In this document: positions 1-64,000 of the stretch, piece by piece
Layout of the letters: each line of letters opens with the position of its first letter
Position numbering within the stretch: position 1 is the first letter of the stretch
Assembly (NCBI GenBank): GCA_029289325.1
Contig: JARFTV010000003.1
Coordinates: forward strand, 85,523 to 149,522
Reading direction: 5' to 3'
DNA from: Alphaproteobacteria bacterium
GTDB taxonomy: Bacteria; Pseudomonadota; Alphaproteobacteria; Rhodobacterales; Rhodobacteraceae
Length of the DNA: 64,000 nucleotides
Translations under genes and position numbers: made by a program
Notes under the pieces: model-generated
Databases searched by the model: none
Told to the model about the DNA's origin: nothing
The model's input: only the letters and a program-made list of their open reading frames with translations

Positions 1-1
1 G

Positions 2-124
2 GCCTTTGGCCATGGTCATCTGGGGGTCACGCTTGCCCCCGTGACGGCACGGATCGTGGCGGGGCTGCTGGCGGACCAGCAACCGCCGCTGGACATCACG
101 CCCTATCGGCCCGGGCGGTTCTGA
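2..124 (+). CDS. C-terminal end of a DadA-like FAD-dependent amino-acid dehydrogenase (5' part outside window)
   Basis: Only the last 40 codons are present, ending in TGA. The tail contains GHGHLGVTLAPVTARIV, the segment that in D-amino-acid dehydrogenase and DAO-type oxidoreductases closes over the FAD near the C-terminus, followed by a short PYRPGRF end typical of that family. The reaction would be oxidative deamination of a D-amino acid or related amine at the inner face of the membrane. The substrate cannot be judged from this fragment. It converges on the small membrane-protein gene at 148-381 with a 23-base gap. Confidence 0.55.
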   Translation, partial: AFGHGHLGVTLAPVTARIVAGLLADQQPPLDITPYRPGRF

Positions 125-147
125 GCGTCCGGGCCGGGGGCACGGGA

Positions 148-381
148 TTAGTTCGCGGGGCCGTTCTCGCCGACTGGCTCGTCATCATCATCTCCGCCGC
201 ACAGCGCGATGCAGAGGATGATCGGGATCAGGAGCAGTGGCAGGATGCCGGCCGAGGAGGCGGGCCGTTCCGCGACCACGGGGGTATATTCCTCTTCGAT
301 CACGATGGGCCCGCCGGCATGGGCGGTGACAGCGGAAAGCACAAGGCCGGTGGCCAGGGTGGAAGCCAGCAGTTTCTTCAT
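148..381 (-). CDS. small secreted/membrane protein, paralogue 1 of a tandem triplet (77 aa)
   Basis: I do not recognise a named family. The 77-residue product starts with a signal peptide (MKKLLASTLATGLVLSAV, cut probably after AHA), then an acidic patch (IEEEY), a conserved KPASSAGILPL-like stretch (here RPASSAGILPL), one hydrophobic segment of about 17 residues with two cysteines (LCIALCGG), and an aspartate-rich tail. The start was chosen at MKKLL because upstream residues of the open frame do not look like a signal peptide. Two paralogues lie at 580-786 and 1043-1249. A perfect EcfG-type promoter lies 52 bases upstream of the start codon, which suggests stress control. The two Cys before the acidic tail are conserved in all three copies. 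Function unknown. Confidence 0.75.
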   Translation of the reverse strand: MKKLLASTLATGLVLSAVTAHAGGPIVIEEEYTPVVAERPASSAGILPLLLIPIILCIALCGGDDDDEPVGENGPAN

Positions 382-433
382 TTCACGTCCCCAAGGTTGA
401 TATGCAGCCGCCCGGAATAGGGGGCGTGGACGC

Positions 434-458
434 AACGCGTGACATGCGAATACGTTCC
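434..458 (-). promoter_or_regulatory. EcfG-type promoter GGAAC-N16-CGTT for the gene at 148-381
   Basis: On the minus strand GGAAC (458-454) is followed by exactly 16 bases and CGTT (437-434), leaving 52 bases to the start codon at 381. GGAAC-N16/17-CGTT is the published consensus of the alphaproteobacterial extracytoplasmic sigma factor EcfG. Three more exact matches occur in this window upstream of other short proteins. Direct sequence match; use by EcfG is inferred. Confidence 0.6.
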
Positions 459-531
459 CCGTGCTCTGCAGATTTTCCAAGAGGTTGCCCGCCACAGGCC
501 ACGGCCACCACGGTCGGCGTCCTGCGCAACG

Positions 532-558
532 AAAAGGGGCGGCCCATCGGACCGCCCC
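532..558 (-). terminator. Rho-independent terminator after the gene at 580-786
   Basis: Arms GGGGCGG (536-542) and CCGCCCC (552-558) form a hairpin that, read on the minus strand, is followed by TTTT (535-532). It lies 21 bases past the stop codon of paralogue 2 and before the promoter of paralogue 1, so the two paralogues are probably separate transcription units. Confidence 0.7.
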
Positions 559-579
559 AAAGATCAACTAAGGCGTATA

Positions 580-786
580 TCAGCGATCGTTGTCGTCGTC
601 CCCGCCGCACAGCGCGACGCAGAGGACGATGCCAACCAGCACCAGCGGCAGGATGCCGACCGACGACGCGGGCTTTTCAGCCACGACGGCGGCTTCTTCT
701 TCCACGACGACCGGGCCGCCGGCATAGGCGGTGGTGGCCGAAAGCGCCAGGGTCGAGACCAGGGCGGAGGCGATCAGTTTCTTCAT
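580..786 (-). CDS. small secreted/membrane protein, paralogue 2 of a tandem triplet (68 aa)
   Basis: Same plan as the neighbours at 148-381 and 1043-1249: signal peptide (MKKLIASALVSTLALSATT, cut near AYA), EEEAAVV acidic patch, EKPASSVGILPL, a hydrophobic segment with the LCVALCGG double-cysteine motif, and a DDDNDR tail. No recognised domain. Start ATG at 786 is preceded by GGGA. The leader holds a perfect stem-loop (808-829), and a sigma70-like TTGAGC-N17-TATTGT can be read on the minus strand about 55 bases upstream of the start codon (about 840-868). Unlike paralogue 1 it has no GGAAC/CGTT promoter, so the copies may be expressed under different conditions. Probably inner-membrane anchored or periplasmic; function unknown. 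Confidence 0.72.
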   Translation of the reverse strand: MKKLIASALVSTLALSATTAYAGGPVVVEEEAAVVAEKPASSVGILPLVLVGIVLCVALCGGDDDNDR

Positions 787-798
787 GGGAGTCCCTCG

Positions 799-829
799 GA
801 TGAATTCATCACGCTTTTTGCAGCGTGAT
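799..829 (-). promoter_or_regulatory. palindrome and stem-loop in the 5' leader of the gene at 580-786
   Basis: GATGAATTCATC (799-810) is a perfect 12-base palindrome. It overlaps a second perfect hairpin with 8-base arms ATCACGCT (808-815) and AGCGTGAT (822-829). The two structures share bases 808-810 and so could exclude each other. They lie 13-43 bases upstream of the start codon, just before the ribosome-binding site. A leader regulatory element or an operator are both possible; neither can be decided from one copy. Confidence 0.4.
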
Positions 830-988
830 CGGACAATAGTTGTGCAACTGCGAAGGCTCAATCGCGGGCGAGGAATAGCGTAGACCTGTTGCGCAAGTGC
901 AGCAATTCTACAAAGCGGGGTGATCAACCCGGTTACCACAATGAAAAGCGCAAGATTATCATTCGAGACTGCACTGCTTGCGGCGGCC

Positions 989-1015
989 AAAAAAGGGCGG
1001 CCTCTCAGCCGCCCT
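989..1015 (-). terminator. Rho-independent terminator after the gene at 1043-1249
   Basis: Perfect 8-base arms AGGGCGGC (994-1001) and GCCGCCCT (1008-1015) with a 6-base loop. Read on the minus strand the stem is followed by six T (994-989). It begins 28 bases after the stop codon of paralogue 3. Confidence 0.85.
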
Positions 1016-1042
1016 CCCGAATCTGACAATTCCGAATGGCTA

Positions 1043-1249
1043 TCAGCTAGGTTCCCCCGGCTCGTCATCACCGCCGCACAGCGCGACGCAGAGGATGATC
1101 GGGATCAGCAGGAGCGGCAGGATGCCGGCCGAGGAAGCGGGCTTCTGGGCCACGACTTCAGCTTCTTCTTCCACGACGACCGGGCCGCCAGCCATGGCAG
1201 CCGAAGCGCCGAGGGTCAGGGCCATGACCGAGGCAACGAGTTTCTTCAT
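1043..1249 (-). CDS. small secreted/membrane protein, paralogue 3 of a tandem triplet (68 aa)
   Basis: Third member of the array: signal peptide MKKLVASVMALTLGASAAMA, then GGPVVVEEEAEVV, QKPASSAGILPLLLIP, hydrophobic ILCVALCGG and a short acidic DDEPGEPS tail. It is closest to paralogue 1 in the membrane segment (AGILPLLLIPIILC) and to paralogue 2 in the N-terminal acidic region. It has its own strong terminator at 989-1015. The conserved features across copies are the GGP start of the mature chain, the glutamate run, PASS(A/V)GILPL and C-x3-CGGDD. No function can be assigned; the pattern suggests a selected small envelope protein rather than spurious open frames. Confidence 0.75.
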   Translation of the reverse strand: MKKLVASVMALTLGASAAMAGGPVVVEEEAEVVAQKPASSAGILPLLLIPIILCVALCGGDDEPGEPS

Positions 1250-1405
1250 GATGGACTCCGAATATGTTGGACGATCCCGTCAAAGCGACAGGGCGCTTTG
1301 AAACGCTAGCCACGGCCTGCACAATCATCAACGAATAACCACGTTTCCGCGAGTTTCGGTCAGCGAACGTTGCGGTTTTGGCACAAGATAGGGCGCTTCA
1401 AAGGG

Positions 1406-2392
1406 TCAGAACATGCCCGGCACGACCTGATCTGGTGGGCGATGGCCGTCGGCGAAGGTCTTGATGTTGATGATCACCTTTTCACCCATCTCGATTCGCC
1501 CCTCGATCGTGGCCGACCCCATGTGCGGCAGCAGGACGACGTTCGGCAAGTCGCGCAGGCGCGGGTTCACTTCGCTGCCATGTTCATAGACGTCGAGCCC
1601 CGCCCCGGCCAGCTCTCCGGCCCGCAGCGCGCGGGTCAGGGCGTTCTGGTCGATCACCTCGCCCCGCGAGGCGTTCACCACCACGGCGGAGGGCTTCATC
1701 AGCTTCAGCCGCCGGGCGTTGAGCAGATGGAAGGTCGAGGGCGTATGGGGGCAATTGACGCTCACGATGTCCATCCGCGCGAGCATCTGGTCAAGGCTCT
1801 CCCACCAGGTGGCCTCATGCTCGGCCTCGATCTCGGGACGGAGGCGCTTGCGGTTGTGGTAATGGACCTGGAGCCCGAAGGCCCGCGCCCGCCGCGCCAC
1901 CGCCTGGCCGATCCGGCCCATGCCCAGAATGCCCAGCCGCCGCCCGCCAAGCCGCCCGCCCAGGTTCGCCATCGGCGACCAGCCGGGCCAGTTGCCGGAT
2001 TGCATCACCGCCAGCGCCTCGGGGATGCGGCGGGTGACCGCCAGGATCAGCGCCATGACCATGTCGGCGGTATCCTCGGTGGTGACGCCGGGGGTGTTCG
2101 ACACCAGGATCCCGCGCTGGCGGGCGGTGGCGATGTCGATATGGTCCACGCCAGCGCCGTAATTGGCGATCAGCTTCAGCTTCTCACCCGCCTGCCCCAG
2201 AAGGCCGGCATCGATCGTGTCGGTGATCGTCGGGACCAGGACATCCGCCTGGCGCATCGCGGCGGCGAGTTCCTCCCGCGTCATCGGCGTGTCCGGGTCG
2301 CGCAAGGTGACGTCGAACAGCTCTTTCATCCGGGTCTCGACGACCTCGGGCAGGCGGCGCGTCACCACGACTGACAGGCGCTTTGCTGGCAT
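1406..2392 (-). CDS. D-isomer-specific 2-hydroxyacid dehydrogenase (glyoxylate/hydroxypyruvate reductase type)
   Basis: 328 residues, the usual length for this family of cytoplasmic NAD(P)H-dependent reductases. The N-terminal catalytic lobe (about 1-105 and 295-328) surrounds a Rossmann domain with GILGMGRIG at about 154-162. The Arg-Glu-His catalytic set is visible: NASRGEVID (R243), DVYEH (E270) and LLPHMGSAT (H290). The sequence around the Rossmann motif and the ending PGMF resemble glyoxylate reductases (GyaR/GhrB group), so reduction of glyoxylate or hydroxypyruvate is the best guess; other 2-keto acids are possible. It is divergent from the SH3 gene at 2517 with a 124-base shared upstream region. 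Confidence 0.85.
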   Translation of the reverse strand: MPAKRLSVVVTRRLPEVVETRMKELFDVTLRDPDTPMTREELAAAMRQADVLVPTITDTIDAGLLGQAGEKLKLIANYGAGVDHIDIATARQRGILVSNTPGVTTEDTADMVMALILAVTRRIPEALAVMQSGNWPGWSPMANLGGRLGGRRLGILGMGRIGQAVARRARAFGLQVHYHNRKRLRPEIEAEHEATWWESLDQMLARMDIVSVNCPHTPSTFHLLNARRLKLMKPSAVVVNASRGEVIDQNALTRALRAGELAGAGLDVYEHGSEVNPRLRDLPNVVLLPHMGSATIEGRIEMGEKVIINIKTFADGHRPPDQVVPGMF

Positions 2393-2516
2393 GGACCTTC
2401 CCCGACCCTTTCAAATTCACCGTGCTTGAGGCAAGGTTACGGCAAGGGGCTGAATGCACAAGCCCCATGGAAGGGGCGCCCGCAGCTTGCGGGACCGCGC
2501 GGCAAGGCAGACGGGC

Positions 2517-3104
2517 ATGAGACGGTTCCTGAAAGGTTTCGCGATTCTGCTGGCGCTTTCGGCTGCGCCGTTGTCGGCGCAAGAGGCGGAACCCTCGCCC
2601 GAGGCCGCCGCCGAGCCGCCGCCAGAGGCCGCGCCCGCCCGGCCCGCCAGACCGCCGGAAAAGCAGTGCCAGCCCGATGTCGGCTGTGTGACCAACCTGC
2701 CCCTGCCGCGCTATGTCTCGCTGAAAGGCTCCGAGGGCAACGCCCGGCGTGGGCCGGGACTGACGCATCGCATCGACTGGGTTTTCACCCGGGCAGGGAT
2801 GCCGCTGAAGATCACCGCCGAATTCGAGAACTGGCGCCGGGTCGAGGATTTCGAGGGCGCGGGGGGCTGGGTGCATTACTCGCTCCTCTCGGGCGTGCGG
2901 ACGGCGATGGTGACGCTCGACATGGCCGAGTTTCACAACGATCCCTCTGACGGCGCGCGGGTGGTGGCACAGGCCGAGATCGGTGTGATAGGGCGCGTGC
3001 AGGAATGCCTCCCCGACTGGTGCCGCGTCGCGCTGGACGGGGCACGGGGCTGGGTCCGCAAGTCCGCGATCTGGGGGGTCAAACCCGATGAAACCTTCGA
3101 ATGA
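2517..3104 (+). CDS. exported SH3-domain protein
   Basis: 195 residues from the start MRRFLKGFAILLALSAAPL, a clear signal peptide cut near LSAQ. A Pro/Ala/Glu-rich linker (about 25-50) precedes a bacterial SH3-like module (about 60-195) with YVSLKGSEGNARRGPG, WVHYSLLSG and a repeated GWVRKSAIWG, the pattern of the SH3_4/DUF1058 family. Such proteins are periplasmic and are thought to bind peptidoglycan or partner proteins. Two cysteine pairs (CQPDVGC and CLPDWC) could form disulphides. I chose this ATG rather than one 63 bases upstream because it opens the signal peptide. Its 3' end overlaps the CDF exporter gene by 17 bases, suggesting co-translation. Confidence 0.75.
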   Translation: MRRFLKGFAILLALSAAPLSAQEAEPSPEAAAEPPPEAAPARPARPPEKQCQPDVGCVTNLPLPRYVSLKGSEGNARRGPGLTHRIDWVFTRAGMPLKITAEFENWRRVEDFEGAGGWVHYSLLSGVRTAMVTLDMAEFHNDPSDGARVVAQAEIGVIGRVQECLPDWCRVALDGARGWVRKSAIWGVKPDETFE

Positions 3105-3990
3105 GGCTCCGCGCCTGCAACTGACGCTGTCGGCGGGCCTGGCCTCGGTCCTGGTTGCGGGGCTTCTGGTCGGGCTGAAGCTCTGGGCGATGGCCGAGAC
3201 CGGGGCGCTGTCGATTGCCGCCTCGCTGGCCGATTCGGCGATGGACCTGATGATGTCGCTGGGGGCGGCGGCAGCGATCATCTATGCCGCCCGTCCCGCG
3301 GACGAGGATCACGCCTTCGGCCACAGCAGCGCCGAGGATCTGACCGCGCTGGCGCAGGCGCTGTTCATCCTGATCTCGGCGGGCGTGATCGGCTGGGCGG
3401 CGGCCGCGCGGCGTCTGTCGCCCGCCCCGCGCGAGTTGACGGACCAGGGCCGGGGCATGCTGGTAATGGTGCTGTCGATCCTGCTGACGCTGGGTCTGGT
3501 CTGGTGGCAGGGCCGGGTGGCGAGGGCCACGGGCAGCAAGGTGGTCGCGGCGGATCGGCTGCACTATCTGGGCGACCTGCTGCCCAGCCTTGGGGCGATC
3601 GGGGCGCTTTGGGCCTCGGCGGCCTGGGGGGTGGGCTATGTCGATTCGGTGGTGGCGCTGGGTGCGGCCGGGGTGCTGGCCTTCGGGGCGATACGCATCG
3701 GCAAGGCGGCCTGGGACGCCTTGATGGACCGGGCGGCCGATCCTGCGATCCTGAAGGGCATCGGGGACATTGCCCGCGACTGGCCGGGGGTCCGGGGGTT
3801 TCACGACCTCAAGACCCGGACGGCGGGCAGCCGGATCTTCGTCAACCTGCATATCGAGCTGGACGGCGAGCAATCCCTGCGCGAGGCGCATGACATTGGC
3901 GCGGGCCTGCGCCGTGCGATCCTTGCGGCCTATCCGCAGACGGATGTGATCATCCACAAGGATGTCTACGATCCCGACCGTGAAGGCTGA
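3088..3990 (+). CDS. cation diffusion facilitator (FieF/CDF) divalent metal exporter
   Basis: 300 residues with about six membrane segments followed by a cytoplasmic C-terminal domain (about 205-300, RIFVNLHIELD). The metal site of FieF-like CDF proteins is present: D49 and D53 in ASLADSAMD and H159 with D163 in ADRLHYLGD. FGHSSAEDL (about 78) is also a family signature. It should export Zn2+ or Fe2+ by proton antiport across the inner membrane. The gene overlaps the preceding SH3 gene by 17 bases, so the two are probably co-expressed. Substrate metal not decidable from sequence alone. Confidence 0.88.
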   Translation: MKPSNEAPRLQLTLSAGLASVLVAGLLVGLKLWAMAETGALSIAASLADSAMDLMMSLGAAAAIIYAARPADEDHAFGHSSAEDLTALAQALFILISAGVIGWAAAARRLSPAPRELTDQGRGMLVMVLSILLTLGLVWWQGRVARATGSKVVAADRLHYLGDLLPSLGAIGALWASAAWGVGYVDSVVALGAAGVLAFGAIRIGKAAWDALMDRAADPAILKGIGDIARDWPGVRGFHDLKTRTAGSRIFVNLHIELDGEQSLREAHDIGAGLRRAILAAYPQTDVIIHKDVYDPDREG

Positions 3991-4056
3991 ATTGTTGCGG
4001 TCTTGACTTGACGGCGGCATGGGCCGATTGTTCGCGCGTATAACAAACTGGCCCCC

Positions 4057-4713
4057 ATGCAACCCGCCCGACGCCTCTATCGCCGCGAAAGCGAGGAAAA
4101 CCGCCGTTCGGCGCTGATCGCGGCCACGCAGGAACTGGTGGCCGAGGGCGGGCCCGAGGCCGCAACCGTGCGCGCCATCGCCGCACGGGCCGGGGTGACG
4201 CCGGGGCTGATCCGGCATTATTTCCAGTCCAAGGACGAACTGACCCGCGCGGCCTATCGCGCGCTGATGGACGGGATGACGGCCAAGGGCGCGGATGCGC
4301 TGGAGGGCGTCGGCGACCGGCCCGAGGAACGGCTTGCCGCCTTCGTCGCCGCCTCGCTGAGACCCCCAGTGCTGGACGCGGGTGCCGTGGTCCTTTGGGC
4401 CGGCTACATGCACAAGGTCCGCAGCGACCCCGAGCTTCTGGCGGTGCATGAGGCCGGATACCTTGCCTATCGCGACACGCTGCAGGGGCTGATCGAGGCC
4501 CTGCCCCGCAAGACACGTCCCGGCCAGAGCCGGTCCGAAGCCATCGCCTGCAACGCGCTGATCGACGGGCTCTGGATCGAGGGCTCGCTTCTGCGCACCA
4601 CTTTCGAGCCGGGCGAGGTCGAGACCATCGGCCTCCGCTCGGTCGGCGCCATCCTGGGCGTCGATCTTGTCGCCCATTTCGCCACGCTGCCCGATCCCGG
4701 AAAGACACTCTGA
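4057..4713 (+). CDS. TetR-family regulator with BetI-type C-terminal domain
   Basis: 218 residues. The N-terminal helix-turn-helix spans about 37-57 (TVRAIAARAGVTPGLIRHYF), and the C-terminal half (VVLWAGYMHKVRSDPELLAVH, ALIDGLWIEGSLL) matches the ligand-binding domain of BetI-like repressors. The stop codon overlaps the start of the aminotransferase gene by one base (TGATG), so the regulator is translated with the two enzymes that follow and probably controls them. The ligand is then more likely arginine or a ketoacid derived from it than choline. No DNA operator was identified. Confidence 0.82.
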   Translation: MQPARRLYRRESEENRRSALIAATQELVAEGGPEAATVRAIAARAGVTPGLIRHYFQSKDELTRAAYRALMDGMTAKGADALEGVGDRPEERLAAFVAASLRPPVLDAGAVVLWAGYMHKVRSDPELLAVHEAGYLAYRDTLQGLIEALPRKTRPGQSRSEAIACNALIDGLWIEGSLLRTTFEPGEVETIGLRSVGAILGVDLVAHFATLPDPGKTL

Positions 4714-5900
4714 TGCGCTATGCTTCCGTCACCGACCGACTTGCCGACCTCGGCGGCGCGAAATGGGCCGTCCATGCCCGCGCCCGTGCCCTGAAAGCGG
4801 CCGGAGAGCCGATCATCGAGCTTACGATCGGCGAGCCCGATGTCGCCACGCCCGAGCCGATGCTGGAGACCGCCGCGCGGTCGATGCGGTCGGGGCGGAC
4901 CGGCTATTCCAACGGCCGGGGGGAGCCGGGCCTCGTCGCCGCCCTGGCCGCCCGCTATACCGTGCGGCGGGGGCGCGAGATCGGGCGGGATCAGATCATG
5001 TGTCTGCCGGGCACGCAGACCGTCCTCTACGGCATCCTGCGCACGCTGGTCGAAGCCGGGGACGAGGTGCTGATCGGCGACCCGATGTATGCGACCTATG
5101 AGGGGCTGATCGCCCAGACTGGCGCGACCATGGTTCCGGTGCCCTTGCGCCCCGAACAGGGCTTCCGCATGCAGGCCGCCGACGTGGCCGCCCGGATCAC
5201 CCCCCGCAGCCGGGTGCTGTTCCTGAACACCCCGCACAATCCGACCGGCGCCGTCCTGCGCGCCGAGGATATCCGCGCCCTTGGCGAGCTGGCGAAGGCC
5301 CATGACCTCTGGATCGTCTCGGATGAGGTATACGAGGATCTGGTCTTCCCCGGTGTCCCCTTCACCTCGCCGCTGGACTTTGCCGATCTGGCCGACCGGG
5401 TGGTCGTCGCCTCGTCCATCTCGAAATCCCATGCCGCGCCGGGCTTCCGGTCTGGCTGGTGTGTCGGCCCGGCCGAGTTCTGCGCGCGTCTGCTGCCGCT
5501 TTCCGAAACCATGCTTTTCGGGTCGCAGCCCTTCATCGCGGACATGACCCAGCTTGCAGTTTCCGAACCTTCCCCCGTCGCCGCCGGGATGGCCGAACGC
5601 TTCTCGCGCCGTGCCGGGCTGATCGCGGATCAGTTGTCCGGGGTGAACGGGCTTTACGTCCACCGGCCCGAGGCGGGCATGTTCGCGCTGGTCGATGTCC
5701 GCGCCACCGGCCTGTCGGGCGAGGAATTCGCCCTTGGCCTGCTGGACCGCCAGAAGGTCGCGGTCATGCCGGGCGAAAGTTTCGGCGCGGGGCTGAACGG
5801 CTGGCTGCGGCTCAGCCTCACCCAACCGGACGAGCTGGTGGTCGAGGCCACCTCGCGCATTGCCGCCCATGCGGCCAGCCTGCTGGGGAATGCAGCATGA
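4713..5900 (+). CDS. aruH: class I/II PLP aminotransferase, arginine:pyruvate transaminase (AruH) type
   Basis: 395 residues of the fold-type I aspartate aminotransferase superfamily. PLP residues are visible: NTPHNPTG (N176), SDEVY (D204, Y207), SSISKSH with Schiff-base K238 and GFRSGW with R246. Segments such as GDPMYATYEG, VPVPLRPEQGF, HDLWIVSDEVY and LLDRQKVAVMPGESFG follow the arginine:pyruvate transaminase AruH of Pseudomonas as I recall it. AruH converts L-arginine plus pyruvate to 2-ketoarginine and alanine. The assignment is strengthened by the next gene, which encodes the matching decarboxylase and overlaps by 4 bases (ATGA). Another aspartate-family transaminase remains possible. 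Confidence 0.68.
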   Translation: MRYASVTDRLADLGGAKWAVHARARALKAAGEPIIELTIGEPDVATPEPMLETAARSMRSGRTGYSNGRGEPGLVAALAARYTVRRGREIGRDQIMCLPGTQTVLYGILRTLVEAGDEVLIGDPMYATYEGLIAQTGATMVPVPLRPEQGFRMQAADVAARITPRSRVLFLNTPHNPTGAVLRAEDIRALGELAKAHDLWIVSDEVYEDLVFPGVPFTSPLDFADLADRVVVASSISKSHAAPGFRSGWCVGPAEFCARLLPLSETMLFGSQPFIADMTQLAVSEPSPVAAGMAERFSRRAGLIADQLSGVNGLYVHRPEAGMFALVDVRATGLSGEEFALGLLDRQKVAVMPGESFGAGLNGWLRLSLTQPDELVVEATSRIAAHAASLLGNAA

Positions 5901-7480
5901 CCACCGTCGGCATCCGTCTGGTCGAAGGGCTGATCGCCCGCGGCATCGACACCGTCTTCGGCATCCCCGGCGTCCACACGATCGAGCTTTACCGCGGCCT
6001 CGCCGCCGCCGGGGACAAGATCCGCCATGTCACCCCCCGCCACGAACAGGGCGCGGGCTTCATGGCCGACGGCTATGCCCGCGTCGCGGGCAAGCCCGCC
6101 GCAGCCTTCGTCATCACCGGGCCGGGACTGACCAACACGATCACCGCCATGGCACAGGCCAGGGCGGATTCGGTGCCGATGCTGGTCGTCTCGGGCCTTG
6201 GGCGCAGCGACACGCTGGGCAAGGGGCTTGGCCGGCTGCATGAGCTTCCCGATCAGGGCGCGATGATCGCCACGCTCTGCCATACGGAGACCGTGACCGA
6301 TCCGAAGAAACTGGGCGAGGTGCTGGACCGCGCCTTCGCCGCGATGACCTCGGGGCGGCCGGGGCCGGCGCATATCCAGATCTCGACTAACATGATGGGC
6401 CAGCCCTGCCCCGCCCTGCCGCCTCCGGTCGTGGCGGCGGCAGCGGTGCCCCTGCCGATGGGCCGGATGCGCAGCATCGCCAATGCGTTGAACAATGCCG
6501 AGCGGATCGTGATCCTTGCCGGTGGCGGCACGCGCGGCGCGCATGACGAACTGCGCAAGCTGGCCGAGATGCTGGACGCCCCCGTGGTCCTGACCGCCAA
6601 TGCCCGTGGCGCGCTGCATGGCCACCGGCTTTGCGTGCCTGCCTCACCCAGCCTGAATTCGGTCCGCAAGCTGATTGCCGAGGCCGACCAGGTGCTGGCC
6701 GTGGGGACCGAGATCGGCCCGACGGATTACGACGTCTATGCCAAGGGCGGCGTGCCGGACCTGTCGGGGATGATCCGCATCGACATCTGCGCCGACCAGC
6801 TGGGCCGCCACCCGGCAAAGATGCCGATCAAGGCCGACGCCGGGCCGATGATGGCGGCGCTTCTGGGGATGATCCTGCCCGCCAACCGCGATGGCGCGCG
6901 CCGGGCCGCCACAACGCGGGACGCCGCGCGGGCCGAGCTGGCGACGCTGGGCGACCAGCTGCCCATGCAGCTTGAAATGGTCGAGGCGATCCGCGCGGCG
7001 ATGCCGGGGGCGACCATCGTCGGCGACAGCACGCAGCCGGTCTATGCCGCGAACCTGTATTATGACCACGACCGCCCCGGCGGCTGGTTCAACGCGGCGA
7101 CCGGCTATGGCGCGCTTGGCTTCGGCCCCGGCGCGGCGGTCGGCGCGGCGCTGGCGGCCCCCGGCACCCCGGTCGTCTGCCTGATCGGGGATGGCGGGCT
7201 TCAGTTCAGCCCCGGCGAGTTGCGGACCGCCGTCGATGAGAAGCTGCCGATCACCTACATCGTCTGGAACAACGCCGGCTTCCGCGAGATCGCCGACACG
7301 ATGCGCCAGTACAAGGTGCCCGAGATCATCGGCTGCGACCCCTCGCCCCTGGACATGCAGCATTTCGCGATGGCCTGCGACATGCTCTTTGCCGCGGTGC
7401 CGCCCGACCCCGCGGAGCTGGCCGAGATGCTGGCCACGCCCCATGACGGCCCGCGCTTCCTGGAGATTCAGGTCCGCTGA
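5897..7480 (+). CDS. aruI: ThDP-dependent decarboxylase, 5-guanidino-2-oxopentanoate decarboxylase (AruI) type
   Basis: 527 residues with the three-domain acetolactate-synthase layout. The N-terminal pyrimidine-binding domain holds E50 in RHEQGAGFMADGYAR, the central domain follows at about 190-330, and the C-terminal diphosphate domain carries GDGG (431-434) to NN (458-459). The start (GIDTVFGIPGVHTIELYRGL) is characteristic of 2-ketoarginine decarboxylases rather than of anabolic acetolactate synthases, and no regulatory subunit gene is nearby. The product would be 4-guanidinobutyraldehyde and CO2. The ATG overlaps the aruH stop by 4 bases. The 3' end overlaps the convergent MFS gene by 13 bases. 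Confidence 0.72.
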   Translation: MTTVGIRLVEGLIARGIDTVFGIPGVHTIELYRGLAAAGDKIRHVTPRHEQGAGFMADGYARVAGKPAAAFVITGPGLTNTITAMAQARADSVPMLVVSGLGRSDTLGKGLGRLHELPDQGAMIATLCHTETVTDPKKLGEVLDRAFAAMTSGRPGPAHIQISTNMMGQPCPALPPPVVAAAAVPLPMGRMRSIANALNNAERIVILAGGGTRGAHDELRKLAEMLDAPVVLTANARGALHGHRLCVPASPSLNSVRKLIAEADQVLAVGTEIGPTDYDVYAKGGVPDLSGMIRIDICADQLGRHPAKMPIKADAGPMMAALLGMILPANRDGARRAATTRDAARAELATLGDQLPMQLEMVEAIRAAMPGATIVGDSTQPVYAANLYYDHDRPGGWFNAATGYGALGFGPGAAVGAALAAPGTPVVCLIGDGGLQFSPGELRTAVDEKLPITYIVWNNAGFREIADTMRQYKVPEIIGCDPSPLDMQHFAMACDMLFAAVPPDPAELAEMLATPHDGPRFLEIQVR

Positions 7481-8613
7481 CGCGCCAGCAGCGGGACCAG
7501 CAAGAACACCGCGCCCACCATGAAGGCGGCCCAGAGGAAGGCCGCCCGCAGCCCGAAGGTCCCGGCAATCAGGCCCAGAAGCGGCGGGCCGAAGAAGTAT
7601 CCGAAATAGCCCAGCAGCGTGGCCCGTGCGATGGCACGGGCGCGGACCTCGGGATGGCTCAGCTGGCCCACCAGCGAAAAGGCCGTGGGCGCCAGGACCG
7701 AGGCGCCGATCCCCATGACGAAGAAGCCGGCATAGGCCCCAAGCGGGCTGCCCGCCTGCGACGCGATGCCCGCGCCGATCGCCGCCACCACAGCGCCGAT
7801 CCGCAGCAGGGTATAGGGGTTCACCCTGCCCGCCAGCCATTGCCCGCCCAGCCGCGCAAAGCCCATGGTCAGGGCCAGCATCGCGGGGCCAAGCGCGCCT
7901 TCCTCGGGGCTGCCGCCCAGGGTCTTCTCGATATGCAGGGCCGACCAGTTCTCAGCCGCGTTCTCGGTCATGAAGGCGATGAGGACGATCCCGCCGCCGA
8001 TCACCGGGATCAGGCCCAAGGGCAGGGCCGTGCCGTCCTTCGGCTTGCGCAGGCCGTCGATCCGCCCGTCCCGCTCCAGCGTCAGGGCCGCGCAAACGAG
8101 GCCCAGAAGGCCCATCACCCCCATCACCCAGCCCGGCCCCCAGCCCGCGCCGCGCATCGCTCCGGTCAGGATCGCGCCCCCGGCATAGCCGAAGGAATAG
8201 ACGGCATGGGCAAGGTTCATCAGATGCAGCCGCCGCGCGTTCTCCATCGCCGAGACGCGGGCGTTCATCAGGACATCGGTCAATCCCGTCCCCGCACCTG
8301 CGCAGGCCATGGCAAGCGGGAACATCCAGACCGCCCAGACCTGACCCGGCAGGATGAACCCCAGCGCCATCAGCGCCGTGGCCAGAGGCAGCGCCACCCG
8401 CCCCATCGCCGCTCCGAAGGCCGGGGCCAGCAGCATCGCCGTGATCGCGGCCAGCGGCGTGAAGAACAAGAGAAGCCCCAGCTCGGCCTCATCCACGCCG
8501 AGCATCGCCTTCAGGTCCGGCAGCGCCGCCGCGAAGGTCCCCCACAGCAGACCCATCGCCCCGAAGGCCGCCAGCGCGGGGCGCGAATAGGCAAGGGTGG
8601 CAAGGGGGGACAT
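7468..8613 (-). CDS. major facilitator superfamily transporter (YbjJ/FucP-like, 12 TM)
   Basis: 381 residues with about 12 hydrophobic segments. The start at MSPLATLAYSRPALAAF is supported by AGGAG eight bases upstream; the longer open frame upstream is Arg/Gly-rich and non-membrane. The inter-helix segment FGAAMGRVALPL and the NARVSAMENARRLHLMN loop resemble YbjJ-type permeases. The substrate is unknown. It converges on aruI with a 13-base overlap, so no dedicated terminator separates them. Being on the opposite strand, it need not belong to the arginine operon, although export or uptake of a related compound is possible. Confidence 0.78.
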   Translation of the reverse strand: MSPLATLAYSRPALAAFGAMGLLWGTFAAALPDLKAMLGVDEAELGLLLFFTPLAAITAMLLAPAFGAAMGRVALPLATALMALGFILPGQVWAVWMFPLAMACAGAGTGLTDVLMNARVSAMENARRLHLMNLAHAVYSFGYAGGAILTGAMRGAGWGPGWVMGVMGLLGLVCAALTLERDGRIDGLRKPKDGTALPLGLIPVIGGGIVLIAFMTENAAENWSALHIEKTLGGSPEEGALGPAMLALTMGFARLGGQWLAGRVNPYTLLRIGAVVAAIGAGIASQAGSPLGAYAGFFVMGIGASVLAPTAFSLVGQLSHPEVRARAIARATLLGYFGYFFGPPLLGLIAGTFGLRAAFLWAAFMVGAVFLLVPLLARQRT

Positions 8614-8812
8614 TCCGCGCTCCTGAACGAAGGTGTGACGTAACCCGCCCGCGGCCCGGCTTCCACCCCGCCCGCGACCAGCCACGCCCCCGAAAGCGAC
8701 ACCGAAGAGGCCGCGGGCACTTCGCGCTTTCCTTCCCGCCGATTCCCCGCTATAGGCCCCCGGTCGCGCCGTGCACCCTTGGAGGACGGCGGACTTACAT
8801 ATGGAGAGACCT

Positions 8813-9421
8813 ATGGCACGCGAGATCATCGATCTGACCGCCGAGGTACGGACGGGGACAGGCAAGGGGGCCGCCCGTCAAGCCCGCCGCGAGGGCTACG
8901 TACCTGGCATCATCTACGGCGACGGGGCAGAACCCACGCCGATCAAGGTGAAATACAACTACCTTCTGACCAAGCTGCGGCAGGGCCGGTTCCTGCAGAC
9001 GCTGTTCAACATGAAAGTCGAAGGCCAGCCCGACGTTCATGTCGTCTGCCGCGGCGTCCAGCGTGACGTGGTCAAGGACCTGCCGACGCATGTCGACTTC
9101 ATGCGCATTCACGATGATAGCCGGATCGAGCTGTTCATCCACGTGGAATTCGTGAACCACGAAGCCTCGCCGGGCCTGAAGCGCGGCGGCACGCTGACCG
9201 TGGTCCGCCCCGAAGTGGAACTGGAAGTCACCGCAGGCGACATCCCCGATCACATCACGGTCGACCTGACCGGGAAGAAGATCGGCGACGTCATCCACAT
9301 CGACGACGTGGTCCTGCCGGAAGGCGCGAAGCCCACGATCGCGCGGAACTTCGTGATCGCCAACATCGCGGCTCCGTCGGGCCTGGTGTCGGAAGAGAAC
9401 GCCGAAGCAGCCGAGGCCTGA
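8813..9421 (+). CDS. rplY: 50S ribosomal protein L25/general stress protein Ctc (TL5 type)
   Basis: 202 residues, the long two-domain form. Residues 1-95 are the L25 domain binding 5S rRNA ([20 protein letters not shown]), and 96-185 form the TL5/CTC C-terminal beta domain ([36 protein letters not shown]). The tail is acidic and Ala/Glu-rich. The start at MAREIIDL has GGAGAG seven bases upstream. A strong terminator follows at 9444-9468, so it is probably transcribed alone, with pth downstream under its own promoter. Confidence 0.93.
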
Positions 9422-9443
9422 GCCAAGGCGCTGACCGATCCGG

Positions 9444-9468
9444 CGGGGGGCCTTCGGGCCCCCCGTTT
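9444..9468 (+). terminator. Rho-independent terminator after rplY
   Basis: Perfect 9-base arms CGGGGGGCC (9444-9452) and GGCCCCCCG (9457-9465) around a TTCG tetraloop, followed by TTT. It starts 23 bases after the rplY stop codon. Confidence 0.9.
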
Positions 9469-9565
9469 GCATGTCGGGGCCGGCTCGTCGATGCTGGTCC
9501 CGCACACCCCGCGCGATCCCGCGACGGGACGGCGAAGCCGCAGAAGGAGCCGCTCCGCCCGGCGG

Positions 9566-9594
9566 TTGAGCCTGCCCGGTCAATTCTCTATACC
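9566..9594 (+). promoter_or_regulatory. sigma70-type promoter for pth
   Basis: TTGAGC (9566-9571), a 17-base spacer and TATACC (9589-9594) place a start of transcription near 9601, 23 bases before the pth start codon. It lies downstream of the rplY terminator, where a new promoter is needed. Confidence 0.55.
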
Positions 9595-9623
9595 CTCGGC
9601 CCAGGGCAACCGGAGGCAAACCA

Positions 9624-10298
9624 GTGAAACTCTTCGTGGGCCTCGGCAATCCGGGGGCGAAATATGCCGGTAACCGGCACAACATCGGCTTCATGGCGCT
9701 GGACCGCATCGCCGCCGACCACGGTTTCTCACCCTGGCGCAAGGCGTTTCAGGGGCTGGTCGCCGAAGGCCGTCTCGGGACTGAAAAGGTCGCGCTCCTG
9801 AAGCCCGAGACCTTCATGAACCTCTCTGGCCAATCGGTGCAGGCCGCCGTGGCCTTCTGGAAACTGCCGCTGGCCGACCTGACCGTCTTCCATGACGAAC
9901 TTGACCTCGCCCCCGGCAAGCTGCGCCTGAAACAGGGCGGCGGCCATGCGGGCCACAACGGCCTGCGCTCGATCCACAGCCACCTCGGCGACGATTACGC
10001 CCGCGTCCGGCTTGGCATCGGCCACCCGGGCCACAAGGACGCCGTTGCGTCTTACGTCCTCCACGACTTCGCCAAGGCCGACCACGACTGGCTGGAGGAG
10101 CTCCTGCGCGGCATCTCCGACGGGGCCGAGGCGCTGGCGGCAGGCGACGGGCAGAAATTCATGAACGCGGTCAGCTTGCGCACCGCCCCGCCCCGGTCCT
10201 CCACGACGAAGGAAAAGCCCGAGGCCCCGCCGCCCGCGCCCCAGCTGCCGGAGGACAGCCGCAGTCCGATGCAAAGGCTTCTGGACAAGTTCCGGTAA
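9624..10298 (+). CDS. pth: peptidyl-tRNA hydrolase
   Basis: 224 residues; the enzyme releases tRNA from peptidyl-tRNA that drops off ribosomes. All active-site residues of the bacterial Pth family are visible: N10 in GLGNPG, catalytic H19 in NRHNIGF, N66 in FMNLSG, D91 in HDELDL and N112 in GHNGLRS. The C-terminal 35 residues are a Pro/Glu-rich extension beyond the usual domain, common in alphaproteobacterial Pth. The ATG at 9624 follows GGAGG with a suitable gap. The L25-Pth order is a conserved alphaproteobacterial arrangement. Confidence 0.95.
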
Positions 10299-10360
10299 GC
10301 CCGGTCCGGCCGGCGTTCCGAGATCAGACCGCCGCTTGCGCTGCCCTCGGCTCGCCCTAG

Positions 10361-11209
10361 ATGCGGCGCCTGATGACCGGCCTCGCGGCCCGCTTGGAAC
10401 CTGGCGACCCGGTGTCCGACCGCATCCTGTCCTGGCCGGGCGATCCCTCGTCCAAGGCCGATTCCTGCCCCTCCGCCTGGCCGGCGGCCTTTCCGCCCCT
10501 GTCCTCACCGACCAGGACCCTGCCCTTGTCGCCGCCCATGCTTCCGACGCCGACCCGACGCCGGTCGCGCTTGCCGCCATCCGCCGACATCCGGCCTTCC
10601 TTCTGGACTGGCTGACCTCGCCGCCCCAGACCAACGAGGTCCGCCGCTCCGCCCCTTCATCGCCACCGCCCAATGGGTACCGCGCGCTTCGGCCTGCCGC
10701 TGATCCTCAGCGAACTCGGCGCCAGCGCCGGGCTGAACCTCCTCTGGGACCACTACGCCTTGGCGGTGGAGGGCCGGACATTCGGCCCCCCCGACCCTGT
10801 CCTCACTCTCGCCCCGGACTGGACGGGCCGCCTTCCGCCCAATGCCCGCCCCAGGATCCTCGAACGCCGCGGGGTGGACCTGAACCCGCTGGATCCAGAG
10901 ACCGACCGCCTGCGCCTTCTCGCCTATGTCTGGCCCGACCAGCACGACCGCCTGCACCGCACCCGCACCGCGCTTGACCTTGCGGCGCGCCTGCGCCCCT
11001 AGGTCGACCGCGCCGACGCCGACGACTACACAATCGCGCGCCCTGGCCGCGATGGACGCCGCCGGCCGCCGCGTGCCCGTCGCCCGCCCTTCGATGGAGG
11101 CAGACGGCCAATACCGCGGCGCTGCACTCACCCTGACCCTCTGGCCCGGTGGCGAGACCTTCCCCCTCGGCGGCGCGGATTTCCACGGCCGCTGGATCGA
11201 CTGGCAGGC
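10361..11209 (+). pseudogene. decayed DUF2332-family gene (several frameshifts, an in-frame stop and an internal deletion)
   Basis: Pieces of one DUF2332-type protein appear in order but in different frames. MRRLMTGLAARLEPGDPVSD starts at 10361 in one frame. PLRLAGGLSAPVLTDQDP through HPAFLLDWLTSPPQTNEVRR continues in a second frame from about 10470. RFGLPLILSELGASAGLNLL to LDLAARLRP returns to the first frame from about 10650 and ends at a TAG (11000-11002). After VDRADADD the homology jumps to the C-terminal GAALTLTLWPGGETFPLGG and ADFHGRWIDW in a third frame (about 11045-11209), so some 40-60 codons are missing. The family function is unknown. With at least three lesions a sequencing error is an unlikely explanation. 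The 1056-base stretch between pth and ycjF holds nothing else coding. Confidence 0.8.
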
Positions 11210-11234
11210 CCCCCAACCCAGGCTTTCTCTTCGG

Positions 11235-11274
11235 CAAATATCCTCGGGGGGTCTGGGGGGCGAAGCGCCCCCAG
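11235..11274. repeat. dispersed gene-end palindrome, family C copy 1
   Basis: AAATATCC followed by a G-rich run and a hairpin with CTGGGGG (11253-11259) and CCCCCAG (11268-11274) arms. The same arrangement, a G/C hairpin next to GGATATTT with A/G-rich flank, recurs at 50269, 50458, 58138 and 63605. It lies between the DUF2332 remnant and the end of the convergent ycjF gene and could act as a terminator for either. Confidence 0.55.
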
Positions 11275-11354
11275 CGCAGAGCCGTTGCGCGCCCCTGGCG
11301 CGCATAAGGCGAGAGGAAAGCCTTGCGCGCCAGCGCTCCTTTCGGCAGTCGCCC

Positions 11355-12338
11355 CTACCCGCGCGGCACCAGCCCCGCCAGGGCGCGCGAGACCAGCGAG
11401 GATACTGCCGGACGCTCCAGCGCGACGAAGGGCATTGGGCGGCACAGTTCCATTGCGGCCACCCCGACCCGCGCGGTCAGCGCGCCGTTGACCACCCCCT
11501 CGCCGAACCGGCGCGAGAGCTTGGACAGCACCCCGCCCCCGGCGACCGAGCCGATCATGTCATCGGTCAGTGCCAAGGCCCCTGCGGCGACCAGCGAGCC
11601 GAACACGCGGCGCAAGAGCTTCAGGCTGCCAAAGCTCCCCGACCGCCCGCCATAGATCTCGGCGATCCGCCGGATCATCCGCAGGTTCGCCACCGCCGCC
11701 GTCGCCACATCGGCCAGCGCAAGCGGCACCAGCGCCGTCACCGTCGCCACCTGCCGCGCCGCGCCCTCGATCACCAGCCGCGCCTCGGCATCCAGCGGTG
11801 CCAGCAGCTCCCGCTCGGCCAGCGCCAGCAGGGCGTCGGCATCCATCACCTCGCCCTCGCGTTCGGCCAGCCGTGCCCGCCCCCAGGCGGTATCCGCCCG
11901 TCCACCGTAAAGGCCGCCAAGACCCGCGACCACCCGGCGCGCCGCCTTGAGGTCCGCCGCCGCCCGCGCCTCGACCGCCCGCTCCCGCAGCCCGTCCAGG
12001 CGCTTCAGCCGCAGGAAGGACGCCCATTCGCGCAAGGCCAGCACCAGACCGGCCACCACGGCCAGCACCACCAGCACGAAGGCCGCCCAGCCCAGCACCA
12101 CGTTCCGCGCCAGAAGGCCGACGACAAAGTCATAGGCCGCGACGGACAGGGCAAAGCCGAACAGCGCCCCGAAGGCCCAGACGGCAAACCTCGTCAGGGG
12201 CGACCCGCGCCTCTGGCTCAGCGCCGCCACGGCCTGCATGGCCTGCCCGTCGGGCAGCGCGTCCGGCACCGGTGGCGCGAGCGAGGGGTCGACCGCCTCC
12301 TCCATCTCTTCCAGGAAGGGCTTCGGCAGGCGGCTCAC
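11355..12338 (-). CDS. ycjF: YcjF-family (TIGR01620) inner-membrane protein
   Basis: 327 residues. After an acidic N-terminus, two hydrophobic segments lie at about 50-72 and 80-102, followed by a long cytoplasmic helical region and the family C-terminal domain (LRMIRRIAEIYGGRSG, KLSRRFGEGVVNGALTARVG). This is the DUF697-related partner of YcjX. In gammaproteobacteria ycjX-ycjF are stress-induced and co-transcribed; the biochemical role is not known. Its start overlaps the ycjX stop by 4 bases (ATGA), indicating translational coupling here as well. Confidence 0.82.
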   Translation of the reverse strand: MSRLPKPFLEEMEEAVDPSLAPPVPDALPDGQAMQAVAALSQRRGSPLTRFAVWAFGALFGFALSVAAYDFVVGLLARNVVLGWAAFVLVVLAVVAGLVLALREWASFLRLKRLDGLRERAVEARAAADLKAARRVVAGLGGLYGGRADTAWGRARLAEREGEVMDADALLALAERELLAPLDAEARLVIEGAARQVATVTALVPLALADVATAAVANLRMIRRIAEIYGGRSGSFGSLKLLRRVFGSLVAAGALALTDDMIGSVAGGGVLSKLSRRFGEGVVNGALTARVGVAAMELCRPMPFVALERPAVSSLVSRALAGLVPRG

Positions 12339-13750
12339 AGCTGGTCTCCGATCAGGAACTCCACGGCCCGGTCCAGCCGGATATGCGGCGGGCCTTCACC
12401 GGGCTTCAGGGTCAGCCGGGCCGGGGCGAAGGTCATCAGGTGATAGTCGGCATCAAGCCAGGCCTCCGCCGCCTCGCGCGCGGGGGACAGCAGGCGCGAC
12501 GGGTCCGACGGCAGCGCGCCGGGATACATCAGCGCGGGCTTGCCGGTGGATTGCAGGATGCCGCGCACCGCCGGAACCTCATGCCCGTCGCGGGTGACCA
12601 CCTCCTCCACCGTGGCGCGCAGCGAGGCCAGCGACATCGCCTCGGTCCGCGCGCCGGAAAAGTCGGCCCGGCTCTTCGCCTCGGCCAGCAGGCTGGCCGT
12701 GATCCCGGTCAAGGCCGGGTGCTGCTCGTGGTGCAGGTGGTCGGCCTTGGTCGCGGCGAAAAGGATGCGTTCCACCCGCCGCCCGCCGAACAGGCCGGTC
12801 AGCCAGGAGTTCCGCCCCGGCCGGAAGGTCGAGAGGACCTCGGCCATCACCCGCCGCAGATCCTCCACCGCGCGGGGCCCCTGGTGGATCGCGCCAAGGA
12901 CGTCGGCCAGCACGACCTGCCGGTCGATCCGGGCGAAATGGTCGCGGAAGAAGGGGCGGACGACCTTCGCCTTATAGGCTTCGTAGCGCCGCTCCATCTC
13001 GCGCCAGAGGCTGGTGCGGCCGGTGGTGGCGGGTTTCGGCAGCGGCGCGAAGGTCAGGACCGGGGAGCCGGCGAGGTCTCCCGGCAGGAGGAACCGGCCG
13101 GGGGTGACGTCGACCCGGCCCTTGTCACGCGCGGCGGTTAGATAGGCGGTGAAGGTCTCGGCCAGCGCGAAGGCCTTGGCTTCGTCCAGCGTCAGGGCGC
13201 CATCCTCGGCGCGGGCAAGGGCAAGATAGGGGGCGGCCTCGGGGCGCCGTTCCAGCCGGGTGAGCGTCGCTTCGGACCAGGCCTCGTAGCTTTGGTCGAG
13301 GAGGGAGAGGTCAAGCAGCCACTCGCCGGGGTAGTCGACGATATCGAGGTGCAGCGTCCGGGGACCGCGCCAGCCGGCGAGGACGCCGGCGGGCTGGACG
13401 CGGAAGGACAGCCGAAGCTCGGAGATCGCGCGGGTGGAGGCGGGCCAGCGGGGCTGGTCGCCGGTAATCGCGGCGAGATGGGCTTCATAGTCGAAGCGGG
13501 GCAGCGTGAGGTCGGGCTGGGGTTGCAGGTAGACGGCCTGGATGCGGCCTTGGGCCTGGGCCTTCAGCTGCGGCATCCGGCCCCGGTTCAGCAGGTTCGC
13601 GACGAGGGCGGTGATGAAGACGGTCTTGCCGGCGCGGGAGAGGCCGGTCACGCCGAGGCGCAGGGTGGTGTCGAAGAGGGTCTCGGAGAGGCTGGCCCCC
13701 GCGCTTTCGATCCCGCGGGTGATCCCGTCCGTCAACCCGGAGAATGCCAC
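12335..13750 (-). CDS. ycjX: YcjX-family GTPase-like protein
   Basis: 471 residues beginning with GTG at 13750, preceded by AAGGAAAGGG; reading further upstream would run through a dispersed repeat, so this start is preferred. The P-loop GLSRAGKT is at 36-43, and family segments DIVDYPGEWLLDL and FAATKADHLHHEQHP (G4-like TKAD) follow. YcjX proteins bind nucleotide and are induced by heat shock or phage-shock conditions in enterobacteria. The downstream gene is its usual partner ycjF, overlapping by 4 bases. The gene is divergent from truA, with two repeats in the 213-base gap. Confidence 0.88.
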   Translation of the reverse strand: MAFSGLTDGITRGIESAGASLSETLFDTTLRLGVTGLSRAGKTVFITALVANLLNRGRMPQLKAQAQGRIQAVYLQPQPDLTLPRFDYEAHLAAITGDQPRWPASTRAISELRLSFRVQPAGVLAGWRGPRTLHLDIVDYPGEWLLDLSLLDQSYEAWSEATLTRLERRPEAAPYLALARAEDGALTLDEAKAFALAETFTAYLTAARDKGRVDVTPGRFLLPGDLAGSPVLTFAPLPKPATTGRTSLWREMERRYEAYKAKVVRPFFRDHFARIDRQVVLADVLGAIHQGPRAVEDLRRVMAEVLSTFRPGRNSWLTGLFGGRRVERILFAATKADHLHHEQHPALTGITASLLAEAKSRADFSGARTEAMSLASLRATVEEVVTRDGHEVPAVRGILQSTGKPALMYPGALPSDPSRLLSPAREAAEAWLDADYHLMTFAPARLTLKPGEGPPHIRLDRAVEFLIGDQL

Positions 13751-13814
13751 GGTCGCGTCCCTTTCCTTCGTAGGGTGAAGATAGGATGGGCCGGGCGGGA
13801 ATGGAAGGCGGGGC

Positions 13815-13843
13815 GTAGGGTGGGCAGTAATTGCCCACCCTAC
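13815..13843. repeat. dispersed palindrome, family A copy 1
   Basis: Perfect 12-base arms GTAGGGTGGGCA (13815-13826) and TGCCCACCCTAC (13832-13843) with a 5-base loop. Two copies with a GATATC centre are identical to each other at 37307-37334 and 60391-60418, and a partial copy lies at 44443-44465. It sits in the ycjX-truA divergent region, so here it cannot simply be a gene-end terminator. Confidence 0.75.
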
Positions 13844-13850
13844 GGGGCAG

Positions 13851-13934
13851 GTGTCCACGGTGGACACATCGGGTCTTTTCATTGGAATCAAGGTGTTACC
13901 TGTGGGCGTTAGGGAATTGGCAAGGATTGCGTCC
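13851..13934. repeat. dispersed element, family B copy 1 (GTGTCCAC-G-GTGGACAC palindrome plus AT-rich arm)
   Basis: A 17-base palindrome with 8-base arms (13851-13867) is followed by a moderately AT-rich arm that shares ATCGG, CATT, GTGGGCGTT and AAGG-TTGCGTC in the same order with the copy at 62011-62094 (read on the minus strand). A shorter, more decayed copy is at 34981-35057. This copy lies just upstream of truA and directly after a family A palindrome. Confidence 0.6.
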
Positions 13935-13963
13935 CGCACCGCTTCCGGGGTAGGGAAATGCCC

Positions 13964-14737
13964 ATGCCCCGCTATGCCCTTCAGATCGAATATGACGGCG
14001 GCCCCTTCGCGGGCTGGCAGCGGCAGGCGCAGGGCCTGCCTTCGGTGCAGGCGGCGGTGGAGCACGCGCTGGGCAAGCTTGAACCCGGCCCCCATACCAT
14101 AGCAGCAGCGGGGCGCACCGATGCGGGTGTCCATGCCACGGCGCAGGTGGCCCATGCCGACCTGACCAAGGACTGGGACCCGTTCCGGCTTGCCTCGGCG
14201 CTGAACGCCCACCTGCGGCCGGACCCGGTGTCGGTCCTGGCCTGCGCGCGGGTGGCGGAGGATTTCCACGCCCGCTTTTCGGCCACCGGGCGGCGCTACA
14301 CCTTCCGTCTGGTCGCCCGCCGCGCGCCGGTGACCCATGACAGGGGCCTTGTCTGGCAGGTGCTGAACCCGCTTGACCTTGAGGCGATGCGGGCCGGGGC
14401 GGCAGAGCTGATCGGCAGCCATGACTTCACCACCTTCCGCTCCACCCTCTGCCAGGCGAAAAGCCCGGTGAAGACGCTGGACCGGATCGAGATCAGCGAA
14501 CATGCCTATCCCGGCGGCGTCGAATACCGTTTCGACCTTGCCGCGCGGTCCTTCCTGCACAACCAGGTGCGGTCGATCGTCGGCACGCTGGAGCGGGTCG
14601 GCGCGGGGGCCTGGGCACCCCAGGACGTGCGCGCGGCGCTTGAGGCGCGGGACCGGGCAGCCTGCGGGCCGGTCTGCCCGCCACAGGGGCTGTATCTGGT
14701 GGGAGTGAGCTATCCAGTGGACCCTTTCGCGGCGTAA
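13964..14737 (+). CDS. truA: tRNA pseudouridine(38-40) synthase
   Basis: 257 residues from [13 protein letters not shown]. It isomerises uridines 38-40 in the tRNA anticodon arm. Catalytic D53 lies in GRTDAGVHA, and the family motifs [20 protein letters not shown] and [13 protein letters not shown] are all present. An ATG six bases upstream would add MP; I prefer 13964 because TAGGGA is then at normal distance and homologues begin MPRYAL. The upstream 210 bases hold repeats of families A and B. Confidence 0.95.
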
Positions 14738-14914
14738 TCGGCCTCGGGGGGTCCAGATCCCCGTCCTGCGCGGGCCAGTTTCACCCGCCTGAACGGCGGG
14801 TTGCTTCAGGTCGCTGCCGACCGTGGTTCCTGTCCCCCGGCCCGCACCGCGCCGAAGATGTCGAGGATACCGCCCGTCCGCGCGGGGTCCCCTCCGACCT
14901 CGAACGAGGAGGGG

Positions 14915-16981
14915 TCAATTGAGGTCCTTCAGCAGCCGCCCATGCTTCCTGACCTCGGTCAGCACCGCCCCGAACGTGTCAAGGCCGCGTCCCGCCAGCA
15001 TCGGCACCAGCTTCAGGAAGGCATCGGCCGTGGCCAGCGTGTCGCCGATCGCGGTATGGCGCGCCTCTTCCGGGATGGTGATCCCGAGGCGATGCGACAG
15101 GGCGTCGAGGCTGTGGGTTTCGTGCTGGCCATAGACCACGGCCGAGAGGAGCACCGTGTCCAGCACCGGCATGTCGAAGCTGAGGCCCAGCGTCCCCTCT
15201 ACCCGGCGCAGAAATTCCATGTCGAAGGGCGCGTTGTGGGCAATCAGCACCGCGCCCTCGGCGAATTTGTGGAAGCGGCGGACCACCTCTTCCACTCCTG
15301 GCGCATCGGCGACCATCGCGTCGGTGATGCCGTGCACCTCGGTCGAGACGGCGGGGATCGGGCGGCCGGGGTTGACCAGCGTGTCGAAGACCTCGCCTTC
15401 CACCCGGCGGCCGTTGACGATGCGGACGGCGGCGAGCTGGACGATCTCGTCGCCCTGGCGGGGGTTGAGGCCGGTGGTTTCGGTGTCGAAGACGACATAG
15501 GTCAGCCGGTCGAGCCGGGTCTCGGCCAGCCGGTCAGTGCGGGCGGGGGAGAGGAGGTCGAAATCATAGACCACCTTGCGCACCACCGGCTTTGGCCGGA
15601 CCACGGCGCGTCGGGCCTGGCGGATCGGCAGGCAGAGCGCGGGGCGACCGTCGGCCAGCGTCTCGGGCCAAAGCTCGGTCGCATGGGTGACAAGGACGGC
15701 GCGGGCGGGGCGGTCGGGGGCCTCGGGCACCAGCGGGACGGAGAGCCAGCGGTCAAGCTCGCCCACGCCGACGCGCTCGCCGGTCCAGGACAGCCGGATC
15801 GCGGCCCCGGTATCCTCTTCCTCGATGGTCAGGTGGAGGGGGCCCCGGTCGGTCAGGTGGCGGGCGAGATGTTCGAGGAGCGTCAGGAGTTCATAGCCAT
15901 TGCAGCGCAGGATCAGGTCGGCGGTCTCGGCCGTCAGGACCTGCCCCTCAGCCCCGAGTCGCGCGATGAGGCCCTGGGCCAGGTCGAAGGCGCGGGTCTG
16001 GGGGAGCGCGCCTGCCTCGGCAAGCGCCTCGTCCCGGGCGGCGCCGAAGCGGGTGACGGCCTGCGAGAGGCGCGCGACCTCGTCCTTGAGCGCGCCCTGC
16101 ATCGGGGCCGGAAGCGCGGCTTCGGGCATGACCTCGACGAGGGTGGCAAGGGCCGCGGCCGGGCGGCGGAGGCTGTCGAGCGCGCCTTCGAGCATCGCCT
16201 CGCGCCGGGCCTCGGCCGCCATGTCGCCGGTGATGTCGCGCAGGGTGAGGACATAGCCATGGCTGCCGCCGTCGCCAAGAAGACGCATCCTCGCAGCAAG
16301 GACATAGGCCCCGGTCGTCGTCGTGCAGAGGAGGTCCGAGACCGCGTCGGGGTCTCCGGTGGCGATCAGGCGTTCATGGGCCAGCCGCAGCGGGGCGGCG
16401 TGGAGGTAGTCGAAGAGCTTGCGGTCGAGCCCGGCCTCCAGCCCCCCGGCGCGGCCGGTGCCGATTATGTCGGCGGCGGGACCGTTGTAGAAGACAAGCG
16501 CATGGTCGGCGGAACAGAGGATCACGCCGACGGGCACGTCGGAGAGGAGGGCTTCGAGCCGGGCCTTCTCGGTCCCGAGGCGCAGGGTTTCGCGCGCGAC
16601 GGCCTCGGCCAGGGCAGAGCGGGTCTCGGCCAGGCTTTGCGCGGCGGCCTGGGCGGCGGGGGCGAGGTCGCCGAGGTAGCGGGCGATGGCGGCGTCCATC
16701 TCGGCGGTGACATCGGAGTGGGCGCGGGCGCGCAGGGCGCCGGAGAGGGTCTCGATCGGCTTGGCGACGTTCAGGTCGAAGAGATACCACACCGAGGCGA
16801 CAAGGAAGAGCGCGGCGAACCCGGCCAGCACGCCCGCCTGGGTGAAGCCCTGCAGCGCGGTGGGCTGGCCGAGGCGGGTGTAGCCGAGCCAGAGGCCAAG
16901 GGCGGTGGCGGCGATGATTGCAGCGGCGAGGCCGGCGAAGATCAGGAAGACCCGCAAGCGGAGGGAGAGGCGGGTCAGCAT
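14915..16981 (-). CDS. membrane sensor with PAS-like domain fused to a DEDDh (DnaQ-type) 3'-5' exonuclease
   Basis: 688 residues. Two membrane segments lie near the N-terminus (about 8-32 and 48-70). They are followed by a linker and coiled coil, a PAS-like region (about 150-270: VPVGVILCSADHALVFYNG, TLRDITGDM), a long helical part resembling a histidine-kinase core without a clear H-box or complete ATP lid, and a C-terminal exonuclease (about 490-688). Exonuclease residues are complete: D499 and E501 in FDTETTG, D587 in HNAPFDMEF, H642 and D647 in HTAIGD. The substrate is unknown. It is the last gene of the acetate block, 4 bases after the receiver gene. Similar exonuclease genes sit beside DUF294 and actP in other proteobacteria. 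Confidence 0.8.
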   Translation of the reverse strand: MLTRLSLRLRVFLIFAGLAAAIIAATALGLWLGYTRLGQPTALQGFTQAGVLAGFAALFLVASVWYLFDLNVAKPIETLSGALRARAHSDVTAEMDAAIARYLGDLAPAAQAAAQSLAETRSALAEAVARETLRLGTEKARLEALLSDVPVGVILCSADHALVFYNGPAADIIGTGRAGGLEAGLDRKLFDYLHAAPLRLAHERLIATGDPDAVSDLLCTTTTGAYVLAARMRLLGDGGSHGYVLTLRDITGDMAAEARREAMLEGALDSLRRPAAALATLVEVMPEAALPAPMQGALKDEVARLSQAVTRFGAARDEALAEAGALPQTRAFDLAQGLIARLGAEGQVLTAETADLILRCNGYELLTLLEHLARHLTDRGPLHLTIEEEDTGAAIRLSWTGERVGVGELDRWLSVPLVPEAPDRPARAVLVTHATELWPETLADGRPALCLPIRQARRAVVRPKPVVRKVVYDFDLLSPARTDRLAETRLDRLTYVVFDTETTGLNPRQGDEIVQLAAVRIVNGRRVEGEVFDTLVNPGRPIPAVSTEVHGITDAMVADAPGVEEVVRRFHKFAEGAVLIAHNAPFDMEFLRRVEGTLGLSFDMPVLDTVLLSAVVYGQHETHSLDALSHRLGITIPEEARHTAIGDTLATADAFLKLVPMLAGRGLDTFGAVLTEVRKHGRLLKDLN

Positions 16982-16985
16982 GGGC

Positions 16986-17360
16986 CTAGTTTCCCAGAAG
17001 GCGGCGGACCTCGTCGCGCAGGTCCTTGAGTTCGAAGGGTTTGGAGATGAAGCCGTCGGCCCCGAGAGCAAGTCCCTTGCGCCGCTCGATGGCCGAGCCA
17101 CGGGCGGTCATCATCAGGACTTTCACATCCGCAAGCGTGGGGTCGGTGCGGATGCCGTCGCAGATTTCATAGCCCGAGACATCGGGCAGCATGACGTCAA
17201 GAAGCACGAGGTCGGGGTGGGTGTCGCGGATGCGGGGCAGTGCATCGGCCCCGCTGGAGACGCGGTCGTGGTCATAGCCTTCGCGCGTCATCAGATAGTC
17301 CAGCGCGACGGCGATGTTGTCTTCATCCTCGACGACAAGGATGCGCGGCTTTCGGTCCAT
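16986..17360 (-). CDS. single-domain response regulator receiver
   Basis: 124 residues consisting only of a CheY-like receiver. The acidic pocket (E11, D12), phosphoacceptor D55 (LLDVMLPD), T85 (MMTARG) and K107 (SKPFE) are all intact, so it should be phosphorylated. There is no output domain, so it acts through protein contacts or phosphotransfer. The neighbour 4 bases downstream encodes the PAS-like membrane sensor/exonuclease, whose kinase-like region looks degenerate; the cognate kinase may be elsewhere. Confidence 0.9.
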   Translation of the reverse strand: MDRKPRILVVEDEDNIAVALDYLMTREGYDHDRVSSGADALPRIRDTHPDLVLLDVMLPDVSGYEICDGIRTDPTLADVKVLMMTARGSAIERRKGLALGADGFISKPFELKDLRDEVRRLLGN

Positions 17361-17363
17361 GGC

Positions 17364-17882
17364 TCATCCCTCCTTGCAGGCTGCCGCTTGCAGGCCATCC
17401 GGGGCCGCAAGCACCAGCCAGTCGGCCCCGGTGAGCGTGCCGTCCGCGTCGATGGCCATGCCCTCGGCCAGCGGGACGCGGCGCTTGCCGGCGCAGTCGA
17501 AGATCATCAGCGCGCTTTGCGGGTTCTGCCAGCGCGAGAAGCCGAAGACCGGGGCGACGACCAGTTCGTCGCGCTCGGGGTGGCGGGCGAGTTTCGAGCC
17601 GTCGAGCGCGACGAACCGGTTGACCAGCGGCACGACATAGGTCCAGGGCCGCAGCGGCGAGGCGCTGGTCTCGGCATTGGTCACGACGAATTCGGGCGGC
17701 AGCGCGCCCGAGACGCGATCGAACCAGGTGTATTCCATCCAGATCGCGGTCACGATCAGGCCCAGGCCAGCCGAGGCGGGCATCAGCCAGCCGGGGATCG
17801 CGGCAAAGCGCTTGCGCAGCGCCCAGACCACCAGGCCGAGCGTCAGGGCGACGAAAAAGGAGCCGAGCAGTTCAAGGGCCAT
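17364..17882 (-). CDS. conserved membrane protein of unknown function in the acetate block
   Basis: 172 residues. Two hydrophobic helices at about 5-20 and 30-47, with an Arg/Lys-rich loop between (LRKRFAAIPG), anchor a periplasmic domain of about 120 residues containing MEYTWFDRVSGALPPEFVV, SPLRPWTYVVPLVNRF and WQNPQSALMIFDCAGKRR. I do not recognise a named domain. It is spaced 3 bases from the receiver gene and 9 from the DUF294 gene, so it is co-translated with signalling proteins and may be their envelope partner. Confidence 0.75.
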   Translation of the reverse strand: MALELLGSFFVALTLGLVVWALRKRFAAIPGWLMPASAGLGLIVTAIWMEYTWFDRVSGALPPEFVVTNAETSASPLRPWTYVVPLVNRFVALDGSKLARHPERDELVVAPVFGFSRWQNPQSALMIFDCAGKRRVPLAEGMAIDADGTLTGADWLVLAAPDGLQAAACKEG

Positions 17883-17891
17883 TCTGGGGTC

Positions 17892-19715
17892 TCAACTTCT
17901 TGCGCCGCGGGCCTGTCCCACGGCGGATTGCATGGTGCGGACGACAACGAAGGCGTCGCGCAGATGGCTGCGTTCGAAATCCGATAGTTCCGAAGGTGCG
18001 ATGAAATTGTCGGGCTTCTCGCCGCCCTTCACGCGGCGGGCCTGATGTTCCAGCCGGGTCTGGGCGATCAGGTCATAGGCCTCGATCAGGTCGCGCGCGC
18101 CGCTGGCGCTGATGACTCCGGCCTCGGCGGCCGCTTCCAGCCGGGCGCGGGTGTTCACCGCGGGCAGCTGGCCGATCAGGGCATAGATACGGCCCAGATC
18201 CACCACCGGCACGACGCCGTTGTGCTTGAGATCGATGTGGTTCTTGTATTCGCCCGACCGGATCGTCGCGAAGCCGCGCAGAAGGCCGAGGGGAGGGGTG
18301 TGCTTCAGGCTGTTCGAGATCATATGCGCCACGAAGATCGAGTTCTTCGCGGCCATTTCCAGCACCTCGGCCTGCAACTCGGTGTAAAGGCTGGCCGTGC
18401 CGCCGATCGGGCGCAGGTCGAACATGACGCTGGACAACATCTGCGCCATCGGATCGGGGGACTGCACCCATCTGCGGAAATAGCCGCGCCAGACCGAGGT
18501 GCGCTGCCGCCATTGCGGGTTCGTCGCCATCATGTCGCCGGGGCAATAGACATAGCCGCAGGCATTGAGCCCGTCCGAGACGATCTTCGCCAGCCGGGCG
18601 AAATAGTCCATGTCGGCCTCGGTCGCGGCATCGTCGATCATCAGGCAGTTGTCCTGATCCGAGACGCCGGTCTGTTCCTGCCGCCCCTGCGATCCGCAGG
18701 CCAGCCAGAGATAGGGCACGGGGGCCGGGCCAAGCTCGGCCTCGGCCAGCGCCAGAAGGCGGCGCGTCACGGTGTCGGCGATGTCGGTGATCAGCCGCGT
18801 CACCACCTCATGCGCCGAGCCGCCTCCGACAAGCTGCACCAGAAGTCGCGGGATGCGGGCGGTGTTCTCGGCCAGTTCGGCCACCGTCTGCGCCGTCGCC
18901 GCGTCACGGACCAGCAGGGCCGACGACACCGCCTGAAAGCGCACGAGGTCGGTCTGGGTGATCATCCCCACCAGCCGCCCGTCCTCTACCACCGGCAGAT
19001 GGCCGATCCGGTGTTCCAGCATCCGGTTCAGCACATCCGAGCCAAGGCTGTCCGGCGTCAGGGCCATCGGGTCGGCCGCCATCACCTGAGACACCGGCGT
19101 CGCGGGGTCCAGCCCCTGCGCGAGGACCTTGTTCACGAAGTCCCGCGCGGTGACGATGCCGATCAGGCGCTCGCCCTCGGTCACGGCGAGGCAGGAGATA
19201 TGGGCATCGCGCATCTTCTCGGCCGCGGCGCGGATCGGGGTCTCGGGCGGCACGGCGATGGGAGCGCGGGCGATCAGGTCGCCGACCTTGCGGGTCGAGA
19301 TGTCGGCCTCGCGGCTTTCCTGCGCGCGTCCGCGGTGGAAGAAGCGTTCGAAGGCCGGATAGGAGGCGATGAGGCGACGGAACTCCTCCTGCGGCAGGGT
19401 CAGGATCTCGGCCCCGCCGGTGGCGCGGGCGGTCGTGACGGCGATCCCGTCGCGCATCAGCCCGCGTTCGCCAAAGCTGTTGCGCGGGCCAAGCAGCGAG
19501 ACAAGGCCGCCTGACGGCTCCAGCACCTCGACCGAGCCTTCGAGGATCAGGAAGATCCCGGTCATCGGCTCGCCCGCGGCATAGATCACGGCGCCGTCGT
19601 CGAAATGTCTGCGGCTGAAGGAGGCGGCGACCCGCGCCATCTCGTCCCGCGGCAGGCTGTCATAGGGGTGGACCGTCTCCAGGAAGGCCAGAAGCGATGT
19701 GCGGTCCTGATCCAT
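17892..19715 (-). CDS. cyclic-nucleotide-binding/CBS/DUF294 nucleotidyltransferase-like protein
   Basis: 607 residues. Domain order: cNMP-binding domain (about 20-125, with FGERGLMRDG at 81-90), paired CBS domains (about 142-268), DUF294 nucleotidyltransferase-like domain with GSQGRQEQTGVSDQDN (341-356; D353 and D355), and a C-terminal DUF294 helical domain with ALIGQLPAVNTRARLEAA. The glutamine synthetase adenylyltransferase-like motif suggests transfer of a nucleotide to a protein, controlled by ligands at the cNMP and CBS sites; no target is known. It lies 60 bases after actP and resembles the DUF294 partner found beside acetate permease genes in Vibrio. Confidence 0.88.
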   Translation of the reverse strand: MDQDRTSLLAFLETVHPYDSLPRDEMARVAASFSRRHFDDGAVIYAAGEPMTGIFLILEGSVEVLEPSGGLVSLLGPRNSFGERGLMRDGIAVTTARATGGAEILTLPQEEFRRLIASYPAFERFFHRGRAQESREADISTRKVGDLIARAPIAVPPETPIRAAAEKMRDAHISCLAVTEGERLIGIVTARDFVNKVLAQGLDPATPVSQVMAADPMALTPDSLGSDVLNRMLEHRIGHLPVVEDGRLVGMITQTDLVRFQAVSSALLVRDAATAQTVAELAENTARIPRLLVQLVGGGSAHEVVTRLITDIADTVTRRLLALAEAELGPAPVPYLWLACGSQGRQEQTGVSDQDNCLMIDDAATEADMDYFARLAKIVSDGLNACGYVYCPGDMMATNPQWRQRTSVWRGYFRRWVQSPDPMAQMLSSVMFDLRPIGGTASLYTELQAEVLEMAAKNSIFVAHMISNSLKHTPPLGLLRGFATIRSGEYKNHIDLKHNGVVPVVDLGRIYALIGQLPAVNTRARLEAAAEAGVISASGARDLIEAYDLIAQTRLEHQARRVKGGEKPDNFIAPSELSDFERSHLRDAFVVVRTMQSAVGQARGARS

Positions 19716-19740
19716 GATCCTGTTTCCGGTGCTGAGGGTG

Positions 19741-19766
19741 CGCCCCCGGGGACATCCCCGGAGGCG
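19741..19766. terminator. intercistronic hairpin between actP and the DUF294 gene
   Basis: CCGGGGA (19746-19752) and TCCCCGG (19755-19761) pair perfectly, extended by CGCC/GGCG (19741-19744, 19763-19766) across one mismatch. There is no T-run, so it is more likely an mRNA-stabilising or attenuating hairpin 3' of actP than a strong terminator. Confidence 0.4.
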
Positions 19767-19775
19767 CGAAGGGCT

Positions 19776-21734
19776 TTAGTGGGCCTGGGCCTTGCCGGCG
19801 CCTCTCGGCACGCGGATCGACTGGATCAGGTCCTGGACTTCTTGCGGCGGAGCCTTGGTCATCGCCGAGACGAGATACGCCGTGGCGAAGTTCAGGATCG
19901 CACCGATCGGGCCAAAGGCGGCCGGCGAGATGCCGAACCAGTGGGCGTCCGGCGTGTTCGGGTACACGTTCGTGCCGGGGATGAAGAACCAGCCCAGGTA
20001 GAGGAAGATGTACACGGCCGTCGTGATCAGACCGACGATCATGCCGGCGATCGCGCCTTCCTTGCCGACGCGGGTCGAGAAGATCCCCATCATCAGCACC
20101 GGGAAGATCGTCGCAGCCGCCAGACCGAAGGCCAGCGCCACCACCTGCGCGGCAAAGCCGGGCGGGTCATAGCCAAGCCAGGTCGCCAGCACGATGGCGA
20201 AGGCCATCGAGATCCGCGCGGCCAGAAGCTCGCCCTTTTCGCTGATGTCGGGCTTGATCGCGCCCTTGATCAGGTCGTGGCTGATGGCCGAGGAGATGGC
20301 CAGCAGAAGGCCCGCAGCGGTCGACAGCGCGGCGGCAAGGCCACCGGCGGCGACAAGGGCGATGACCCAGCCCGGCAGAGCAGCGATCTCGGGGTTCGCA
20401 AGAACCATGATGTCGTTGTTGACGGTGGTCAGTTCGTTACCGACGATCCCCAGCGAGGCAAGGGTCGGAGCCCCGTCCTTCTTGTTGATCGGCGTCGTTT
20501 CCAGCACGGCGTCCCGGGCGGCCTGGGCCTCGGCAACCGCGGCTTCCAGCGGTGCGCGGTCGGCATCGGCGGCGGCCTCGGTCAGAGCCTTCTGCGCATC
20601 GGCCAGCGCCTTGTTGGCGGCGGTCACGGCAGCGGGCTCGTTGATGTACTGGATCATGCCATCGCCGTTCTTGTCAGTGAACGCCAGAAGGCCGGTCTTT
20701 TCCCAGTTGCGGATCCAGACGAGATCCGGGTTGCTGTCGATCTCGGAGATCGAAAGCGCGGGCTTCGAGAAGGTGTCGCCATCCACGGCACCGGGCCAGA
20801 AGGTGGCGGTGATGTTCAGACGCGCCATCGAGCCGACGGCCGGAGCCACGGTGTAGAGCAGCGCGATGAACACCAGGGCCCAGCCGGCCGAGATGCGGGC
20901 ATCCGACACTTTCGGCACGGTGAAGAAGCGGATGATTACGTGCGGCAGACCGGCAGTACCGATCATCAGCGACATCGTGACGAGGAACATGTTCAGCATG
21001 TTCGGCGTGTCGGCGGTATAGGCTCCGAAGCCGAGGTCGGTCACGACCTGGTCCAGCTTGGCCAGGAAGGTCACGTCCCCGCCGGTCGGCGCATAGCCCC
21101 CGATGAACCCGAGTTGCGGCAGGAAGTTGCCGGTCAGGTTTAGCGAGATGAAGATCGCCGGGATCGTGTAGGCGGTGATCAGAACGACATACTGCGCCAC
21201 CTGGGTATAGGTGATGCCCTTCATGCCGCCGAACACCGCATAGGCGAACACCACCGCCGAGCCGATCAGAAGGCCCGCCGTGGTCGACACTTCCAGGAAG
21301 CGCGCGAAGGTCACGCCGACGCCCACCATCTGCCCGATGACGTAGGTGATCGAGATGACGAGAAGGCAGACCACGGCCACCAGACGCGCGGTGGTCGAGT
21401 AGAAGCGGTCCCCGACGAATTCCGGCACGGTGAACTTGCCGAACTTGCGCAGGTAGGGGGCAAGGAGAAGCGCCAGCAGCACGTAGCCGCCGGTCCAGCC
21501 CATCAGGAAGACCGAGTTGTTGTAGCCCCCGAAGGCGATGAGACCCGCCATCGAGATGAAGGATGCCGCAGACATCCAGTCCGCCGCGGTCGCCATGCCG
21601 TTCATCACCGGGGGAACGCCCTGGCTTGCCGCATAGAATTCCGCGGTCGATCCCGCGCGGGCCCAGAACGCGATCCCGAAGTAGAGCGCGAAGGAAAGAC
21701 CCACGACGATGAGGTTAAGGGTAAACTGATCCAT
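19776..21734 (-). CDS. actP: sodium:solute symporter, acetate permease ActP (VC_2705-like long form)
   Basis: 652 residues, about 100 longer than E. coli ActP. SSS-family motifs are clear: ADWMSAASFISMAGLIAFGG (about 51-70), GGMKGITYTQVAQY, and GTAGLPHVIIRFFTVP. It should take up acetate or another short monocarboxylate with Na+. Between two membrane segments, residues about 312-455 form a large soluble insertion with an EF-hand-like loop (DKNGDGMIQY, 354-363) and an Ala/Glu-rich helical stretch. The DUF4212 gene precedes it by 15 bases, as expected for a two-component symporter. Start ATG follows AAGGGGGG. Confidence 0.9.
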   Translation of the reverse strand: MDQFTLNLIVVGLSFALYFGIAFWARAGSTAEFYAASQGVPPVMNGMATAADWMSAASFISMAGLIAFGGYNNSVFLMGWTGGYVLLALLLAPYLRKFGKFTVPEFVGDRFYSTTARLVAVVCLLVISITYVIGQMVGVGVTFARFLEVSTTAGLLIGSAVVFAYAVFGGMKGITYTQVAQYVVLITAYTIPAIFISLNLTGNFLPQLGFIGGYAPTGGDVTFLAKLDQVVTDLGFGAYTADTPNMLNMFLVTMSLMIGTAGLPHVIIRFFTVPKVSDARISAGWALVFIALLYTVAPAVGSMARLNITATFWPGAVDGDTFSKPALSISEIDSNPDLVWIRNWEKTGLLAFTDKNGDGMIQYINEPAAVTAANKALADAQKALTEAAADADRAPLEAAVAEAQAARDAVLETTPINKKDGAPTLASLGIVGNELTTVNNDIMVLANPEIAALPGWVIALVAAGGLAAALSTAAGLLLAISSAISHDLIKGAIKPDISEKGELLAARISMAFAIVLATWLGYDPPGFAAQVVALAFGLAAATIFPVLMMGIFSTRVGKEGAIAGMIVGLITTAVYIFLYLGWFFIPGTNVYPNTPDAHWFGISPAAFGPIGAILNFATAYLVSAMTKAPPQEVQDLIQSIRVPRGAGKAQAH

Positions 21735-21749
21735 CTGTGTCAGCCCCCC

Positions 21750-22007
21750 TTACTCTTCCACGCCATGGGCGCGGTCGATCCCGTTCATCACCTTCGCGTA
21801 GACGAAGATGAGGATCAGGAAGACGTAGATCGAACCGTTCTGGGCGAACCAGAACCCGATGTCTGCCCCACCGATGTGGATCCCGGACAAAGCCGGACGC
21901 AGCAGGATGCCAAGCCCGAAAGAGCAGGCGAACCAGATGATCAGGGAAATGACGATCACCTTGATGTTCGCTGCCCAATAGGCATTGGCAGAGGATTTGT
22001 CTGCCAT
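21750..22007 (-). CDS. DUF4212 small membrane subunit of the acetate symporter
   Basis: 85 residues with two membrane segments (about 17-37 and 55-72) and the family pattern AYWAANIKVIVISLIIWF and GFWFAQNGSIYVFL. DUF4212 proteins are encoded directly upstream of VC_2705-type Na+/solute symporters and are taken to be their small subunit. The 15-base gap to actP fits co-translation. Confidence 0.92.
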   Translation of the reverse strand: MADKSSANAYWAANIKVIVISLIIWFACSFGLGILLRPALSGIHIGGADIGFWFAQNGSIYVFLILIFVYAKVMNGIDRAHGVEE

Positions 22008-22070
22008 GAGTGCTACTCCCTTGTTTTGTTTTCCCGCACCCCTGGTGTTCCAGGGGAACGGCCCCTCCCG

Positions 22071-22733
22071 TCAGGCTGAGACGCGTCCCACGATGTCGGC
22101 CAGCGTGGCACGGATGCCGGAGATGGAGCCCATCGCCGGCACGCGTTCCAGAACCGACCTTGCGTCGTAATACGCGATCAGCGGTGCCGTCTGGGCGTGA
22201 TAGGCCGAAAGCCTTTCACGCACCGTCTCGGCGTTGTCGTCGGCCCGGCGCTTGAACTCCGTGCCGCCGCATTTGTCGCAGATCCCCGCGCGGGCGGGCT
22301 GCTTGAACTCGTCATGGTAGCCCTCGCCGCAACCGGCGCAGGTGTAGCGGCCCGAGACGCGGGCGACCATGGCCTCGTCATCGACCTCGAGGCTGACAGC
22401 CGCGGTGACCTTCTGGCCCGCCTCGGCCAGAAGCCCGTCCAGCGCGGCGGCCTGACCCGCGGTGCGGGGAAAGCCGTCCAGGATGATGCCCTTGGCCACA
22501 TCGGGCGCGGCCATCCGATCCTTGAGGATCGCCAGCACGATGTCGTCGGACACCAGCTGCCCGGCCTCCATCACCGCCTTGGCCTTCCTGCCCGCTTCCG
22601 TGCCCGCCGCGACGGCGGCGCGCAGGAGGTCGCCGGTCGAAAGCTGGACCAGACCGAAGTCCTCTTCCAGCATCCGGGCCTGGGTGCCTTTGCCGGCCCC
22701 CGGCGGCCCGAGAAGGATCACAACTGGTGCCAC
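22071..22733 (-). CDS. adk: adenylate kinase (long, zinc-lid type)
   Basis: 220 residues. The P-loop GPPGAGKGT is at 9-17 and the NMP-binding DGFPRT at 86-91. The LID holds four cysteines (C132, C135, C152, C155), predicting a structural Zn2+. It converts AMP plus ATP to two ADP. It follows acs by only 4 bases: Acs makes AMP and pyrophosphate, so co-expression would recycle AMP during growth on acetate. Bacteria usually carry adk in the ribosomal-protein operon, so this may be a second, acetate-dedicated copy; the rest of the genome is not visible. Confidence 0.93.
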   Translation of the reverse strand: MAPVVILLGPPGAGKGTQARMLEEDFGLVQLSTGDLLRAAVAAGTEAGRKAKAVMEAGQLVSDDIVLAILKDRMAAPDVAKGIILDGFPRTAGQAAALDGLLAEAGQKVTAAVSLEVDDEAMVARVSGRYTCAGCGEGYHDEFKQPARAGICDKCGGTEFKRRADDNAETVRERLSAYHAQTAPLIAYYDARSVLERVPAMGSISGIRATLADIVGRVSA

Positions 22734-22737
22734 CGGA

Positions 22738-24702
22738 TCAGCCCTTGTTCATGCGGTTGGCGATCAGGTCGTCGACCACCGCCGGATCGGCCAGGGTCGA
22801 GGTGTCGCCCAGGCTGCCAAAGTCGTTCTCGGCGATCTTGCGCAGGATGCGGCGCATGATCTTGCCCGAGCGGGTCTTGGGCAGGCCCGGTGCCCACTGG
22901 ATCAGGTCGGGCTTGGCGATGGGACCGATCTCCTGGCGGACCCAAGCTTCCAGCTGCTTGCGCAGCGCGTCGGTGGGTTCGATCCCCTTCATCAGCGTGA
23001 CATAGGCATAGATGCCCTGCCCCTTGATGTCGTGCGGGTAGCCCACGACCGCCGCCTCGGCCACGGCCTCATGCGCAACCAGCGCCGATTCCACCTCGGC
23101 CGTGCCCATCCGGTGGCCAGAGACGTTGATCACGTCATCGACCCGGCCGGTGATCCAGTAATAGCCGTCCTCGTCGCGGCGGCAGCCGTCGCCGGTGAAG
23201 TAATAGCCCTTGTACTGGCTGAAATAGGCCTCTTCAAAGCGGGCGTGGTCGCCCCAGAGCGTGCGCATCTGGCCCGGCCAGCTGTCGGTGATGCACAGGA
23301 CGCCTTCGGTCGCCGTCTCCTTCAGCGCCTTGCCGGTGGCGGCATCCAGCACCTCGGGCTTGACGCCGAAGAAGGGCTTGGTGGCCGAGCCGGGCTTCTG
23401 CGGGATCGCGCCGGGGATCGGGGTGATGATGTGGCCGCCGGTCTCGGTCTGCCAGAAGGTGTCGACGATCGGGCATTTCCCCTTGCCGACATGGGTGTTG
23501 TACCAGGCCCAGGCTTCGGGGTTGATCGGCTCGCCCACCGACCCGAGGAGCTTGAGCGACGACAGGTCGTGCTTTTCCACCCATTCCGCGCCAAGGCCCA
23601 TCAGGCTGCGGATCGCGGTCGGGGCGGTGTAGAACTGGTTGACCTTGTGCTTGGCGCAGACTTCCCAGAAGCGGCCGGCGTCCGGATAGGTCGGGACGCC
23701 TTCGAACATCACGGTGGTCGCGCCATTCGCCAGCGGGCCATAGACGATGTAGCTGTGCCCGGTGACCCAGCCCACATCCGCCGTGCACCAGAAGATGTCG
23801 CCGTCATGGTAGTCGAAGGTCACCTGATGGGTCAGGCTGGCATAGACGAGGTAGCCCCCGGTGGTATGGACCACGCCCTTCGGCTTGCCGGTCGATCCCG
23901 AGGTGTAAAGGATGAACATCGGGTCCTCGGCGCCGACCTCGACATAGGGGCAGTAGGGCTTTGCCTCGGCCATCTCGGCGGTCAGGTCGAAGTCGCGGCC
24001 CTCGACCCAGGAGATCTGGTCGCCGGTGCGCTTGACGACCAGCACCTTCACCCGGTCCGAGCAATGCAGCATCGCCTTGTCGGTGTTGTCCTTCAGACCC
24101 GTCTTCTTGCCGCCGCGCGGGGCCCAGTCGGCGGTGATGACGACCTTGGCCTCGCAATCGTTGATCCGGTTGGCCAGCGCGTCGGGAGAAAAGCCGCCGA
24201 ACACGACCGAATGGATCGCGCCGATCCGGGTGCAGGCCAGCATCGCATAAGCCGCTTCGGGGATCATCGGCATGTAAAGGACGACGCGGTCGCCCTTGGT
24301 CACGCCATGCGCCTTCAGGACATTGGCCAGGCGGCAGGTCTGCTCCAGCAGCTCGGCATAGGTGATGTGTTGCGCCGGCTCCTTCGGATCGTCGGGCTCC
24401 CAGATGATTGCGGTCTGGTTGGCGCGGGTCAGCATGTGGCGGTCGATGCAATTGGCGCTGACGTTCAGATGACCGTCCTCGAACCATTTGATCGAGATGT
24501 TGCCCGGCGCGAAGGAGGTGTTCTTGACCCGGGTGAAGGGCTTGATCCAGTCGATCCGCTGCGCTTCCTGTCCCCAGAAGCCTTCCGGGTCCGCCACCGA
24601 GGCGGCATAGCGCGCCTCGTAGGCGGCTGCATCGACATGGGCCTTGGCCACGAAATCGTCGGACGCCGGATAGATGGATTTCAGGGGTGATTGGTCGGTC
24701 AT
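22738..24702 (-). CDS. acs: acetate--CoA ligase, AMP-forming (acetyl-CoA synthetase)
   Basis: 654 residues, the standard length. It makes acetyl-CoA from acetate, ATP and CoA via acetyl-AMP. The phosphate-binding [11 protein letters not shown] (about 266), [20 protein letters not shown] and [20 protein letters not shown] motifs are present. K614 in SGKIMRR is the lysine acetylated in homologues to switch the enzyme off. The start MTDQSPLK was chosen over a frame 11 codons longer because GGAGG lies just upstream. It is the first gene of a minus-strand run that ends at 14915, so the region at 24703-24967 should hold the operon promoter. Confidence 0.96.
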
Positions 24703-24967
24703 GGCTCGCCTCCTTTTCGCGGGCGACCCGGCCAAGGGCCCCGCGAAGCTGTCGTCCCGGCCTGCGGAACGCTCTCTCCCGGCGCAAAGTTACCACTTTG
24801 TTAAAGACCGCGTAACCCCCTAATTTTCATGCGTTATTCTGTAAATTCATTGACCGAAACGGCGTGAATTTGGTAAATCCGTGAAAAGCGGGCCGAGAAG
24901 CCGTTGAATTTCAACCGCCTGCGGCTCACGCTGACGTGAACGGAAGAAGGAAACGGGGCGAAAAGGG
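24703..24967 (-). promoter_or_regulatory. upstream control region of the acs-actP block with two dyads
   Basis: 265 non-coding bases between sulP and acs, with an AT-rich core at about 24787-24915 in an otherwise GC-rich sequence. Two inverted repeats stand out: GTTGAA-T-TTCAAC (24903-24915) and AAATTCA (24843-24849) facing TGAATTT (24865-24871). They are plausible operator sites for a regulator of acetate metabolism. No canonical -35/-10 pair was convincing. Confidence 0.45.
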
Positions 24968-26623
24968 TCAGACGGGCGCTTCAACCCGCGCGGGTGCCGA
25001 TTCGTCGCGGGCCAGCAGCGCATCCACCGCCGCGAGATCGGGCAGGAAATGCACCTCCGGCTCACGCGCGCCCTGTGCCTCCAGCGCCCGGCGCAGGGCG
25101 GGGCTTAGGCCGACAAGGTAAAGCTGCCCGCCCTGCCGCCGTGCCCGCGCCGCCAGTTGCAGGACGCCCCGCGCGCCCGAACTGTCGATCAGCGGCACCT
25201 GGCTCATGTCCAGGATCAGGGCGCGCGGCGTCTCGGCGATCCGCTCCAGCACGCCACCAAGCTGTGCGGCCGCGCCAAAGAAATACGGGCCCTGCAGGTG
25301 CAGGACCACCCGGTCGGCGCGCTGGATGTCGGGGCGGTCCTGCATCCCGGTCGTCTCGGACATGCGCTTGATGAACACCAGACCGGCAAGGGCGAAGCCG
25401 ATCACGATGCCCTCGGTCAGGTCGCGAAAGACGACGAGGAGGAAGGTCGTCGTCACCACCAGCGCATCGCCCCAGGAGGAACGGAGGAGCGAGGCGAACT
25501 CATGCCGCTCGGCCATGCCCCATGCGACAAGCGCCAGCACCCCGGCCAGCGCGGCCAGAGGGATGTAGGCCGCCAGCGGCGCGGCGACCAGGAGGAACAC
25601 CAGCAGGAACAGCGCATGCAGCATCCCCGAGACCGGCCCCCGGCTGCCCGCCCGCACATTCGTTGCGGTCCGCGCGATGGTCCCGGTGACGCAGAACCCG
25701 CCGAACAGGCCCGAACCGATATTCGCCACCCCCTGCGCCACCAGCTCGGCGTTGGACCGGTGGCGCGAGCCGCTCATCCCGTCGGCAACCACCGCGGACA
25801 GCAGCGATTCAATCGCCCCGAGCAGCGCAAAGCTGAAGGCCCAGGGCAAGGCAGCCTGCCACTGCGACAGGTCAGGCAGCGCCGGGACCGGCAGCATCTG
25901 CGGCAGCGCGCCGAAGCGGGTGCCGATCGTCGCCACCGGCAGTCCCAGCACCGCCACCACCACCGAGGCCACGACCACCGCGATCAGCATCCCCGGCCAA
26001 TGCGGACGCAGGCGCCGCAGGCCAAGGATCACCCCGGCCGTCAGCGCCGCCACCGCCACAGCCGGCCAGGTCACGGTGTCCCGCGCGTCCCAGAGGGCCC
26101 GGACCTTCTCGATGATCTCACCCGGCTCGGCATCCGGCAGGGTAAGTCCGAACATCTCGCGCAGTTGGCTGGCAAAGATGATGACCCCGATCCCGGCGGT
26201 GAAGCCCACCGTCACCGGATAGGGAATGTAGCGGATATAGGTCCCCAGCCGCAGCAGCCCCGCCGCGATCAGGACGACGCCGGACAGGATGGTGGCAAGG
26301 ATCAGCCCCTCCACCCCGATCGACAAGACGCAGGCGGCGACCAGCACGATGAAGGCCCCCGCCGGTCCGCCGATCTGATAGCGCGATCCGCCCAGAAGGC
26401 TGACGAAGAAACCGCCGACGATCGCGGTGAAAAGGCCCCGTTCGGGCCCGACGCCGCTGGCGATGGCGATGGCCATCGACAGGGGCAGCGCCACGATGGC
26501 GACCGTCAGCCCCGCCAGCGCATCGGCGCGCAGGTCGGCAAGGCCATAGCCCTCGCGCAGGACGGTCACGAGCTTCGGCAGGTATTCGGACGGGCCACCC
26601 TGGCCCTTGGCAGTGTCGGACAT
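24968..26623 (-). CDS. SulP-family anion transporter with C-terminal STAS domain
   Basis: 551 residues from MSDTAKGQGG. About 11-12 membrane segments occupy 40-425, with the SulP signature LTVAIVALPLSMAIAIASG and the GGPAGAFIVLVAA segment (about 93-105). The C-terminal STAS domain (about 435-545) holds LILDMSQVPLIDSSGARGVL, with the serine that in anti-sigma antagonists is phosphorylated. Substrates in this family are sulfate, bicarbonate or dicarboxylates; sequence does not decide. A longer N-terminal reading is possible but non-hydrophobic. Divergent from the HugZ-like gene. Confidence 0.88.
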   Translation of the reverse strand: MSDTAKGQGGPSEYLPKLVTVLREGYGLADLRADALAGLTVAIVALPLSMAIAIASGVGPERGLFTAIVGGFFVSLLGGSRYQIGGPAGAFIVLVAACVLSIGVEGLILATILSGVVLIAAGLLRLGTYIRYIPYPVTVGFTAGIGVIIFASQLREMFGLTLPDAEPGEIIEKVRALWDARDTVTWPAVAVAALTAGVILGLRRLRPHWPGMLIAVVVASVVVAVLGLPVATIGTRFGALPQMLPVPALPDLSQWQAALPWAFSFALLGAIESLLSAVVADGMSGSRHRSNAELVAQGVANIGSGLFGGFCVTGTIARTATNVRAGSRGPVSGMLHALFLLVFLLVAAPLAAYIPLAALAGVLALVAWGMAERHEFASLLRSSWGDALVVTTTFLLVVFRDLTEGIVIGFALAGLVFIKRMSETTGMQDRPDIQRADRVVLHLQGPYFFGAAAQLGGVLERIAETPRALILDMSQVPLIDSSGARGVLQLAARARRQGGQLYLVGLSPALRRALEAQGAREPEVHFLPDLAAVDALLARDESAPARVEAPV

Positions 26624-26727
26624 CTTGGTCTTCCGGGAGAGGGAAGCGCCAGAAATTGCTGGCATCGCGCGATGAATGTCGCCAGAAGACTCCCCTGCCC
26701 GGCCCGATGTCAACCGGAATGAATGCC

Positions 26728-27201
26728 ATGCCCGATCCCGTCCGCCCCGCCGATGCCGAGGCCCGCACCCTTGCGCAGGGGCTTCTGGCGCTGGGTCACG
26801 CCGCCCTGGCCTGGACAGACCCCGATACCGGAACGCCGGGGATCAGCCGCATCGCCTTTGCCCGCGACCCGCAGGCGGGGTTGCTCACGCTGGTCTCGGG
26901 CCTTGCACCCCATTTCCGCGCCCTGCAAGACCGGCCCGACTGCGCGCTGATGCTGGGCGAGGTCGGCGAGAAGGGCGATCCCCTGACCCATCCCCGGCTG
27001 ATGATCCGGGCAAGGGCCGCCTTCATCGCGCCAGACGATCCCGACCGCCCGGCGATCCGCGCCCGCTGGCTGGAGCGGAACCCGAAGGCACAGGTCTACA
27101 TCGACCTGCCCGACTTTGCCTTCGTCCGCCTGACCCCGGTTTCCGCGCTCTTGAACGGCGGCTTCGCCCGGGCCTTCCAGCTGTCGCCGCAGGATCTGTA
27201 A
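26728..27201 (+). CDS. pyridoxamine 5'-phosphate oxidase-like, HugZ-family FMN/heme-binding split-barrel protein
   Basis: 157 residues from MPDPVRPADAEARTLA. The split beta-barrel of the PNPOx-like superfamily is indicated by TPGISRIAFARDPQAGLLTL, SGLAPHFRALQDRPDCALML, KGDPLTHPRLMIRARAAFI and YIDLPDFAFVRLTPVSALLNGGF, all typical of HugZ-type proteins that bind FMN or participate in heme use. Substrate unknown. ATGs at 26707 and 26719 are also possible; I prefer 26728 because GGA is at workable distance and homologues begin similarly. It is followed by a cluster of four hairpins and converges on the beta-helix gene. Confidence 0.75.
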   Translation: MPDPVRPADAEARTLAQGLLALGHAALAWTDPDTGTPGISRIAFARDPQAGLLTLVSGLAPHFRALQDRPDCALMLGEVGEKGDPLTHPRLMIRARAAFIAPDDPDRPAIRARWLERNPKAQVYIDLPDFAFVRLTPVSALLNGGFARAFQLSPQDL

Positions 27202-27206
27202 CGGAT

Positions 27207-27303
27207 GCGGGCGGCCCCGAGGGACCGCCCGCAGCCGATTTCTTCGAAGAAATCGGATCGGAGCCTTTGAAGGCTCCGTGCCGGAATTTTCGAAAATTCC
27301 GGC
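27207..27303. repeat. array of four consecutive perfect hairpins between convergent genes
   Basis: Four inverted repeats follow one another within 97 bases. H1: GCGGGCGG (27207-27214) with CCGCCCGC (27225-27232). H2: a perfect 22-base palindrome centred on TTCGAA (27235-27256). H3: CGGAGCCTT (27259-27267) with AAGGCTCCG (27270-27278). H4: a perfect 24-base palindrome centred on TTTTCGAAAA (27280-27303). H2 and H4 share the TTCGAA centre, and H4 carries GCCGG...CCGGC ends. The position between stop codons fits a bidirectional terminator or REP-like element, but four stems are more than termination needs. Confidence 0.7.
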
Positions 27304-27309
27304 GCCCGG

Positions 27310-29598
27310 TTACGACGGCAGGTCCATGCGCATCCGCACCACGGCCTTGCCGCGCACCGCCTCGCCCCAGCGCAGCTGCGCCTGGTTGCCCTGGGCCCCC
27401 ACCCCCGGCGTGGCATTGGGGAAGGCATAGCGCGCCACATTCGACCCGTTCAGGATCGCCCCTTCGGGCTGCACGGATTCCACCATGCGGATCCGGCCGC
27501 CAAAGGGCACGAACCCGTCCGACCCCACGGTCCAGGTATCGGCGACCGTGTTCTGGGTATGGGTCACGATCAGCGGGTTCATGATCCCCTGCCCGACGTT
27601 GTTGAAGCTGTTGCCTTCCACCCGGACGTTCCGCGCCTGCGCCATCTCCAGGCTGGCAAGGCTGGTGTCCACCATCTCCACCCGGTCGATGCTGCCGTTG
27701 AACACGCGGAAGCTGTTCGACACCAGCGAGAAGCCGTTCAGGTAATGCCCCGGCCCGTAGGGTTTCACCACCACCCAGCGGAAGGCCGAGGTCGTGGCCG
27801 AGGCGATGAACACATTGCCGACGATGTTCAGCCCGCCGAAGGAAAACTCACCGTTCCATTCCGGCGCCGAGTCATGCTCGTTGCCCCATTCGATGAAGCA
27901 GTTGTCGACGTAATTGCCGGTGACGACGGTCGAGACATTGGTCTGCGTGAAGACCAGCCCCGCCCGCCGGATGCCCGCCGGCTGATCGTCGCCCTGGAAG
28001 AAGTGGTTGGCGTGGATCAGGTGGCCGGTGCCGTTGACGATGGCGAAATGGGCAAAGCGCACCACCCGGTTGTTGCGCAGCTTCACGTCATTGGCGTTGA
28101 CGTTCAGCGCGATCGAGGTCCGGTTCTGCGCCGGCAGCGCGCTTTCGTTCGACAGGAACTGGCACATGTCCACGAACATGCCCTGGCAGCCCAGGCCCGG
28201 CGTGGTGATCCCCCGGTCGAGCGGCCGGTTGAACGTGCAGGACAGGAACCGCTTGGTCGAGCCCGAGGTCGCCATCATCACGCCCGAACACTGGCCCAGG
28301 CAGTTGAACTCGATATCCTCCAGCTCGAACCGCGACAGCAGGTCAAAGCCGCTGAAATCCAGCATGTATTTGAATCGTCGGAAGGTATAGGGCCGCGTCC
28401 CGGTCGCGCCCCACAGGGGTTGGCTCAGCGTGATCGTCCCCGCCGCCACGTTCTTGGCCCGGACATAGACCTCGCGCCCGACGCCGGTGCCCTCTACCAG
28501 CGCGCCGACCGGGATATTCGCCACATTGGCCACGCCGGTCAGGGTCAGGTTGCTGGCCGGCGAATAGGTCGCGGTCGAGGTGAACTCCTCGGTCGCCCAG
28601 GCCGGGCTTGCCACCGCCACCAGCTGCCCGTTCCGGACCACCCGGCGGTTGTTGAAGCTGGTCAGCCCCGAGATCGCCGCCACGTCGATCGGCTCGGTCA
28701 GCTCCACCCGGCGGCCCGAAAGGTCCAGCGTGACATGGTCGGTGAAGTAGAACAGCGCCGCCAGAGCCCGGCGGAACCCCTCGATCTCGCTTCCGAAGGC
28801 CTGACCATAGGTGTCCAGATCAAAATTCCGCGTCAGGATCAGGCGGCGGTTCAGCGGCATCGACACCGTACCTTCGAACCGGATCCGGCTGTTGATCGTC
28901 ACATCCGAAGTCAGCCGGAACACGCCCGACGGCACCAGGATCGCCCGGCCCTGAGCATCGGCATCCGCCGCCAGGAAGGCCGCCGCGTCATTCGTCGTCC
29001 CGTTGCCCAGCGCGCCATAGTCACGCACATCGACCCAGTCCATCAGCTTGCGGATGAATAGGCCGGTCACATCCTCGACCACCAGATCGTCGATCCGCAC
29101 CACCCCGCCATTCGCCCCGGTCAGGTCCAGCCCGACATGGGCATAGGCCACCTGCGTCGTCCAGGCCATGTCCACTCCCGTCCGCGCGGCCGGAGAGATG
29201 ATGGCGCTCACCGTCACCACCTCGCCATAGCCTTGCAGCGGCACCGTCGGCCCGACCTGGGTCAGGCCCGCCACGTTCTGGCCCGAGACATTCCCCGCCC
29301 AGGCCGCGATCCGGACCGAGGGCAGGTTCCCCGACACCGCCTTCACCCGCGCCGTCACCCGCAGATACAGCCCCGGCTGGATCGGCGTCTGGGCGAAACT
29401 GCGCAGCCGCTGCGTCGTCTCGGTCTTCTGCAACTCCAGGCAACCGGCGAAATCCTGGTCGTTCGACACCAGCGCCGCGTTCGGCTGACCCTGATACGAG
29501 GCCGAGCCGGGCGTCCCGTTCTCGCGCGACCACAGGTTCAAGCCGGCCGAGAACGGCGGCGGCATCAGGACCAGCCCGTCGGTGATAGCCTTGTTCAT
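27310..29598 (-). CDS. right-handed beta-helix (pectate-lyase-3/GH28-related) protein
   Basis: 762 residues from MNKAITDGLVLMPPPFSAGL. An N-terminal beta-sandwich-like part (about 20-185: LYLRVTARVKAV, VRIDDLVVEDV) precedes the beta-helix entry motif VDVRDYGALGNGTTNDAAAF (about 190-210), typical of the Pectate_lyase_3 family. Repeated turns then follow to about residue 680 with SCTFNRPLDRG, LRNNRVVRFAHFAIVNGTGH, VTGNYVDNCF and VEGNSFNNVGQG. Such proteins are polysaccharide lyases or hydrolases, or tail-spike-like. There is no Sec signal peptide, so it is cytoplasmic or exported by another route. No polysaccharide synthesis genes are adjacent. Confidence 0.72.
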   Translation of the reverse strand: MNKAITDGLVLMPPPFSAGLNLWSRENGTPGSASYQGQPNAALVSNDQDFAGCLELQKTETTQRLRSFAQTPIQPGLYLRVTARVKAVSGNLPSVRIAAWAGNVSGQNVAGLTQVGPTVPLQGYGEVVTVSAIISPAARTGVDMAWTTQVAYAHVGLDLTGANGGVVRIDDLVVEDVTGLFIRKLMDWVDVRDYGALGNGTTNDAAAFLAADADAQGRAILVPSGVFRLTSDVTINSRIRFEGTVSMPLNRRLILTRNFDLDTYGQAFGSEIEGFRRALAALFYFTDHVTLDLSGRRVELTEPIDVAAISGLTSFNNRRVVRNGQLVAVASPAWATEEFTSTATYSPASNLTLTGVANVANIPVGALVEGTGVGREVYVRAKNVAAGTITLSQPLWGATGTRPYTFRRFKYMLDFSGFDLLSRFELEDIEFNCLGQCSGVMMATSGSTKRFLSCTFNRPLDRGITTPGLGCQGMFVDMCQFLSNESALPAQNRTSIALNVNANDVKLRNNRVVRFAHFAIVNGTGHLIHANHFFQGDDQPAGIRRAGLVFTQTNVSTVVTGNYVDNCFIEWGNEHDSAPEWNGEFSFGGLNIVGNVFIASATTSAFRWVVVKPYGPGHYLNGFSLVSNSFRVFNGSIDRVEMVDTSLASLEMAQARNVRVEGNSFNNVGQGIMNPLIVTHTQNTVADTWTVGSDGFVPFGGRIRMVESVQPEGAILNGSNVARYAFPNATPGVGAQGNQAQLRWGEAVRGKAVVRMRMDLPS

Positions 29599-29754
29599 CT
29601 GAAATTTCCCTCGTCTCGCTCGCGCCACTAACCAGGGCGAGGCGGAACGGGGGTCATGCCCCGGGCCGCGACGCCATGGGGCAATGGGGTAGCAAGGAAG
29701 GCTTAACCCGGCCTCAGGGGGCCGCGCGCCGCAAGGGCCGGGCGCGCAACGGGA

Positions 29755-30156
29755 TCAGACGCCCACATCCGGCGCGGGCAGCAGCTGGACTGCGTTGATC
29801 TGCCAGCCCTCCGGCGTCTCGACCATCATGTAATCCAGCAGATGCGCGCGGCCCGCCTGATCGACGATCCGCACCCGCTGCCACAGGTTCCCGGCCACCT
29901 CGCGCAGTTCGCCCATCTGCACCTCGGCCGGGCGATGCACCATCGGATAGCCGTTCCGCACCATGGTCCCGAAATTCTCGGGCGTCCCGAACAGCCCCTT
30001 GATCGAGGGGCTGGCGAAGGTGAAGGCCTGGGCGAAATCATCGGCCCGGAAGGCGTCGATCTGGCTTTGTATCACCTCGCGGATCGGCCCCTCCTGCGCC
30101 CCCGCGGGCAGGGAAAGGGCGGCGGCAAACAGCATCGCAACAAGACCTCGGCGCAT
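29755..30156 (-). CDS. exported DUF4864-family protein
   Basis: 133 residues with a signal peptide (MRRGLVAMLFAAALSLPAGA, cut before QEG). The mature part has IQSQIDAFRADDFAQAFTFAS and SPSIKGLFGTPENFGTMVRN, then a beta-rich end with LLDYMMVETPEGWQINAVQL. This is the DUF4864 pattern, an NTF2/SnoaL-like periplasmic fold of unknown role. GGGAGG lies six bases before the ATG at 30156. It is divergent from the alpha/beta hydrolase, sharing a 127-base upstream region. Confidence 0.78.
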   Translation of the reverse strand: MRRGLVAMLFAAALSLPAGAQEGPIREVIQSQIDAFRADDFAQAFTFASPSIKGLFGTPENFGTMVRNGYPMVHRPAEVQMGELREVAGNLWQRVRIVDQAGRAHLLDYMMVETPEGWQINAVQLLPAPDVGV

Positions 30157-30283
30157 GGGACCTCCCGTCAGACGTTCCTCCAACGGTCCAGCTAGACCGC
30201 GCTGGCGGAAGTCAACTGGCGCTTGACAGAACCCCCGTGACCCGCGCCACTCTGACCCGATCCGAACCGGAAGGATCTGCCCT

Positions 30284-31141
30284 ATGCGCGCCACCCTCGC
30301 CCTTGTCGCCCTCCTCGCCACACCTGCCCTTGCGGCCGAGGAAACCGTGACCATCGACACGCCCCTCGGCCCCGTGGTCGGCACGCTGGAAACGCCCGAG
30401 GGCGATCCCGCACCCGTCGTCCTGATGTTTCACGGCTTCACCGGCAGCCGCGACGAACTCCCCGTCGCCAATACCGACGAGGGCGTCTTTTCCCGCACCG
30501 CGCGGCTTCTGGCCGAACAGGGGATTGCCTCGCTGCGCATCGACTTCCGCGGCTCGGGCGAAAGCCCCGGTGCCTTTGCCGACACCACCTTCGAAGGCCA
30601 GGTCGCCGACGGCCTTGCCGCGCTGCAATGGCTGGAGGTGAACCCCGCCATCGACGGCCAGCGCCTCGCGGTCCTGGGGTGGAGCCAGGGCGGCCTTGTC
30701 GCCACCGCCGTCGCCGGCCGGTCGGACAAGCCCGATGCACTTGTCCTCTGGGCAGCCGTCGCCGACCCGGAGGAAAGTTTCGGCGGCATCGTCGGGACCG
30801 AGACGCTGGCCAACGGTCTTGCCGCCGGGGACGCGCCGATCCCGGTCGCCCTGCCCTGGGGCGCGGTGGTCGAGCTGAAGCGCGGTTTCTTCGAAGGCGT
30901 GACGAGCTTCGACCCGCCGGCCGAGCTTGCCTCCTACAGCGGGCCCCTGTTCGTGGCGCATGGCACGCAGGACACCACGGTCCTGCCAAGCGCGGTCGAT
31001 ACCTTCCTTGCCGCGCATGAGGGCGAAGAGTCCAGCTGGATCGCCGAAATGGACCATGTGTTCAACGCCTTCACCGGCCCCGAGACGCTGGACCAGATGG
31101 TGGCCGAGACGCTGGCTTTCCTGCAGCCCCACCTGCAGTAA
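30284..31141 (+). CDS. exported alpha/beta hydrolase
   Basis: 285 residues. A signal peptide (MRATLALVALLATPALA, cut near AAEE) puts it in the periplasm. The hydrolase fold shows the oxyanion motif FHGFTGSRDE (about 50), nucleophile elbow GWSQGG (S about 131), an acid residue near HGTQDTTV (about 230) and the catalytic histidine in MDHVFN (about 260). It is close to the DUF1100/BAAT-like and dienelactone hydrolase-related esterases; the natural substrate is unknown. Confidence 0.85.
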   Translation: MRATLALVALLATPALAAEETVTIDTPLGPVVGTLETPEGDPAPVVLMFHGFTGSRDELPVANTDEGVFSRTARLLAEQGIASLRIDFRGSGESPGAFADTTFEGQVADGLAALQWLEVNPAIDGQRLAVLGWSQGGLVATAVAGRSDKPDALVLWAAVADPEESFGGIVGTETLANGLAAGDAPIPVALPWGAVVELKRGFFEGVTSFDPPAELASYSGPLFVAHGTQDTTVLPSAVDTFLAAHEGEESSWIAEMDHVFNAFTGPETLDQMVAETLAFLQPHLQ

Positions 31142-31162
31142 CGCTTCCCCGTTCGACTGCGT

Positions 31163-31190
31163 CTCCTCGTCGGCCGCGACCGGCGAGGAG
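31163..31190. terminator. bidirectional hairpin between the hydrolase and lysS
   Basis: Arms CTCCTCG (31163-31169) and CGAGGAG (31184-31190), with CGG/CCG continuing the stem. It lies between the stop codons of two convergent genes. There is no T-run, so strength is uncertain. Confidence 0.5.
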
Positions 31191-31221
31191 TGACGAAGTC
31201 AGTGACGAGCGGATCCGCCCG

Positions 31222-32802
31222 TCAGCCGACCAGCTCGCCCCGCAGCGCCCGCTCCATCAGCGCCAGCGTCTCCTCGACACCGTAAAGCGCGATGAAGCCG
31301 CCAAAGCGCGGCCCGTCGGACGCTCCCAGCAGCACCTCGTACAGCGCCTTGAACCAGTCGCGCAGCGGTTCGAACCCATGCGCCTTGCCGACGGCAAAGA
31401 CCATCGACTGCAGCGCCTCGTCGTCCAGCCCGCCGTCCCAGGCCTTCAGCCGCGCGACCAGATCCTCCATCGCCACCCTCTCGTTGGGCGTCGGCAGCCG
31501 GAACTGGCGCGTCGGCGCGATCTTGTCCGCGAAATACCGCACCGCGAAGCCCGCCGCCGCGTCCAGATCGGGATGCGTCTCCGGGGAGGCTTCGGGCGCA
31601 TAACGCCGGATGAACTTCCACAGCCCCGCCGCATCCTTCGCCGCCGCCACCGAGGCGAGGTTCAGAAGCATCCCGAAGCTGACCACCATCTTCGATTCCG
31701 GCGGCTTGCCCCCGTGGATATGCCACACCGGATTGTTCACCTGCCCCACCACATCCTGCGTCGGATAAGCCTTCAGCTGCTGGTGATACTCATCCACCGC
31801 CCGCGGGATCACGTCCCACCACAGCCGCTTCGCCGTCTTGGGCTTCTGGTACATGAAGTAGGACAGGCTCTCGGTGGCCGCATAGGTCAGCCATTCGTCG
31901 ATCGTCAGGCCGTTGCCCTTGGACTTGGAAATCTTCTGCCCCGCCTCGTCGAGGAACAGCTCATAGGTGAAGTGGTTCGGCTTCCGCCCGCCCAGAACCT
32001 CGCAGATCCCGTCATAGATCGGCGTGTTGGTGGAATGGTCCTTGCCGTACATCTCGAAGTCCACATCCAGCGCCGCCCAGCGCGCGCCGAAATCGGGCTT
32101 CCACTGCAGCTTCACATGGCCGCCGGTGACCGGCACCGTCCACTCCCGCCCGTCCTCGTCGTCGAAGGTGATCGTCGCGTCCTTCGCATTGACCTCCTTC
32201 ATCGGCACATAGAGCACTCGCCCCGTTTCGGGATGGATCGGCAGGAAGCACGAATAGGTCTGCTGCCGCTCCTCGCGCAGCGACGCCAGCATGATCGCCA
32301 TGATCGCGTCATACCGCTCCGCCGCCAGCCGCAGCGTATCGTCGAACCGGCCCGACTTGTAGAACTCCGTGGCCGAGATGAACTCATACTCGAAGCCGAA
32401 CGTGTCCAGGAACCGCCGCAACATCGCGTTGTTGTGGTGGCCAAAGCTCTCGAACTCGCCATAGGGATCGGGGACCGAGGTCAGCGGCTTCTGCATGTGC
32501 TGACGCAGCATCTCCTGCTGCGGCACGTTCTCCGGCACCTTCCGCATTCCGTCCACGTCGTCCGAGAAACAGATCAGCCGCGTCGGAATGTCGCTGATGA
32601 TCTCGAAGGCCCGGCGGATCATCGTCGTCCGCGCCACTTCGCCGAAGGTCCCGATATGCGGCAGCCCCGACGGTCCGTAGCCCGTCTCGAACAGCACGTA
32701 ACCCTTTTCCGGGTCCTTCTTCTCATACCGTTTCAGGACCGCGCGGGCCTCTTCAAAGGGCCAGGCCTTCGAATTCATCGCCGCATCGCGCAGGGAGCTC
32801 AT
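31222..32802 (-). CDS. lysS: lysyl-tRNA synthetase, class I
   Basis: 526 residues of the archaeal-type class I LysRS, which charges tRNA-Lys using a Rossmann-fold catalytic domain. The HIGH-like motif is [13 protein letters not shown] (H49-G51) and the KMSKS-like motif is KISKS (290-294). Class I LysRS replaces the class II enzyme in many alphaproteobacteria including Rhodobacteraceae. Of two nearby ATGs, the one at 32802 is preferred: AGGAG is 8 bases upstream of it but almost touching the ATG at 32808. Confidence 0.95.
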
Positions 32803-32902
32803 GTCCATTCTCCTGAAACGCCGGATCATCCCGGCGCCCGTCCTCTATTGCCCCCCCGCCCCCCCGTCAATAATCTGCCGTCCAAACCCCCAGGAGCAGC
32901 AG

Positions 32903-33322
32903 ATGTCCGACACCTCCCCCATGTCCCCGCAAGACGCGCTGGTCGCCGTGATGGTCGCCTGCTCCGCCTCCGATCAGGACGTCCGCACGGCCGAGCTTGT
33001 CGCGATCACCCGCATGGTGAACCACATGCCGATCTTCGCCACCTATGACCCCGACCGCATCCGCCGCGTCAGCCGCATCGTCTTTGACCTGTTCGAAGAG
33101 GAAGACGGCCTCGATGCCCTTTTCGGCCTGATCCGCGAGGCCCTGCCCGAGCACCTGTTCGAAACCGCCTATGCGCTGGCCTGCGACGTGGTCACGGCGG
33201 ACGGCCGCCACTCCCAGGTGGAGCTTCGGATGCTGGAAGAGGTCCGCGAGGAGCTGAAGATCGACCGCCTCCACGCCGCCGCGATCGAATGGGGCGCACG
33301 GGTGCGGCACATGGTGGTGTAA
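32903..33322 (+). CDS. TerB-like helical protein
   Basis: 139 residues, all helical, with the tellurite-resistance TerB pattern: QDALVAVMVACSASDQDVRT near the start, and the acidic metal-site-like repeat ALACDVVTADGRHSQVELRM (about 95-115). TerB domains are linked to stress responses and membrane-associated metal sensing, but a stand-alone copy has no defined function. AGGAG precedes the ATG by 7 bases. Divergent from lysS. Confidence 0.75.
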   Translation: MSDTSPMSPQDALVAVMVACSASDQDVRTAELVAITRMVNHMPIFATYDPDRIRRVSRIVFDLFEEEDGLDALFGLIREALPEHLFETAYALACDVVTADGRHSQVELRMLEEVREELKIDRLHAAAIEWGARVRHMVV

Positions 33323-33705
33323 GACCCCTCCTCCGGCTCCGGATCTGATCCGGGGCCTCCCCCGTGCCGAGACAACCTATCACGTCCCCTCGCGGCTCCA
33401 GCGTCCCTGTGGGGGTGATTCCACCCGCCTGCGGCACACTGCGCTTCCCGGATCACCGACGACCTCACGCACTGACGGGAGGACTGCGCAATTGCCGTCC
33501 GCTGCCCAAAAAACATGCGGACCCGGTCAGACGAAACCGCCCTCCCTGCCAGAACCAATCACATTCAGATATTTTAGCGCCTTCCGTGCCGCATGGATCA
33601 ACAAGACGCTTGATCCGTTCTGAAAACCAGACACCCTTCGAGCTGCGGCATGACATTTTAAGATGCTGCGTTTGACGATTGTGTTTTCCGCTGCTGGTTT
33701 TTCCG
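33323..33705. other. 383-base non-coding gap with one inverted repeat
   Basis: No reading frame here looks like protein. The part from about 33490 to 33705 is less GC-rich than its surroundings. GGATCAA (33595-33601) and TTGATCC (33610-33616) form a dyad 90 bases upstream of the MFS gene and could be an operator. Confidence 0.35.
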
Positions 33706-34902
33706 ATGTCGATTGCTCCTGTCATTGCACGTCAAGGGCGCGTCGCCATATCGGCGCAGTTTCTGCTGAACGGGGCCATTCTCGGGTCCTGGGCACCGCA
33801 GATTCCTTTGCTCCTGCCACGCCACGGCATAACCGAGGGGGTGCTCGGCCTGCTGATCTTCGGCATGGGGATCGGGTCGATGATCTCCATGTTCCTCTCC
33901 GGTCGGCTTCTGGCAAGGTACGGATCGCGGGCCATCGTGCGCGTGACGGCGATTGGCTGCGCTCTGGCGCTGCCGGCAGCCGTGCTCGCGCCGGGACTGG
34001 CGCCCCTGGCGCTAGCCATGGCGGTGATGGGGGCAAGCATCGCCATGATGGATGTCGCAACCAATGCCAACGCCTTCGAACTGGAGCAGGCGACCGGACG
34101 GGCCATCCTGTCCTCCACCCACGGCTGCTGGAGTGTCGGCGGCTTCCTCGGCGGGGCCCTGGGCGGCGTCGGTATCGCGTCGCTTGGCAGCGAAGGCCAT
34201 GCGCTGGCGGTCTCGGCCCTGTCGCTTGCACTTGTGGCGCTGAGTTGGTCGTGGCTTGCCAGCGCACCCGTGACTGACCACGACGCCGAGACGGGGACAG
34301 GACCCGGCCTCTGGCGGCAAGGTTGGACGATCTACGTCATCGGGCTGATGGCCCTGCTGGCCTTCGTCCCGGAAAGCGCCGTGCTGGACTGGAGCGCGCT
34401 TTACCTTTCTGCCGATCACGGCGCGGGTGTGGCGCAATCGGGCATGGCCTTCGCGCTCTTTTCGGCCGCGATGGCGGCGATGCGGTTCTGCGGCGACGCG
34501 GTGCGCAACCGGGTGGGGGCGGTGCGGCTGCTGCGCCTCTCGGCTGTCCTGTCCGCCGCCGGTCTGACACTCGCGGCGCTGGCGCCTTCGGCGCTGCTGG
34601 TCACGGTCGGCTTTGCGATTACCGGCATCGGGCTGGCGAATATCGTGCCGATCCTGTTCTCCTCCGCCGGACAGCAAGGCGGCACCAACCCCGGAGCGGC
34701 GATCGCGGCGGTCTCGTTCATCGGCTACGGCGGGATGCTGGTGGCCCCGACCGTGATAGGTGTCAGTGCCGAACAGGTCGGCTTTCCCGCGATCTTCATC
34801 GCCCTTGCGGTCCTGTTGCTTGCCATTGCCGTCCTTGCCCCCGTCGTCGCAGCCTCGGGTGCTGGGGCGCGGGTGATCAGCAGCGCGGGCGAAACTGCCT
34901 GA
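33706..34902 (+). CDS. major facilitator superfamily transporter (YbjJ-like)
   Basis: 398 residues, about 12 membrane segments. FLLNGAILGSWAPQIPLLL, the A-type loop SGRLLARYGSRAIVR (about 62-76) and AIMMDVATNANAFELEQ place it with YbjJ-type permeases, as does the MFS at 7468-8613, but the two are not close copies. The ATG at 33706 was chosen because it opens the conserved N-terminal helix; a TTG nine codons upstream is in frame. No good ribosome-binding site precedes either. Substrate unknown. Confidence 0.78.
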   Translation: MSIAPVIARQGRVAISAQFLLNGAILGSWAPQIPLLLPRHGITEGVLGLLIFGMGIGSMISMFLSGRLLARYGSRAIVRVTAIGCALALPAAVLAPGLAPLALAMAVMGASIAMMDVATNANAFELEQATGRAILSSTHGCWSVGGFLGGALGGVGIASLGSEGHALAVSALSLALVALSWSWLASAPVTDHDAETGTGPGLWRQGWTIYVIGLMALLAFVPESAVLDWSALYLSADHGAGVAQSGMAFALFSAAMAAMRFCGDAVRNRVGAVRLLRLSAVLSAAGLTLAALAPSALLVTVGFAITGIGLANIVPILFSSAGQQGGTNPGAAIAAVSFIGYGGMLVAPTVIGVSAEQVGFPAIFIALAVLLLAIAVLAPVVAASGAGARVISSAGETA

Positions 34903-34980
34903 AGTCCTGCAACTCGCGCCGGGAACGGTCAGCCCTGACGGGCAGAAGGTCGCGGAAGGCCCCTGACCCACGGCTGCGGC

Positions 34981-35057
34981 CACCTTAACAAATCCTTACC
35001 GACCACAGCAATTATCAAGCAATATCATAATCTTGGCTCAATCCGTCCACCGTGGAC
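34981..35057. repeat. dispersed element, family B copy 2 (decayed)
   Basis: The palindrome core GTCCAC-C-GTGGAC (35045-35057) borders an AT-rich arm (34981-35040) with the shared order CCTTAAC, CCTTACCGACCAC and ATCATAAT. It lies between the stop codons of the MFS gene and dacB, oriented as the copy at 62011-62094. Confidence 0.5.
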
Positions 35058-35076
35058 ACAAGGCCCTCCGGAGGGC

Positions 35077-36540
35077 TCACCCATAGGCCCCCGCCCAGCG
35101 GCTGATCAGCTGCCCCTGCAGCCGCCGCGCCCGGTTGGCCCAGGATTTGCCCCCCTCCGGCCCCTCCCGCAGCTCGACCGGCACCGCATCGCGCCGCGCC
35201 GGGTCGCCCGAGAAGATCGCGAAAACCAGCTCCCTCCCGCCCGGCGGAACCACATGCCCCGCCAGCCCGGAGACGAAGTTCAGCGTCCCCGACTTCGCCA
35301 GCACCTTCACCGGATGTTTCTCGATCACCTTCCCCTGGTCGTCCTTCATGCCGACGTCGCGCAGGATCGCCTTCAGCCCGCGCCCCTCCGCCTCGGCCCT
35401 GACCAGCACCCGCGCCATCCCCGAGGCCGTCACCCGGCTCGCCCCGCCAAGGCCGGAGTGATCCCGCAGGTCCATCGTGACCCCGAAGCTCTCCCGCACC
35501 CAGTCCGACATCGCCCGCCCCGAAGCCGCCAACCCCCCAGAGCGTGAGGCCGTCAGCCCCACACATTCCGCCGTCAGGTTGGTCGAGAACCGCAGCATGT
35601 CCCGCAGCACCTCGGGCAGCGGCGCGCTTTCAGCCCGGCCCAGTTCCACGCCCGAGGGCAGCGCCGCCACCCGCTCGCCCGCCTCCAGCCGGATCCCCTG
35701 CGCCCGGGCCAGCGTGCGGAACACCTCCGCCACATAGCGACCCGGATCGCGGACCGGCAGCCAGCGGCTTCCCCCCTTGCCCAGCGCCGAGGTGGCGACG
35801 GTCCATTCCTCGACCTGCCCCCGGGCATAGGTGAAGACCGGCGCCTCGCGCGACCGGATTCCGACGCGGACCATGCCCACCTCGGGCACGAAGCGCTGGC
35901 CCCGCGCGTCCACCGCCACCTGCCAGTCGCTCCCGGCCCGCTTCCATTCGAAATGCACCCGGTTGAAATTCAGGCACAGACCGGAGACGGCGGCGTTGTA
36001 GCCGACATGGGCCGGCTGGTCCTCGGCGATCCCCTCCAGCCGCGGCAGCGCGCCGTCCCAGTAGAGGAACCGCCCCGTCGCCCCCTTCACCCCGTCCCGG
36101 GCCAGCCGCGCCACAAGGTCGCCAAGCTGGTCGGTCTGCAAGGTCGGGTCCCCCCCGCCCACCAGCACCAGATCGCCCTGAACCACGCCCTGCGACACCG
36201 GCCCCGTCGCCAGCACCCGCGTCGCAAAGCGGAAACGCGGCCCCAGCTTCTCCAGCGCGTAAAGCGCGGTCACGGCCTTCGCCACGCTTGCTGGCGGCAG
36301 GGCAAGGTCGGGCTCGCGCGCGTCGAGCACGGCGCCGGTCCTGGCATCGGCCACGACAAAGCCCACCGCACCGCCAAGTTTCGCCGCCGCGATCAGCGCC
36401 TCGGCATCGCTGGCCGCCGGACGATCGACCGGCCGCCCCGCGCGCGGCTTCGGGCGCGGTGAGGTGACCAGCCCCTCCCCCCAGACCGGCACCGCCGCGC
36501 CCGCCAGAAGCCCGCCCAGAACAAACCGTCGCGTGATCAC
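35077..36540 (-). CDS. dacB: D-alanyl-D-alanine carboxypeptidase/endopeptidase (PBP4, DacB type)
   Basis: 487 residues beginning with GTG at 36540, eight bases after GGAGG. The N-terminus ITRRFVLGGLLAGAAVPVWG is a signal with a twin-arginine pattern. The class C penicillin-binding protein motifs are present: SVAK (S85, K88), STN in RFSTNL (about 306) and KSG in LAKSGTLNF (about 421). PBP4 enzymes trim or cut peptidoglycan cross-links in the periplasm. The next gene on the same strand, read before it, is nadD (79-base gap). Confidence 0.92.
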   Translation of the reverse strand: MITRRFVLGGLLAGAAVPVWGEGLVTSPRPKPRAGRPVDRPAASDAEALIAAAKLGGAVGFVVADARTGAVLDAREPDLALPPASVAKAVTALYALEKLGPRFRFATRVLATGPVSQGVVQGDLVLVGGGDPTLQTDQLGDLVARLARDGVKGATGRFLYWDGALPRLEGIAEDQPAHVGYNAAVSGLCLNFNRVHFEWKRAGSDWQVAVDARGQRFVPEVGMVRVGIRSREAPVFTYARGQVEEWTVATSALGKGGSRWLPVRDPGRYVAEVFRTLARAQGIRLEAGERVAALPSGVELGRAESAPLPEVLRDMLRFSTNLTAECVGLTASRSGGLAASGRAMSDWVRESFGVTMDLRDHSGLGGASRVTASGMARVLVRAEAEGRGLKAILRDVGMKDDQGKVIEKHPVKVLAKSGTLNFVSGLAGHVVPPGGRELVFAIFSGDPARRDAVPVELREGPEGGKSWANRARRLQGQLISRWAGAYG

Positions 36541-36619
36541 GTCAAAGCCCTCCCGCCGTTTCCATGGTGATAGACCCGGGAAGACCGATTCCACCAGTCC
36601 GGCAAGGCCGGAATGGAGG

Positions 36620-37234
36620 TCACGAGCGCGTCACACCGCCCGGTCCCCAGCCGCCACGCGCCCGGATCGCCGTCGAGGAGGCGTCGTTCATCGGCAGGTT
36701 CACGAAGGCCCAGACCGGAGGCTTGCGGCCCCTCAGGTTCTCACCCCGCTTGGTCTGGTGCACCCGGAAGGCCCGCGCCGCGACCGAGCTTCGGGCCTTC
36801 ACGCCAAGCCCCGGCCGCGCCAGCACCCCCACCGCGACCGCGCGCAGGATATCGCGCCAGCGGCCCCAGCGATGGAACTGGGACAGGTTGTCGGCTCCCA
36901 TCAGCCAGACGAAGGTGACACCGGGATAAAGCGCCTGAAGCCGGGTGACCGTGTCGATGGTCGCGCGGGTGCCAAGCCGGACCTCAAGCGCGGTGATCTT
37001 CACTTTCGGATGCTGCATCACCCGCCGCGCCTGGGCCAGACGGTCGGCAAGCGGCGCGGGCTGGCGGGCCTTGAGCGGATTGCCCGGCGTGACCAGCCAC
37101 CAGACCTGATCCAGTCCCATCCGCTTCAGCGCCTCGCAGGTGATGTGGACATGGCCTTCATGCGCGGGATCGAAGGACCCGCCCAGAAGGCCCACCACCA
37201 TGCCCCGGCTGGCCACCGGAAATCCCTGCCGCAT
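36620..37234 (-). CDS. nadD: nicotinate-nucleotide adenylyltransferase
   Basis: 204 residues. It makes nicotinic acid adenine dinucleotide from NaMN and ATP in NAD synthesis. [14 protein letters not shown] (about 18-31) is the HxGH-type nucleotidyl-transferase motif, and [13 protein letters not shown] near the C-terminus is the ISSTxIR-like second motif. An internal ATG at the 12th codon ([12 protein letters not shown]) could be the true start, since the first 11 residues lie outside the conserved fold. Confidence 0.93.
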
Positions 37235-37306
37235 GAAACGCTTCCTCTCCCGCGCGGGCCACTTGACCGCAAAGCCCGGGAATTGACAATGCCAGCCCGC
37301 GAAAGC

Positions 37307-37334
37307 GTAGGGTGGGCGATATCGCCCACCCTAC
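37307..37334. repeat. dispersed palindrome, family A copy 2
   Basis: Perfect palindrome with GTAGGGTGGGC/GCCCACCCTAC arms and a GATATC centre, identical over all 28 bases to 60391-60418. A separate dyad ACCGGAATC (37354-37362)/GATTCCGGT (37384-37392) follows. Located between the start of nadD and the end of the exported protein at 37423. Confidence 0.8.
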
Positions 37335-37422
37335 CATCGTGCTTCACTGGACCACCGGAATCACGATCGCCCTTGCCCGGGACGATTCCGGTGCGAGGGC
37401 CCCGTTCCTGCGCAGGCCCGCC

Positions 37423-37989
37423 TTAGCCGCATTTCATGTAATCGCGCAGCACCCGTTTCCAGGCGGCATCGGGCCGGAAGCCCTTCACCAGCCCATCGCC
37501 GCCGCCACCGACAAAGGCCCCCATCCCGTGCCGCACCATCCAGGCCGGGTCATGCGCCGGCCGCCTCGCCGCCTTGACGGTCTTGCAGAAGGCCCGGTGT
37601 CGCGCCCCGCCGGTGCCGCCAAACCGCTCCATCGCGGCCTGCATCTTCGCCTGGCCGCCGCGGGGCAGGCTTTCAGTCACCTGCATCGACAGCACATCCT
37701 CGGCCTGATGCGCGCTGATGTCCGCGACCCTCTGGATGTCATAGACCGCGCGGAGCTGCATAAGGATGTACAACTCCACCGCCTCGTCCCAGCGCCCGGC
37801 TTTCGCGCAGGCCCGCACCCCAAGGCCAAGGTCGGGCGGCGAGAGCTCCGGCCCCGCCTTTGCCACCGCGATGCAGCCCGGATCCACCCGCGCCGCCAGA
37901 TTTCCCGCCGCCTCGCGGTTCGTCACCTGCGCCGCGCCCGCCCCCGCGCCCAGCATCAGGGCCAGCCCCACCGCCATCGCAATCCGCAT
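37423..37989 (-). CDS. exported protein of unknown function
   Basis: 188 residues with a signal peptide (MRIAMAVGLALMLGAGAGA, cut before AQV). The mature protein is helical, with VDPGCIAVAKAGPELSP, GVRACAKAGRWDEAVELYIL (tetratricopeptide-like) and a C-terminal KGFRPDAAWKRVLRDYMKCG. Four cysteines are spread along it. I do not recognise the family. GGAGGAGGG lies upstream of the ATG at 37989. Divergent from ettA. Confidence 0.68.
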   Translation of the reverse strand: MRIAMAVGLALMLGAGAGAAQVTNREAAGNLAARVDPGCIAVAKAGPELSPPDLGLGVRACAKAGRWDEAVELYILMQLRAVYDIQRVADISAHQAEDVLSMQVTESLPRGGQAKMQAAMERFGGTGGARHRAFCKTVKAARRPAHDPAWMVRHGMGAFVGGGGDGLVKGFRPDAAWKRVLRDYMKCG

Positions 37990-38132
37990 CGCCCTCCTCC
38001 GTTCCATCGAGGCCGCCAGCCAAGCCCGGGGCGCCGCCCCGTGCCAAGTCCGGTTCTCCCCACCCTGCCCGTTGCAGCGCCGCCCCTTCATCGCTACATA
38101 CGCGCCAACCCCGGAAATCAGGAACCCGAGCC

Positions 38133-39788
38133 ATGGCCAGCTATCAATACGTCTATCACATGGAGAACGTCTCCAAGACCTACCCCGGCGGCAAGAAGTG
38201 TTTCGAGAACATCCATCTCAACTTCCTGCCCGGCGTGAAGATCGGCGTGGTCGGCGTCAACGGCGCGGGGAAATCCACGCTGCTCAAGATCATGGCCGGC
38301 ATCGACAAGGACTTCAAAGGCGAGGCCTGGGCCGCGAAGGGCGCCAAGGTGGGCTATCTCGCGCAGGAGCCGCAGCTTGACCCGACCCTCGACGTCAAGG
38401 GCAACGTGATGCTGGGCGTCGCCGACAAGCAGGCGATCCTGGATCGCTACAACGAACTGGCGGTGAACTACTCGGACGAGACGGCGGACGAGATGGCGGC
38501 GCTTCAGGACAAGATCGACGCCGAGAACCTGTGGGAGCTTGAGGCGACCGTCGGCGTGGCGATGGACGCGTTGCGCTGCCCGCCGGACGATGCCGACGTC
38601 ACCACTCTGTCGGGCGGCGAACGTCGCCGGGTCGCGCTGTGCCGGCTGCTGCTGGAAAAGCCCGACATGCTGCTCTTGGACGAACCGACCAACCACCTGG
38701 ACGCGGAATCCATCGCCTGGCTGCAAAAGCACCTGATCGACTACAAGGGCACGATCCTGATCGTGACCCACGACCGCTATTTCCTGGACGACATCACCGG
38801 CTGGATCCTCGAACTCGACCGCGGCCGCGGCATCCCCTACGAGGGCAACTATTCCGCCTGGTTGGATCAGAAGGCCAAGCGGATGGCGCAGGAAGCGCGT
38901 GAGGACAAGTCCAAGCAGAAGGCGCTGGAAAAGGAACTGGAGTGGATCCGCTCTGGCGCCAAGGCGCGTCAGGCGAAGGGCAAGGCCCGGATCGCCCGCT
39001 ACAACGAGATGGCCGGCCAGACCGTGCTGGAACGTGCGACCACCGCGCAGATCATCATCCCGAACGGCGAACGCCTCGGCAACAAGGTGATCGAAGTCGA
39101 GGGCCTGAAGAAGGCGATGGGCGACAAGCTTCTGATCGAGGATCTGTCCTTCACCGTGCCGCCGGGTGCCATCGTCGGCGTGATCGGCCCGAACGGCGCC
39201 GGCAAGTCCACGCTGTTCCGCATGATCACCGGGCAGGAGCAGCCCGACGCCGGGACGATCAAGCTGGGCGAGACGGTGAAGCTGGCCTATGTCGACCAGT
39301 CGCGTGACGCTCTCGACCCGAACAAGAACGTCTGGGAGGAAATCTCCGGCGGGGCCGAGATCATCCACCTGGGCGACATGCAGATGAACAGCCGTGTGTA
39401 CACGGGCGCGTTCAACTTCAAGGGCACCGACCAGCAGAAGAAGGTCGGCCTTCTGTCGGGCGGGGAACGCAACCGCGTCCACATGGCCAAGCTGTTGAAA
39501 TCGGGCGGAAACGTGCTGCTGCTCGACGAACCGACCAACGACCTGGACGTGGAAACGCTGCAGGCGCTCGAAGCCGCCATCGAGGATTTCGCCGGCTGCG
39601 CGATCATCATCAGCCACGACCGCTTCTTCCTTGACCGGCTTTGCACCCACATCCTCGCCTTCGAGGGCGACGCCCATGTGGAATGGTTCGAGGGCAACTT
39701 CCAGGCCTATGAGGAAGACAAGGTTCGCCGCCTCGGCCCTGACGCGCTGGAGCCGAAGCGGGTCAAGTACAAGCGCTTCGCGCGCTAA
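38133..39788 (+). CDS. ettA: energy-dependent translational throttle protein EttA (ABC-F ATPase)
   Basis: 551 residues with two ABC domains and no membrane part. Walker A motifs are GVNGAGKST (about 42) and GPNGAGKST (about 354), signatures LSGGERRR and LSGGERNR, and Walker B LLLDEPTNHLD and LLLDEPTNDLD. The linker contains the ABC-F arm and KAKRMAQEAREDKSKQ. EttA binds the ribosomal E site and slows initiation when ADP is high. The sequence YQYVYHMENVSKTYPGGKK at the start is characteristic. Followed by a strong hairpin. Confidence 0.95.
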   Translation: MASYQYVYHMENVSKTYPGGKKCFENIHLNFLPGVKIGVVGVNGAGKSTLLKIMAGIDKDFKGEAWAAKGAKVGYLAQEPQLDPTLDVKGNVMLGVADKQAILDRYNELAVNYSDETADEMAALQDKIDAENLWELEATVGVAMDALRCPPDDADVTTLSGGERRRVALCRLLLEKPDMLLLDEPTNHLDAESIAWLQKHLIDYKGTILIVTHDRYFLDDITGWILELDRGRGIPYEGNYSAWLDQKAKRMAQEAREDKSKQKALEKELEWIRSGAKARQAKGKARIARYNEMAGQTVLERATTAQIIIPNGERLGNKVIEVEGLKKAMGDKLLIEDLSFTVPPGAIVGVIGPNGAGKSTLFRMITGQEQPDAGTIKLGETVKLAYVDQSRDALDPNKNVWEEISGGAEIIHLGDMQMNSRVYTGAFNFKGTDQQKKVGLLSGGERNRVHMAKLLKSGGNVLLLDEPTNDLDVETLQALEAAIEDFAGCAIIISHDRFFLDRLCTHILAFEGDAHVEWFEGNFQAYEEDKVRRLGPDALEPKRVKYKRFAR

Positions 39789-39791
39789 GGC

Positions 39792-39818
39792 GCAGGGTGG
39801 GGTTCAGCCCCACCCTGC
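39792..39818 (+). terminator. hairpin after ettA
   Basis: Perfect 11-base arms GCAGGGTGGGG (39792-39802) and CCCCACCCTGC (39808-39818), beginning 4 bases after the ettA stop codon. No clear T-run follows. Confidence 0.7.
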
Positions 39819-39838
39819 CTCCCCCCGACCGGGACTCT

Positions 39839-39864
39839 GGAACCAACCGCCCGAGACAGGCGTT
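39839..39864 (+). promoter_or_regulatory. EcfG-type promoter GGAAC-N17-CGTT for the DUF3309 gene
   Basis: GGAAC (39839-39843), a 17-base spacer and CGTT (39861-39864), 50 bases before the ATG at 39915. Exact match to the EcfG consensus. Confidence 0.62.
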
Positions 39865-39914
39865 TCTTCGCCGACCGGGGCCACTCCGGCCCCCTTCAGC
39901 GAAAGGCGCATCTC

Positions 39915-40073
39915 ATGACGGTCGGCACAATTCTCCTCATCATCCTGATCCTCGTCCTGATCGGAGCGCTTCCGACCTGGGGCTATTCCAGCACCTGGGG
40001 CTACGGGCCCTCGGGCGTGGTCGGGGTGATCGTCATCATCCTGCTGATCCTGGTTCTCACCGGCCGGATCTGA
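39915..40073 (+). CDS. DUF3309 small membrane protein (52 aa)
   Basis: 52 residues: MTVGTILLIILILVLIGALP, then TWGYSSTWGYGPSG, then a second hydrophobic run GVVGVIVIILLILVLTGRI. This is the DUF3309 pattern: two membrane segments joined by a Trp/Tyr/Gly loop. The family is widespread in alpha- and betaproteobacteria with no known function. A perfect GGAAC-N17-CGTT promoter lies 50 bases upstream, and the next tiny gene has its own, so this is probably a general-stress gene. Confidence 0.85.
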   Translation: MTVGTILLIILILVLIGALPTWGYSSTWGYGPSGVVGVIVIILLILVLTGRI

Positions 40074-40081
40074 CCCGGACG

Positions 40082-40107
40082 GGAACCCCGCCCCTTCAGG
40101 CGACGTT
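40082..40107 (+). promoter_or_regulatory. EcfG-type promoter GGAAC-N17-CGTT for the 25-residue gene
   Basis: GGAAC (40082-40086), a 17-base spacer and CGTT (40104-40107), 33 bases before the ATG at 40141. It begins 9 bases after the DUF3309 stop codon, so the two neighbouring genes each carry the same promoter type. Confidence 0.65.
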
Positions 40108-40140
40108 ACCGAGGCAAGCAACCATCCGAAGGAGAACCCA

Positions 40141-40218
40141 ATGAAAGGCGCCCTCGCCTGGCTGATCGGGATTCCGATCCCGATCATCATCATTCTCTAC
40201 CTGCTCGACGTCTTCTGA
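40141..40218 (+). CDS. 25-residue hydrophobic membrane peptide
   Basis: The reading frame encodes MKGALAWLIGIPIPIIIILY followed by LLDVF. A perfect AAGGAGAA ribosome-binding site lies 6 bases before the ATG. One membrane segment with an IPIPIIIIL core makes up nearly the whole peptide. Short proteins with this IGIPIPI pattern recur in alphaproteobacteria. Its own EcfG-type promoter 33 bases upstream and the strong ribosome-binding site argue that it is a real gene. Function unknown; it may work with the DUF3309 protein. Confidence 0.78.
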   Translation: MKGALAWLIGIPIPIIIILYLLDVF

Positions 40219-40251
40219 CGTCTCCCCCGGGCGGCCGTCGGCGGCCCGGGG

Positions 40252-40872
40252 TCAGCCCAACAGACCCAGCACCTCATCGGCCAGATCCGCGACCTCGGCC
40301 GCCGCCATGCCCCGCGCCTCGGCCGCGCCAAGGCCCTGGCCCAGCGTTTCGGCATAGACAACCCGCTGGCCGAGTTTTGCTTCCGCAACTCCGCCGACTG
40401 CCCCAGCCGCCTCGGCCACCTCGGCGCCAAGTCGCGTCCCGGCCTTGACCCGGTTCAGCACGATCACCGCCCGCCGCCCCTCGCGTCCGATCAGGTCGAA
40501 TACGCCGTCGGTCGCCCAGAGATCCACCATCGACGCCGCCACCGGCACCAGCACCAGATCCGCCTCGCGCAGCGCGGGACGCAGGTCGGCATCGACCTTC
40601 GGCGGCGTGTCCACGATCACCACATCGGCCTGCTTCTTCAGCTTCTCGCATTCATAGCCGACGCCCCAGGCCGAGGCGGTAGAGAACTCCATCCCCGCCT
40701 CGCCCAGCCGTTCGCGCCGGGCCATGAACCAGCGGCCCAGACTGCCCTGCGGATCGGTATCCAGCAGCGCCACCGTCATCCCCCGCCGCCGGAACTCCAC
40801 CGCCAGGTTCACGGCCAGCGTCGTCTTGCCCGACCCGCCCTTCTGCTGCGCCACGGTCACGACCTTGCCCAT
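40252..40872 (-). CDS. ParA-family ATPase, solo copy
   Basis: 206 residues from [20 protein letters not shown]. The deviant Walker A KGGSGKTT is at 11-18, [13 protein letters not shown] at about 39-51, and VDTPPK is the Walker B. There is no ParB gene or recognisable parS next to it, and the protein lacks the N-terminal extension of chromosomal ParA, so it belongs with short MinD/ParA ATPases that position other cargo. The ATG follows a GGGGGA. Divergent from the cold-shock gene. Confidence 0.88.
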
Positions 40873-40945
40873 CGCGAATCCCCCTATGCTGCAACGCAGC
40901 ATAGCCCATTCGCGGCCCCAGCACAGCCCCACTGCGGCAAGGCTT

Positions 40946-40974
40946 GGATTCACAACCGATCTGTCCTATATTTC
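40946..40974 (+). promoter_or_regulatory. sigma70-type promoter for the cold-shock gene
   Basis: TTGGAT (40946-40951), a 17-base spacer and TATATT (40969-40974). Transcription would start near 40981, giving a leader of about 115 bases before the ATG at 41096, as expected for cold-shock mRNAs. Confidence 0.6.
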
Positions 40975-41095
40975 GGCAGCGACGTTAACTTCTCGACCAC
41001 TGTCTCCGACCTTCGGCCACAGCAATCGACTTCAAGCTGACGGGGCCGGGCCGCCGCACTTCCGCGGGCGGCAGACTAGACAGGAGAACTTCACG

Positions 41096-41302
41096 ATGGC
41101 CAAGGGCACCGTGAAATGGTTCAATGAAACCAAAGGCTACGGCTTCATCGCCCCGGAAGGCGGCAAGAAGGACGTGTTCGTCCACATCACCGCGCTGGAG
41201 CGTGCTGGCCTGCGTGGCCTGAAGGACGGCCAGCCGGTCACCTTCGACATCGAAGCCGGCCGCGACGGGCGTGAATCCGCGACCAACCTCGCGCTCGCCT
41301 AA
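41096..41302 (+). CDS. cold-shock domain protein (CspA family)
   Basis: 68 residues, one OB-fold cold-shock domain that binds single-stranded RNA and [18 protein letters not shown] contains RNP1 (KGYGFI) and [13 protein letters not shown] holds RNP2 (VFVHI). AGGAGAA precedes the ATG by 9 bases. The long leader and the terminator at 41317 make it a single-gene transcript. Confidence 0.96.
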
Positions 41303-41316
41303 GCGATCCTCGGCCG

Positions 41317-41336
41317 GGGGCGGTCCGCCGCCCCTT
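41317..41336 (+). terminator. hairpin after the cold-shock gene
   Basis: Arms GGGGCGG (41317-41323) and CCGCCCC (41328-41334) with a TCCG loop, followed by TT. It lies 14 bases after the stop codon, close to the convergent gene end at 41342. Confidence 0.7.
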
Positions 41337-41341
41337 GCCTG

Positions 41342-41773
41342 CTACATCAGCGTGACCGCTTCCCGGTCGCGCAGGACATGGTCGAACCCGCGGCGAAAGC
41401 CCGGCTCGGCCACCGGGTCCGGCAGACAGACCGCCGTGCGCCGCCCCAGGGGATAGGCCGGTACGTCGAACTCCCGGCTCAGCAGCATCACCCGCATCCG
41501 CGCCTCGGCTGCGATCAGCGTGGCAATCGCCTGCTCGGCCGCCATGATCCCGCCGAAGGCGTCGCATTCCATGACGAAGAGGTCATAGCCCAGCGGATCG
41601 TCCAGCACCGCCGCCAGCGCCGCCGCCGGAGCATCCGCGACCTCGACCAGACTGCCATAATCCGCAAGCCGCTGGGCACTTTGCCCCTCGGGGCGATTGG
41701 TCAGAAGCATCACGCGCAGGCCCAGCGTCTGGGGGGCCGGGGAATGATTGTCGATCCCGGGGAATGTCTGCAC
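41342..41773 (-). CDS. receiver-like protein of unknown function
   Basis: 143 residues beginning with GTG at 41773, preceded by GGAGG at normal distance. The alternation LRVMLLTNRPE, LVEVADAPAAALAAVLDD, YDLFVMECDAFGG, RMRVMLLSREF looks like a CheY-type beta-alpha fold with an acidic residue where the phosphoacceptor would be (MECD), but the acidic pair at the end of strand 1 and the usual Lys are not evident. It may be a pseudo-receiver. No neighbour explains it: it converges on the cold-shock gene and is divergent from the aldolase. Confidence 0.6.
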   Translation of the reverse strand: MQTFPGIDNHSPAPQTLGLRVMLLTNRPEGQSAQRLADYGSLVEVADAPAAALAAVLDDPLGYDLFVMECDAFGGIMAAEQAIATLIAAEARMRVMLLSREFDVPAYPLGRRTAVCLPDPVAEPGFRRGFDHVLRDREAVTLM

Positions 41774-42035
41774 CGCGCACCTCCATCACAGGGCCTGCGT
41801 AACATGGCATTGCAGCCAGCATTTGCCGTAAACAAGGAAAGTTACAGGTCAAAACCGGGGGACGCGCCACATTCCAGCATAGGTTGCCGGTCCGCCGCCA
41901 CAATGCCACGTCACGGTTGCAATGCGCGCCTTCCGAAAGATCGTTAACGTCGTGCCTCCCGCTGTTAACCTGTTTCGGCTCGGAATACAGCCCGTGATGC
42001 GCGAGACTGCGGGCGAATCACCAAAGGATGATCGG

Positions 42036-42782
42036 ATGAACCAGCACGCCAACCTTGCCCATTGGGATCTGCGCCAGGATCTAGCCGCCGCCTTCCGCTG
42101 GACCGCGCGGCTGAACCTGCATGAAGCCGTGGCCAACCATTTCTCGCTGGCCGTGAACCCCGAGGGGACGCGCTTCCTGATCAACCCGAACGGTCGGCAT
42201 TTCAGCCGGATCACCGCCTCGTCGCTGGTCGAGATCGACGCGAACGACCCGGCCACCATGTCCCGCCCCGACGCGCCTGACCCGACCGCCTGGGGACTGC
42301 ACGGCTCGATCCACCGGGCCTGCCCCCATGCGGCCTGCGTGATGCATGTCCATTCGATCCATGCGACCGTGCTGGCCAGCCTTGCGGACTCCCGCCTGCC
42401 CGCGATCGACCAGAACACCGCGATGTTCCACAACCGCCACGTCGTCGACGACCATTACGGCGGCATGGCCTTCGAGGAAGAAGGCGCCCGCTGCGCCCAG
42501 CTTCTTGCCGATCCGAAGATCACCACGATGATCATGGGCAACCACGGCGTCCTCGTGATCGGCCGCACCGTGGCCGAGACCTTCAACCGCCTCTACTACT
42601 TCGAACGCGCGGCCGAGACCTATATCCGCGCGCTGCAAACCGGCAGACCGCTCCGCGTCCTGCCCGAGGAGATCGCCGAAAAGACTGCCCGCGAATGGGA
42701 AAGCTATCCCGGCTTCGCCGAGGCGCATCTGCGCGAGCTCCGCGCAATCCTGGATGCCGAGGATCCCGGCTACGCTGGCTGA
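42036..42782 (+). CDS. class II aldolase/adducin-family protein
   Basis: 248 residues. The zinc site of class II aldolases is visible: H104 and H106 in CVMHVHSIHATV and H170 in MGNHGVLVIG. NHFSLAVNPEGTRFLINPNG and YYFERAAETYIRALQTG are family segments. Members are fuculose- or ribulose-phosphate aldolases, epimerases and decarboxylases; the substrate cannot be told here. The ATG at 42036 follows AAAGGATGATCGG. It is followed on the same strand by choline sulfatase (153-base gap). Confidence 0.82.
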   Translation: MNQHANLAHWDLRQDLAAAFRWTARLNLHEAVANHFSLAVNPEGTRFLINPNGRHFSRITASSLVEIDANDPATMSRPDAPDPTAWGLHGSIHRACPHAACVMHVHSIHATVLASLADSRLPAIDQNTAMFHNRHVVDDHYGGMAFEEEGARCAQLLADPKITTMIMGNHGVLVIGRTVAETFNRLYYFERAAETYIRALQTGRPLRVLPEEIAEKTAREWESYPGFAEAHLRELRAILDAEDPGYAG

Positions 42783-42935
42783 CCGCCCGCGCCCGGTCGT
42801 CGCGAACCGCCCCCTGCGAGAACCGAACGCAGGGAGGGAGGAGCGATGGCCGAAAAGCGGCGGCCAAGGTCGGTCGGTGGCCAGACCGCCACACGCCATG
42901 CGTGCGACGAGGGCGCAATCGAAGGAAGGCACCAG

Positions 42936-44438
42936 ATGACCAGACCGAACCTGTTGATCCTGATGGTCGACCAGCTGACCGGGACGCTTTTCCCCGACGG
43001 CCCGGCCGATTTCCTCCACGCGCCTAACCTGCGCGCCCTTGCCGCCCGCGCCGCCCGGTTCCGCAACTGCTACACCGCCTCTCCGCTCTGCGCCCCCGCG
43101 CGGGCCAGCTTCATGTCCGGCCAGCTCCCCAGCCGCACCCGCGTCTATGACAATGCCGCCGAATTCGCCTCGGACATCCCGACCTATGCCCACCACCTGC
43201 GCCGGGCGGGCTATCAGACCGCGCTGTCCGGCAAGATGCATTTCGTCGGCCCCGACCAGCTCCACGGCTTCGAGGAACGCCTGACCACCGACATCTATCC
43301 GGCCGATTTCGGCTGGACCCCCGACTACCGCAAGCCCGGGGAAAGGATCGACTGGTGGTATCACAACCTCGGCTCGGTGACCGGGGCCGGCGTGGCCGAG
43401 ATCACCAACCAGTACGAATATGACGACGACGTCGCCTTCCAGGCGGTGCAGAAGCTCTACGACCTCTCCCGCGGCCAGGATCCGCGGCCCTGGTGCCTGA
43501 CGGTCAGCTTCACCCACCCGCATGACCCCTTCGTCGCGCGGCGCAAATACTGGGATCTCTATGAGGGCGCCCCGGAATGCGAACCGCCCGAGGGGCTGGA
43601 TTATGAGGATATGGACCCCCATTCGCGCCGCCTGATGGACGCCTGCGACTGGCGCGGCATGGAGATCACTCCCGATCACATCCGCCGCGCCCGCCGGGCC
43701 TACTTTGCCAATATCAGCTATATCGACGACAAGATCGGCGAGATCCTCGCGGTCCTCAAGGCGACCCGGCAGGAGGCCAGCATCGTCTTTCTCTCCGACC
43801 ACGGCGAGATGCTGGGCGAGAAGGGCCTGTGGTTCAAGATGAACTTCTTCGAACCCTCGGCGCGCGTCCCGCTGATGATCGCGGCACCCGAGCTTCCGGC
43901 CGGTCGGATCGACACGCCCGTCAGCTCGATCGACCTTGCGCCGACCCTTGCGGCGCTGGCCGGGATCCTGATGGACGAAGTGGCCCCCTGGACCGAGGGC
44001 GTGAACCTCGTCCCCGTGGCGAAGGGCGCGCCGCGCGGCCCGGTCGCCATGGAATATGCCGCCGAAGGCACGATCACCCCGATGGTCGCACTGCGGGAAG
44101 GCGCCTGGAAATACATCCGCTGCCCGGCCGACCCTGAACAGCTGTTCGACCTGGCGAACGACCCCGGCGAGACCACGAACCTCGCCCAGGACCCGCGCGC
44201 CGCCCAGGTGCTCGACCATTTCCGCGCCCTGGCCGACGCCCGCTGGGACCTTGCCGCCTATGACGCCCAGGTCCGCGAAAGCCAGGCCCGCCGCTGGGTC
44301 GTGTACGAGGCGCTTCGCAACGGTGCCTATTACCCCTGGGACCACCAGCCGCTCCGCGCCGCATCCGAACGCTACATGCGCAACCACATGGACCTGAACG
44401 TGCTGGAAGAGTCGAAACGGTTCCCCCGAGGCGAATAG
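42936..44438 (+). CDS. betC: choline-sulfatase
   Basis: 500 residues of the type I sulfatase family. SPLCAPARASFMSG contains the C-x-A-x-R formylglycine signature (C52, R56), and D12 in LILMVDQLTG starts the Ca2+ site. DHGEMLGEKGLWFKMNFFEP and the C-terminal RRWVVYEALRNGAYYPW are typical of choline sulfatases, which release choline and sulfate from choline-O-sulfate. This ties it to the glycine-betaine theme of the region. Start ATG at 42936 follows GAAGGAAGG. Confidence 0.8.
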   Translation: MTRPNLLILMVDQLTGTLFPDGPADFLHAPNLRALAARAARFRNCYTASPLCAPARASFMSGQLPSRTRVYDNAAEFASDIPTYAHHLRRAGYQTALSGKMHFVGPDQLHGFEERLTTDIYPADFGWTPDYRKPGERIDWWYHNLGSVTGAGVAEITNQYEYDDDVAFQAVQKLYDLSRGQDPRPWCLTVSFTHPHDPFVARRKYWDLYEGAPECEPPEGLDYEDMDPHSRRLMDACDWRGMEITPDHIRRARRAYFANISYIDDKIGEILAVLKATRQEASIVFLSDHGEMLGEKGLWFKMNFFEPSARVPLMIAAPELPAGRIDTPVSSIDLAPTLAALAGILMDEVAPWTEGVNLVPVAKGAPRGPVAMEYAAEGTITPMVALREGAWKYIRCPADPEQLFDLANDPGETTNLAQDPRAAQVLDHFRALADARWDLAAYDAQVRESQARRWVVYEALRNGAYYPWDHQPLRAASERYMRNHMDLNVLEESKRFPRGE

Positions 44439-44442
44439 GGAC

Positions 44443-44465
44443 GGTGGGCGAACCGCCCACCCTAC
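44443..44465. repeat. dispersed palindrome, family A partial copy 3
   Basis: GGTGGGCG (44443-44450) and CGCCCACC (44454-44461) followed by CTAC, a shortened version of the palindromes at 13815, 37307 and 60391. It lies just after betC and before the convergent GMC gene end, so it can serve as terminator. Confidence 0.6.
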
Positions 44466-44540
44466 CCCCGCGCCCGCGCCGCTTCCGCGGCAGCGCCGTC
44501 CGCGGGGCTCGATGCCCCAAGGACGGCACCGGGCAAAGGA

Positions 44541-46154
44541 TCACCGCGCCTCGGCCAGCACCCGTTCCGCGCCCTTCCAGCCCATCAGCATGGCGGGCGC
44601 ATTGGTGTTCCCGGCAATGATGTTCGGGAAGGCACTGGCGTCGATCACGCGCAGGCCGCCCAGCCCATGCACCCGCAGCCCCGCATCCACCACCGAAGCC
44701 GAGGCGTCGCGTCCCATCCGGCAGGTGCAGCTTGGATGATAGACCGTCCCCGACCGGGCGCGGAAATCGGCGATCAAATCCTCATCCGCCACCACCTCCG
44801 GCCCCGGCCGCAACTCCTCCTTGATCAGCCGCGCCAGTGCCGGTTGCGCGGCGATGGTCCGCAGGAACTTCACCGCCGCCAGCATCTCCTCGACATCGTT
44901 GTCAGTAGAGAACGCATTGGCGGTGATCACCGGATGATCCTCCGGCCGCGCGCTGCGCAGCCGGATATGGCCCCGGCTGGTCGGGCGGCAGTTCGAAAGC
45001 CCGATCGACATGCCCGACCAGGGGTCCGGGTTCAGGATCGGCCGCTCGCCATCGCGCGGGACCAGCGTGGAAAAGGCCTGGAAATACAGCTGCATGTTCG
45101 GCCGATTCAGATCCGGCCGCGTGCGGAAGAAGCCGCCGCCGTGGTTGATCGACTTCGCCAGTGGCCCGCCACCGCCCAGGAAATACTGCATCCCCGCCCG
45201 CAGCTTGCCCCACCAGGGCCGCAGCTCGTCGTTGTAGGTCGGCACCTTCATCGACCAGGTGTAGTTGATCCCCTGATGGTCGCTCAGATGGTCCCCGACA
45301 TTCGGATTGTCCGCGACCACCGGGATTCCCAACCCCTGCAAAAGCGCCCCCGGCCCGATCCCGGACAGTTGCAGAAGCTGCGGCGAGTTGATTGCCCCAC
45401 CCGCAAGGATCACCTCGCCCCGGGCCCGCAGCACCCGTGTCTCGCCGCCCCTGCGGTACTCCACGCCCACGGCCCGGCCGCCCTCGATCACCACCCTCGT
45501 CGCCAACGCCCCGGTGATGACCCGCAGGTTCGACCGCTTCATCGCCGGCCGCAGGAAGGCCCGCGCGGCCGAGTTCCGGCGGGCGCCCTTGATCGTCATC
45601 TGGTAGATTCCGGCACCTTCCTGCACCGCGCCGTTGAAATCCGGGTTCTCCGCCAATCCCGCCTCGGCGCAGGCGGCGACATAGGCCGGGACCAGCGGAT
45701 GCAGACCCGTCCGATTGGCCGAGATGAACAAGGGCCCGCCCGTGCCGCGCCAGTCATCCCCGCCCGCCTCGTTGTCCTCCATCGCCCGATAGGCGGCGAG
45801 GCAGTCTTCCCAGCCCCAGCCCGGGTTCTCGCGCCCCCAATCCTCGTAATCCGCCCGGTGTCCCCGGATCCAGACCATCGCGTTGATGCTGGACGAGCCG
45901 CCCAGAACCTTGCCCCGGGGCCAGTGGTCGCGACTGCCGTTCAGGCCCGTATCCGGCTCGGTCCGGTACAGCCAGTTCACCGCCGGATCGTAGAAGAGCT
46001 TTCCATAGCCCAGTGGCAGCTGCACGAAGAAGCGCCGGTCCGTGCCCCCCGCCTCCAGGACGGTGACCTTGTGGCGCCCCGACGCGGTCAGCCGCTCGGC
46101 CAGGACGCAGCCTGCCGACCCCGCGCCGACGATGATGTAATCGGTCTCATCCAT
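44541..46154 (-). CDS. GMC-family oxidoreductase (choline dehydrogenase-like)
   Basis: 537 residues. FAD-binding GAGSAGC at 10-16, GMC signature 1 in GGSSSINAMVWIRGHRADYE (about 80-99), signature 2 GGAINSPQLLQLSGIGP (about 255-271), and the active-site histidine in HPSCTCRMG near the C-terminus. It is similar to BetA, but many BetA-like GMC enzymes act on other alcohols. Position opposite choline sulfatase makes choline a fair candidate substrate; no betaine aldehyde dehydrogenase is in the window. I placed the start at MDETDYIIVG. Confidence 0.85.
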   Translation of the reverse strand: MDETDYIIVGAGSAGCVLAERLTASGRHKVTVLEAGGTDRRFFVQLPLGYGKLFYDPAVNWLYRTEPDTGLNGSRDHWPRGKVLGGSSSINAMVWIRGHRADYEDWGRENPGWGWEDCLAAYRAMEDNEAGGDDWRGTGGPLFISANRTGLHPLVPAYVAACAEAGLAENPDFNGAVQEGAGIYQMTIKGARRNSAARAFLRPAMKRSNLRVITGALATRVVIEGGRAVGVEYRRGGETRVLRARGEVILAGGAINSPQLLQLSGIGPGALLQGLGIPVVADNPNVGDHLSDHQGINYTWSMKVPTYNDELRPWWGKLRAGMQYFLGGGGPLAKSINHGGGFFRTRPDLNRPNMQLYFQAFSTLVPRDGERPILNPDPWSGMSIGLSNCRPTSRGHIRLRSARPEDHPVITANAFSTDNDVEEMLAAVKFLRTIAAQPALARLIKEELRPGPEVVADEDLIADFRARSGTVYHPSCTCRMGRDASASVVDAGLRVHGLGGLRVIDASAFPNIIAGNTNAPAMLMGWKGAERVLAEAR

Positions 46155-46309
46155 GCTCGCCCCCGGCAACCATACGCGAAACTAGCGGCGGGCCGGGCGC
46201 TGAACCGTCCGGTTTGCGACACCGAATGTCGTATCTGGCACCGCTCCTCGTCCGACGTCGTCTTCTCGTCGCCGCGAGGAGAGATGAGGCCATCGACGCG
46301 CCGCCGCCC

Positions 46310-46780
46310 CTAGTCCTCAATTGCGAAGCTGGGGGCGTAGTCCACCGGAAAATTCACCGACCGGGCGATGAAGCAGACGTCGTGGATGCGGTGATGGATC
46401 GCCTCGGCCGCGGCGAGATCGGTCCCCGGCTTCACCGTCACCTGCGGACGCAAGGTCACCGCCACGAACCGCCCCGCGCCGCCGCGCCCGACCTCGCCCA
46501 CGCCCAGGGGGCTGTCGGCGTAAGAGGTCACCACGATCCCCGCATCGGAGGCATAATGCAGATACCACAGCATGTGACAGGCCGAGAGCGCCGAGAGCAG
46601 CAGGTCCTCCGGGTTCATCTTGCCCGGATCGCCGCCCAGCAGCGGATCGTTGGAACAATGAACCACCGCCTTGCCCGGCACCGCGATGTCCCAGGTCCGG
46701 TCATAGGCCTTGTAATGCGCCGTCCCCTCGCCCCGGTTGCCGGTCCATTGGATGCGGGTGGTGTAGTCATGGTTGGGCAT
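46310..46780 (-). CDS. OsmC-family peroxiredoxin-like protein
   Basis: 156 residues with the two redox cysteines of the OsmC/Ohr superfamily: C68 in LSALSACHMLWYLH and C136 in HDVCFIARSVNFPVD. NPEDLLLSALSACHM is the family signature. Such enzymes reduce organic hydroperoxides with thiols. It belongs to the YhfA/OsmC branch rather than typical Ohr, so the substrate is open. Divergent from the broken DHFR-family gene. Confidence 0.88.
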   Translation of the reverse strand: MPNHDYTTRIQWTGNRGEGTAHYKAYDRTWDIAVPGKAVVHCSNDPLLGGDPGKMNPEDLLLSALSACHMLWYLHYASDAGIVVTSYADSPLGVGEVGRGGAGRFVAVTLRPQVTVKPGTDLAAAEAIHHRIHDVCFIARSVNFPVDYAPSFAIED

Positions 46781-46919
46781 GTGTCATCTCCCTTGCCACC
46801 GGGGCAGGCTAGCCCGACTTGCGCCTGTGGGCCAGTTGGGAACGAAAGGAAAACACTACCTTGGCAGAAGGGGGAGGAAATGGCATAGACGACGCCCCAT
46901 TCGCACAGGAGGACCCGCC

Positions 46920-47455
46920 ATGCCCACCGGACATGTCTTCATCGGCACCAGCCTTGACGGTTTCATCGCGCGCAAGGATGGCAGCCTCGACTGGCTGATC
47001 CTGCCGAACACAAGAATGAGGATCACGGCTATGCCGCCTTCATCAAGGATATCGACGCCATCGTGATGGGTCGGGGAAGCTATGACTTGGTGCAGGGCTT
47101 CGACCCATGGCCCTATGACAAACCGGTTCTGGTCCTGTCACGCCAGCTTGCCGGAACCGAACCGCCCGACGCCCTGCGCGGCAAGGTCAGCTTTGCCGAT
47201 CTCACCCCCCGCGCCGCGATGGAGCATCTGGGTCGGCAGGGCGCGTCGCGGGTCTATGTCGATGGCGGGCAGATCGTGCAGGCCTTCCTGCGCGACGGTC
47301 TGATCGACGACATGGTGATTTCCCGCGTGCCCGTGCTGATCGGCGAGGGGCGCAGCCTTTTCGGGCCGCTCACCACCGACGTGAAGCTTCGGCACGAGCG
47401 GACGGTCACCTTCCCCTCCGGCCTCGTCCAATCGCACTACAGCCTGCGCGCCTAG
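46920..47455 (+). pseudogene. dihydrofolate-reductase/RibD-C-like gene with a frameshift
   Basis: The start MPTGHVFIGTSLDGFIARKD (ATG 46920, after AGGAGGA) and the remainder EDHGYAAFIKDIDAIVMGRG to VQSHYSLRA are parts of one RibD-C/DHFR-like protein in different frames. The switch lies at about 46995-47015, and the total length of 536 bases is one short of a multiple of three, so a single-base deletion explains it. Read as intact it would be about 178 residues. It could be a recent pseudogene or a sequencing error, since everything else is well preserved. Overlaps caiD by 4 bases at the 3' end. Confidence 0.78.
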
Positions 47456-48255
47456 CGGCCCTTCCAGACCGGGTCGCGCTTTTCGGCGAAGGCCCGGGCC
47501 CCCTCAAGCTGGTCCTCCGAGGAATACAGCCGGTCCACCGTCGGCATCTGCCGCTTGGTGATCCGGTTCAGCGCATCCTGAAAGCGCATGTTCTCTGCCT
47601 CGCGCACCACTTCCTTGATCGCGGCATAGACCAGCGGCGGCCCGCTCTCCAACAGCCGGGCCAGGTCCCAGGCCTTGGCCAGCAGGTCCTCGGGCGCGCA
47701 GACCTCCTTGATCAGGCCCCAGCGGAAGGCCTCTTCGGCGTCGAACCAGCGCCCCGTAAGCAGGAGGTCCATCGCTACATGATAGGGGATCCGCTTCGGC
47801 AGCTTGATCGAGGCCGCATCCGCCACCGTGCCTGACCGGATCTCCGGCAGGGCGAAGGTCGCATTGGTGGAACAGAGGATCAGGTCGGCGCTGAGCGCCA
47901 GTTCCAGCCCGCCACCGCAGCAGATGCCCTGCACCGCCGCGATCACCGGCTTGTTCAGGTTCGGCAACTCCTGCAGGCCACCGAAGCCCCCCACGCCATA
48001 GTCGCCGTCGACCGCATCGCCATCGGCCGCCGCCTTCAGGTCCCAGCCGGGGCAGAAGAACTTCTCCCCCTCCGACCGCAGGATGCAGACCCTCAGCGAG
48101 TCGTCATCCCGGAAATCCCGGAACACCAGCCCCATGATCCGGCTGGTCTTGAGGTCGATCGCATTGGCCTTGGGCCGGTCCAGCGTGACCTCCAGCACCG
48201 CCCCCTCGCGCCGGGTCTTCACCGGCCCGTCGGTCCGCATCTCCATCGCCATCAT
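47452..48255 (-). CDS. caiD: carnitinyl-CoA dehydratase/crotonobetainyl-CoA hydratase
   Basis: 267 residues of the enoyl-CoA hydratase (crotonase) family. The CaiD-specific end SEDQLEGARAFAEKRDPVWK and the early LDRPKANAIDLKTSRIMG match E. coli CaiD closely. The oxyanion-hole GGGLELALSADLI and LPEIRSGTVADA segments are present; the usual first catalytic glutamate region differs as in other CaiD. It should interconvert crotonobetainyl-CoA and carnitinyl-CoA. The ligase stop overlaps this start by 4 bases; three in-frame ATGs are clustered and 48252 is equally possible. Confidence 0.82.
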   Translation of the reverse strand: MMAMEMRTDGPVKTRREGAVLEVTLDRPKANAIDLKTSRIMGLVFRDFRDDDSLRVCILRSEGEKFFCPGWDLKAAADGDAVDGDYGVGGFGGLQELPNLNKPVIAAVQGICCGGGLELALSADLILCSTNATFALPEIRSGTVADAASIKLPKRIPYHVAMDLLLTGRWFDAEEAFRWGLIKEVCAPEDLLAKAWDLARLLESGPPLVYAAIKEVVREAENMRFQDALNRITKRQMPTVDRLYSSEDQLEGARAFAEKRDPVWKGR

Positions 48256-50240
48256 ACCCTCCTGATCAGCGCATCCACCGCCACGGCGCCCTGCTCGCGC
48301 ACCATGACCGGATTGATCTCGATTTCCTCCAGGCTCTCATCCGCCAGCATGAGGTCGCCCAGCCGCACCGCCATCGCCGCGACCGCCGACATGTCGGCCT
48401 TTGGCCGCCCGCGATAGCCATCCAGCAAGGGCCACAGCCGCAAGCCCTTCGCCGCCGCCAGCACCTCGGCCTCGGTCACCGGCAGGACCAGCGTGACCGT
48501 ATCGGCCAGGACCTCCGCCGTTACCCCACCCATGCCCAGCGTCAGCGTGACGCCATAGACCGGGTCGCGGCGCAGGCCCAGAAGCACCTCGGCCACCGCA
48601 TCTGTCACCATCTCCTCGACCAGATAGCCGGTCGCGCCCGGCATCTCGGCCTGCCCGTCCAGCGCAGCAAGGCCCAGCCGCACCGCCCCGGCCTCGGTCT
48701 TGTGCGCGAAGCCCAGGCCCTTCAACACGTAAGGCCCGCCGAACTGCACCTTCGCCACGATCTCGGCCAGCGTCGCCCCCGTCACCGACCCCGGCACCGG
48801 AACCCCGGCCGTCGCCAGAAGCGCCTTCCCCTCTGCCTCGCTCAGCAGGACGGCATCACGCGGCGGCAGCGCCGACGCCGGCCGCCACCCGGCCACGCCC
48901 GCGGGCGTCTGCGCCGCCTTGATCGCCGCCAGCGCCGTCTCCAGCCCCAGAAGCGCGCAGACCCCCTCGCCCATCATCGCCTGCACCCGACCCTCGCCGA
49001 AATTCTCGGCCATCGAGGCGACCGGAAAGGCCGGCTTCCCCGCCGCTTTCTGCGCATCGATGATCGCCCGGAAGGCCGGATCATAGCCCGAAGGATCGCA
49101 GCGATCCGCCCGGGGCGCGTCGATGATATAGATCCCGGCGTCATAGGCCTCCAGCATGGCCGAGAAGACCTCGGTCGTCTTAGGCCCGTCACCCCAGATG
49201 AAGGTGTGGTAATCCAACGGGTTGGAGATCGTGGGGATCTCGCCCAGCACGGCGAACAGTCGGTCATGCGTGGCCTGCGGCACAGGAGGAAACTCCAGCC
49301 CGAAGGGCGCGGCCAGATCCGCCACCAGCCCCGCTTCGCCGCCCGAACAGGACAGCGAACACAGCCGCCGCCCGATCTGCGGGCCGTGGACATGGAAGAT
49401 CTTCAGCGTCTCGATCAGTTCCGACGGCGTGTTCACCTCGGCCACACCGATCTGCCGCAGAAAGGCACTGGACGCCGCGCCCCCACCCGCCAGCGAGGCG
49501 GTATGCGAGGCGGCCGCCGTCCGCGACAGCTCGGTCTTGCCCGACTTGATCGCGACCACCCCCTTGCCCAGCGCCCGAGCCTTCTGGGCCAGCGCGGCAA
49601 AGGCCGGGGCGTCGTCGATCCCCTCGATGTAAAGCCCCACCGCCGTCACCCGCGGATCGTCCAGAAGCGCCCCGGTCAGTTCGGCCAGCCCGACCACGGC
49701 GGCATTGCCCAGACAGGCGACATAGGCCACCGGCAAACCGCGGGCTTGCATCCCCATGTTGATGACGATGTTCGACGACTGGCTGACCAGCGCGACACCC
49801 GTATCGACCGGAACCCCACCATGCTGGTCGGGCCACAACAGCGCGCCGTCGAGGTAATTGATCACCCCATAGCAGTTCGGCCCCAGGATCGGCATCTCCC
49901 CCGCCGCGGCGACGAGCCTGTCCTGCAACCCCGGCTCTCCGGCCTCGGTCCAACCGGAGGCAAAGCAGATCGCCCCGCCCGCCCCCATCGCGGCCAGTTC
50001 GGCAACGACGTCGATCGTGGCAAAGCGGTTCACCCCGATGAAGGTCGCATCCGGTGCCTCGGGCAGGTCGGCCAGCGAGGCATAGGCCTTGAGCCCCCCG
50101 ATCTCGGCCTTGGTCGGATGCACGGGCCAGACAGGCCCCTGGAAGCCCATCTTGCGGCACTGCTCGATGACATTCAGCGCCCAGCCGGCGCCCAGGACGG
50201 CGATGTGACGCGGGCGGAGAAGGCGGTCGAGGCGGCTCAT
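48252..50240 (-). CDS. ADP-forming acyl-CoA synthetase (fused alpha and beta domains)
   Basis: 662 residues. The N-terminal CoA-binding Rossmann domain starts at RHIAVLGAGWALNVIEQCRK. Succinyl-CoA-synthetase-like domains follow with GPNCYGVINYLDG and SHTASLAGGGAASSAFLRQ (the SHTG-like segment of this family), and the C-terminal ATP-grasp part has FGGPYVLKGLGFAHKTEAGA and LVEEMVTDAVAEVLLGLRRD. It makes an acyl-CoA with ATP to ADP. Coupling to caiD (4-base overlap) suggests the substrate is gamma-butyrobetaine, crotonobetaine or carnitine. That is an inference from context; related enzymes use acetate or aryl acids. Confidence 0.8.
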   Translation of the reverse strand: MSRLDRLLRPRHIAVLGAGWALNVIEQCRKMGFQGPVWPVHPTKAEIGGLKAYASLADLPEAPDATFIGVNRFATIDVVAELAAMGAGGAICFASGWTEAGEPGLQDRLVAAAGEMPILGPNCYGVINYLDGALLWPDQHGGVPVDTGVALVSQSSNIVINMGMQARGLPVAYVACLGNAAVVGLAELTGALLDDPRVTAVGLYIEGIDDAPAFAALAQKARALGKGVVAIKSGKTELSRTAAASHTASLAGGGAASSAFLRQIGVAEVNTPSELIETLKIFHVHGPQIGRRLCSLSCSGGEAGLVADLAAPFGLEFPPVPQATHDRLFAVLGEIPTISNPLDYHTFIWGDGPKTTEVFSAMLEAYDAGIYIIDAPRADRCDPSGYDPAFRAIIDAQKAAGKPAFPVASMAENFGEGRVQAMMGEGVCALLGLETALAAIKAAQTPAGVAGWRPASALPPRDAVLLSEAEGKALLATAGVPVPGSVTGATLAEIVAKVQFGGPYVLKGLGFAHKTEAGAVRLGLAALDGQAEMPGATGYLVEEMVTDAVAEVLLGLRRDPVYGVTLTLGMGGVTAEVLADTVTLVLPVTEAEVLAAAKGLRLWPLLDGYRGRPKADMSAVAAMAVRLGDLMLADESLEEIEINPVMVREQGAVAVDALIRRV

Positions 50241-50268
50241 GCGCGGCCTCGTCCTGCTGCAACACTCC

Positions 50269-50310
50269 CCGGGGGCGCTTCGCCCCCCGGACCCCCAGAG
50301 GATATTTGGA
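50269..50310. repeat. dispersed gene-end palindrome, family C copy 2
   Basis: CCGGGGG (50269-50275) pairs with CCCCCGG (50284-50290), followed by ACCCCCAGAGGATATTTG and an A/G-rich tail (to 50310). It stands in opposite orientation to the copy at 50458-50499 in the same gap. Confidence 0.6.
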
Positions 50311-50457
50311 AACAGAAGAAAGAGCTGAAGAAGGCAGCGCCCCGCCCGGATCTGCCGGACGAGGCGCCTTCTCCCGTTACGGTCATCGGCGTCCCCGCCT
50401 GTACCGTGACACAACTGTGGCGCGTAAAGGTTAACATTTCGTTGCTTCTTCTGTTCT

Positions 50458-50499
50458 CAAATATCCCACGGGGGGTCCGGGGGGTGTGAAACCCCCCGG
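50458..50499. repeat. dispersed gene-end palindrome, family C copy 3
   Basis: CCGGGGGGT (50477-50485) pairs with ACCCCCCGG (50491-50499), preceded by CAAATATCCCAC. It begins 9 bases after the acyl-CoA dehydrogenase stop codon on the transcript, so it probably ends or attenuates that operon. Confidence 0.65.
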
Positions 50500-50508
50500 T
50501 CCGACGGG

Positions 50509-51672
50509 TCATCCCCCGACCGCCCTCAGAAGTTCGCGACTGATGATGTGCCGCTGGATCTCGGACGTGCCCTCCCAGATCCGCTCCACGCGAGAATCCC
50601 GCCAGATCCGCTCCAGCGGGAGCTCGTCCATCAGCCCCATGCCGCCGTGAATCTGGATCGCCTCGTCGGCGATATGCGCCAGGACCTCGGTCGCTTTCAG
50701 CTTGGCCATGGACATGTCGGCCTCGGTCACCGTGCCCTGGTCGTATTTCCAGGCCGCCTCGCGCGTCAGCAATTCGGCCGCCTTCAGCTCCATCGCCATG
50801 TCGGCCAGCTTGAAGGACACCCCCTGGAACTTGCCGATCTGCTGGCCGAACTGCTTCCGCTCTGCCGCATAGGATATCGCGTGCCCCAAGGCCCGCTCCG
50901 CCCGCCCCAGGCAGGTCGAGGCCACCTGCAGCCGGGTCGCGCCCAGCCAGGAGTTCGCGACCTCGAACCCCTTGTGCACCTCGCCCAGCACGTTCTCGGC
51001 AGGCACCCGGCAGTCGTCGAACTCCAGCACCGCGTTGGTGTAGCCGCGGTGAGAGACGTTGCGATACCCCTCGCGCACGGTGAAGCCGGGCGTGCCCTTG
51101 TCGACGAAGAAGGCCGTGATCAGCTTCTTCGGGCCCCGCGGGGTCTGTTCCTCGCCCGAGGCCATGAAGACGATGGCAAAGCCCGCAAGATCGGCGTGGC
51201 TGATGAAATGCTTTGTCCCGTTCAGCACCCAATCCCCGCCCTCCTGCCGGGCGCTGGCCTTCATCCCCCGCAAATCCGACCCCGCGCCGGGTTCGGTCAT
51301 CGCCAGGCAGTCCCAGGTCTCGCCCCGGATGCAGGGCATCAGGTAGCGTTCGCGCTGCTCGGCGTTCCCGGCCAGCAGGATGTTCGACGGCCGCGCCACA
51401 CAGGTCCAGTGCAGCGCATAGTTCGCCCGGCCCAGTTCCTTTTCGTAAAGCAGCCAGGACAGCGTATCGAGCCCCGCGCCACCCACCTCGACCGGCATGT
51501 TCGCCGCATAAAGGCCGGCGGCAATGGCTTTACGCTGGATCTCGCGGATCAGGTCCAGGGGCAGGAGCCCGGTGCGCTCCACCATCTGCTCATGCGGATA
51601 AAGCTCGGTCTCCACGAAGGCGCGCGTGGTGTCGACGATCATCCGCTGTTCTTCGGTCAGGCCGAAATCCAT
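50509..51672 (-). CDS. acyl-CoA dehydrogenase (probable gamma-butyrobetainyl-CoA dehydrogenase)
   Basis: 387 residues with complete family motifs: LAMTEPGAGSDLRGMKASA (about 127-145), GRAERALGHAISYAAERKQF (about 257-276) and the C-terminal RIWEGTSEIQRHIISREL with catalytic E367. It is FAD-dependent and passes electrons to ETF. The gene starts 4 bases after the carnitine dehydrogenase fusion, with AAGGAG upstream. Given the neighbours, oxidation of gamma-butyrobetainyl-CoA to crotonobetainyl-CoA is the best hypothesis. Other short-chain acyl-CoA substrates are possible. Confidence 0.85.
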   Translation of the reverse strand: MDFGLTEEQRMIVDTTRAFVETELYPHEQMVERTGLLPLDLIREIQRKAIAAGLYAANMPVEVGGAGLDTLSWLLYEKELGRANYALHWTCVARPSNILLAGNAEQRERYLMPCIRGETWDCLAMTEPGAGSDLRGMKASARQEGGDWVLNGTKHFISHADLAGFAIVFMASGEEQTPRGPKKLITAFFVDKGTPGFTVREGYRNVSHRGYTNAVLEFDDCRVPAENVLGEVHKGFEVANSWLGATRLQVASTCLGRAERALGHAISYAAERKQFGQQIGKFQGVSFKLADMAMELKAAELLTREAAWKYDQGTVTEADMSMAKLKATEVLAHIADEAIQIHGGMGLMDELPLERIWRDSRVERIWEGTSEIQRHIISRELLRAVGG

Positions 51673-51676
51673 CGCC

Positions 51677-53155
51677 TCACTCCTTCTTCTGGCCCACGGC
51701 GCGGCCCGCGCCTTCGGGCAATGGCAGCCCAGCATGCGCCTCGGCCACCGCTTTCAGATGTCCCCAGACCTCCGGGGCGGCCGGAACCGTCTTGCCCGCC
51801 TTCATGTCGACGTGCAGGCACAGCTGTTCGACTGTCGCCACGCAGTCCTCGCCCTTCATGATCCGCACGAAGGAGCGGAACCGCTTTTCATCGGCCGAGA
51901 TGATCTGCAGCTCGCCGCGCAGATGGTCGCCCAGCTTCGCCTCGCCCAGGTGCCGGATATGCGTTTCGGCCGAATAGAACGAATGGCCCGCTGCGACATA
52001 ATCCATCCCCGCGCCGATCATCCGCAGGAAGTTGTCCACGGTTTCCGAATTGCAGAAGTAATAGCGGCTTTCCGTCATATGGCCGTTGTAGTCGATCCAG
52101 CCCGGCAGCACCTGCCCCTGCCACATGACCAGCGGGGCGGCCTTCGCCCCGGTGTCCAGCCCCTTCGCCATCTCGGCATGGAAAGCCGCCGCCCGGCGTT
52201 CGTCATGCTCGCGCAGCACCTTCCCGGCGCCCCAGTTGCGTTCCTTCAGCGACCGCAGGAAGCCAACGAGGTTGCGATCCCGGATCCGCTCCAGCTCGCG
52301 GATGCCATACATGCCGGACTGCGCGTCGGACTGGCTGGCGACCAGATCGACCAGCTCGTCGTTGAACTCGGGCACATCCATCAGCTTGGTCCAGGGCCAT
52401 TTCAGCGCCGGCCCGAACTGGGCCATGAAATGCCGCATCCCGGCCTCGCCCCCGGCAATCCGGTAGGTCTCGAACAGGCCCATCTGACCCCAGCGCAGGC
52501 CAAAGCCCATGCGGATCGCCTCGTCGATCTCCTCGGTCGTGGCGATGCCGTCCTTCAGCATCCACAGCGCCTCACGCCAGACCGCCTCGAGGAAACGGTT
52601 GCCGATGAAGGCGTCGATCTCGTGCCGGATCACCAGGGGGAACATCCCGATGTCCTTCATGATCTGCACCGTCCGCTCCACCACCTCGGGCGGGTTCTTC
52701 TCCGACCCCGAGATTTCGGACAGGGGCAGCAGGTAGACCGGGTTGAACGGATGGGCGACGATGATGTTCGCCGGGTTCACCGCAGACTTCTGCAAGTCGC
52801 TCGCCTTGAACCCGCTGGTGGAAGACCCGATCAGCACCCCGGGGTTCGATTGCTGCAACTGGGCATAGACCTTGTGCTTCAGCTCGATCCGTTCCGAGAC
52901 CGACTCCTGCACATATTCCGCGCCCTCGACCGCCTCGCCGATCGTGCCGTGGAAGGTCAGCTTCCCCTCCGCCGGCATCGGCACATCGGACAAGGCGGGC
53001 AGCGCCGCGCGGGCATTGGACAGGACCGCCGCGATCTTCCGCTCCGCCTCAGGGTCGGGGTCGAACACCCCCACATCCCAGCCGTTCAACAGGAACCGCG
53101 CGGCCCAGCCGCCCCCGATCACCCCGCCACCGATGATTGCCGCCTTGCGCGCCAT
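51677..53155 (-). CDS. lcdH: L-carnitine 3-dehydrogenase fused to a hotdog thioesterase
   Basis: 492 residues. The N-terminal 320 residues are a 3-hydroxyacyl-CoA-dehydrogenase-like enzyme: Rossmann IIGGGVIGGGWAARF (7-21), SSTSGF (111-116), HPFNPVYLLPLSEI with H135, and EIDAFIGNRFLEAVWREAL. Residues about 340-480 are a hotdog-fold thioesterase with WIDYNGHMTESRY (DYNGHM at 355-360). L-carnitine dehydrogenases of rhizobia and Rhodobacteraceae have this fused form. The first domain oxidises carnitine to 3-dehydrocarnitine with NAD+; the second fits hydrolysis of betainyl-CoA, the product of the BKACE reaction. The start at MARKAAIIGG follows GAGGGGA. Confidence 0.88.
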   Translation of the reverse strand: MARKAAIIGGGVIGGGWAARFLLNGWDVGVFDPDPEAERKIAAVLSNARAALPALSDVPMPAEGKLTFHGTIGEAVEGAEYVQESVSERIELKHKVYAQLQQSNPGVLIGSSTSGFKASDLQKSAVNPANIIVAHPFNPVYLLPLSEISGSEKNPPEVVERTVQIMKDIGMFPLVIRHEIDAFIGNRFLEAVWREALWMLKDGIATTEEIDEAIRMGFGLRWGQMGLFETYRIAGGEAGMRHFMAQFGPALKWPWTKLMDVPEFNDELVDLVASQSDAQSGMYGIRELERIRDRNLVGFLRSLKERNWGAGKVLREHDERRAAAFHAEMAKGLDTGAKAAPLVMWQGQVLPGWIDYNGHMTESRYYFCNSETVDNFLRMIGAGMDYVAAGHSFYSAETHIRHLGEAKLGDHLRGELQIISADEKRFRSFVRIMKGEDCVATVEQLCLHVDMKAGKTVPAAPEVWGHLKAVAEAHAGLPLPEGAGRAVGQKKE

Positions 53156-53165
53156 TGTCGTCCCC

Positions 53166-53483
53166 TCAGTCAATGCAGATGCCGACCGTCTGGCCGGTCT
53201 CGTCCAGGAATTCATAGCAGCCGAACATCGGCGAGACCGGCGAACAGGTCCGCGTGTCGGCAAAACAGACGCCCGAGCAGTCGGCCGCCTTTGCGCATGA
53301 CTTGCCCGCATCGGGCTCCGGCCGGAAACAGACCTCGTCCGGCAACAGCCCGCCGCGCCCGACCGTGCCGCCCTTCAGCAGGCACTCGGCCCGGTCGGCG
53401 TCGGACAGCCGCTTGCCCTCCGTGGGCGGCTCCTCGACGCAGGCCCCCAGCGCCAGAGCGGCGATCAGGGCAAGCCGTCTCAT
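53166..53483 (-). CDS. small cysteine-rich lipoprotein in the carnitine operon
   Basis: 105 residues. MRRLALIAALALGAC is a lipoprotein signal with the acylated C15. The mature chain holds eight more cysteines, in CLLKGG, EVCFRP, KSCAKAADCSGVCF, RTCSP, GCYEF and GICID, spaced for disulphide pairing in the periplasm. No domain recognised. Its start overlaps the HD-domain stop by 4 bases and it ends 10 bases before the carnitine dehydrogenase start, so it is made with the pathway enzymes even though they are cytoplasmic. Confidence 0.75.
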   Translation of the reverse strand: MRRLALIAALALGACVEEPPTEGKRLSDADRAECLLKGGTVGRGGLLPDEVCFRPEPDAGKSCAKAADCSGVCFADTRTCSPVSPMFGCYEFLDETGQTVGICID

Positions 53484-54100
53484 GCTGCCCGCTTGGCCGC
53501 GCGCGCGGCATCGGTCAGGGCCACCCGCTCACCCGCCCGGATCACCGCGGGGTCATAGGCCGTGCGTGCAAAGACCTCGCGCACCAGCGGGGCGAAGTCC
53601 TCGACCTTCATCGTCGGATAGGCGGGGTCGAAACTCGACTGATCCCACATTTCGCAGAACTCGGCGCAGTCGTCGTGATAGGCATGGCCCTTGAAGCGGT
53701 CGCGCGCGTGCCGGTTCCCGCCGACGTGATGCGCATAATACAGCCGCTGGAAATCGCCGTGCTTTTCCACCACCCATGTCACCTGCTCGCGCACGAAGGG
53801 CTTCAGGATCGCGGCGGCATATTCGTCGTGATTGTAGGGCGCATAGATGTCGCCGATGTCATGCAGCAGCGCCGCCACCACCCAGTCGGTATCCGCCCCC
53901 GCCCGCCAGGCCCGGGTCGCCGCCTGCAGCGAATGGCCCAGCCGCGTGACCTGATAGCCCGACAGGCTTTCATCCAGCTCGACCAGCGCGCCCAGCAGAC
54001 GATCCGCCGTGCCCGAGGCATAGTCCCGCTCATGCACGTCCAGCATGGCATAGTCCTCGGCATCGCCGTCCTTCATCGCGGTGAACTTGACCTTGTCCAT
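53480..54100 (-). CDS. HD-domain protein of the carnitine operon (possible diiron enzyme)
   Basis: 206 residues. HD-superfamily metal residues: H56 in RLGHSLQAATRA, H80-D81 in ALLHDIGD, and further histidines H91, H114 (VEKHGDF) and H124-H125, with aspartates in WDQSSFDP (D153, D158). The GHSLQ...LLHDIGD spacing and the late WDxxSFDP resemble the HD oxygenases PhnZ and TmpB rather than phosphodiesterases; TmpB acts on a trimethylammonium phosphonate. An oxygenase or hydrolase acting on a quaternary amine is therefore possible but not shown. It lies 1 base from the BKACE gene and overlaps the lipoprotein by 4. Confidence 0.75.
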   Translation of the reverse strand: MDKVKFTAMKDGDAEDYAMLDVHERDYASGTADRLLGALVELDESLSGYQVTRLGHSLQAATRAWRAGADTDWVVAALLHDIGDIYAPYNHDEYAAAILKPFVREQVTWVVEKHGDFQRLYYAHHVGGNRHARDRFKGHAYHDDCAEFCEMWDQSSFDPAYPTMKVEDFAPLVREVFARTAYDPAVIRAGERVALTDAARAAKRAA

Positions 54101-54101
54101 C

Positions 54102-55016
54102 TTACTTCGCCACCGGAGCGCGCTTCTCCAGCTTCAGCCGCGCCCGCACCTCGGCCGGGGTGATCACCCGCGCACCCAGATTCTCGATGATCGTGGCCGC
54201 CCGCTCGACCAGCTGCGCATTCGTGGCCAGCACGCCCTTGTCCAGCCACAGGTTGTCCTCCAGCCCCACCCGCACATTGCCGCCGCCCAGCACCGCCGCC
54301 GCGACATAGGGCATCTGGTGGCGGCCCAGCGCAAAGGCCGACCAGTGCCAGTCGGCCGGCACGTTGTTGACCATCGCCATGTAGGTGTTCAGGTCATCCG
54401 GCGCGCCCCACGGCACGCCCATGCACAGCTGCACCAGCACGGGCTCGGGGATAACGCCCTCCCTGACCAGCTCCTTTGCCAGCCACAGATGGCCGGTATC
54501 AAAGGCCTCGATCTCGATCCGCACCCCCGCCGCCGTCATGCGCCGCGCCATGTCGCGCAGCATCCCCGGCGTGTTGACCATGACGTAATCGGCCTCGTTG
54601 AAGTTCATCGTGCCGCAGTCCAGCGTGCAGATCTCGGGCCGGCAGTCGACCACATGCGCCACCCGTTCGGCGGCCCCCGCCATGTCGGACCGCGGACCGA
54701 TCCGGCCCATATCCTCGGTCCCCTCGAAATAGATGTCGCCGCCCATCCCGGCCGTCAGGTTCAGGACCACATCCGTATCGCTGTCGCGGATCCGCTCCGT
54801 CACCTCACGATAGTACTCCAGCTTGCGGCTGGGCTTGCCCGTCTCGGGGTCGCGCACATGGCAATGCACCACCGCCGCCCCCGCCTTGGCCGCCGCGATG
54901 GCGCTTTCGGCGATCTCCTTCGGGCTGCGGGGCACATGGGGCGACCGATCCTGCGTGCCGCCCGAGCCGGTGACGGCGCAGGTGATGAAGACTTCTCGGT
55001 TCATGGTCAGCGGCAT
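54102..55016 (-). CDS. beta-keto acid cleavage enzyme (BKACE, DUF849), probable 3-dehydrocarnitine cleavage
   Basis: 304 residues of the BKACE/Kce family. The metal ligands H51 and H53 in VVHCHVRDP and the late glutamate E253 in RVGLEDNLW are conserved. BKACE enzymes condense a beta-keto acid with acetyl-CoA, giving acetoacetate and a new acyl-CoA; with 3-dehydrocarnitine the product is betainyl-CoA. Several BKACE in carnitine gene clusters have been shown to use that substrate. It is the first gene of the minus-strand operon, divergent from a GlxA-type regulator across 73 bases. GGGAGG precedes ATG 55016; an internal ATG at 55004 is possible. Confidence 0.88.
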   Translation of the reverse strand: MPLTMNREVFITCAVTGSGGTQDRSPHVPRSPKEIAESAIAAAKAGAAVVHCHVRDPETGKPSRKLEYYREVTERIRDSDTDVVLNLTAGMGGDIYFEGTEDMGRIGPRSDMAGAAERVAHVVDCRPEICTLDCGTMNFNEADYVMVNTPGMLRDMARRMTAAGVRIEIEAFDTGHLWLAKELVREGVIPEPVLVQLCMGVPWGAPDDLNTYMAMVNNVPADWHWSAFALGRHQMPYVAAAVLGGGNVRVGLEDNLWLDKGVLATNAQLVERAATIIENLGARVITPAEVRARLKLEKRAPVAK

Positions 55017-55089
55017 TGCTATCCTCCCTCGGGCTTGGCCCCACCATAGCCGCCTTGCACGCCGCCGCTTTGCATCCTACGAAATCCGC

Positions 55090-56175
55090 ATGTCGGAAAG
55101 TGCCATCTTCCACCCCGCGCGCGCGCCTCTGACCATCGCGCTCCTCGTCCTGCCCCAGGCGTCGATCCTCGAGGTCGCCTCGGCGCTCGACCCTCTGCGC
55201 AACGCCAACCGCCACCTCGGGTATGAGGCTTTCCGCTGGCGCGTCGTCTCGCCTGACGGCGCGCCCGTGCCGCTGACCTGCGGCATCGAACTCCCCTCCT
55301 CCGGCCCCCTTGCCCATGCCGTGGGCGCGGATGCGCTGATCGTCATCGCCGGCTATCGCCTGGCCGAGGTCGCGACCCGCCCGCTGATCCGCGACCTCCG
55401 CCGCATCGCGCCGCGCTTCCATCTCGTCGGAGGGATCGACGCCGCCCCCTGGGTCCTCGCCCGCGCCGGCCTCCTCGACGGCCACCGCGCCACGGTGCAC
55501 TGGGAGGACCTCGAGGACCTCGCCGCCGCCCATCCCCATGTCGATGTCGTCCCCGACCGCTTCGTGATCGACCGCAACCGCGTCACGATCTCGGGCGCCG
55601 CCCCGGCCCAGGACTTCATGCTCCACCTGATCCGCAGCCGCCACGGCGCGGCGCTGGCCCGTCAGGTGGCGGCAAGTTTCCTCGCCACCGTCCGCCACGG
55701 CCATGAACCGCAGATCGCCCCGCAGGACGCCGCCCTCGACCCCCGCGTCGCGCAGGCGCTGGCCCGGATGGAGGCGCGGATCGACAGTCCCGAACCCGCC
55801 GCCGAGACCGCAAGAGCCGTCGGCCTTTCCCCCCGGCGCCTCGAAACGCTATTCCGGCAGGCGCTCGGCACCACCCCCGCCGCCCATGCGCTTGACCTGC
55901 GCCTTCAGGCCGCGCGCCGGATGCTCACCGACACGCGCCACCCGATCGCCGAGGTCGCCCTGCGGACCGGCTTCTCCAGCCCCTCGACCCTGTCCCGTGC
56001 CTTCCGCGCCCGCTTCGGCCAGGCGCCCGGCGCGCTGCGCCATCCCCCGGCCCGGCCACTCAGGCCGCGTCCAGAAGCCCCCGGCCCTTCAGCAGCGCCT
56101 CGACCCCCGGCATCCGGCCCCGGAACTTCAGATACAGCGCCTCTGCCTCCTCCGACCCGCCCGCCGAAAGGATGA
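55090..56175 (+). CDS. GlxA-family AraC-type transcriptional regulator (probable carnitine regulator)
   Basis: 361 residues. The N-terminal DJ-1/PfpI-like ligand domain (about 15-190: LTIALLVLPQASILEVASAL, HLVGGIDAAPWVLARAGLLD) is followed by two AraC helix-turn-helix motifs (about 235-325: SPRRLETLFRQALGTTPAAH and IAEVALRTGFSSPSTLSRAF). In pseudomonads the related CdhR activates carnitine dehydrogenase genes, so control of the divergent operon is likely. The normal AraC end FGQAPGALR is followed by about 40 extra Pro/Arg-rich residues that run 116 bases into the convergent peptidase gene, suggesting a lost stop codon. Confidence 0.82.
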   Translation: MSESAIFHPARAPLTIALLVLPQASILEVASALDPLRNANRHLGYEAFRWRVVSPDGAPVPLTCGIELPSSGPLAHAVGADALIVIAGYRLAEVATRPLIRDLRRIAPRFHLVGGIDAAPWVLARAGLLDGHRATVHWEDLEDLAAAHPHVDVVPDRFVIDRNRVTISGAAPAQDFMLHLIRSRHGAALARQVAASFLATVRHGHEPQIAPQDAALDPRVAQALARMEARIDSPEPAAETARAVGLSPRRLETLFRQALGTTPAAHALDLRLQAARRMLTDTRHPIAEVALRTGFSSPSTLSRAFRARFGQAPGALRHPPARPLRPRPEAPGPSAAPRPPASGPGTSDTAPLPPPTRPPKG

Positions 56176-58069
56176 ACCGCTCCAGCCTTGCCGCCACCTC
56201 GGGGTGGAACGGATCGCCCGCCTCCTCGAAGGCCGCGAAAGCATCGGCATCCATCACCTCGGACCACATATAGCTGTAATAGCCGGCCGAATAACCGTCG
56301 CCGCTGAACACATGCGAGAAATGCGGCGTCGCATGTCGCATCCGGATCGCCCGCGGCATCCCCAGGCTTTCCAGCACCTCGGCCTGCCGCTGCATCGGAT
56401 CGGCCGGAGGCGCGCCGGTGTGGAACTCCAGGTCCACCATGGCGCTGGCCACGAACTCCACCGTGGCAAAGCCCTGGTCATAGGTCGCCGCATCCAGAAG
56501 CCGCTTCAGCATGTCCGCCGGCATCGGCTCTCCGGTCTCATGGTGCCGGGCGTGGGCCTCAAGCACCGCCGGGACCTCCAGCCAATGCTCGTAAAGCTGG
56601 CTCGGCAGTTCCACGAAGTCCCGCGCCACGCTGGTCCCGCTGATGAAGCCATAAGTCACATCCGACAGCATCTGGTGCAGCGCATGGCCGAATTCATGGA
56701 ACAGCGTCCGCGCGTCGTCATAGGACAGCAGACAGGGCTCGCCCTTGGCGAAATTGCAGACGTTCACCACGATCGGCCGCACCTCGCCGCCCAGCTTGCG
56801 CTGCGACCGCATCGCACTGCACCAGGCCCCCGACCGCTTCGATCCGCGCGCGAAGTAATCGCCCAGGAACACCGCCACATGACTGCCCTGCCGGGTCACT
56901 TCCCAGCCCCGCACGTCGGGGTGATAGAACGGCCCCGCGATCTCGCGGAACTCCAGCCCGAACAGGCGGCTGGCGCAATCGAACATCGCGCCCAGCATTG
57001 CTTCCAGACCGAGGTAGGGCTTCAACGCCGCCTCATCCAGATCATGCTCCGCCTTGCGCCGCTTCTCGGAATAATAGCGCCAGTCCCAGGGCTCCAATGG
57101 CCCCGCGAACCCGTCCGCCCGCAGCATCGCCTCCAGCACCGCGGCATCCGCCAAGGCCTTCGCCCGCGCAGGCTCCCAGACGCGGTTCAGCAGGTCGCGC
57201 ACCGCCGCCGGGGTCTTCGCCATCTCCGGCTCCAGCTTGAAGGCCGCGAAATCCGCATAGCCCAGCAGACCGGCCCGCTCGGCCCGAAGCGCCAGGATCT
57301 CCGCCGCAATCGCGCGGTTGTCCGTCTCGCCCCCATTGGCGCCCCGCGCGGCCCAGGCCTCATAGGCCGTCTCGCGCAGGCCGCGATTGGGCGAGAACTG
57401 CAGGAACGGCACGATCAGGCTGCGGTTCAGCGTGACGACCGGCCCCAGCCCCTTCTCCGCCCCCGCCGCCCGCGCCGCGTCCTGCACGAACCCCGGCAGC
57501 GCGGCGAGATCGGCCTCGGCCAGTTCCATGTGCCAGGCCCGCTCATCCGCCAGCAGGTTCTGCCCGAACTGCGTCCCCAGCACGGCCAGCCGCGCCTTCA
57601 CCGCCGTCAGCCGCTCCGCCGCCGCCCCTTCCAGCGCCGCGCCCGACCGGACGAACATCCGCCGATACAGCTCCAGCACCCGCAGCTGCTCCGCCGTCAG
57701 CCCCAGCGCCTCGCGGCCCTGCCACAGCGCCTCGATCTTGGCGAACAGCGCCTTGTTGTTCGTCACCTCGCTGGAAAAGGCGGACATCTTCGGCGCCAGC
57801 TCCCGCATCAGCGCCTCCCGGGCCTCGGTGCTGTCGGCCCCCGCAAGGTTGTAGAACACCCCCGCCACCCGGTCGAGATCCGCCTCCGCCAGCTCCAGCG
57901 CCTCGATCACCCCGGCGAAATCCTGCGCCGGCCCCTCCGCAATAGCCGAAATCGCCGCCCGCGCCCGCGCCAGGGCCTCGTCGAAGGCCGGCCCGAAATC
58001 CTCGTCCCGGATCGCCGGGAACGGCGGAAGTCCGAACGGGGTATCCCACTTTTCCAGAAGCACGTTCAT
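56060..58069 (-). CDS. M3-family oligopeptidase (oligopeptidase A/dipeptidyl carboxypeptidase)
   Basis: 669 residues, close to E. coli Dcp and PrlC in length. The zinc motif HEFGHALH (458-465) and the third ligand region FVELPSQLYEHW are present, as is the C-terminal GDGYSAGYYSYMWSEVM that shapes the substrate pocket. It is a cytoplasmic metallopeptidase that degrades short peptides. AAAGGAG lies 7 bases before ATG 58069. Its 3' end is overlapped by the GlxA-type regulator for 116 bases. Confidence 0.92.
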   Translation of the reverse strand: MNVLLEKWDTPFGLPPFPAIRDEDFGPAFDEALARARAAISAIAEGPAQDFAGVIEALELAEADLDRVAGVFYNLAGADSTEAREALMRELAPKMSAFSSEVTNNKALFAKIEALWQGREALGLTAEQLRVLELYRRMFVRSGAALEGAAAERLTAVKARLAVLGTQFGQNLLADERAWHMELAEADLAALPGFVQDAARAAGAEKGLGPVVTLNRSLIVPFLQFSPNRGLRETAYEAWAARGANGGETDNRAIAAEILALRAERAGLLGYADFAAFKLEPEMAKTPAAVRDLLNRVWEPARAKALADAAVLEAMLRADGFAGPLEPWDWRYYSEKRRKAEHDLDEAALKPYLGLEAMLGAMFDCASRLFGLEFREIAGPFYHPDVRGWEVTRQGSHVAVFLGDYFARGSKRSGAWCSAMRSQRKLGGEVRPIVVNVCNFAKGEPCLLSYDDARTLFHEFGHALHQMLSDVTYGFISGTSVARDFVELPSQLYEHWLEVPAVLEAHARHHETGEPMPADMLKRLLDAATYDQGFATVEFVASAMVDLEFHTGAPPADPMQRQAEVLESLGMPRAIRMRHATPHFSHVFSGDGYSAGYYSYMWSEVMDADAFAAFEEAGDPFHPEVAARLERFILSAGGSEEAEALYLKFRGRMPGVEALLKGRGLLDAA

Positions 58070-58135
58070 CGCAGATCTCCTTTGCCCGGAAAGCTAGGCC
58101 CGCCAACCCCGAAGGTCCACCCCGGCTTTCCCTTC

Positions 58136-58174
58136 CCAAATATCCCCAGGGGGTTTGGGGGCAGGATGCCCCCA
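58136..58174. repeat. dispersed gene-end palindrome, family C copy 4
   Basis: CAAATATCCCC followed by a hairpin with TGGGGGCA (58156-58163) and TGCCCCCA (58167-58174) arms. It lies between the ABC permease end and the M3 peptidase start, so on the minus strand it follows the permease. Confidence 0.6.
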
Positions 58175-58236
58175 TCAGCCGAGGAGGAGGCGAAGGCCGA
58201 CGACGAGACAAGGGACATGCGCGGAACGCGCTCCGC

Positions 58237-59031
58237 TTACCTGCCGTCCCGCCCGCGCGCCCGCATCCGCGCCTCGAACCGCCGCAGGATCAGCGAAAGC
58301 CCGATGGTCATCACCAGATACAGGAAGGCCGCCACGTTATAGGTCTCGAAATAGCGGAAGTTCCCCGCCGCCGTGACCTTGGCCAGCTGCGCCACGTCCG
58401 AGATTCCCAGCACCGCCACCAGGCTCGAATCCTTCACCATCGCCACGAAATCATTGCCCAGGGGCGGCAGGATCAGCCGGAAGGCCTGCGGAAAGCGCAC
58501 ATGGCGGAACCGCTGCCAGCCGTTCAGCCCCAGGGCCTGCGCCGCCTCGATCTGGCCCTTGTCCACCGCCTGCAACCCCGCCCGGAAGATCTCGGCCAGG
58601 AAGGCGGAATAGGCCAGCATCAGGGCCAGCACCGCCCGGTAAAGCAGCGGCACATCCCGCGTGCGCAGCACATCCGCGCCCAGCAGCCAGTTCACCCCCG
58701 ACACCAACCCCGGCACCAGCACGAAGGCGACATACAGCAGCAGGACGATGATCGGCACGCCCCGCATCACCTCGATGTAAAGCCGCGCGGCCTGACGCAG
58801 GACCAGATGACGCGACATGCCCATCACCGCCAGCCCAAGACCGATGGCACAAGCGCCCAGATAGGCCACCACCGCCACGGTCAGCGTGACCCAAAGCCCC
58901 TTTGTCAGGATCCGCAAGGCCCCGGCATAGACCTCGTCCGACAGCATCTCGTACAACAGCCAGAGGCCGGTGAGCGCAAGGATCACCAGCCACCAGGGAA
59001 AGTCGCGATCTGGTTCGGAATTCGGCGCCAT
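58237..59031 (-). CDS. amino-acid ABC transporter permease (HisM/GlnP type)
   Basis: 264 residues, about six membrane segments. The EAA loop AAQALGLNGWQRFRHVRFPQ (about 169-188) that contacts the ATPase is intact. Polar amino-acid uptake family. The binding-protein gene precedes it by 34 bases, but no second permease and no ATPase gene are adjacent, so the transporter must borrow an ATPase from elsewhere or work as a homodimeric permease with a distant ATPase. Confidence 0.9.
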   Translation of the reverse strand: MAPNSEPDRDFPWWLVILALTGLWLLYEMLSDEVYAGALRILTKGLWVTLTVAVVAYLGACAIGLGLAVMGMSRHLVLRQAARLYIEVMRGVPIIVLLLYVAFVLVPGLVSGVNWLLGADVLRTRDVPLLYRAVLALMLAYSAFLAEIFRAGLQAVDKGQIEAAQALGLNGWQRFRHVRFPQAFRLILPPLGNDFVAMVKDSSLVAVLGISDVAQLAKVTAAGNFRYFETYNVAAFLYLVMTIGLSLILRRFEARMRARGRDGR

Positions 59032-59065
59032 GCGCTTGCCCCCGGACGACGCCGGGGGCTGGCCT

Positions 59066-59848
59066 TCACTCGCCCATCTTGTACTCGACGAACCACTTCT
59101 GGTTCAGCGCATCCATCGTCCCATCGGCCTTCATGCTGGCAATCGCCGCATTGATCGGCGCCACAAGGTCGCTGCCCTTGGGGAAGATGAACCCGAAATC
59201 CTCGCTCGCCAGCGGCGCGCCGATGATCTTCAGCCCCCCGTTCGAGGCCGAGACATAGCCGTTCGCCGCCGTCGAATCCGACAGCGTCAGGTCCACGTCG
59301 CCTGCCTTCAGCGCCTCAAGCCCCGCGCCGAAAGTCTCGAACTTGATGACCCGCGGATTCTCCTCGTTGCCGTCCAGGATGTCATAGACCGCCGCATAGA
59401 AGGGCGAGGTCCCGGGCTGCGCGCTGACCAGCAGCTCGGGGTCTGCCGCGAAAGAGGCGGCATCGGTGAACCGTTCCTCATCCCCGCGCACGATCATCAG
59501 CATCTCGGACCGCATATAGGCGTCCGAGAAATCGACCTGCGCCTTGCGCTCTTCCTTGATGGTGATCCCGGTCATGCCAAGGTCGAACTGCGCCTCGGCC
59601 ACCGCCGGGATCATCGCGTCCCAGCTGGTGTTCTCGTATTTCACGGTGATGTTCAGCCGCTTGGCGATCTCGGCCATCGCGTCATATTCCCAGCCCACGG
59701 CCGCGCCCGACTTGTCGATGAACTGCAGCGGAGGATAGGCGTTCTCCGTCACCACCACGACCTCCCGACCGCCAAGATCCGGCAGGTCCTGGGCCAGGGC
59801 GGGCAGGGCGGCAAGGGAAAGGCCCAGAAGGGCAGCGGTCAGTCTCAT
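59066..59848 (-). CDS. amino-acid ABC transporter substrate-binding protein (family 3)
   Basis: 260 residues with signal peptide [19 protein letters not shown] (cut before QDL). The solute-binding family 3 pattern [32 protein letters not shown]-like start of the first lobe, and [20 protein letters not shown] are present. The ligand pocket suggests a polar or charged amino acid. It precedes the permease gene by 34 bases. A link to arginine or betaine metabolism in this window is tempting but unsupported. Confidence 0.9.
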
Positions 59849-59916
59849 CGGTCAGGCTCCCGGCTGATTGGTCAAGTGCCGACTATGCCAATTGCCGGGC
59901 GCTATGCAAGCGCGCC

Positions 59917-60309
59917 TCACGCCCCGTAAACCGCCCCCGAAAGCGCCCGGTCCATCACCGCATCCGCCTCTGCGCCCTCGGCCCAATCCTGCCCCGAGGT
60001 CACGATGCAGGTGATCCCGTCCGCCCCGTGATGCAGGACCGTCCAGGTTCCCATCAGCTCGGAGGCCCAGAGCTCCATTATCATCCCCTCGCCCGTCATC
60101 CGCACCAGCCGAGGGCTCTCGTCAAAATCATGGCTCAGCGTGGCCGCAACGACCGTGCGCGCATCGCAATAGGTGTCGGTCAGCGACAGCTCCTCTCCGG
60201 ACCGCGGGTCCGGCGCCGCGGCCAGGGCGACGGTCACGGTCAGGGCGACACCGCCCAGCCAGGAGGCCAGGCGCATCAGGCTCGGGGCGATCATCCGGGT
60301 CCGGTCCAT
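59917..60309 (-). CDS. secreted protein of unknown function with EcfG-type promoter
   Basis: 130 residues from MDRTRMIAPSLMRLASWLGG; the hydrophobic stretch WLGGVALTVTVALAAAP is a signal peptide. The mature chain has one cysteine pair (DTYCDAR and GITCIV) and EGMIMELWASELMGTWTVLH. No domain recognised. GGAGG precedes the ATG at 60309 by 6 bases. A perfect GGAAC-N16-CGTT promoter lies 34 bases upstream, as for two small membrane proteins and one DUF3309 gene elsewhere in the window, suggesting a general-stress protein of the envelope. Confidence 0.72.
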   Translation of the reverse strand: MDRTRMIAPSLMRLASWLGGVALTVTVALAAAPDPRSGEELSLTDTYCDARTVVAATLSHDFDESPRLVRMTGEGMIMELWASELMGTWTVLHHGADGITCIVTSGQDWAEGAEADAVMDRALSGAVYGA

Positions 60310-60343
60310 CGGGTCCTCCGCGGGCTGCTGGGTTCCCCGGATC

Positions 60344-60368
60344 AACGCCCGGCGCCCCCCCGGGTTCC
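60344..60368 (-). promoter_or_regulatory. EcfG-type promoter GGAAC-N16-CGTT for the gene at 59917-60309
   Basis: On the minus strand GGAAC (60368-60364), a 16-base spacer and CGTT (60347-60344), 34 bases before the start codon. The spacer is very G/C-rich. Confidence 0.6.
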
Positions 60369-60390
60369 CCCGTTTTCGCAGCGCGGCAGC

Positions 60391-60418
60391 GTAGGGTGGG
60401 CGATATCGCCCACCCTAC
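60391..60418. repeat. dispersed palindrome, family A copy 4
   Basis: Identical over 28 bases to 37307-37334 (GTAGGGTGGGC/GCCCACCCTAC arms, GATATC centre). It lies in the divergent region between the secreted protein at 59917-60309 and the amidase, just upstream of the EcfG-type promoter. Confidence 0.8.
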
Positions 60419-60470
60419 TTTCCCGCGCGCCCGATCCGGTCCATGCTCCCGGCAGCACAAGGACAGCAGC

Positions 60471-61844
60471 ATGGACCCCGCCACCCTTTCCGCCTCGGCC
60501 CTGACCGCCCTGATCCGCTCCCGCGCGCTTTCCGCAGAGGAGGCCGTCAAAGCCACCCTCGCCCGGATCGACCGGCTCAACCCCGTCCTCAACGCCATCG
60601 TCCAGCGCCGCGATGATGAGGCGCTTGCCGAGGCCCGCGCCATCGACGCCCGCCTGGCAAGGGGAGAGGACCCCGGCCCCCTCGCCGGCGTCCCCGTCAC
60701 GGTCAAGGTCAACATCGATCAGGCCGGCTTCGCCACCACGAACGGGCTTCGCATTCAGCAGGATCTCATCGCGCGCGAGGACAGCCCGCCCGTCGCCAAC
60801 CTCCGGCGCGCCGGGGCGATCATCGTCGGCCGCACCAACACCCCCGCCTTCAGCCTGCGCTGGTTCACCCGCAACAGCCTGCACGGCGCGACGCGGAACC
60901 CCGTCTTCCCCGCCCTCACTCCGGGCGGATCCTCCGGCGGCGCCGCCTCGGCCGCCGCCGCGGGCCTTGGCCCGATCGCGCATGGCACCGACATCGCCGG
61001 GTCGATCCGCTACCCGGCCCATGCCTGCGGCATCCATGGCCTCCGCCCCGGCCTGGGCCGCGTCCCGGCCTTCAACGCCACCGCGGGTGACCGCCTGATC
61101 GGCGGCCAGCTCATGGCCGTGTCCGGCCCCCTCGCCCGCAGCGCCGCCGATCTGCGCCTCGGCCTTGCCGCCCTCTCGCAGCCCGATCCGCGCGACCCGT
61201 GGCAGACCGCCTACGCCCCCACGCCCTACCGCAAGCGCGCCGCCATCGCCCTCACCCCCGACGACCTTCAGACCGACGGGCAGATCCAGTCCGCCCTCAC
61301 CGCCGCTGCCGGAATCCTTCAGGACAACGGTTGGGAGATCGGCACCCCGACCCTGCCCCCTTTCCGCGAGGCAATGGAGCTGCAACTGACCCTCTGGCTC
61401 TCCGAATTCGGCCTCGGTGGCGCCGAGGCCGTGGCGCGCGAGGCCGATCCCGACGCCAGCTTCGTCCATGCCGAGCTTGGCAAACTCGCCCCGCCGCCGA
61501 CGCTGGAAACCTTCATGCGCGCGCTGCAATCCCGGGCCCGTCTGGCCCGGCTCTGGCGCGGCTTCTTCGCCGACTGGCCGGTCCTCCTGACGCCGGTGTC
61601 TGGCCAGCTGCCCTTTCCCGACCATTACGACACCACCAGCCCCGCAGCCTTCGCCGAGGTGATCGAGGCGCAGATGCCCCAGATCGCGCCCCCGTTCATG
61701 GGCCTGCCCGGCCTGACCGTCACGACCGGCCGCACCGCGACGCATCCCCTTGGCATCCAGGCCCTCGCCGACCGCGGGAACGAGCATATCCTCCTCGATC
61801 TCGCCGACCTCCTCGCCCCCGAAATCCCTGCCGTGACCCCCTAG
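60471..61844 (+). CDS. amidase-signature family amidase
   Basis: 457 residues. The Ser-cisSer-Lys triad is visible: K79 in VPVTVKVNID, S155 in GGSSGG and nucleophile S178 in GTDIAGSIR. Members hydrolyse amides of carboxylic or amino acids; it is not GatA, since no gatB/gatC are near and the N-terminus differs. AAGGA precedes the ATG at 60471 by 7 bases. Substrate unknown. Confidence 0.88.
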   Translation: MDPATLSASALTALIRSRALSAEEAVKATLARIDRLNPVLNAIVQRRDDEALAEARAIDARLARGEDPGPLAGVPVTVKVNIDQAGFATTNGLRIQQDLIAREDSPPVANLRRAGAIIVGRTNTPAFSLRWFTRNSLHGATRNPVFPALTPGGSSGGAASAAAAGLGPIAHGTDIAGSIRYPAHACGIHGLRPGLGRVPAFNATAGDRLIGGQLMAVSGPLARSAADLRLGLAALSQPDPRDPWQTAYAPTPYRKRAAIALTPDDLQTDGQIQSALTAAAGILQDNGWEIGTPTLPPFREAMELQLTLWLSEFGLGGAEAVAREADPDASFVHAELGKLAPPPTLETFMRALQSRARLARLWRGFFADWPVLLTPVSGQLPFPDHYDTTSPAAFAEVIEAQMPQIAPPFMGLPGLTVTTGRTATHPLGIQALADRGNEHILLDLADLLAPEIPAVTP

Positions 61845-62010
61845 GTCGGGCGCGCCTGCCCGCAGGCACGCCACGGGCCTCCCGGCTGGCCGCGCTTCAC
61901 GGCCCCGCCCCACCTTGCTTGCGTTAATCCCCGCCAGCGGGCCAGGACAAGGCAGCCCCCAGCGCCGCCCTCGCCCTTCGACGGGCCGGGAGGCGGGTCT
62001 GTAGCACCCC

Positions 62011-62094
62011 GACGCAAACCTTAAGACCGGGTAAACGCCCACGACCAACCATTTGACCGATAATGATAATCCGATTTTGTCCACCGTGGACAAA
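62011..62094. repeat. dispersed element, family B copy 3
   Basis: The palindrome TTTGTCCAC-C-GTGGACAAA (62076-62094) has perfect 9-base arms and borders an AT-rich arm back to 62011. Read on the minus strand, it aligns with the copy at 13851-13934. It abuts the moeB stop codon and lies 167 bases or more past the amidase stop, in a 252-base gap with no other feature. Confidence 0.6.
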
Positions 62095-62096
62095 CC

Positions 62097-63131
62097 TCAG
62101 TGCCGCCCCCCGCAGACCTCGCAATCCGCCCGTCGCTTCACCCCGATCACCCGGGTCTCGGTATAAAGCGCGTCGTGGATCACCAGCCGCCCGGCCAGCC
62201 CCTCACCGGCCCCGGTGACCCATTTCACCGCCTCCATCGCCATCATCGACCCGATGATGCCGGGCAAGGGTGCCGCCACCCCCGCCTCGGCGCAGGTCGG
62301 CACCAGCCCCGCGGCAGGCTTCACCGGGAAGACGCAGGCATAGCACGGCCCCCCCTTCGCCGGATCGAACAGGCTGACCTGCCCCTCCCACTGCGTGATC
62401 GCCCCGCTGATCAGCGGCACCCCCGCCGCCACACAGGCCCGGTTGACCAGATAGCGCGTCTCGAAATCATCCGTCCCGTCCAGCACCAGATCATAGTCCC
62501 GGACCAGATCGACCGCGATTTCCTCGGTCAGCTGCCGGTGATAGGGCCGCACCTCGATGAACGGGTTCAGCGCCCGCATCGCCACCTCGGCCGAAAAGAC
62601 CTTGGGCATCCCGATCCTCCCGTCGGTGTGGATCACCTGCCGCTGCAGGTTCGACCCCTCCACCACGTCATGGTCGATCACCCCGATCACACCGACGCCC
62701 GCCGCCGCGAGGTACAGAAGGACCGGAGAGCCAAGCCCCCCCGCCCCCACGACCAGCACCTTCGCCCCCTTCAGCCGCTTCTGCCCCGGCCCGCCGATCT
62801 CGCGCAGCAGGATGTGGCGGGCATAGCGGTCCAGCTCCGCCTCACGGAAAGCCCCCGAGGGCGCAGTCTCCGACGGCGCCACCGCCTTGCGTCGCCGCAC
62901 CGCCCGCAGGACTTCCCGGTAGCCCAGCACCGCCGCCGCCAGCATCCCGAAGACGATCCAGCCCCCGAAGTCCCCCCCCACGATCCCCGCCAGCGGGTTC
63001 TCCGCCTGAAACGGCAGGTGCGCGAGCAGCAGGATCACCCACCAGCCCGCCGCCAAGGCCAGCCACGACGCCCCCCAGCCCCGCCAGCGCCCCAGCGCCC
63101 AGAGCGCGACGAAGCCCAGCAGCCCGATCAT
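62097..63131 (-). CDS. moeB: MoeB/ThiF-type adenylyltransferase with N-terminal membrane domain
   Basis: 344 residues. Residues about 95-344 are the E1-like enzyme: GAGGLGSP (129-136) for ATP, RQVIHTDGRIGMPK, DGTDDFETRYLVN, and the zinc cysteines in CYAC and CEVC (C337, C340). MoeB adenylates the C-terminus of MoaD for molybdopterin synthesis; a ThiF role is possible. The first 90 residues carry three hydrophobic helices (about 2-12, 22-38, 56-72), so the enzyme is predicted to be membrane-bound, unlike E. coli MoeB. It overlaps dut by 4 bases. Confidence 0.88.
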   Translation of the reverse strand: MIGLLGFVALWALGRWRGWGASWLALAAGWWVILLLAHLPFQAENPLAGIVGGDFGGWIVFGMLAAAVLGYREVLRAVRRRKAVAPSETAPSGAFREAELDRYARHILLREIGGPGQKRLKGAKVLVVGAGGLGSPVLLYLAAAGVGVIGVIDHDVVEGSNLQRQVIHTDGRIGMPKVFSAEVAMRALNPFIEVRPYHRQLTEEIAVDLVRDYDLVLDGTDDFETRYLVNRACVAAGVPLISGAITQWEGQVSLFDPAKGGPCYACVFPVKPAAGLVPTCAEAGVAAPLPGIIGSMMAMEAVKWVTGAGEGLAGRLVIHDALYTETRVIGVKRRADCEVCGGRH

Positions 63132-63598
63132 CCGCGCAGGCCCGTCGAGCCGAACCCGCCCACCCCGCGCTCCGTCTCGTCCAGCCCGTCAGCCACCGCA
63201 AAGCCGACCTGCACGACCGGAGCCACCACGACCTGCGCCACCCGGTCGCCATGCCGGATCGTATAGGGCTCGGTCCCGAGATTGATCAGCGCCACTCCCA
63301 GCGGTCCGCGGTAATCGCTGTCGATCGTCCCCGGCGTGTTCGGCACGGTCACTCCATGCTTCATCGCCAGCCCCGAGCGCGGCCGCACCTGCATCTCGAA
63401 CCCTTCCGGCACCGCCACCCGAAGTCCCGTCGGACAGATCGCCCGCCCCATCGGAGCCAGCACCAACCCGGCCTCCCGCGCCTCCGGCGGAAAGTTCGCG
63501 CACAGGTCCGCCCCCGCGGCCCCTGCCGTCTGGTAGACGGGCAACGGCAGGGTCCGGTCGGCCCAATCCTCCCACAGCACCTGCACAACCGGCCCCAT
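63128..63598 (-). CDS. dut: deoxyuridine triphosphatase (dUTPase)
   Basis: 156 residues from MGPVVQVLWEDWAD. The five dUTPase motifs are present: AGADLCA, RPRSGLAMKHGV, NTPGTIDSDYRG, RHGDRVAQVVVAP and the C-terminal RGVGGFGSTG. The trimer hydrolyses dUTP to dUMP. An ATG at 63613 would add MKGRA, but that ATG belongs to a family C repeat tail and lacks a ribosome-binding site, while AAAGGG is well placed for 63598. It overlaps moeB by 4 bases. Confidence 0.92.
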   Translation of the reverse strand: MGPVVQVLWEDWADRTLPLPVYQTAGAAGADLCANFPPEAREAGLVLAPMGRAICPTGLRVAVPEGFEMQVRPRSGLAMKHGVTVPNTPGTIDSDYRGPLGVALINLGTEPYTIRHGDRVAQVVVAPVVQVGFAVADGLDETERGVGGFGSTGLRG

Positions 63599-63604
63599 CG
63601 CCCG

Positions 63605-63640
63605 CCCTTTCATCTTTGCAAAAATATCCCCGCCGGAGGC
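63605..63640. repeat. dispersed gene-end element, family C copy 5 (truncated)
   Basis: GCAAAAATATCCCCGCCGGAGG matches the GGATATTT end of the family (here GGGGATATTTTTGC on the minus strand), without a full hairpin. It lies between coaBC and dut. Confidence 0.45.
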
Positions 63641-63654
63641 TCCGACCCCGGCCC

Positions 63655-64000
63655 CTAGCGCAACGCCTCGGCAATCCGCGCCGCCAGCCGCCGCGCCACC
63701 TCGTCCTTGCCCATCCGTGGCCAGTCCTCGGCCCCGGCATCCGAGATCAGCACCACCGCGTTCTCGGATCCTCCCATGATCCCCGTCGCCGGGGACACGT
63801 CATTCGCCACGATCCAGTCACAGCCCTTGCGCGCCCGCTTGGCCGTGGCATTGGCGACCACATCCGTGGTCTCGGCGGCGAAACCCACAACCAGCCGCGG
63901 CCGCCGCGCCCCCTTCGACACCAAAGCCAGAATGTCCGGGTTCTCGGCAAATTCCAGCGCCGGGGCCTGCCCCGACCCGTCCTTCTTCATCTTCTGCTGG
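63655..64000 (-). CDS. coaBC: C-terminal part of CoaBC (phosphopantothenate-cysteine ligase domain), cut by window end
   Basis: The visible 114 codons end in TAG at 63655. FAENPDILALVSKGARRPRL, VGFAAETTDVVANATAKRAR and CDWIVANDVSPATGIMGGSE are the CTP-binding and lysine segments of the CoaB domain. CoaBC makes 4'-phosphopantetheine from phosphopantothenate in CoA synthesis. The frame continues past 64000, so the ATG at 63990 is internal (MKKDGSG). It precedes dut, as in other alphaproteobacteria. Confidence 0.92.
   Translation of the reverse strand, partial: QQKMKKDGSGQAPALEFAENPDILALVSKGARRPRLVVGFAAETTDVVANATAKRARKGCDWIVANDVSPATGIMGGSENAVVLISDAGAEDWPRMGKDEVARRLAARIAEALR

Follow-up and report, generated by a model that had tools for sequence, protein, structure and literature searches.

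The window analysed here, a stretch of 64,000 nucleotides from a bacterium of the family Rhodobacteraceae, contains two very small genes in tandem on the + strand, each with an EcfG-type promoter sequence of its own, which raises the question of whether both products belong to the general stress response. The first gene (39915–40073, +) encodes a DUF3309 protein of 52 aa predicted to form a two-helix hairpin, and the second (40141–40218, +) is an ORF of 25 codons whose product, MKGALAWLIGIPIPIIIILYLLDVF, is a probable single membrane span. The exact motif GGAAC-N17-CGTT is present at 39839–39864 (+), with 50 nt between CGTT and the ATG of the DUF3309 gene, and again at 40082–40107 (+), 33 nt before the ATG of the 25-aa gene; both motifs, their N17 spacers and the two distances are exactly as an earlier note on this DNA had given them. 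The -35 box of the second promoter begins 9 nt after the DUF3309 stop codon ends. By eye, GAAAGG at 39901–39906 (+) is a possible ribosome-binding site of the DUF3309 gene and AAGGAG at 40129–40134 (+) a probable one of the 25-aa gene, and similar purine-rich stretches, uncounted, were visible upstream of relatives of the latter. Because no terminator-like site was found in 39700–40350, read-through from the DUF3309 promoter into the 25-aa gene is also possible.

On the upstream side, an ORF that we take to encode an ABC-F ATPase ends at 39788, while downstream a ParA/MipZ-type ATPase ORF on the opposite strand and a cold-shock protein gene follow; the cold-shock-domain protein (PF00313) is encoded at 41096–41302 of the window. 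ABC-F-like and cold-shock-like ORF clusters, which include out-of-frame ORFs, recur near the 25-aa gene in 17 and 16 of the compared loci, respectively, suggesting a location long shared within the family.

Counted over both strands of the window, exact GGAAC-N16/17-CGTT occurred four times, compared with an expectation of 0.85 (sd 0.94), and four or more matches were reached by only one of 100 shuffles; the earlier estimate of about one chance match in 64 kb agrees with this expectation. In the whole genome, 82 matches were found vs. 69 for the reversed pattern, so that one match on its own says little; the excess over the genome is slight and the motif alone is weak evidence, and motif counting within the own genome was discarded as uninformative. 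Since the motif by itself proves little, relatives were compared. The earlier note had also called two motifs within 270 bases at promoter distance strong evidence; the strength lies in that same-strand pair and above all in conservation in relatives.

Sixty-five loci with a 25-aa copy and sufficient flank were reduced to 53 distinct Rhodobacteraceae loci, and 41 of these carried the exact motif upstream (N17 in 29, N16 in 12). Among the 41, the CGTT-to-ATG distance was 30–36 nt in 31, a C followed GGAAC in 38, and a G preceded CGTT in 39. A wider set of 79 Rhodobacteraceae and 53 other entries, comprising the best matches per search plus chosen extras rather than a random sample and excluding the decayed L024 and loci without a readable ORF, gave 45 exact (within 120 nt) and 9 one-mismatch motifs (within 65 nt) in 66 distinct Rhodobacteraceae loci, and 18 exact and 17 one-mismatch motifs in 52 distinct loci of other families. 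No motif at ≤1 mismatch was found in 12 of the 66 and 17 of the 52 loci, respectively, and random 91-nt stretches of the peptide loci had a motif at ≤1 mismatch in 3.2%. The locus of Tabrizicola aquatica RCRI19 (L047) has both genes with both exact motifs, and a NepR-positive congener, G004, encodes an identical peptide without a motif in front of it, while carrying one upstream of its DUF3309 gene.

The 25-aa ORF itself had no match at E ≤ 1 in either Pfam or NCBIfam, a search of a plasmid collection with a consensus-like peptide query returned no match, and no report of the peptide was found in the main texts of the literature searched. The peptide was found in 28 of 61 relatives searched at E ≤ 1 and is 100% identical over 25 aa in nine genomes, the own one included. 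From 41 close distinct copies of the ORF, pS and pN were determined to be 0.41 and 0.063, a pN/pS of 0.15. On average, the commonest base had a share of 0.90 across the ORF vs. 0.44 beyond the stop, and of 0.94, 0.97, and 0.79 at the three codon positions. M1, W7, G10, P12, and P14 were invariant in an alignment of 20 diverse members, and the second proline is absent from some more distant ones. Profile matches extend class-wide, and at E ≤ 0.01 a single match was obtained in each of 39 among the 40 peptide-positive genomes of the family sample described below.

The earlier identification of the 52-aa ORF as DUF3309 was confirmed by a PF11752 match over residues 3–52 (E 5.3e-22, 78.1 bits vs. 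a gathering cut-off of 22.3). AlphaFold2, run from 18 sequences, predicted helices at 3–21 and 35–48 with a short strand pair between them (pLDDT 85.6 for the best model and 68.2–73.8 for the remaining four; pTM 0.57). DUF3309 is present in 17 of 149 family genomes. In copies collected by sequence pattern from the fetched loci, leaving out a probable L012 copy and nine loci (L142, L149–L156), the exact motif lay 47–51 nt upstream of all nine distinct own-genus copies, all of them beside the peptide, and within 50 nt of six of 14 copies outside the genus; the L067 copy has it at 136 nt. In other genera, DUF3309 beside the peptide stands before it, after it or abutting it (L055, L060, L067, L074, L079), and the two genes are often apart. 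No report of EcfG control of DUF3309 was found in the literature searched.

The own genome encodes the regulatory system that such promoters would require. A NepR match (PF18557, E 1.7e-14) was located at G000:C77:8831-8935, with a PhyR gene divergent from it (NF006623, 354.9 bits, cut-off 240) and an ECF sigma factor gene directly downstream, the latter recognized by a general model named 'RNA polymerase sigma factor' (NF009198, 287.9 bits, cut-off 270), and GGAAC-N17-CGTT lies 33 nt upstream of nepR. Both ecfG and phyR, whose absence the earlier note had named as speaking against its proposal, are thus present, adjoining nepR. Further, 41 of the 82 genomic motif sites, in 40 stretches and mostly selected for a C after GGAAC, were inspected, and ten ORFs downstream of such sites were run against Pfam as fragments. 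Matches over the cut-off were obtained for a PRC-barrel protein (motif at 25 nt), a ferritin-like protein (29 nt), Ku (24 nt), and topoisomerase IB (32 nt); a BrkB-like protein 23 nt behind a motif matched below the cut-off, and four of the ten had no Pfam match. Many other inspected sites fall inside open frames and may be chance matches. A sigma-factor ORF, presumably RpoH (L196; Pfam sigma-70 region 1.2), likewise follows a GGAAC-N17-CGTT site in the own genome.

Joint presence with NepR was assessed at three levels. Within the genus, 19 of 32 genomes had both NepR and the peptide, two the peptide only, one (G017) NepR only, and ten neither (Fisher p 1e-5; this and the following co-occurrence p values ignore shared ancestry). 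The two peptide-only congeners, G025 and G030, are 81% and 88% complete and have exact motifs, with no NepR match. Congener G002 (80% complete), counted as peptide-lacking, carries a divergent copy with an exact motif and no NepR match, and G003 has a decayed copy (L024:1381-1620) that lacks an ATG, departs from the family sequence beyond residue 17 and is without an exact motif; no NepR match and no PhyR over the cut-off were found in G003. Both congeners are among the ten with neither. In the family sample of 394 genomes from 393 genera, with a peptide cut-off of E ≤ 0.01, NepR was present in 34 of 40 peptide-positive genomes (two of them, G146 and G265, being partial, weak matches) vs. 154 of 354 others (p 4e-7), so that 154 genomes have NepR without a peptide match. 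In a class sample of 385 genomes, the corresponding figures were 36 of 60 vs. 30 of 325 (p 4e-17).

The motif was distributed in the same direction. Loci were available for 37 of the 40 peptide-positive family-sample genomes, and 36, one per genus, were scored, L080 having no readable ORF. In the 30 NepR-positive loci the motif was exact in 18, had one mismatch in seven, and was not found in five, while it was absent in all six NepR-negative genera (p 0.0002 when exact and one-mismatch motifs are pooled, 0.019 when exact ones alone are counted), and no PhyR over the model cut-off was found in those six genomes either. The split was weaker among the class loci, with a motif in 14 of 18 with NepR and six of 11 without; the NepR profile, being short, may fail to detect distant members. 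The family-sample genome G334 (L079) has DUF3309 with an exact EcfG motif, and neither a NepR match nor a PhyR over the cut-off was found in it. The motif tracks the stress system in relatives, the exceptions being G002, G025, G030, G334, and the weak split outside the family. The earlier note had proposed looking for peptide and promoters in close relatives; both are there, and in genomes that yielded no NepR and PhyR they are reduced or missing.

Based on the stress genes in the genome, the conservation of motif and peptide, and the co-occurrence with NepR, all of which support the earlier candidacy of the two products for a small-protein part of the general stress response, we consider it probable (roughly 0.77) that both are EcfG-induced inner-membrane micro-proteins serving as small accessory proteins within that response. 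As described in part of a published account, phosphorylated PhyR sequesters NepR and frees EcfG (PMC8103513). Stress would accordingly phosphorylate PhyR and so draw NepR off EcfG, and RNA polymerase carrying EcfG would start both transcripts, each gene from its own promoter. The 52-aa DUF3309 protein would form a two-helix membrane hairpin and the 25-aa protein would cross the membrane once, with W-x-x-G-x-P-x-P as its core and the N-terminus probably inside. Both would insert in the inner membrane and bind a membrane partner under stress, the candidates being each other, a stress-regulon membrane protein, and a sensor kinase. From computed evidence, namely promoter-motif conservation, coding conservation, co-occurrence with NepR, and occasional adjacency to stress genes and to DUF3309, we infer that the two genes are transcribed and translated in vivo and that their products enter the membrane, with the topology and accessory role given above.

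This adjacency was examined in genomes with both the peptide and NepR. In six of 36 such class genomes (G770, G802, G536, G700, G777, and G509), spanning four families, the peptide is encoded within about 5 kb of a NepR match, the match being below the cut-off in G509 and just at it in G770. In the family sample, G339 has the peptide near a second NepR match, on a contig other than that of its phyR, so that at least seven genomes, counted among the NepR places listed for the family sample, have the peptide close to a NepR match. G700 and G777, both of another family, have the peptide gene 5′ of phyR in the same orientation: some 30 and 380 nt separate it from the longest phyR ORF, and the exact motif stands 34 and 47 nt upstream of the peptide gene. 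An EcfG homologue is found 1.4–2.6 kb from the peptide in G802, G536, G509, and G339; the G770 stretch, which runs up to the end of its contig, yielded neither PhyR nor EcfG. At the peptide of these seven loci, the motif was exact in G700, G777, and G339, had one mismatch in G509, and was not found in G770, G802, and G536; the NepR-near loci without it include L109, L110, and L111. The consulted part of PMC8103513 describes phyR and nepR-ecfG as divergent units, each under promoters dependent on the general stress response. The 25-aa peptide belongs to a class-wide family, encoded in some genomes near nepR, ecfG or phyR, a case that the earlier note had understated.

Other neighbours were seen around the peptide gene. 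In G700 and G777, second peptide copies (L117:1008-1382 (-), L118) stand divergent beside a response-regulator-like ORF, which in L117 has receiver and PhyR model matches, all below the cut-off. Elsewhere, a peptide gene preceded by an exact EcfG motif faces a convergent PAS-HisKA_2 histidine kinase ORF (L091:1604-2809 (-)). In six genomes, a membrane-like protein of 224–309 aa is encoded in the same orientation as the peptide gene and 3–39 nt away from it (L126:1579-2505, L107:1597-2493, L104:1606-2448 (-), L123:1664-2335 (-), L127:1588-2499, and L134:1655-2548). It had no match in Pfam (four of the six run) or NCBIfam (three of the six run), and a single-sequence search of the own genome, which shows little, gave none.

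The position of these genes bears on a different and rather unlikely reading, in which the 25-aa peptide would be a feedback modulator of the stress response acting on a membrane sensor kinase of PhyR, as MgrB does on PhoQ. Its place 5′ of phyR with an exact motif in G700 and G777, the nearby ecfG homologues in G802, G536, G509, and G339, the second copies beside a response-regulator-like ORF, the convergent HisKA_2 kinase of L091, and the co-occurrence with NepR would all fit. However, such proximity of the peptide to a NepR match was seen in only seven genomes, induction by EcfG does not imply regulation of EcfG, and 25 aa are too short for the periplasmic domain that MgrB has. A bolder form of this reading, likewise rather unlikely, would make the protein a class-wide feedback component of the general stress response, produced from EcfG promoters, in some lineages directly ahead of phyR, and acting in the membrane upon HRXXN kinases or further membrane components of the pathway; its basis is gene position only.

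Less likely still, the 25-aa peptide might be membrane-active in the manner of a type I toxin, lowering membrane energy under stress. It shares a short hydrophobic span with known type I toxins, but within 39700–40350 no Rfam family scored above its gathering score (one hit was far below) and no sigma-70-type site was found on either strand, and the single match per genome in 39 of 40 family-sample genomes, together with strong cross-genus conservation, also argues against it; an antisense RNA of a new type might be present all the same. It is very improbable that the ORF matters only as a leader ORF for a downstream gene: phyR follows it in the same orientation in G700 and G777, but its amino-acid sequence is conserved, its neighbours vary between genera, and the next large ORF in the window is on the opposite strand. 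It is barely credible that the motifs arose by chance and the 25-aa ORF goes untranslated, and chance motifs were rejected once relatives were compared, for although the nine-base motif is common (82 genomic sites vs. 69 reversed), an exact motif at similar distance recurs in dozens of distinct loci, the ORF is under selection, and it is associated with NepR.

The two genes offer a testable entry to a little-known small-protein part of a stress response common to much of the bacterial class, with a 25-aa family tied to the stress system by promoter motif, joint presence and, in some genomes, gene position. Both EcfG targets and small membrane proteins have been described before; the 25-aa family is without a Pfam or NCBIfam match. 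The closest known system is the EcfG (sigma-EcfG/SigT/RpoE2) regulon, with which the two genes share motif, spacer, and distance in a genome whose own PhyR-NepR-EcfG locus has the motif before nepR. In Sphingomonas melonis, putative EcfG motifs are given in the consulted part of PMC6599016 at 30 nt for Ku, 24 nt for topoisomerase IB, and 27 nt for a PRC-barrel protein, compared with 24, 32, and 25 nt in the own genome; the main text of that paper, as consulted, contains neither 'DUF3309' nor 'unannotated', but several of its targets are labelled 'hypothetical protein'. Rhodobacter sphaeroides has phyR plus an ecfG-like gene, and the importance of its PhyR under membrane stress, as stated in the abstract and one section of PMC5830050, fits an inner-membrane accessory role; neither small protein is mentioned in those two parts. 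For the 25-aa protein, MgrB of enterobacteria, which published excerpts describe as a 47-aa inhibitor of PhoQ (PMC2789325, PMC8404706), offers a likeness by description and gene neighbourhood only: the one is 47 aa and the other 25 aa, and each may be regarded as a tiny membrane protein made by a stress regulon whose kinase it, in the case of the 25-aa peptide, might touch.
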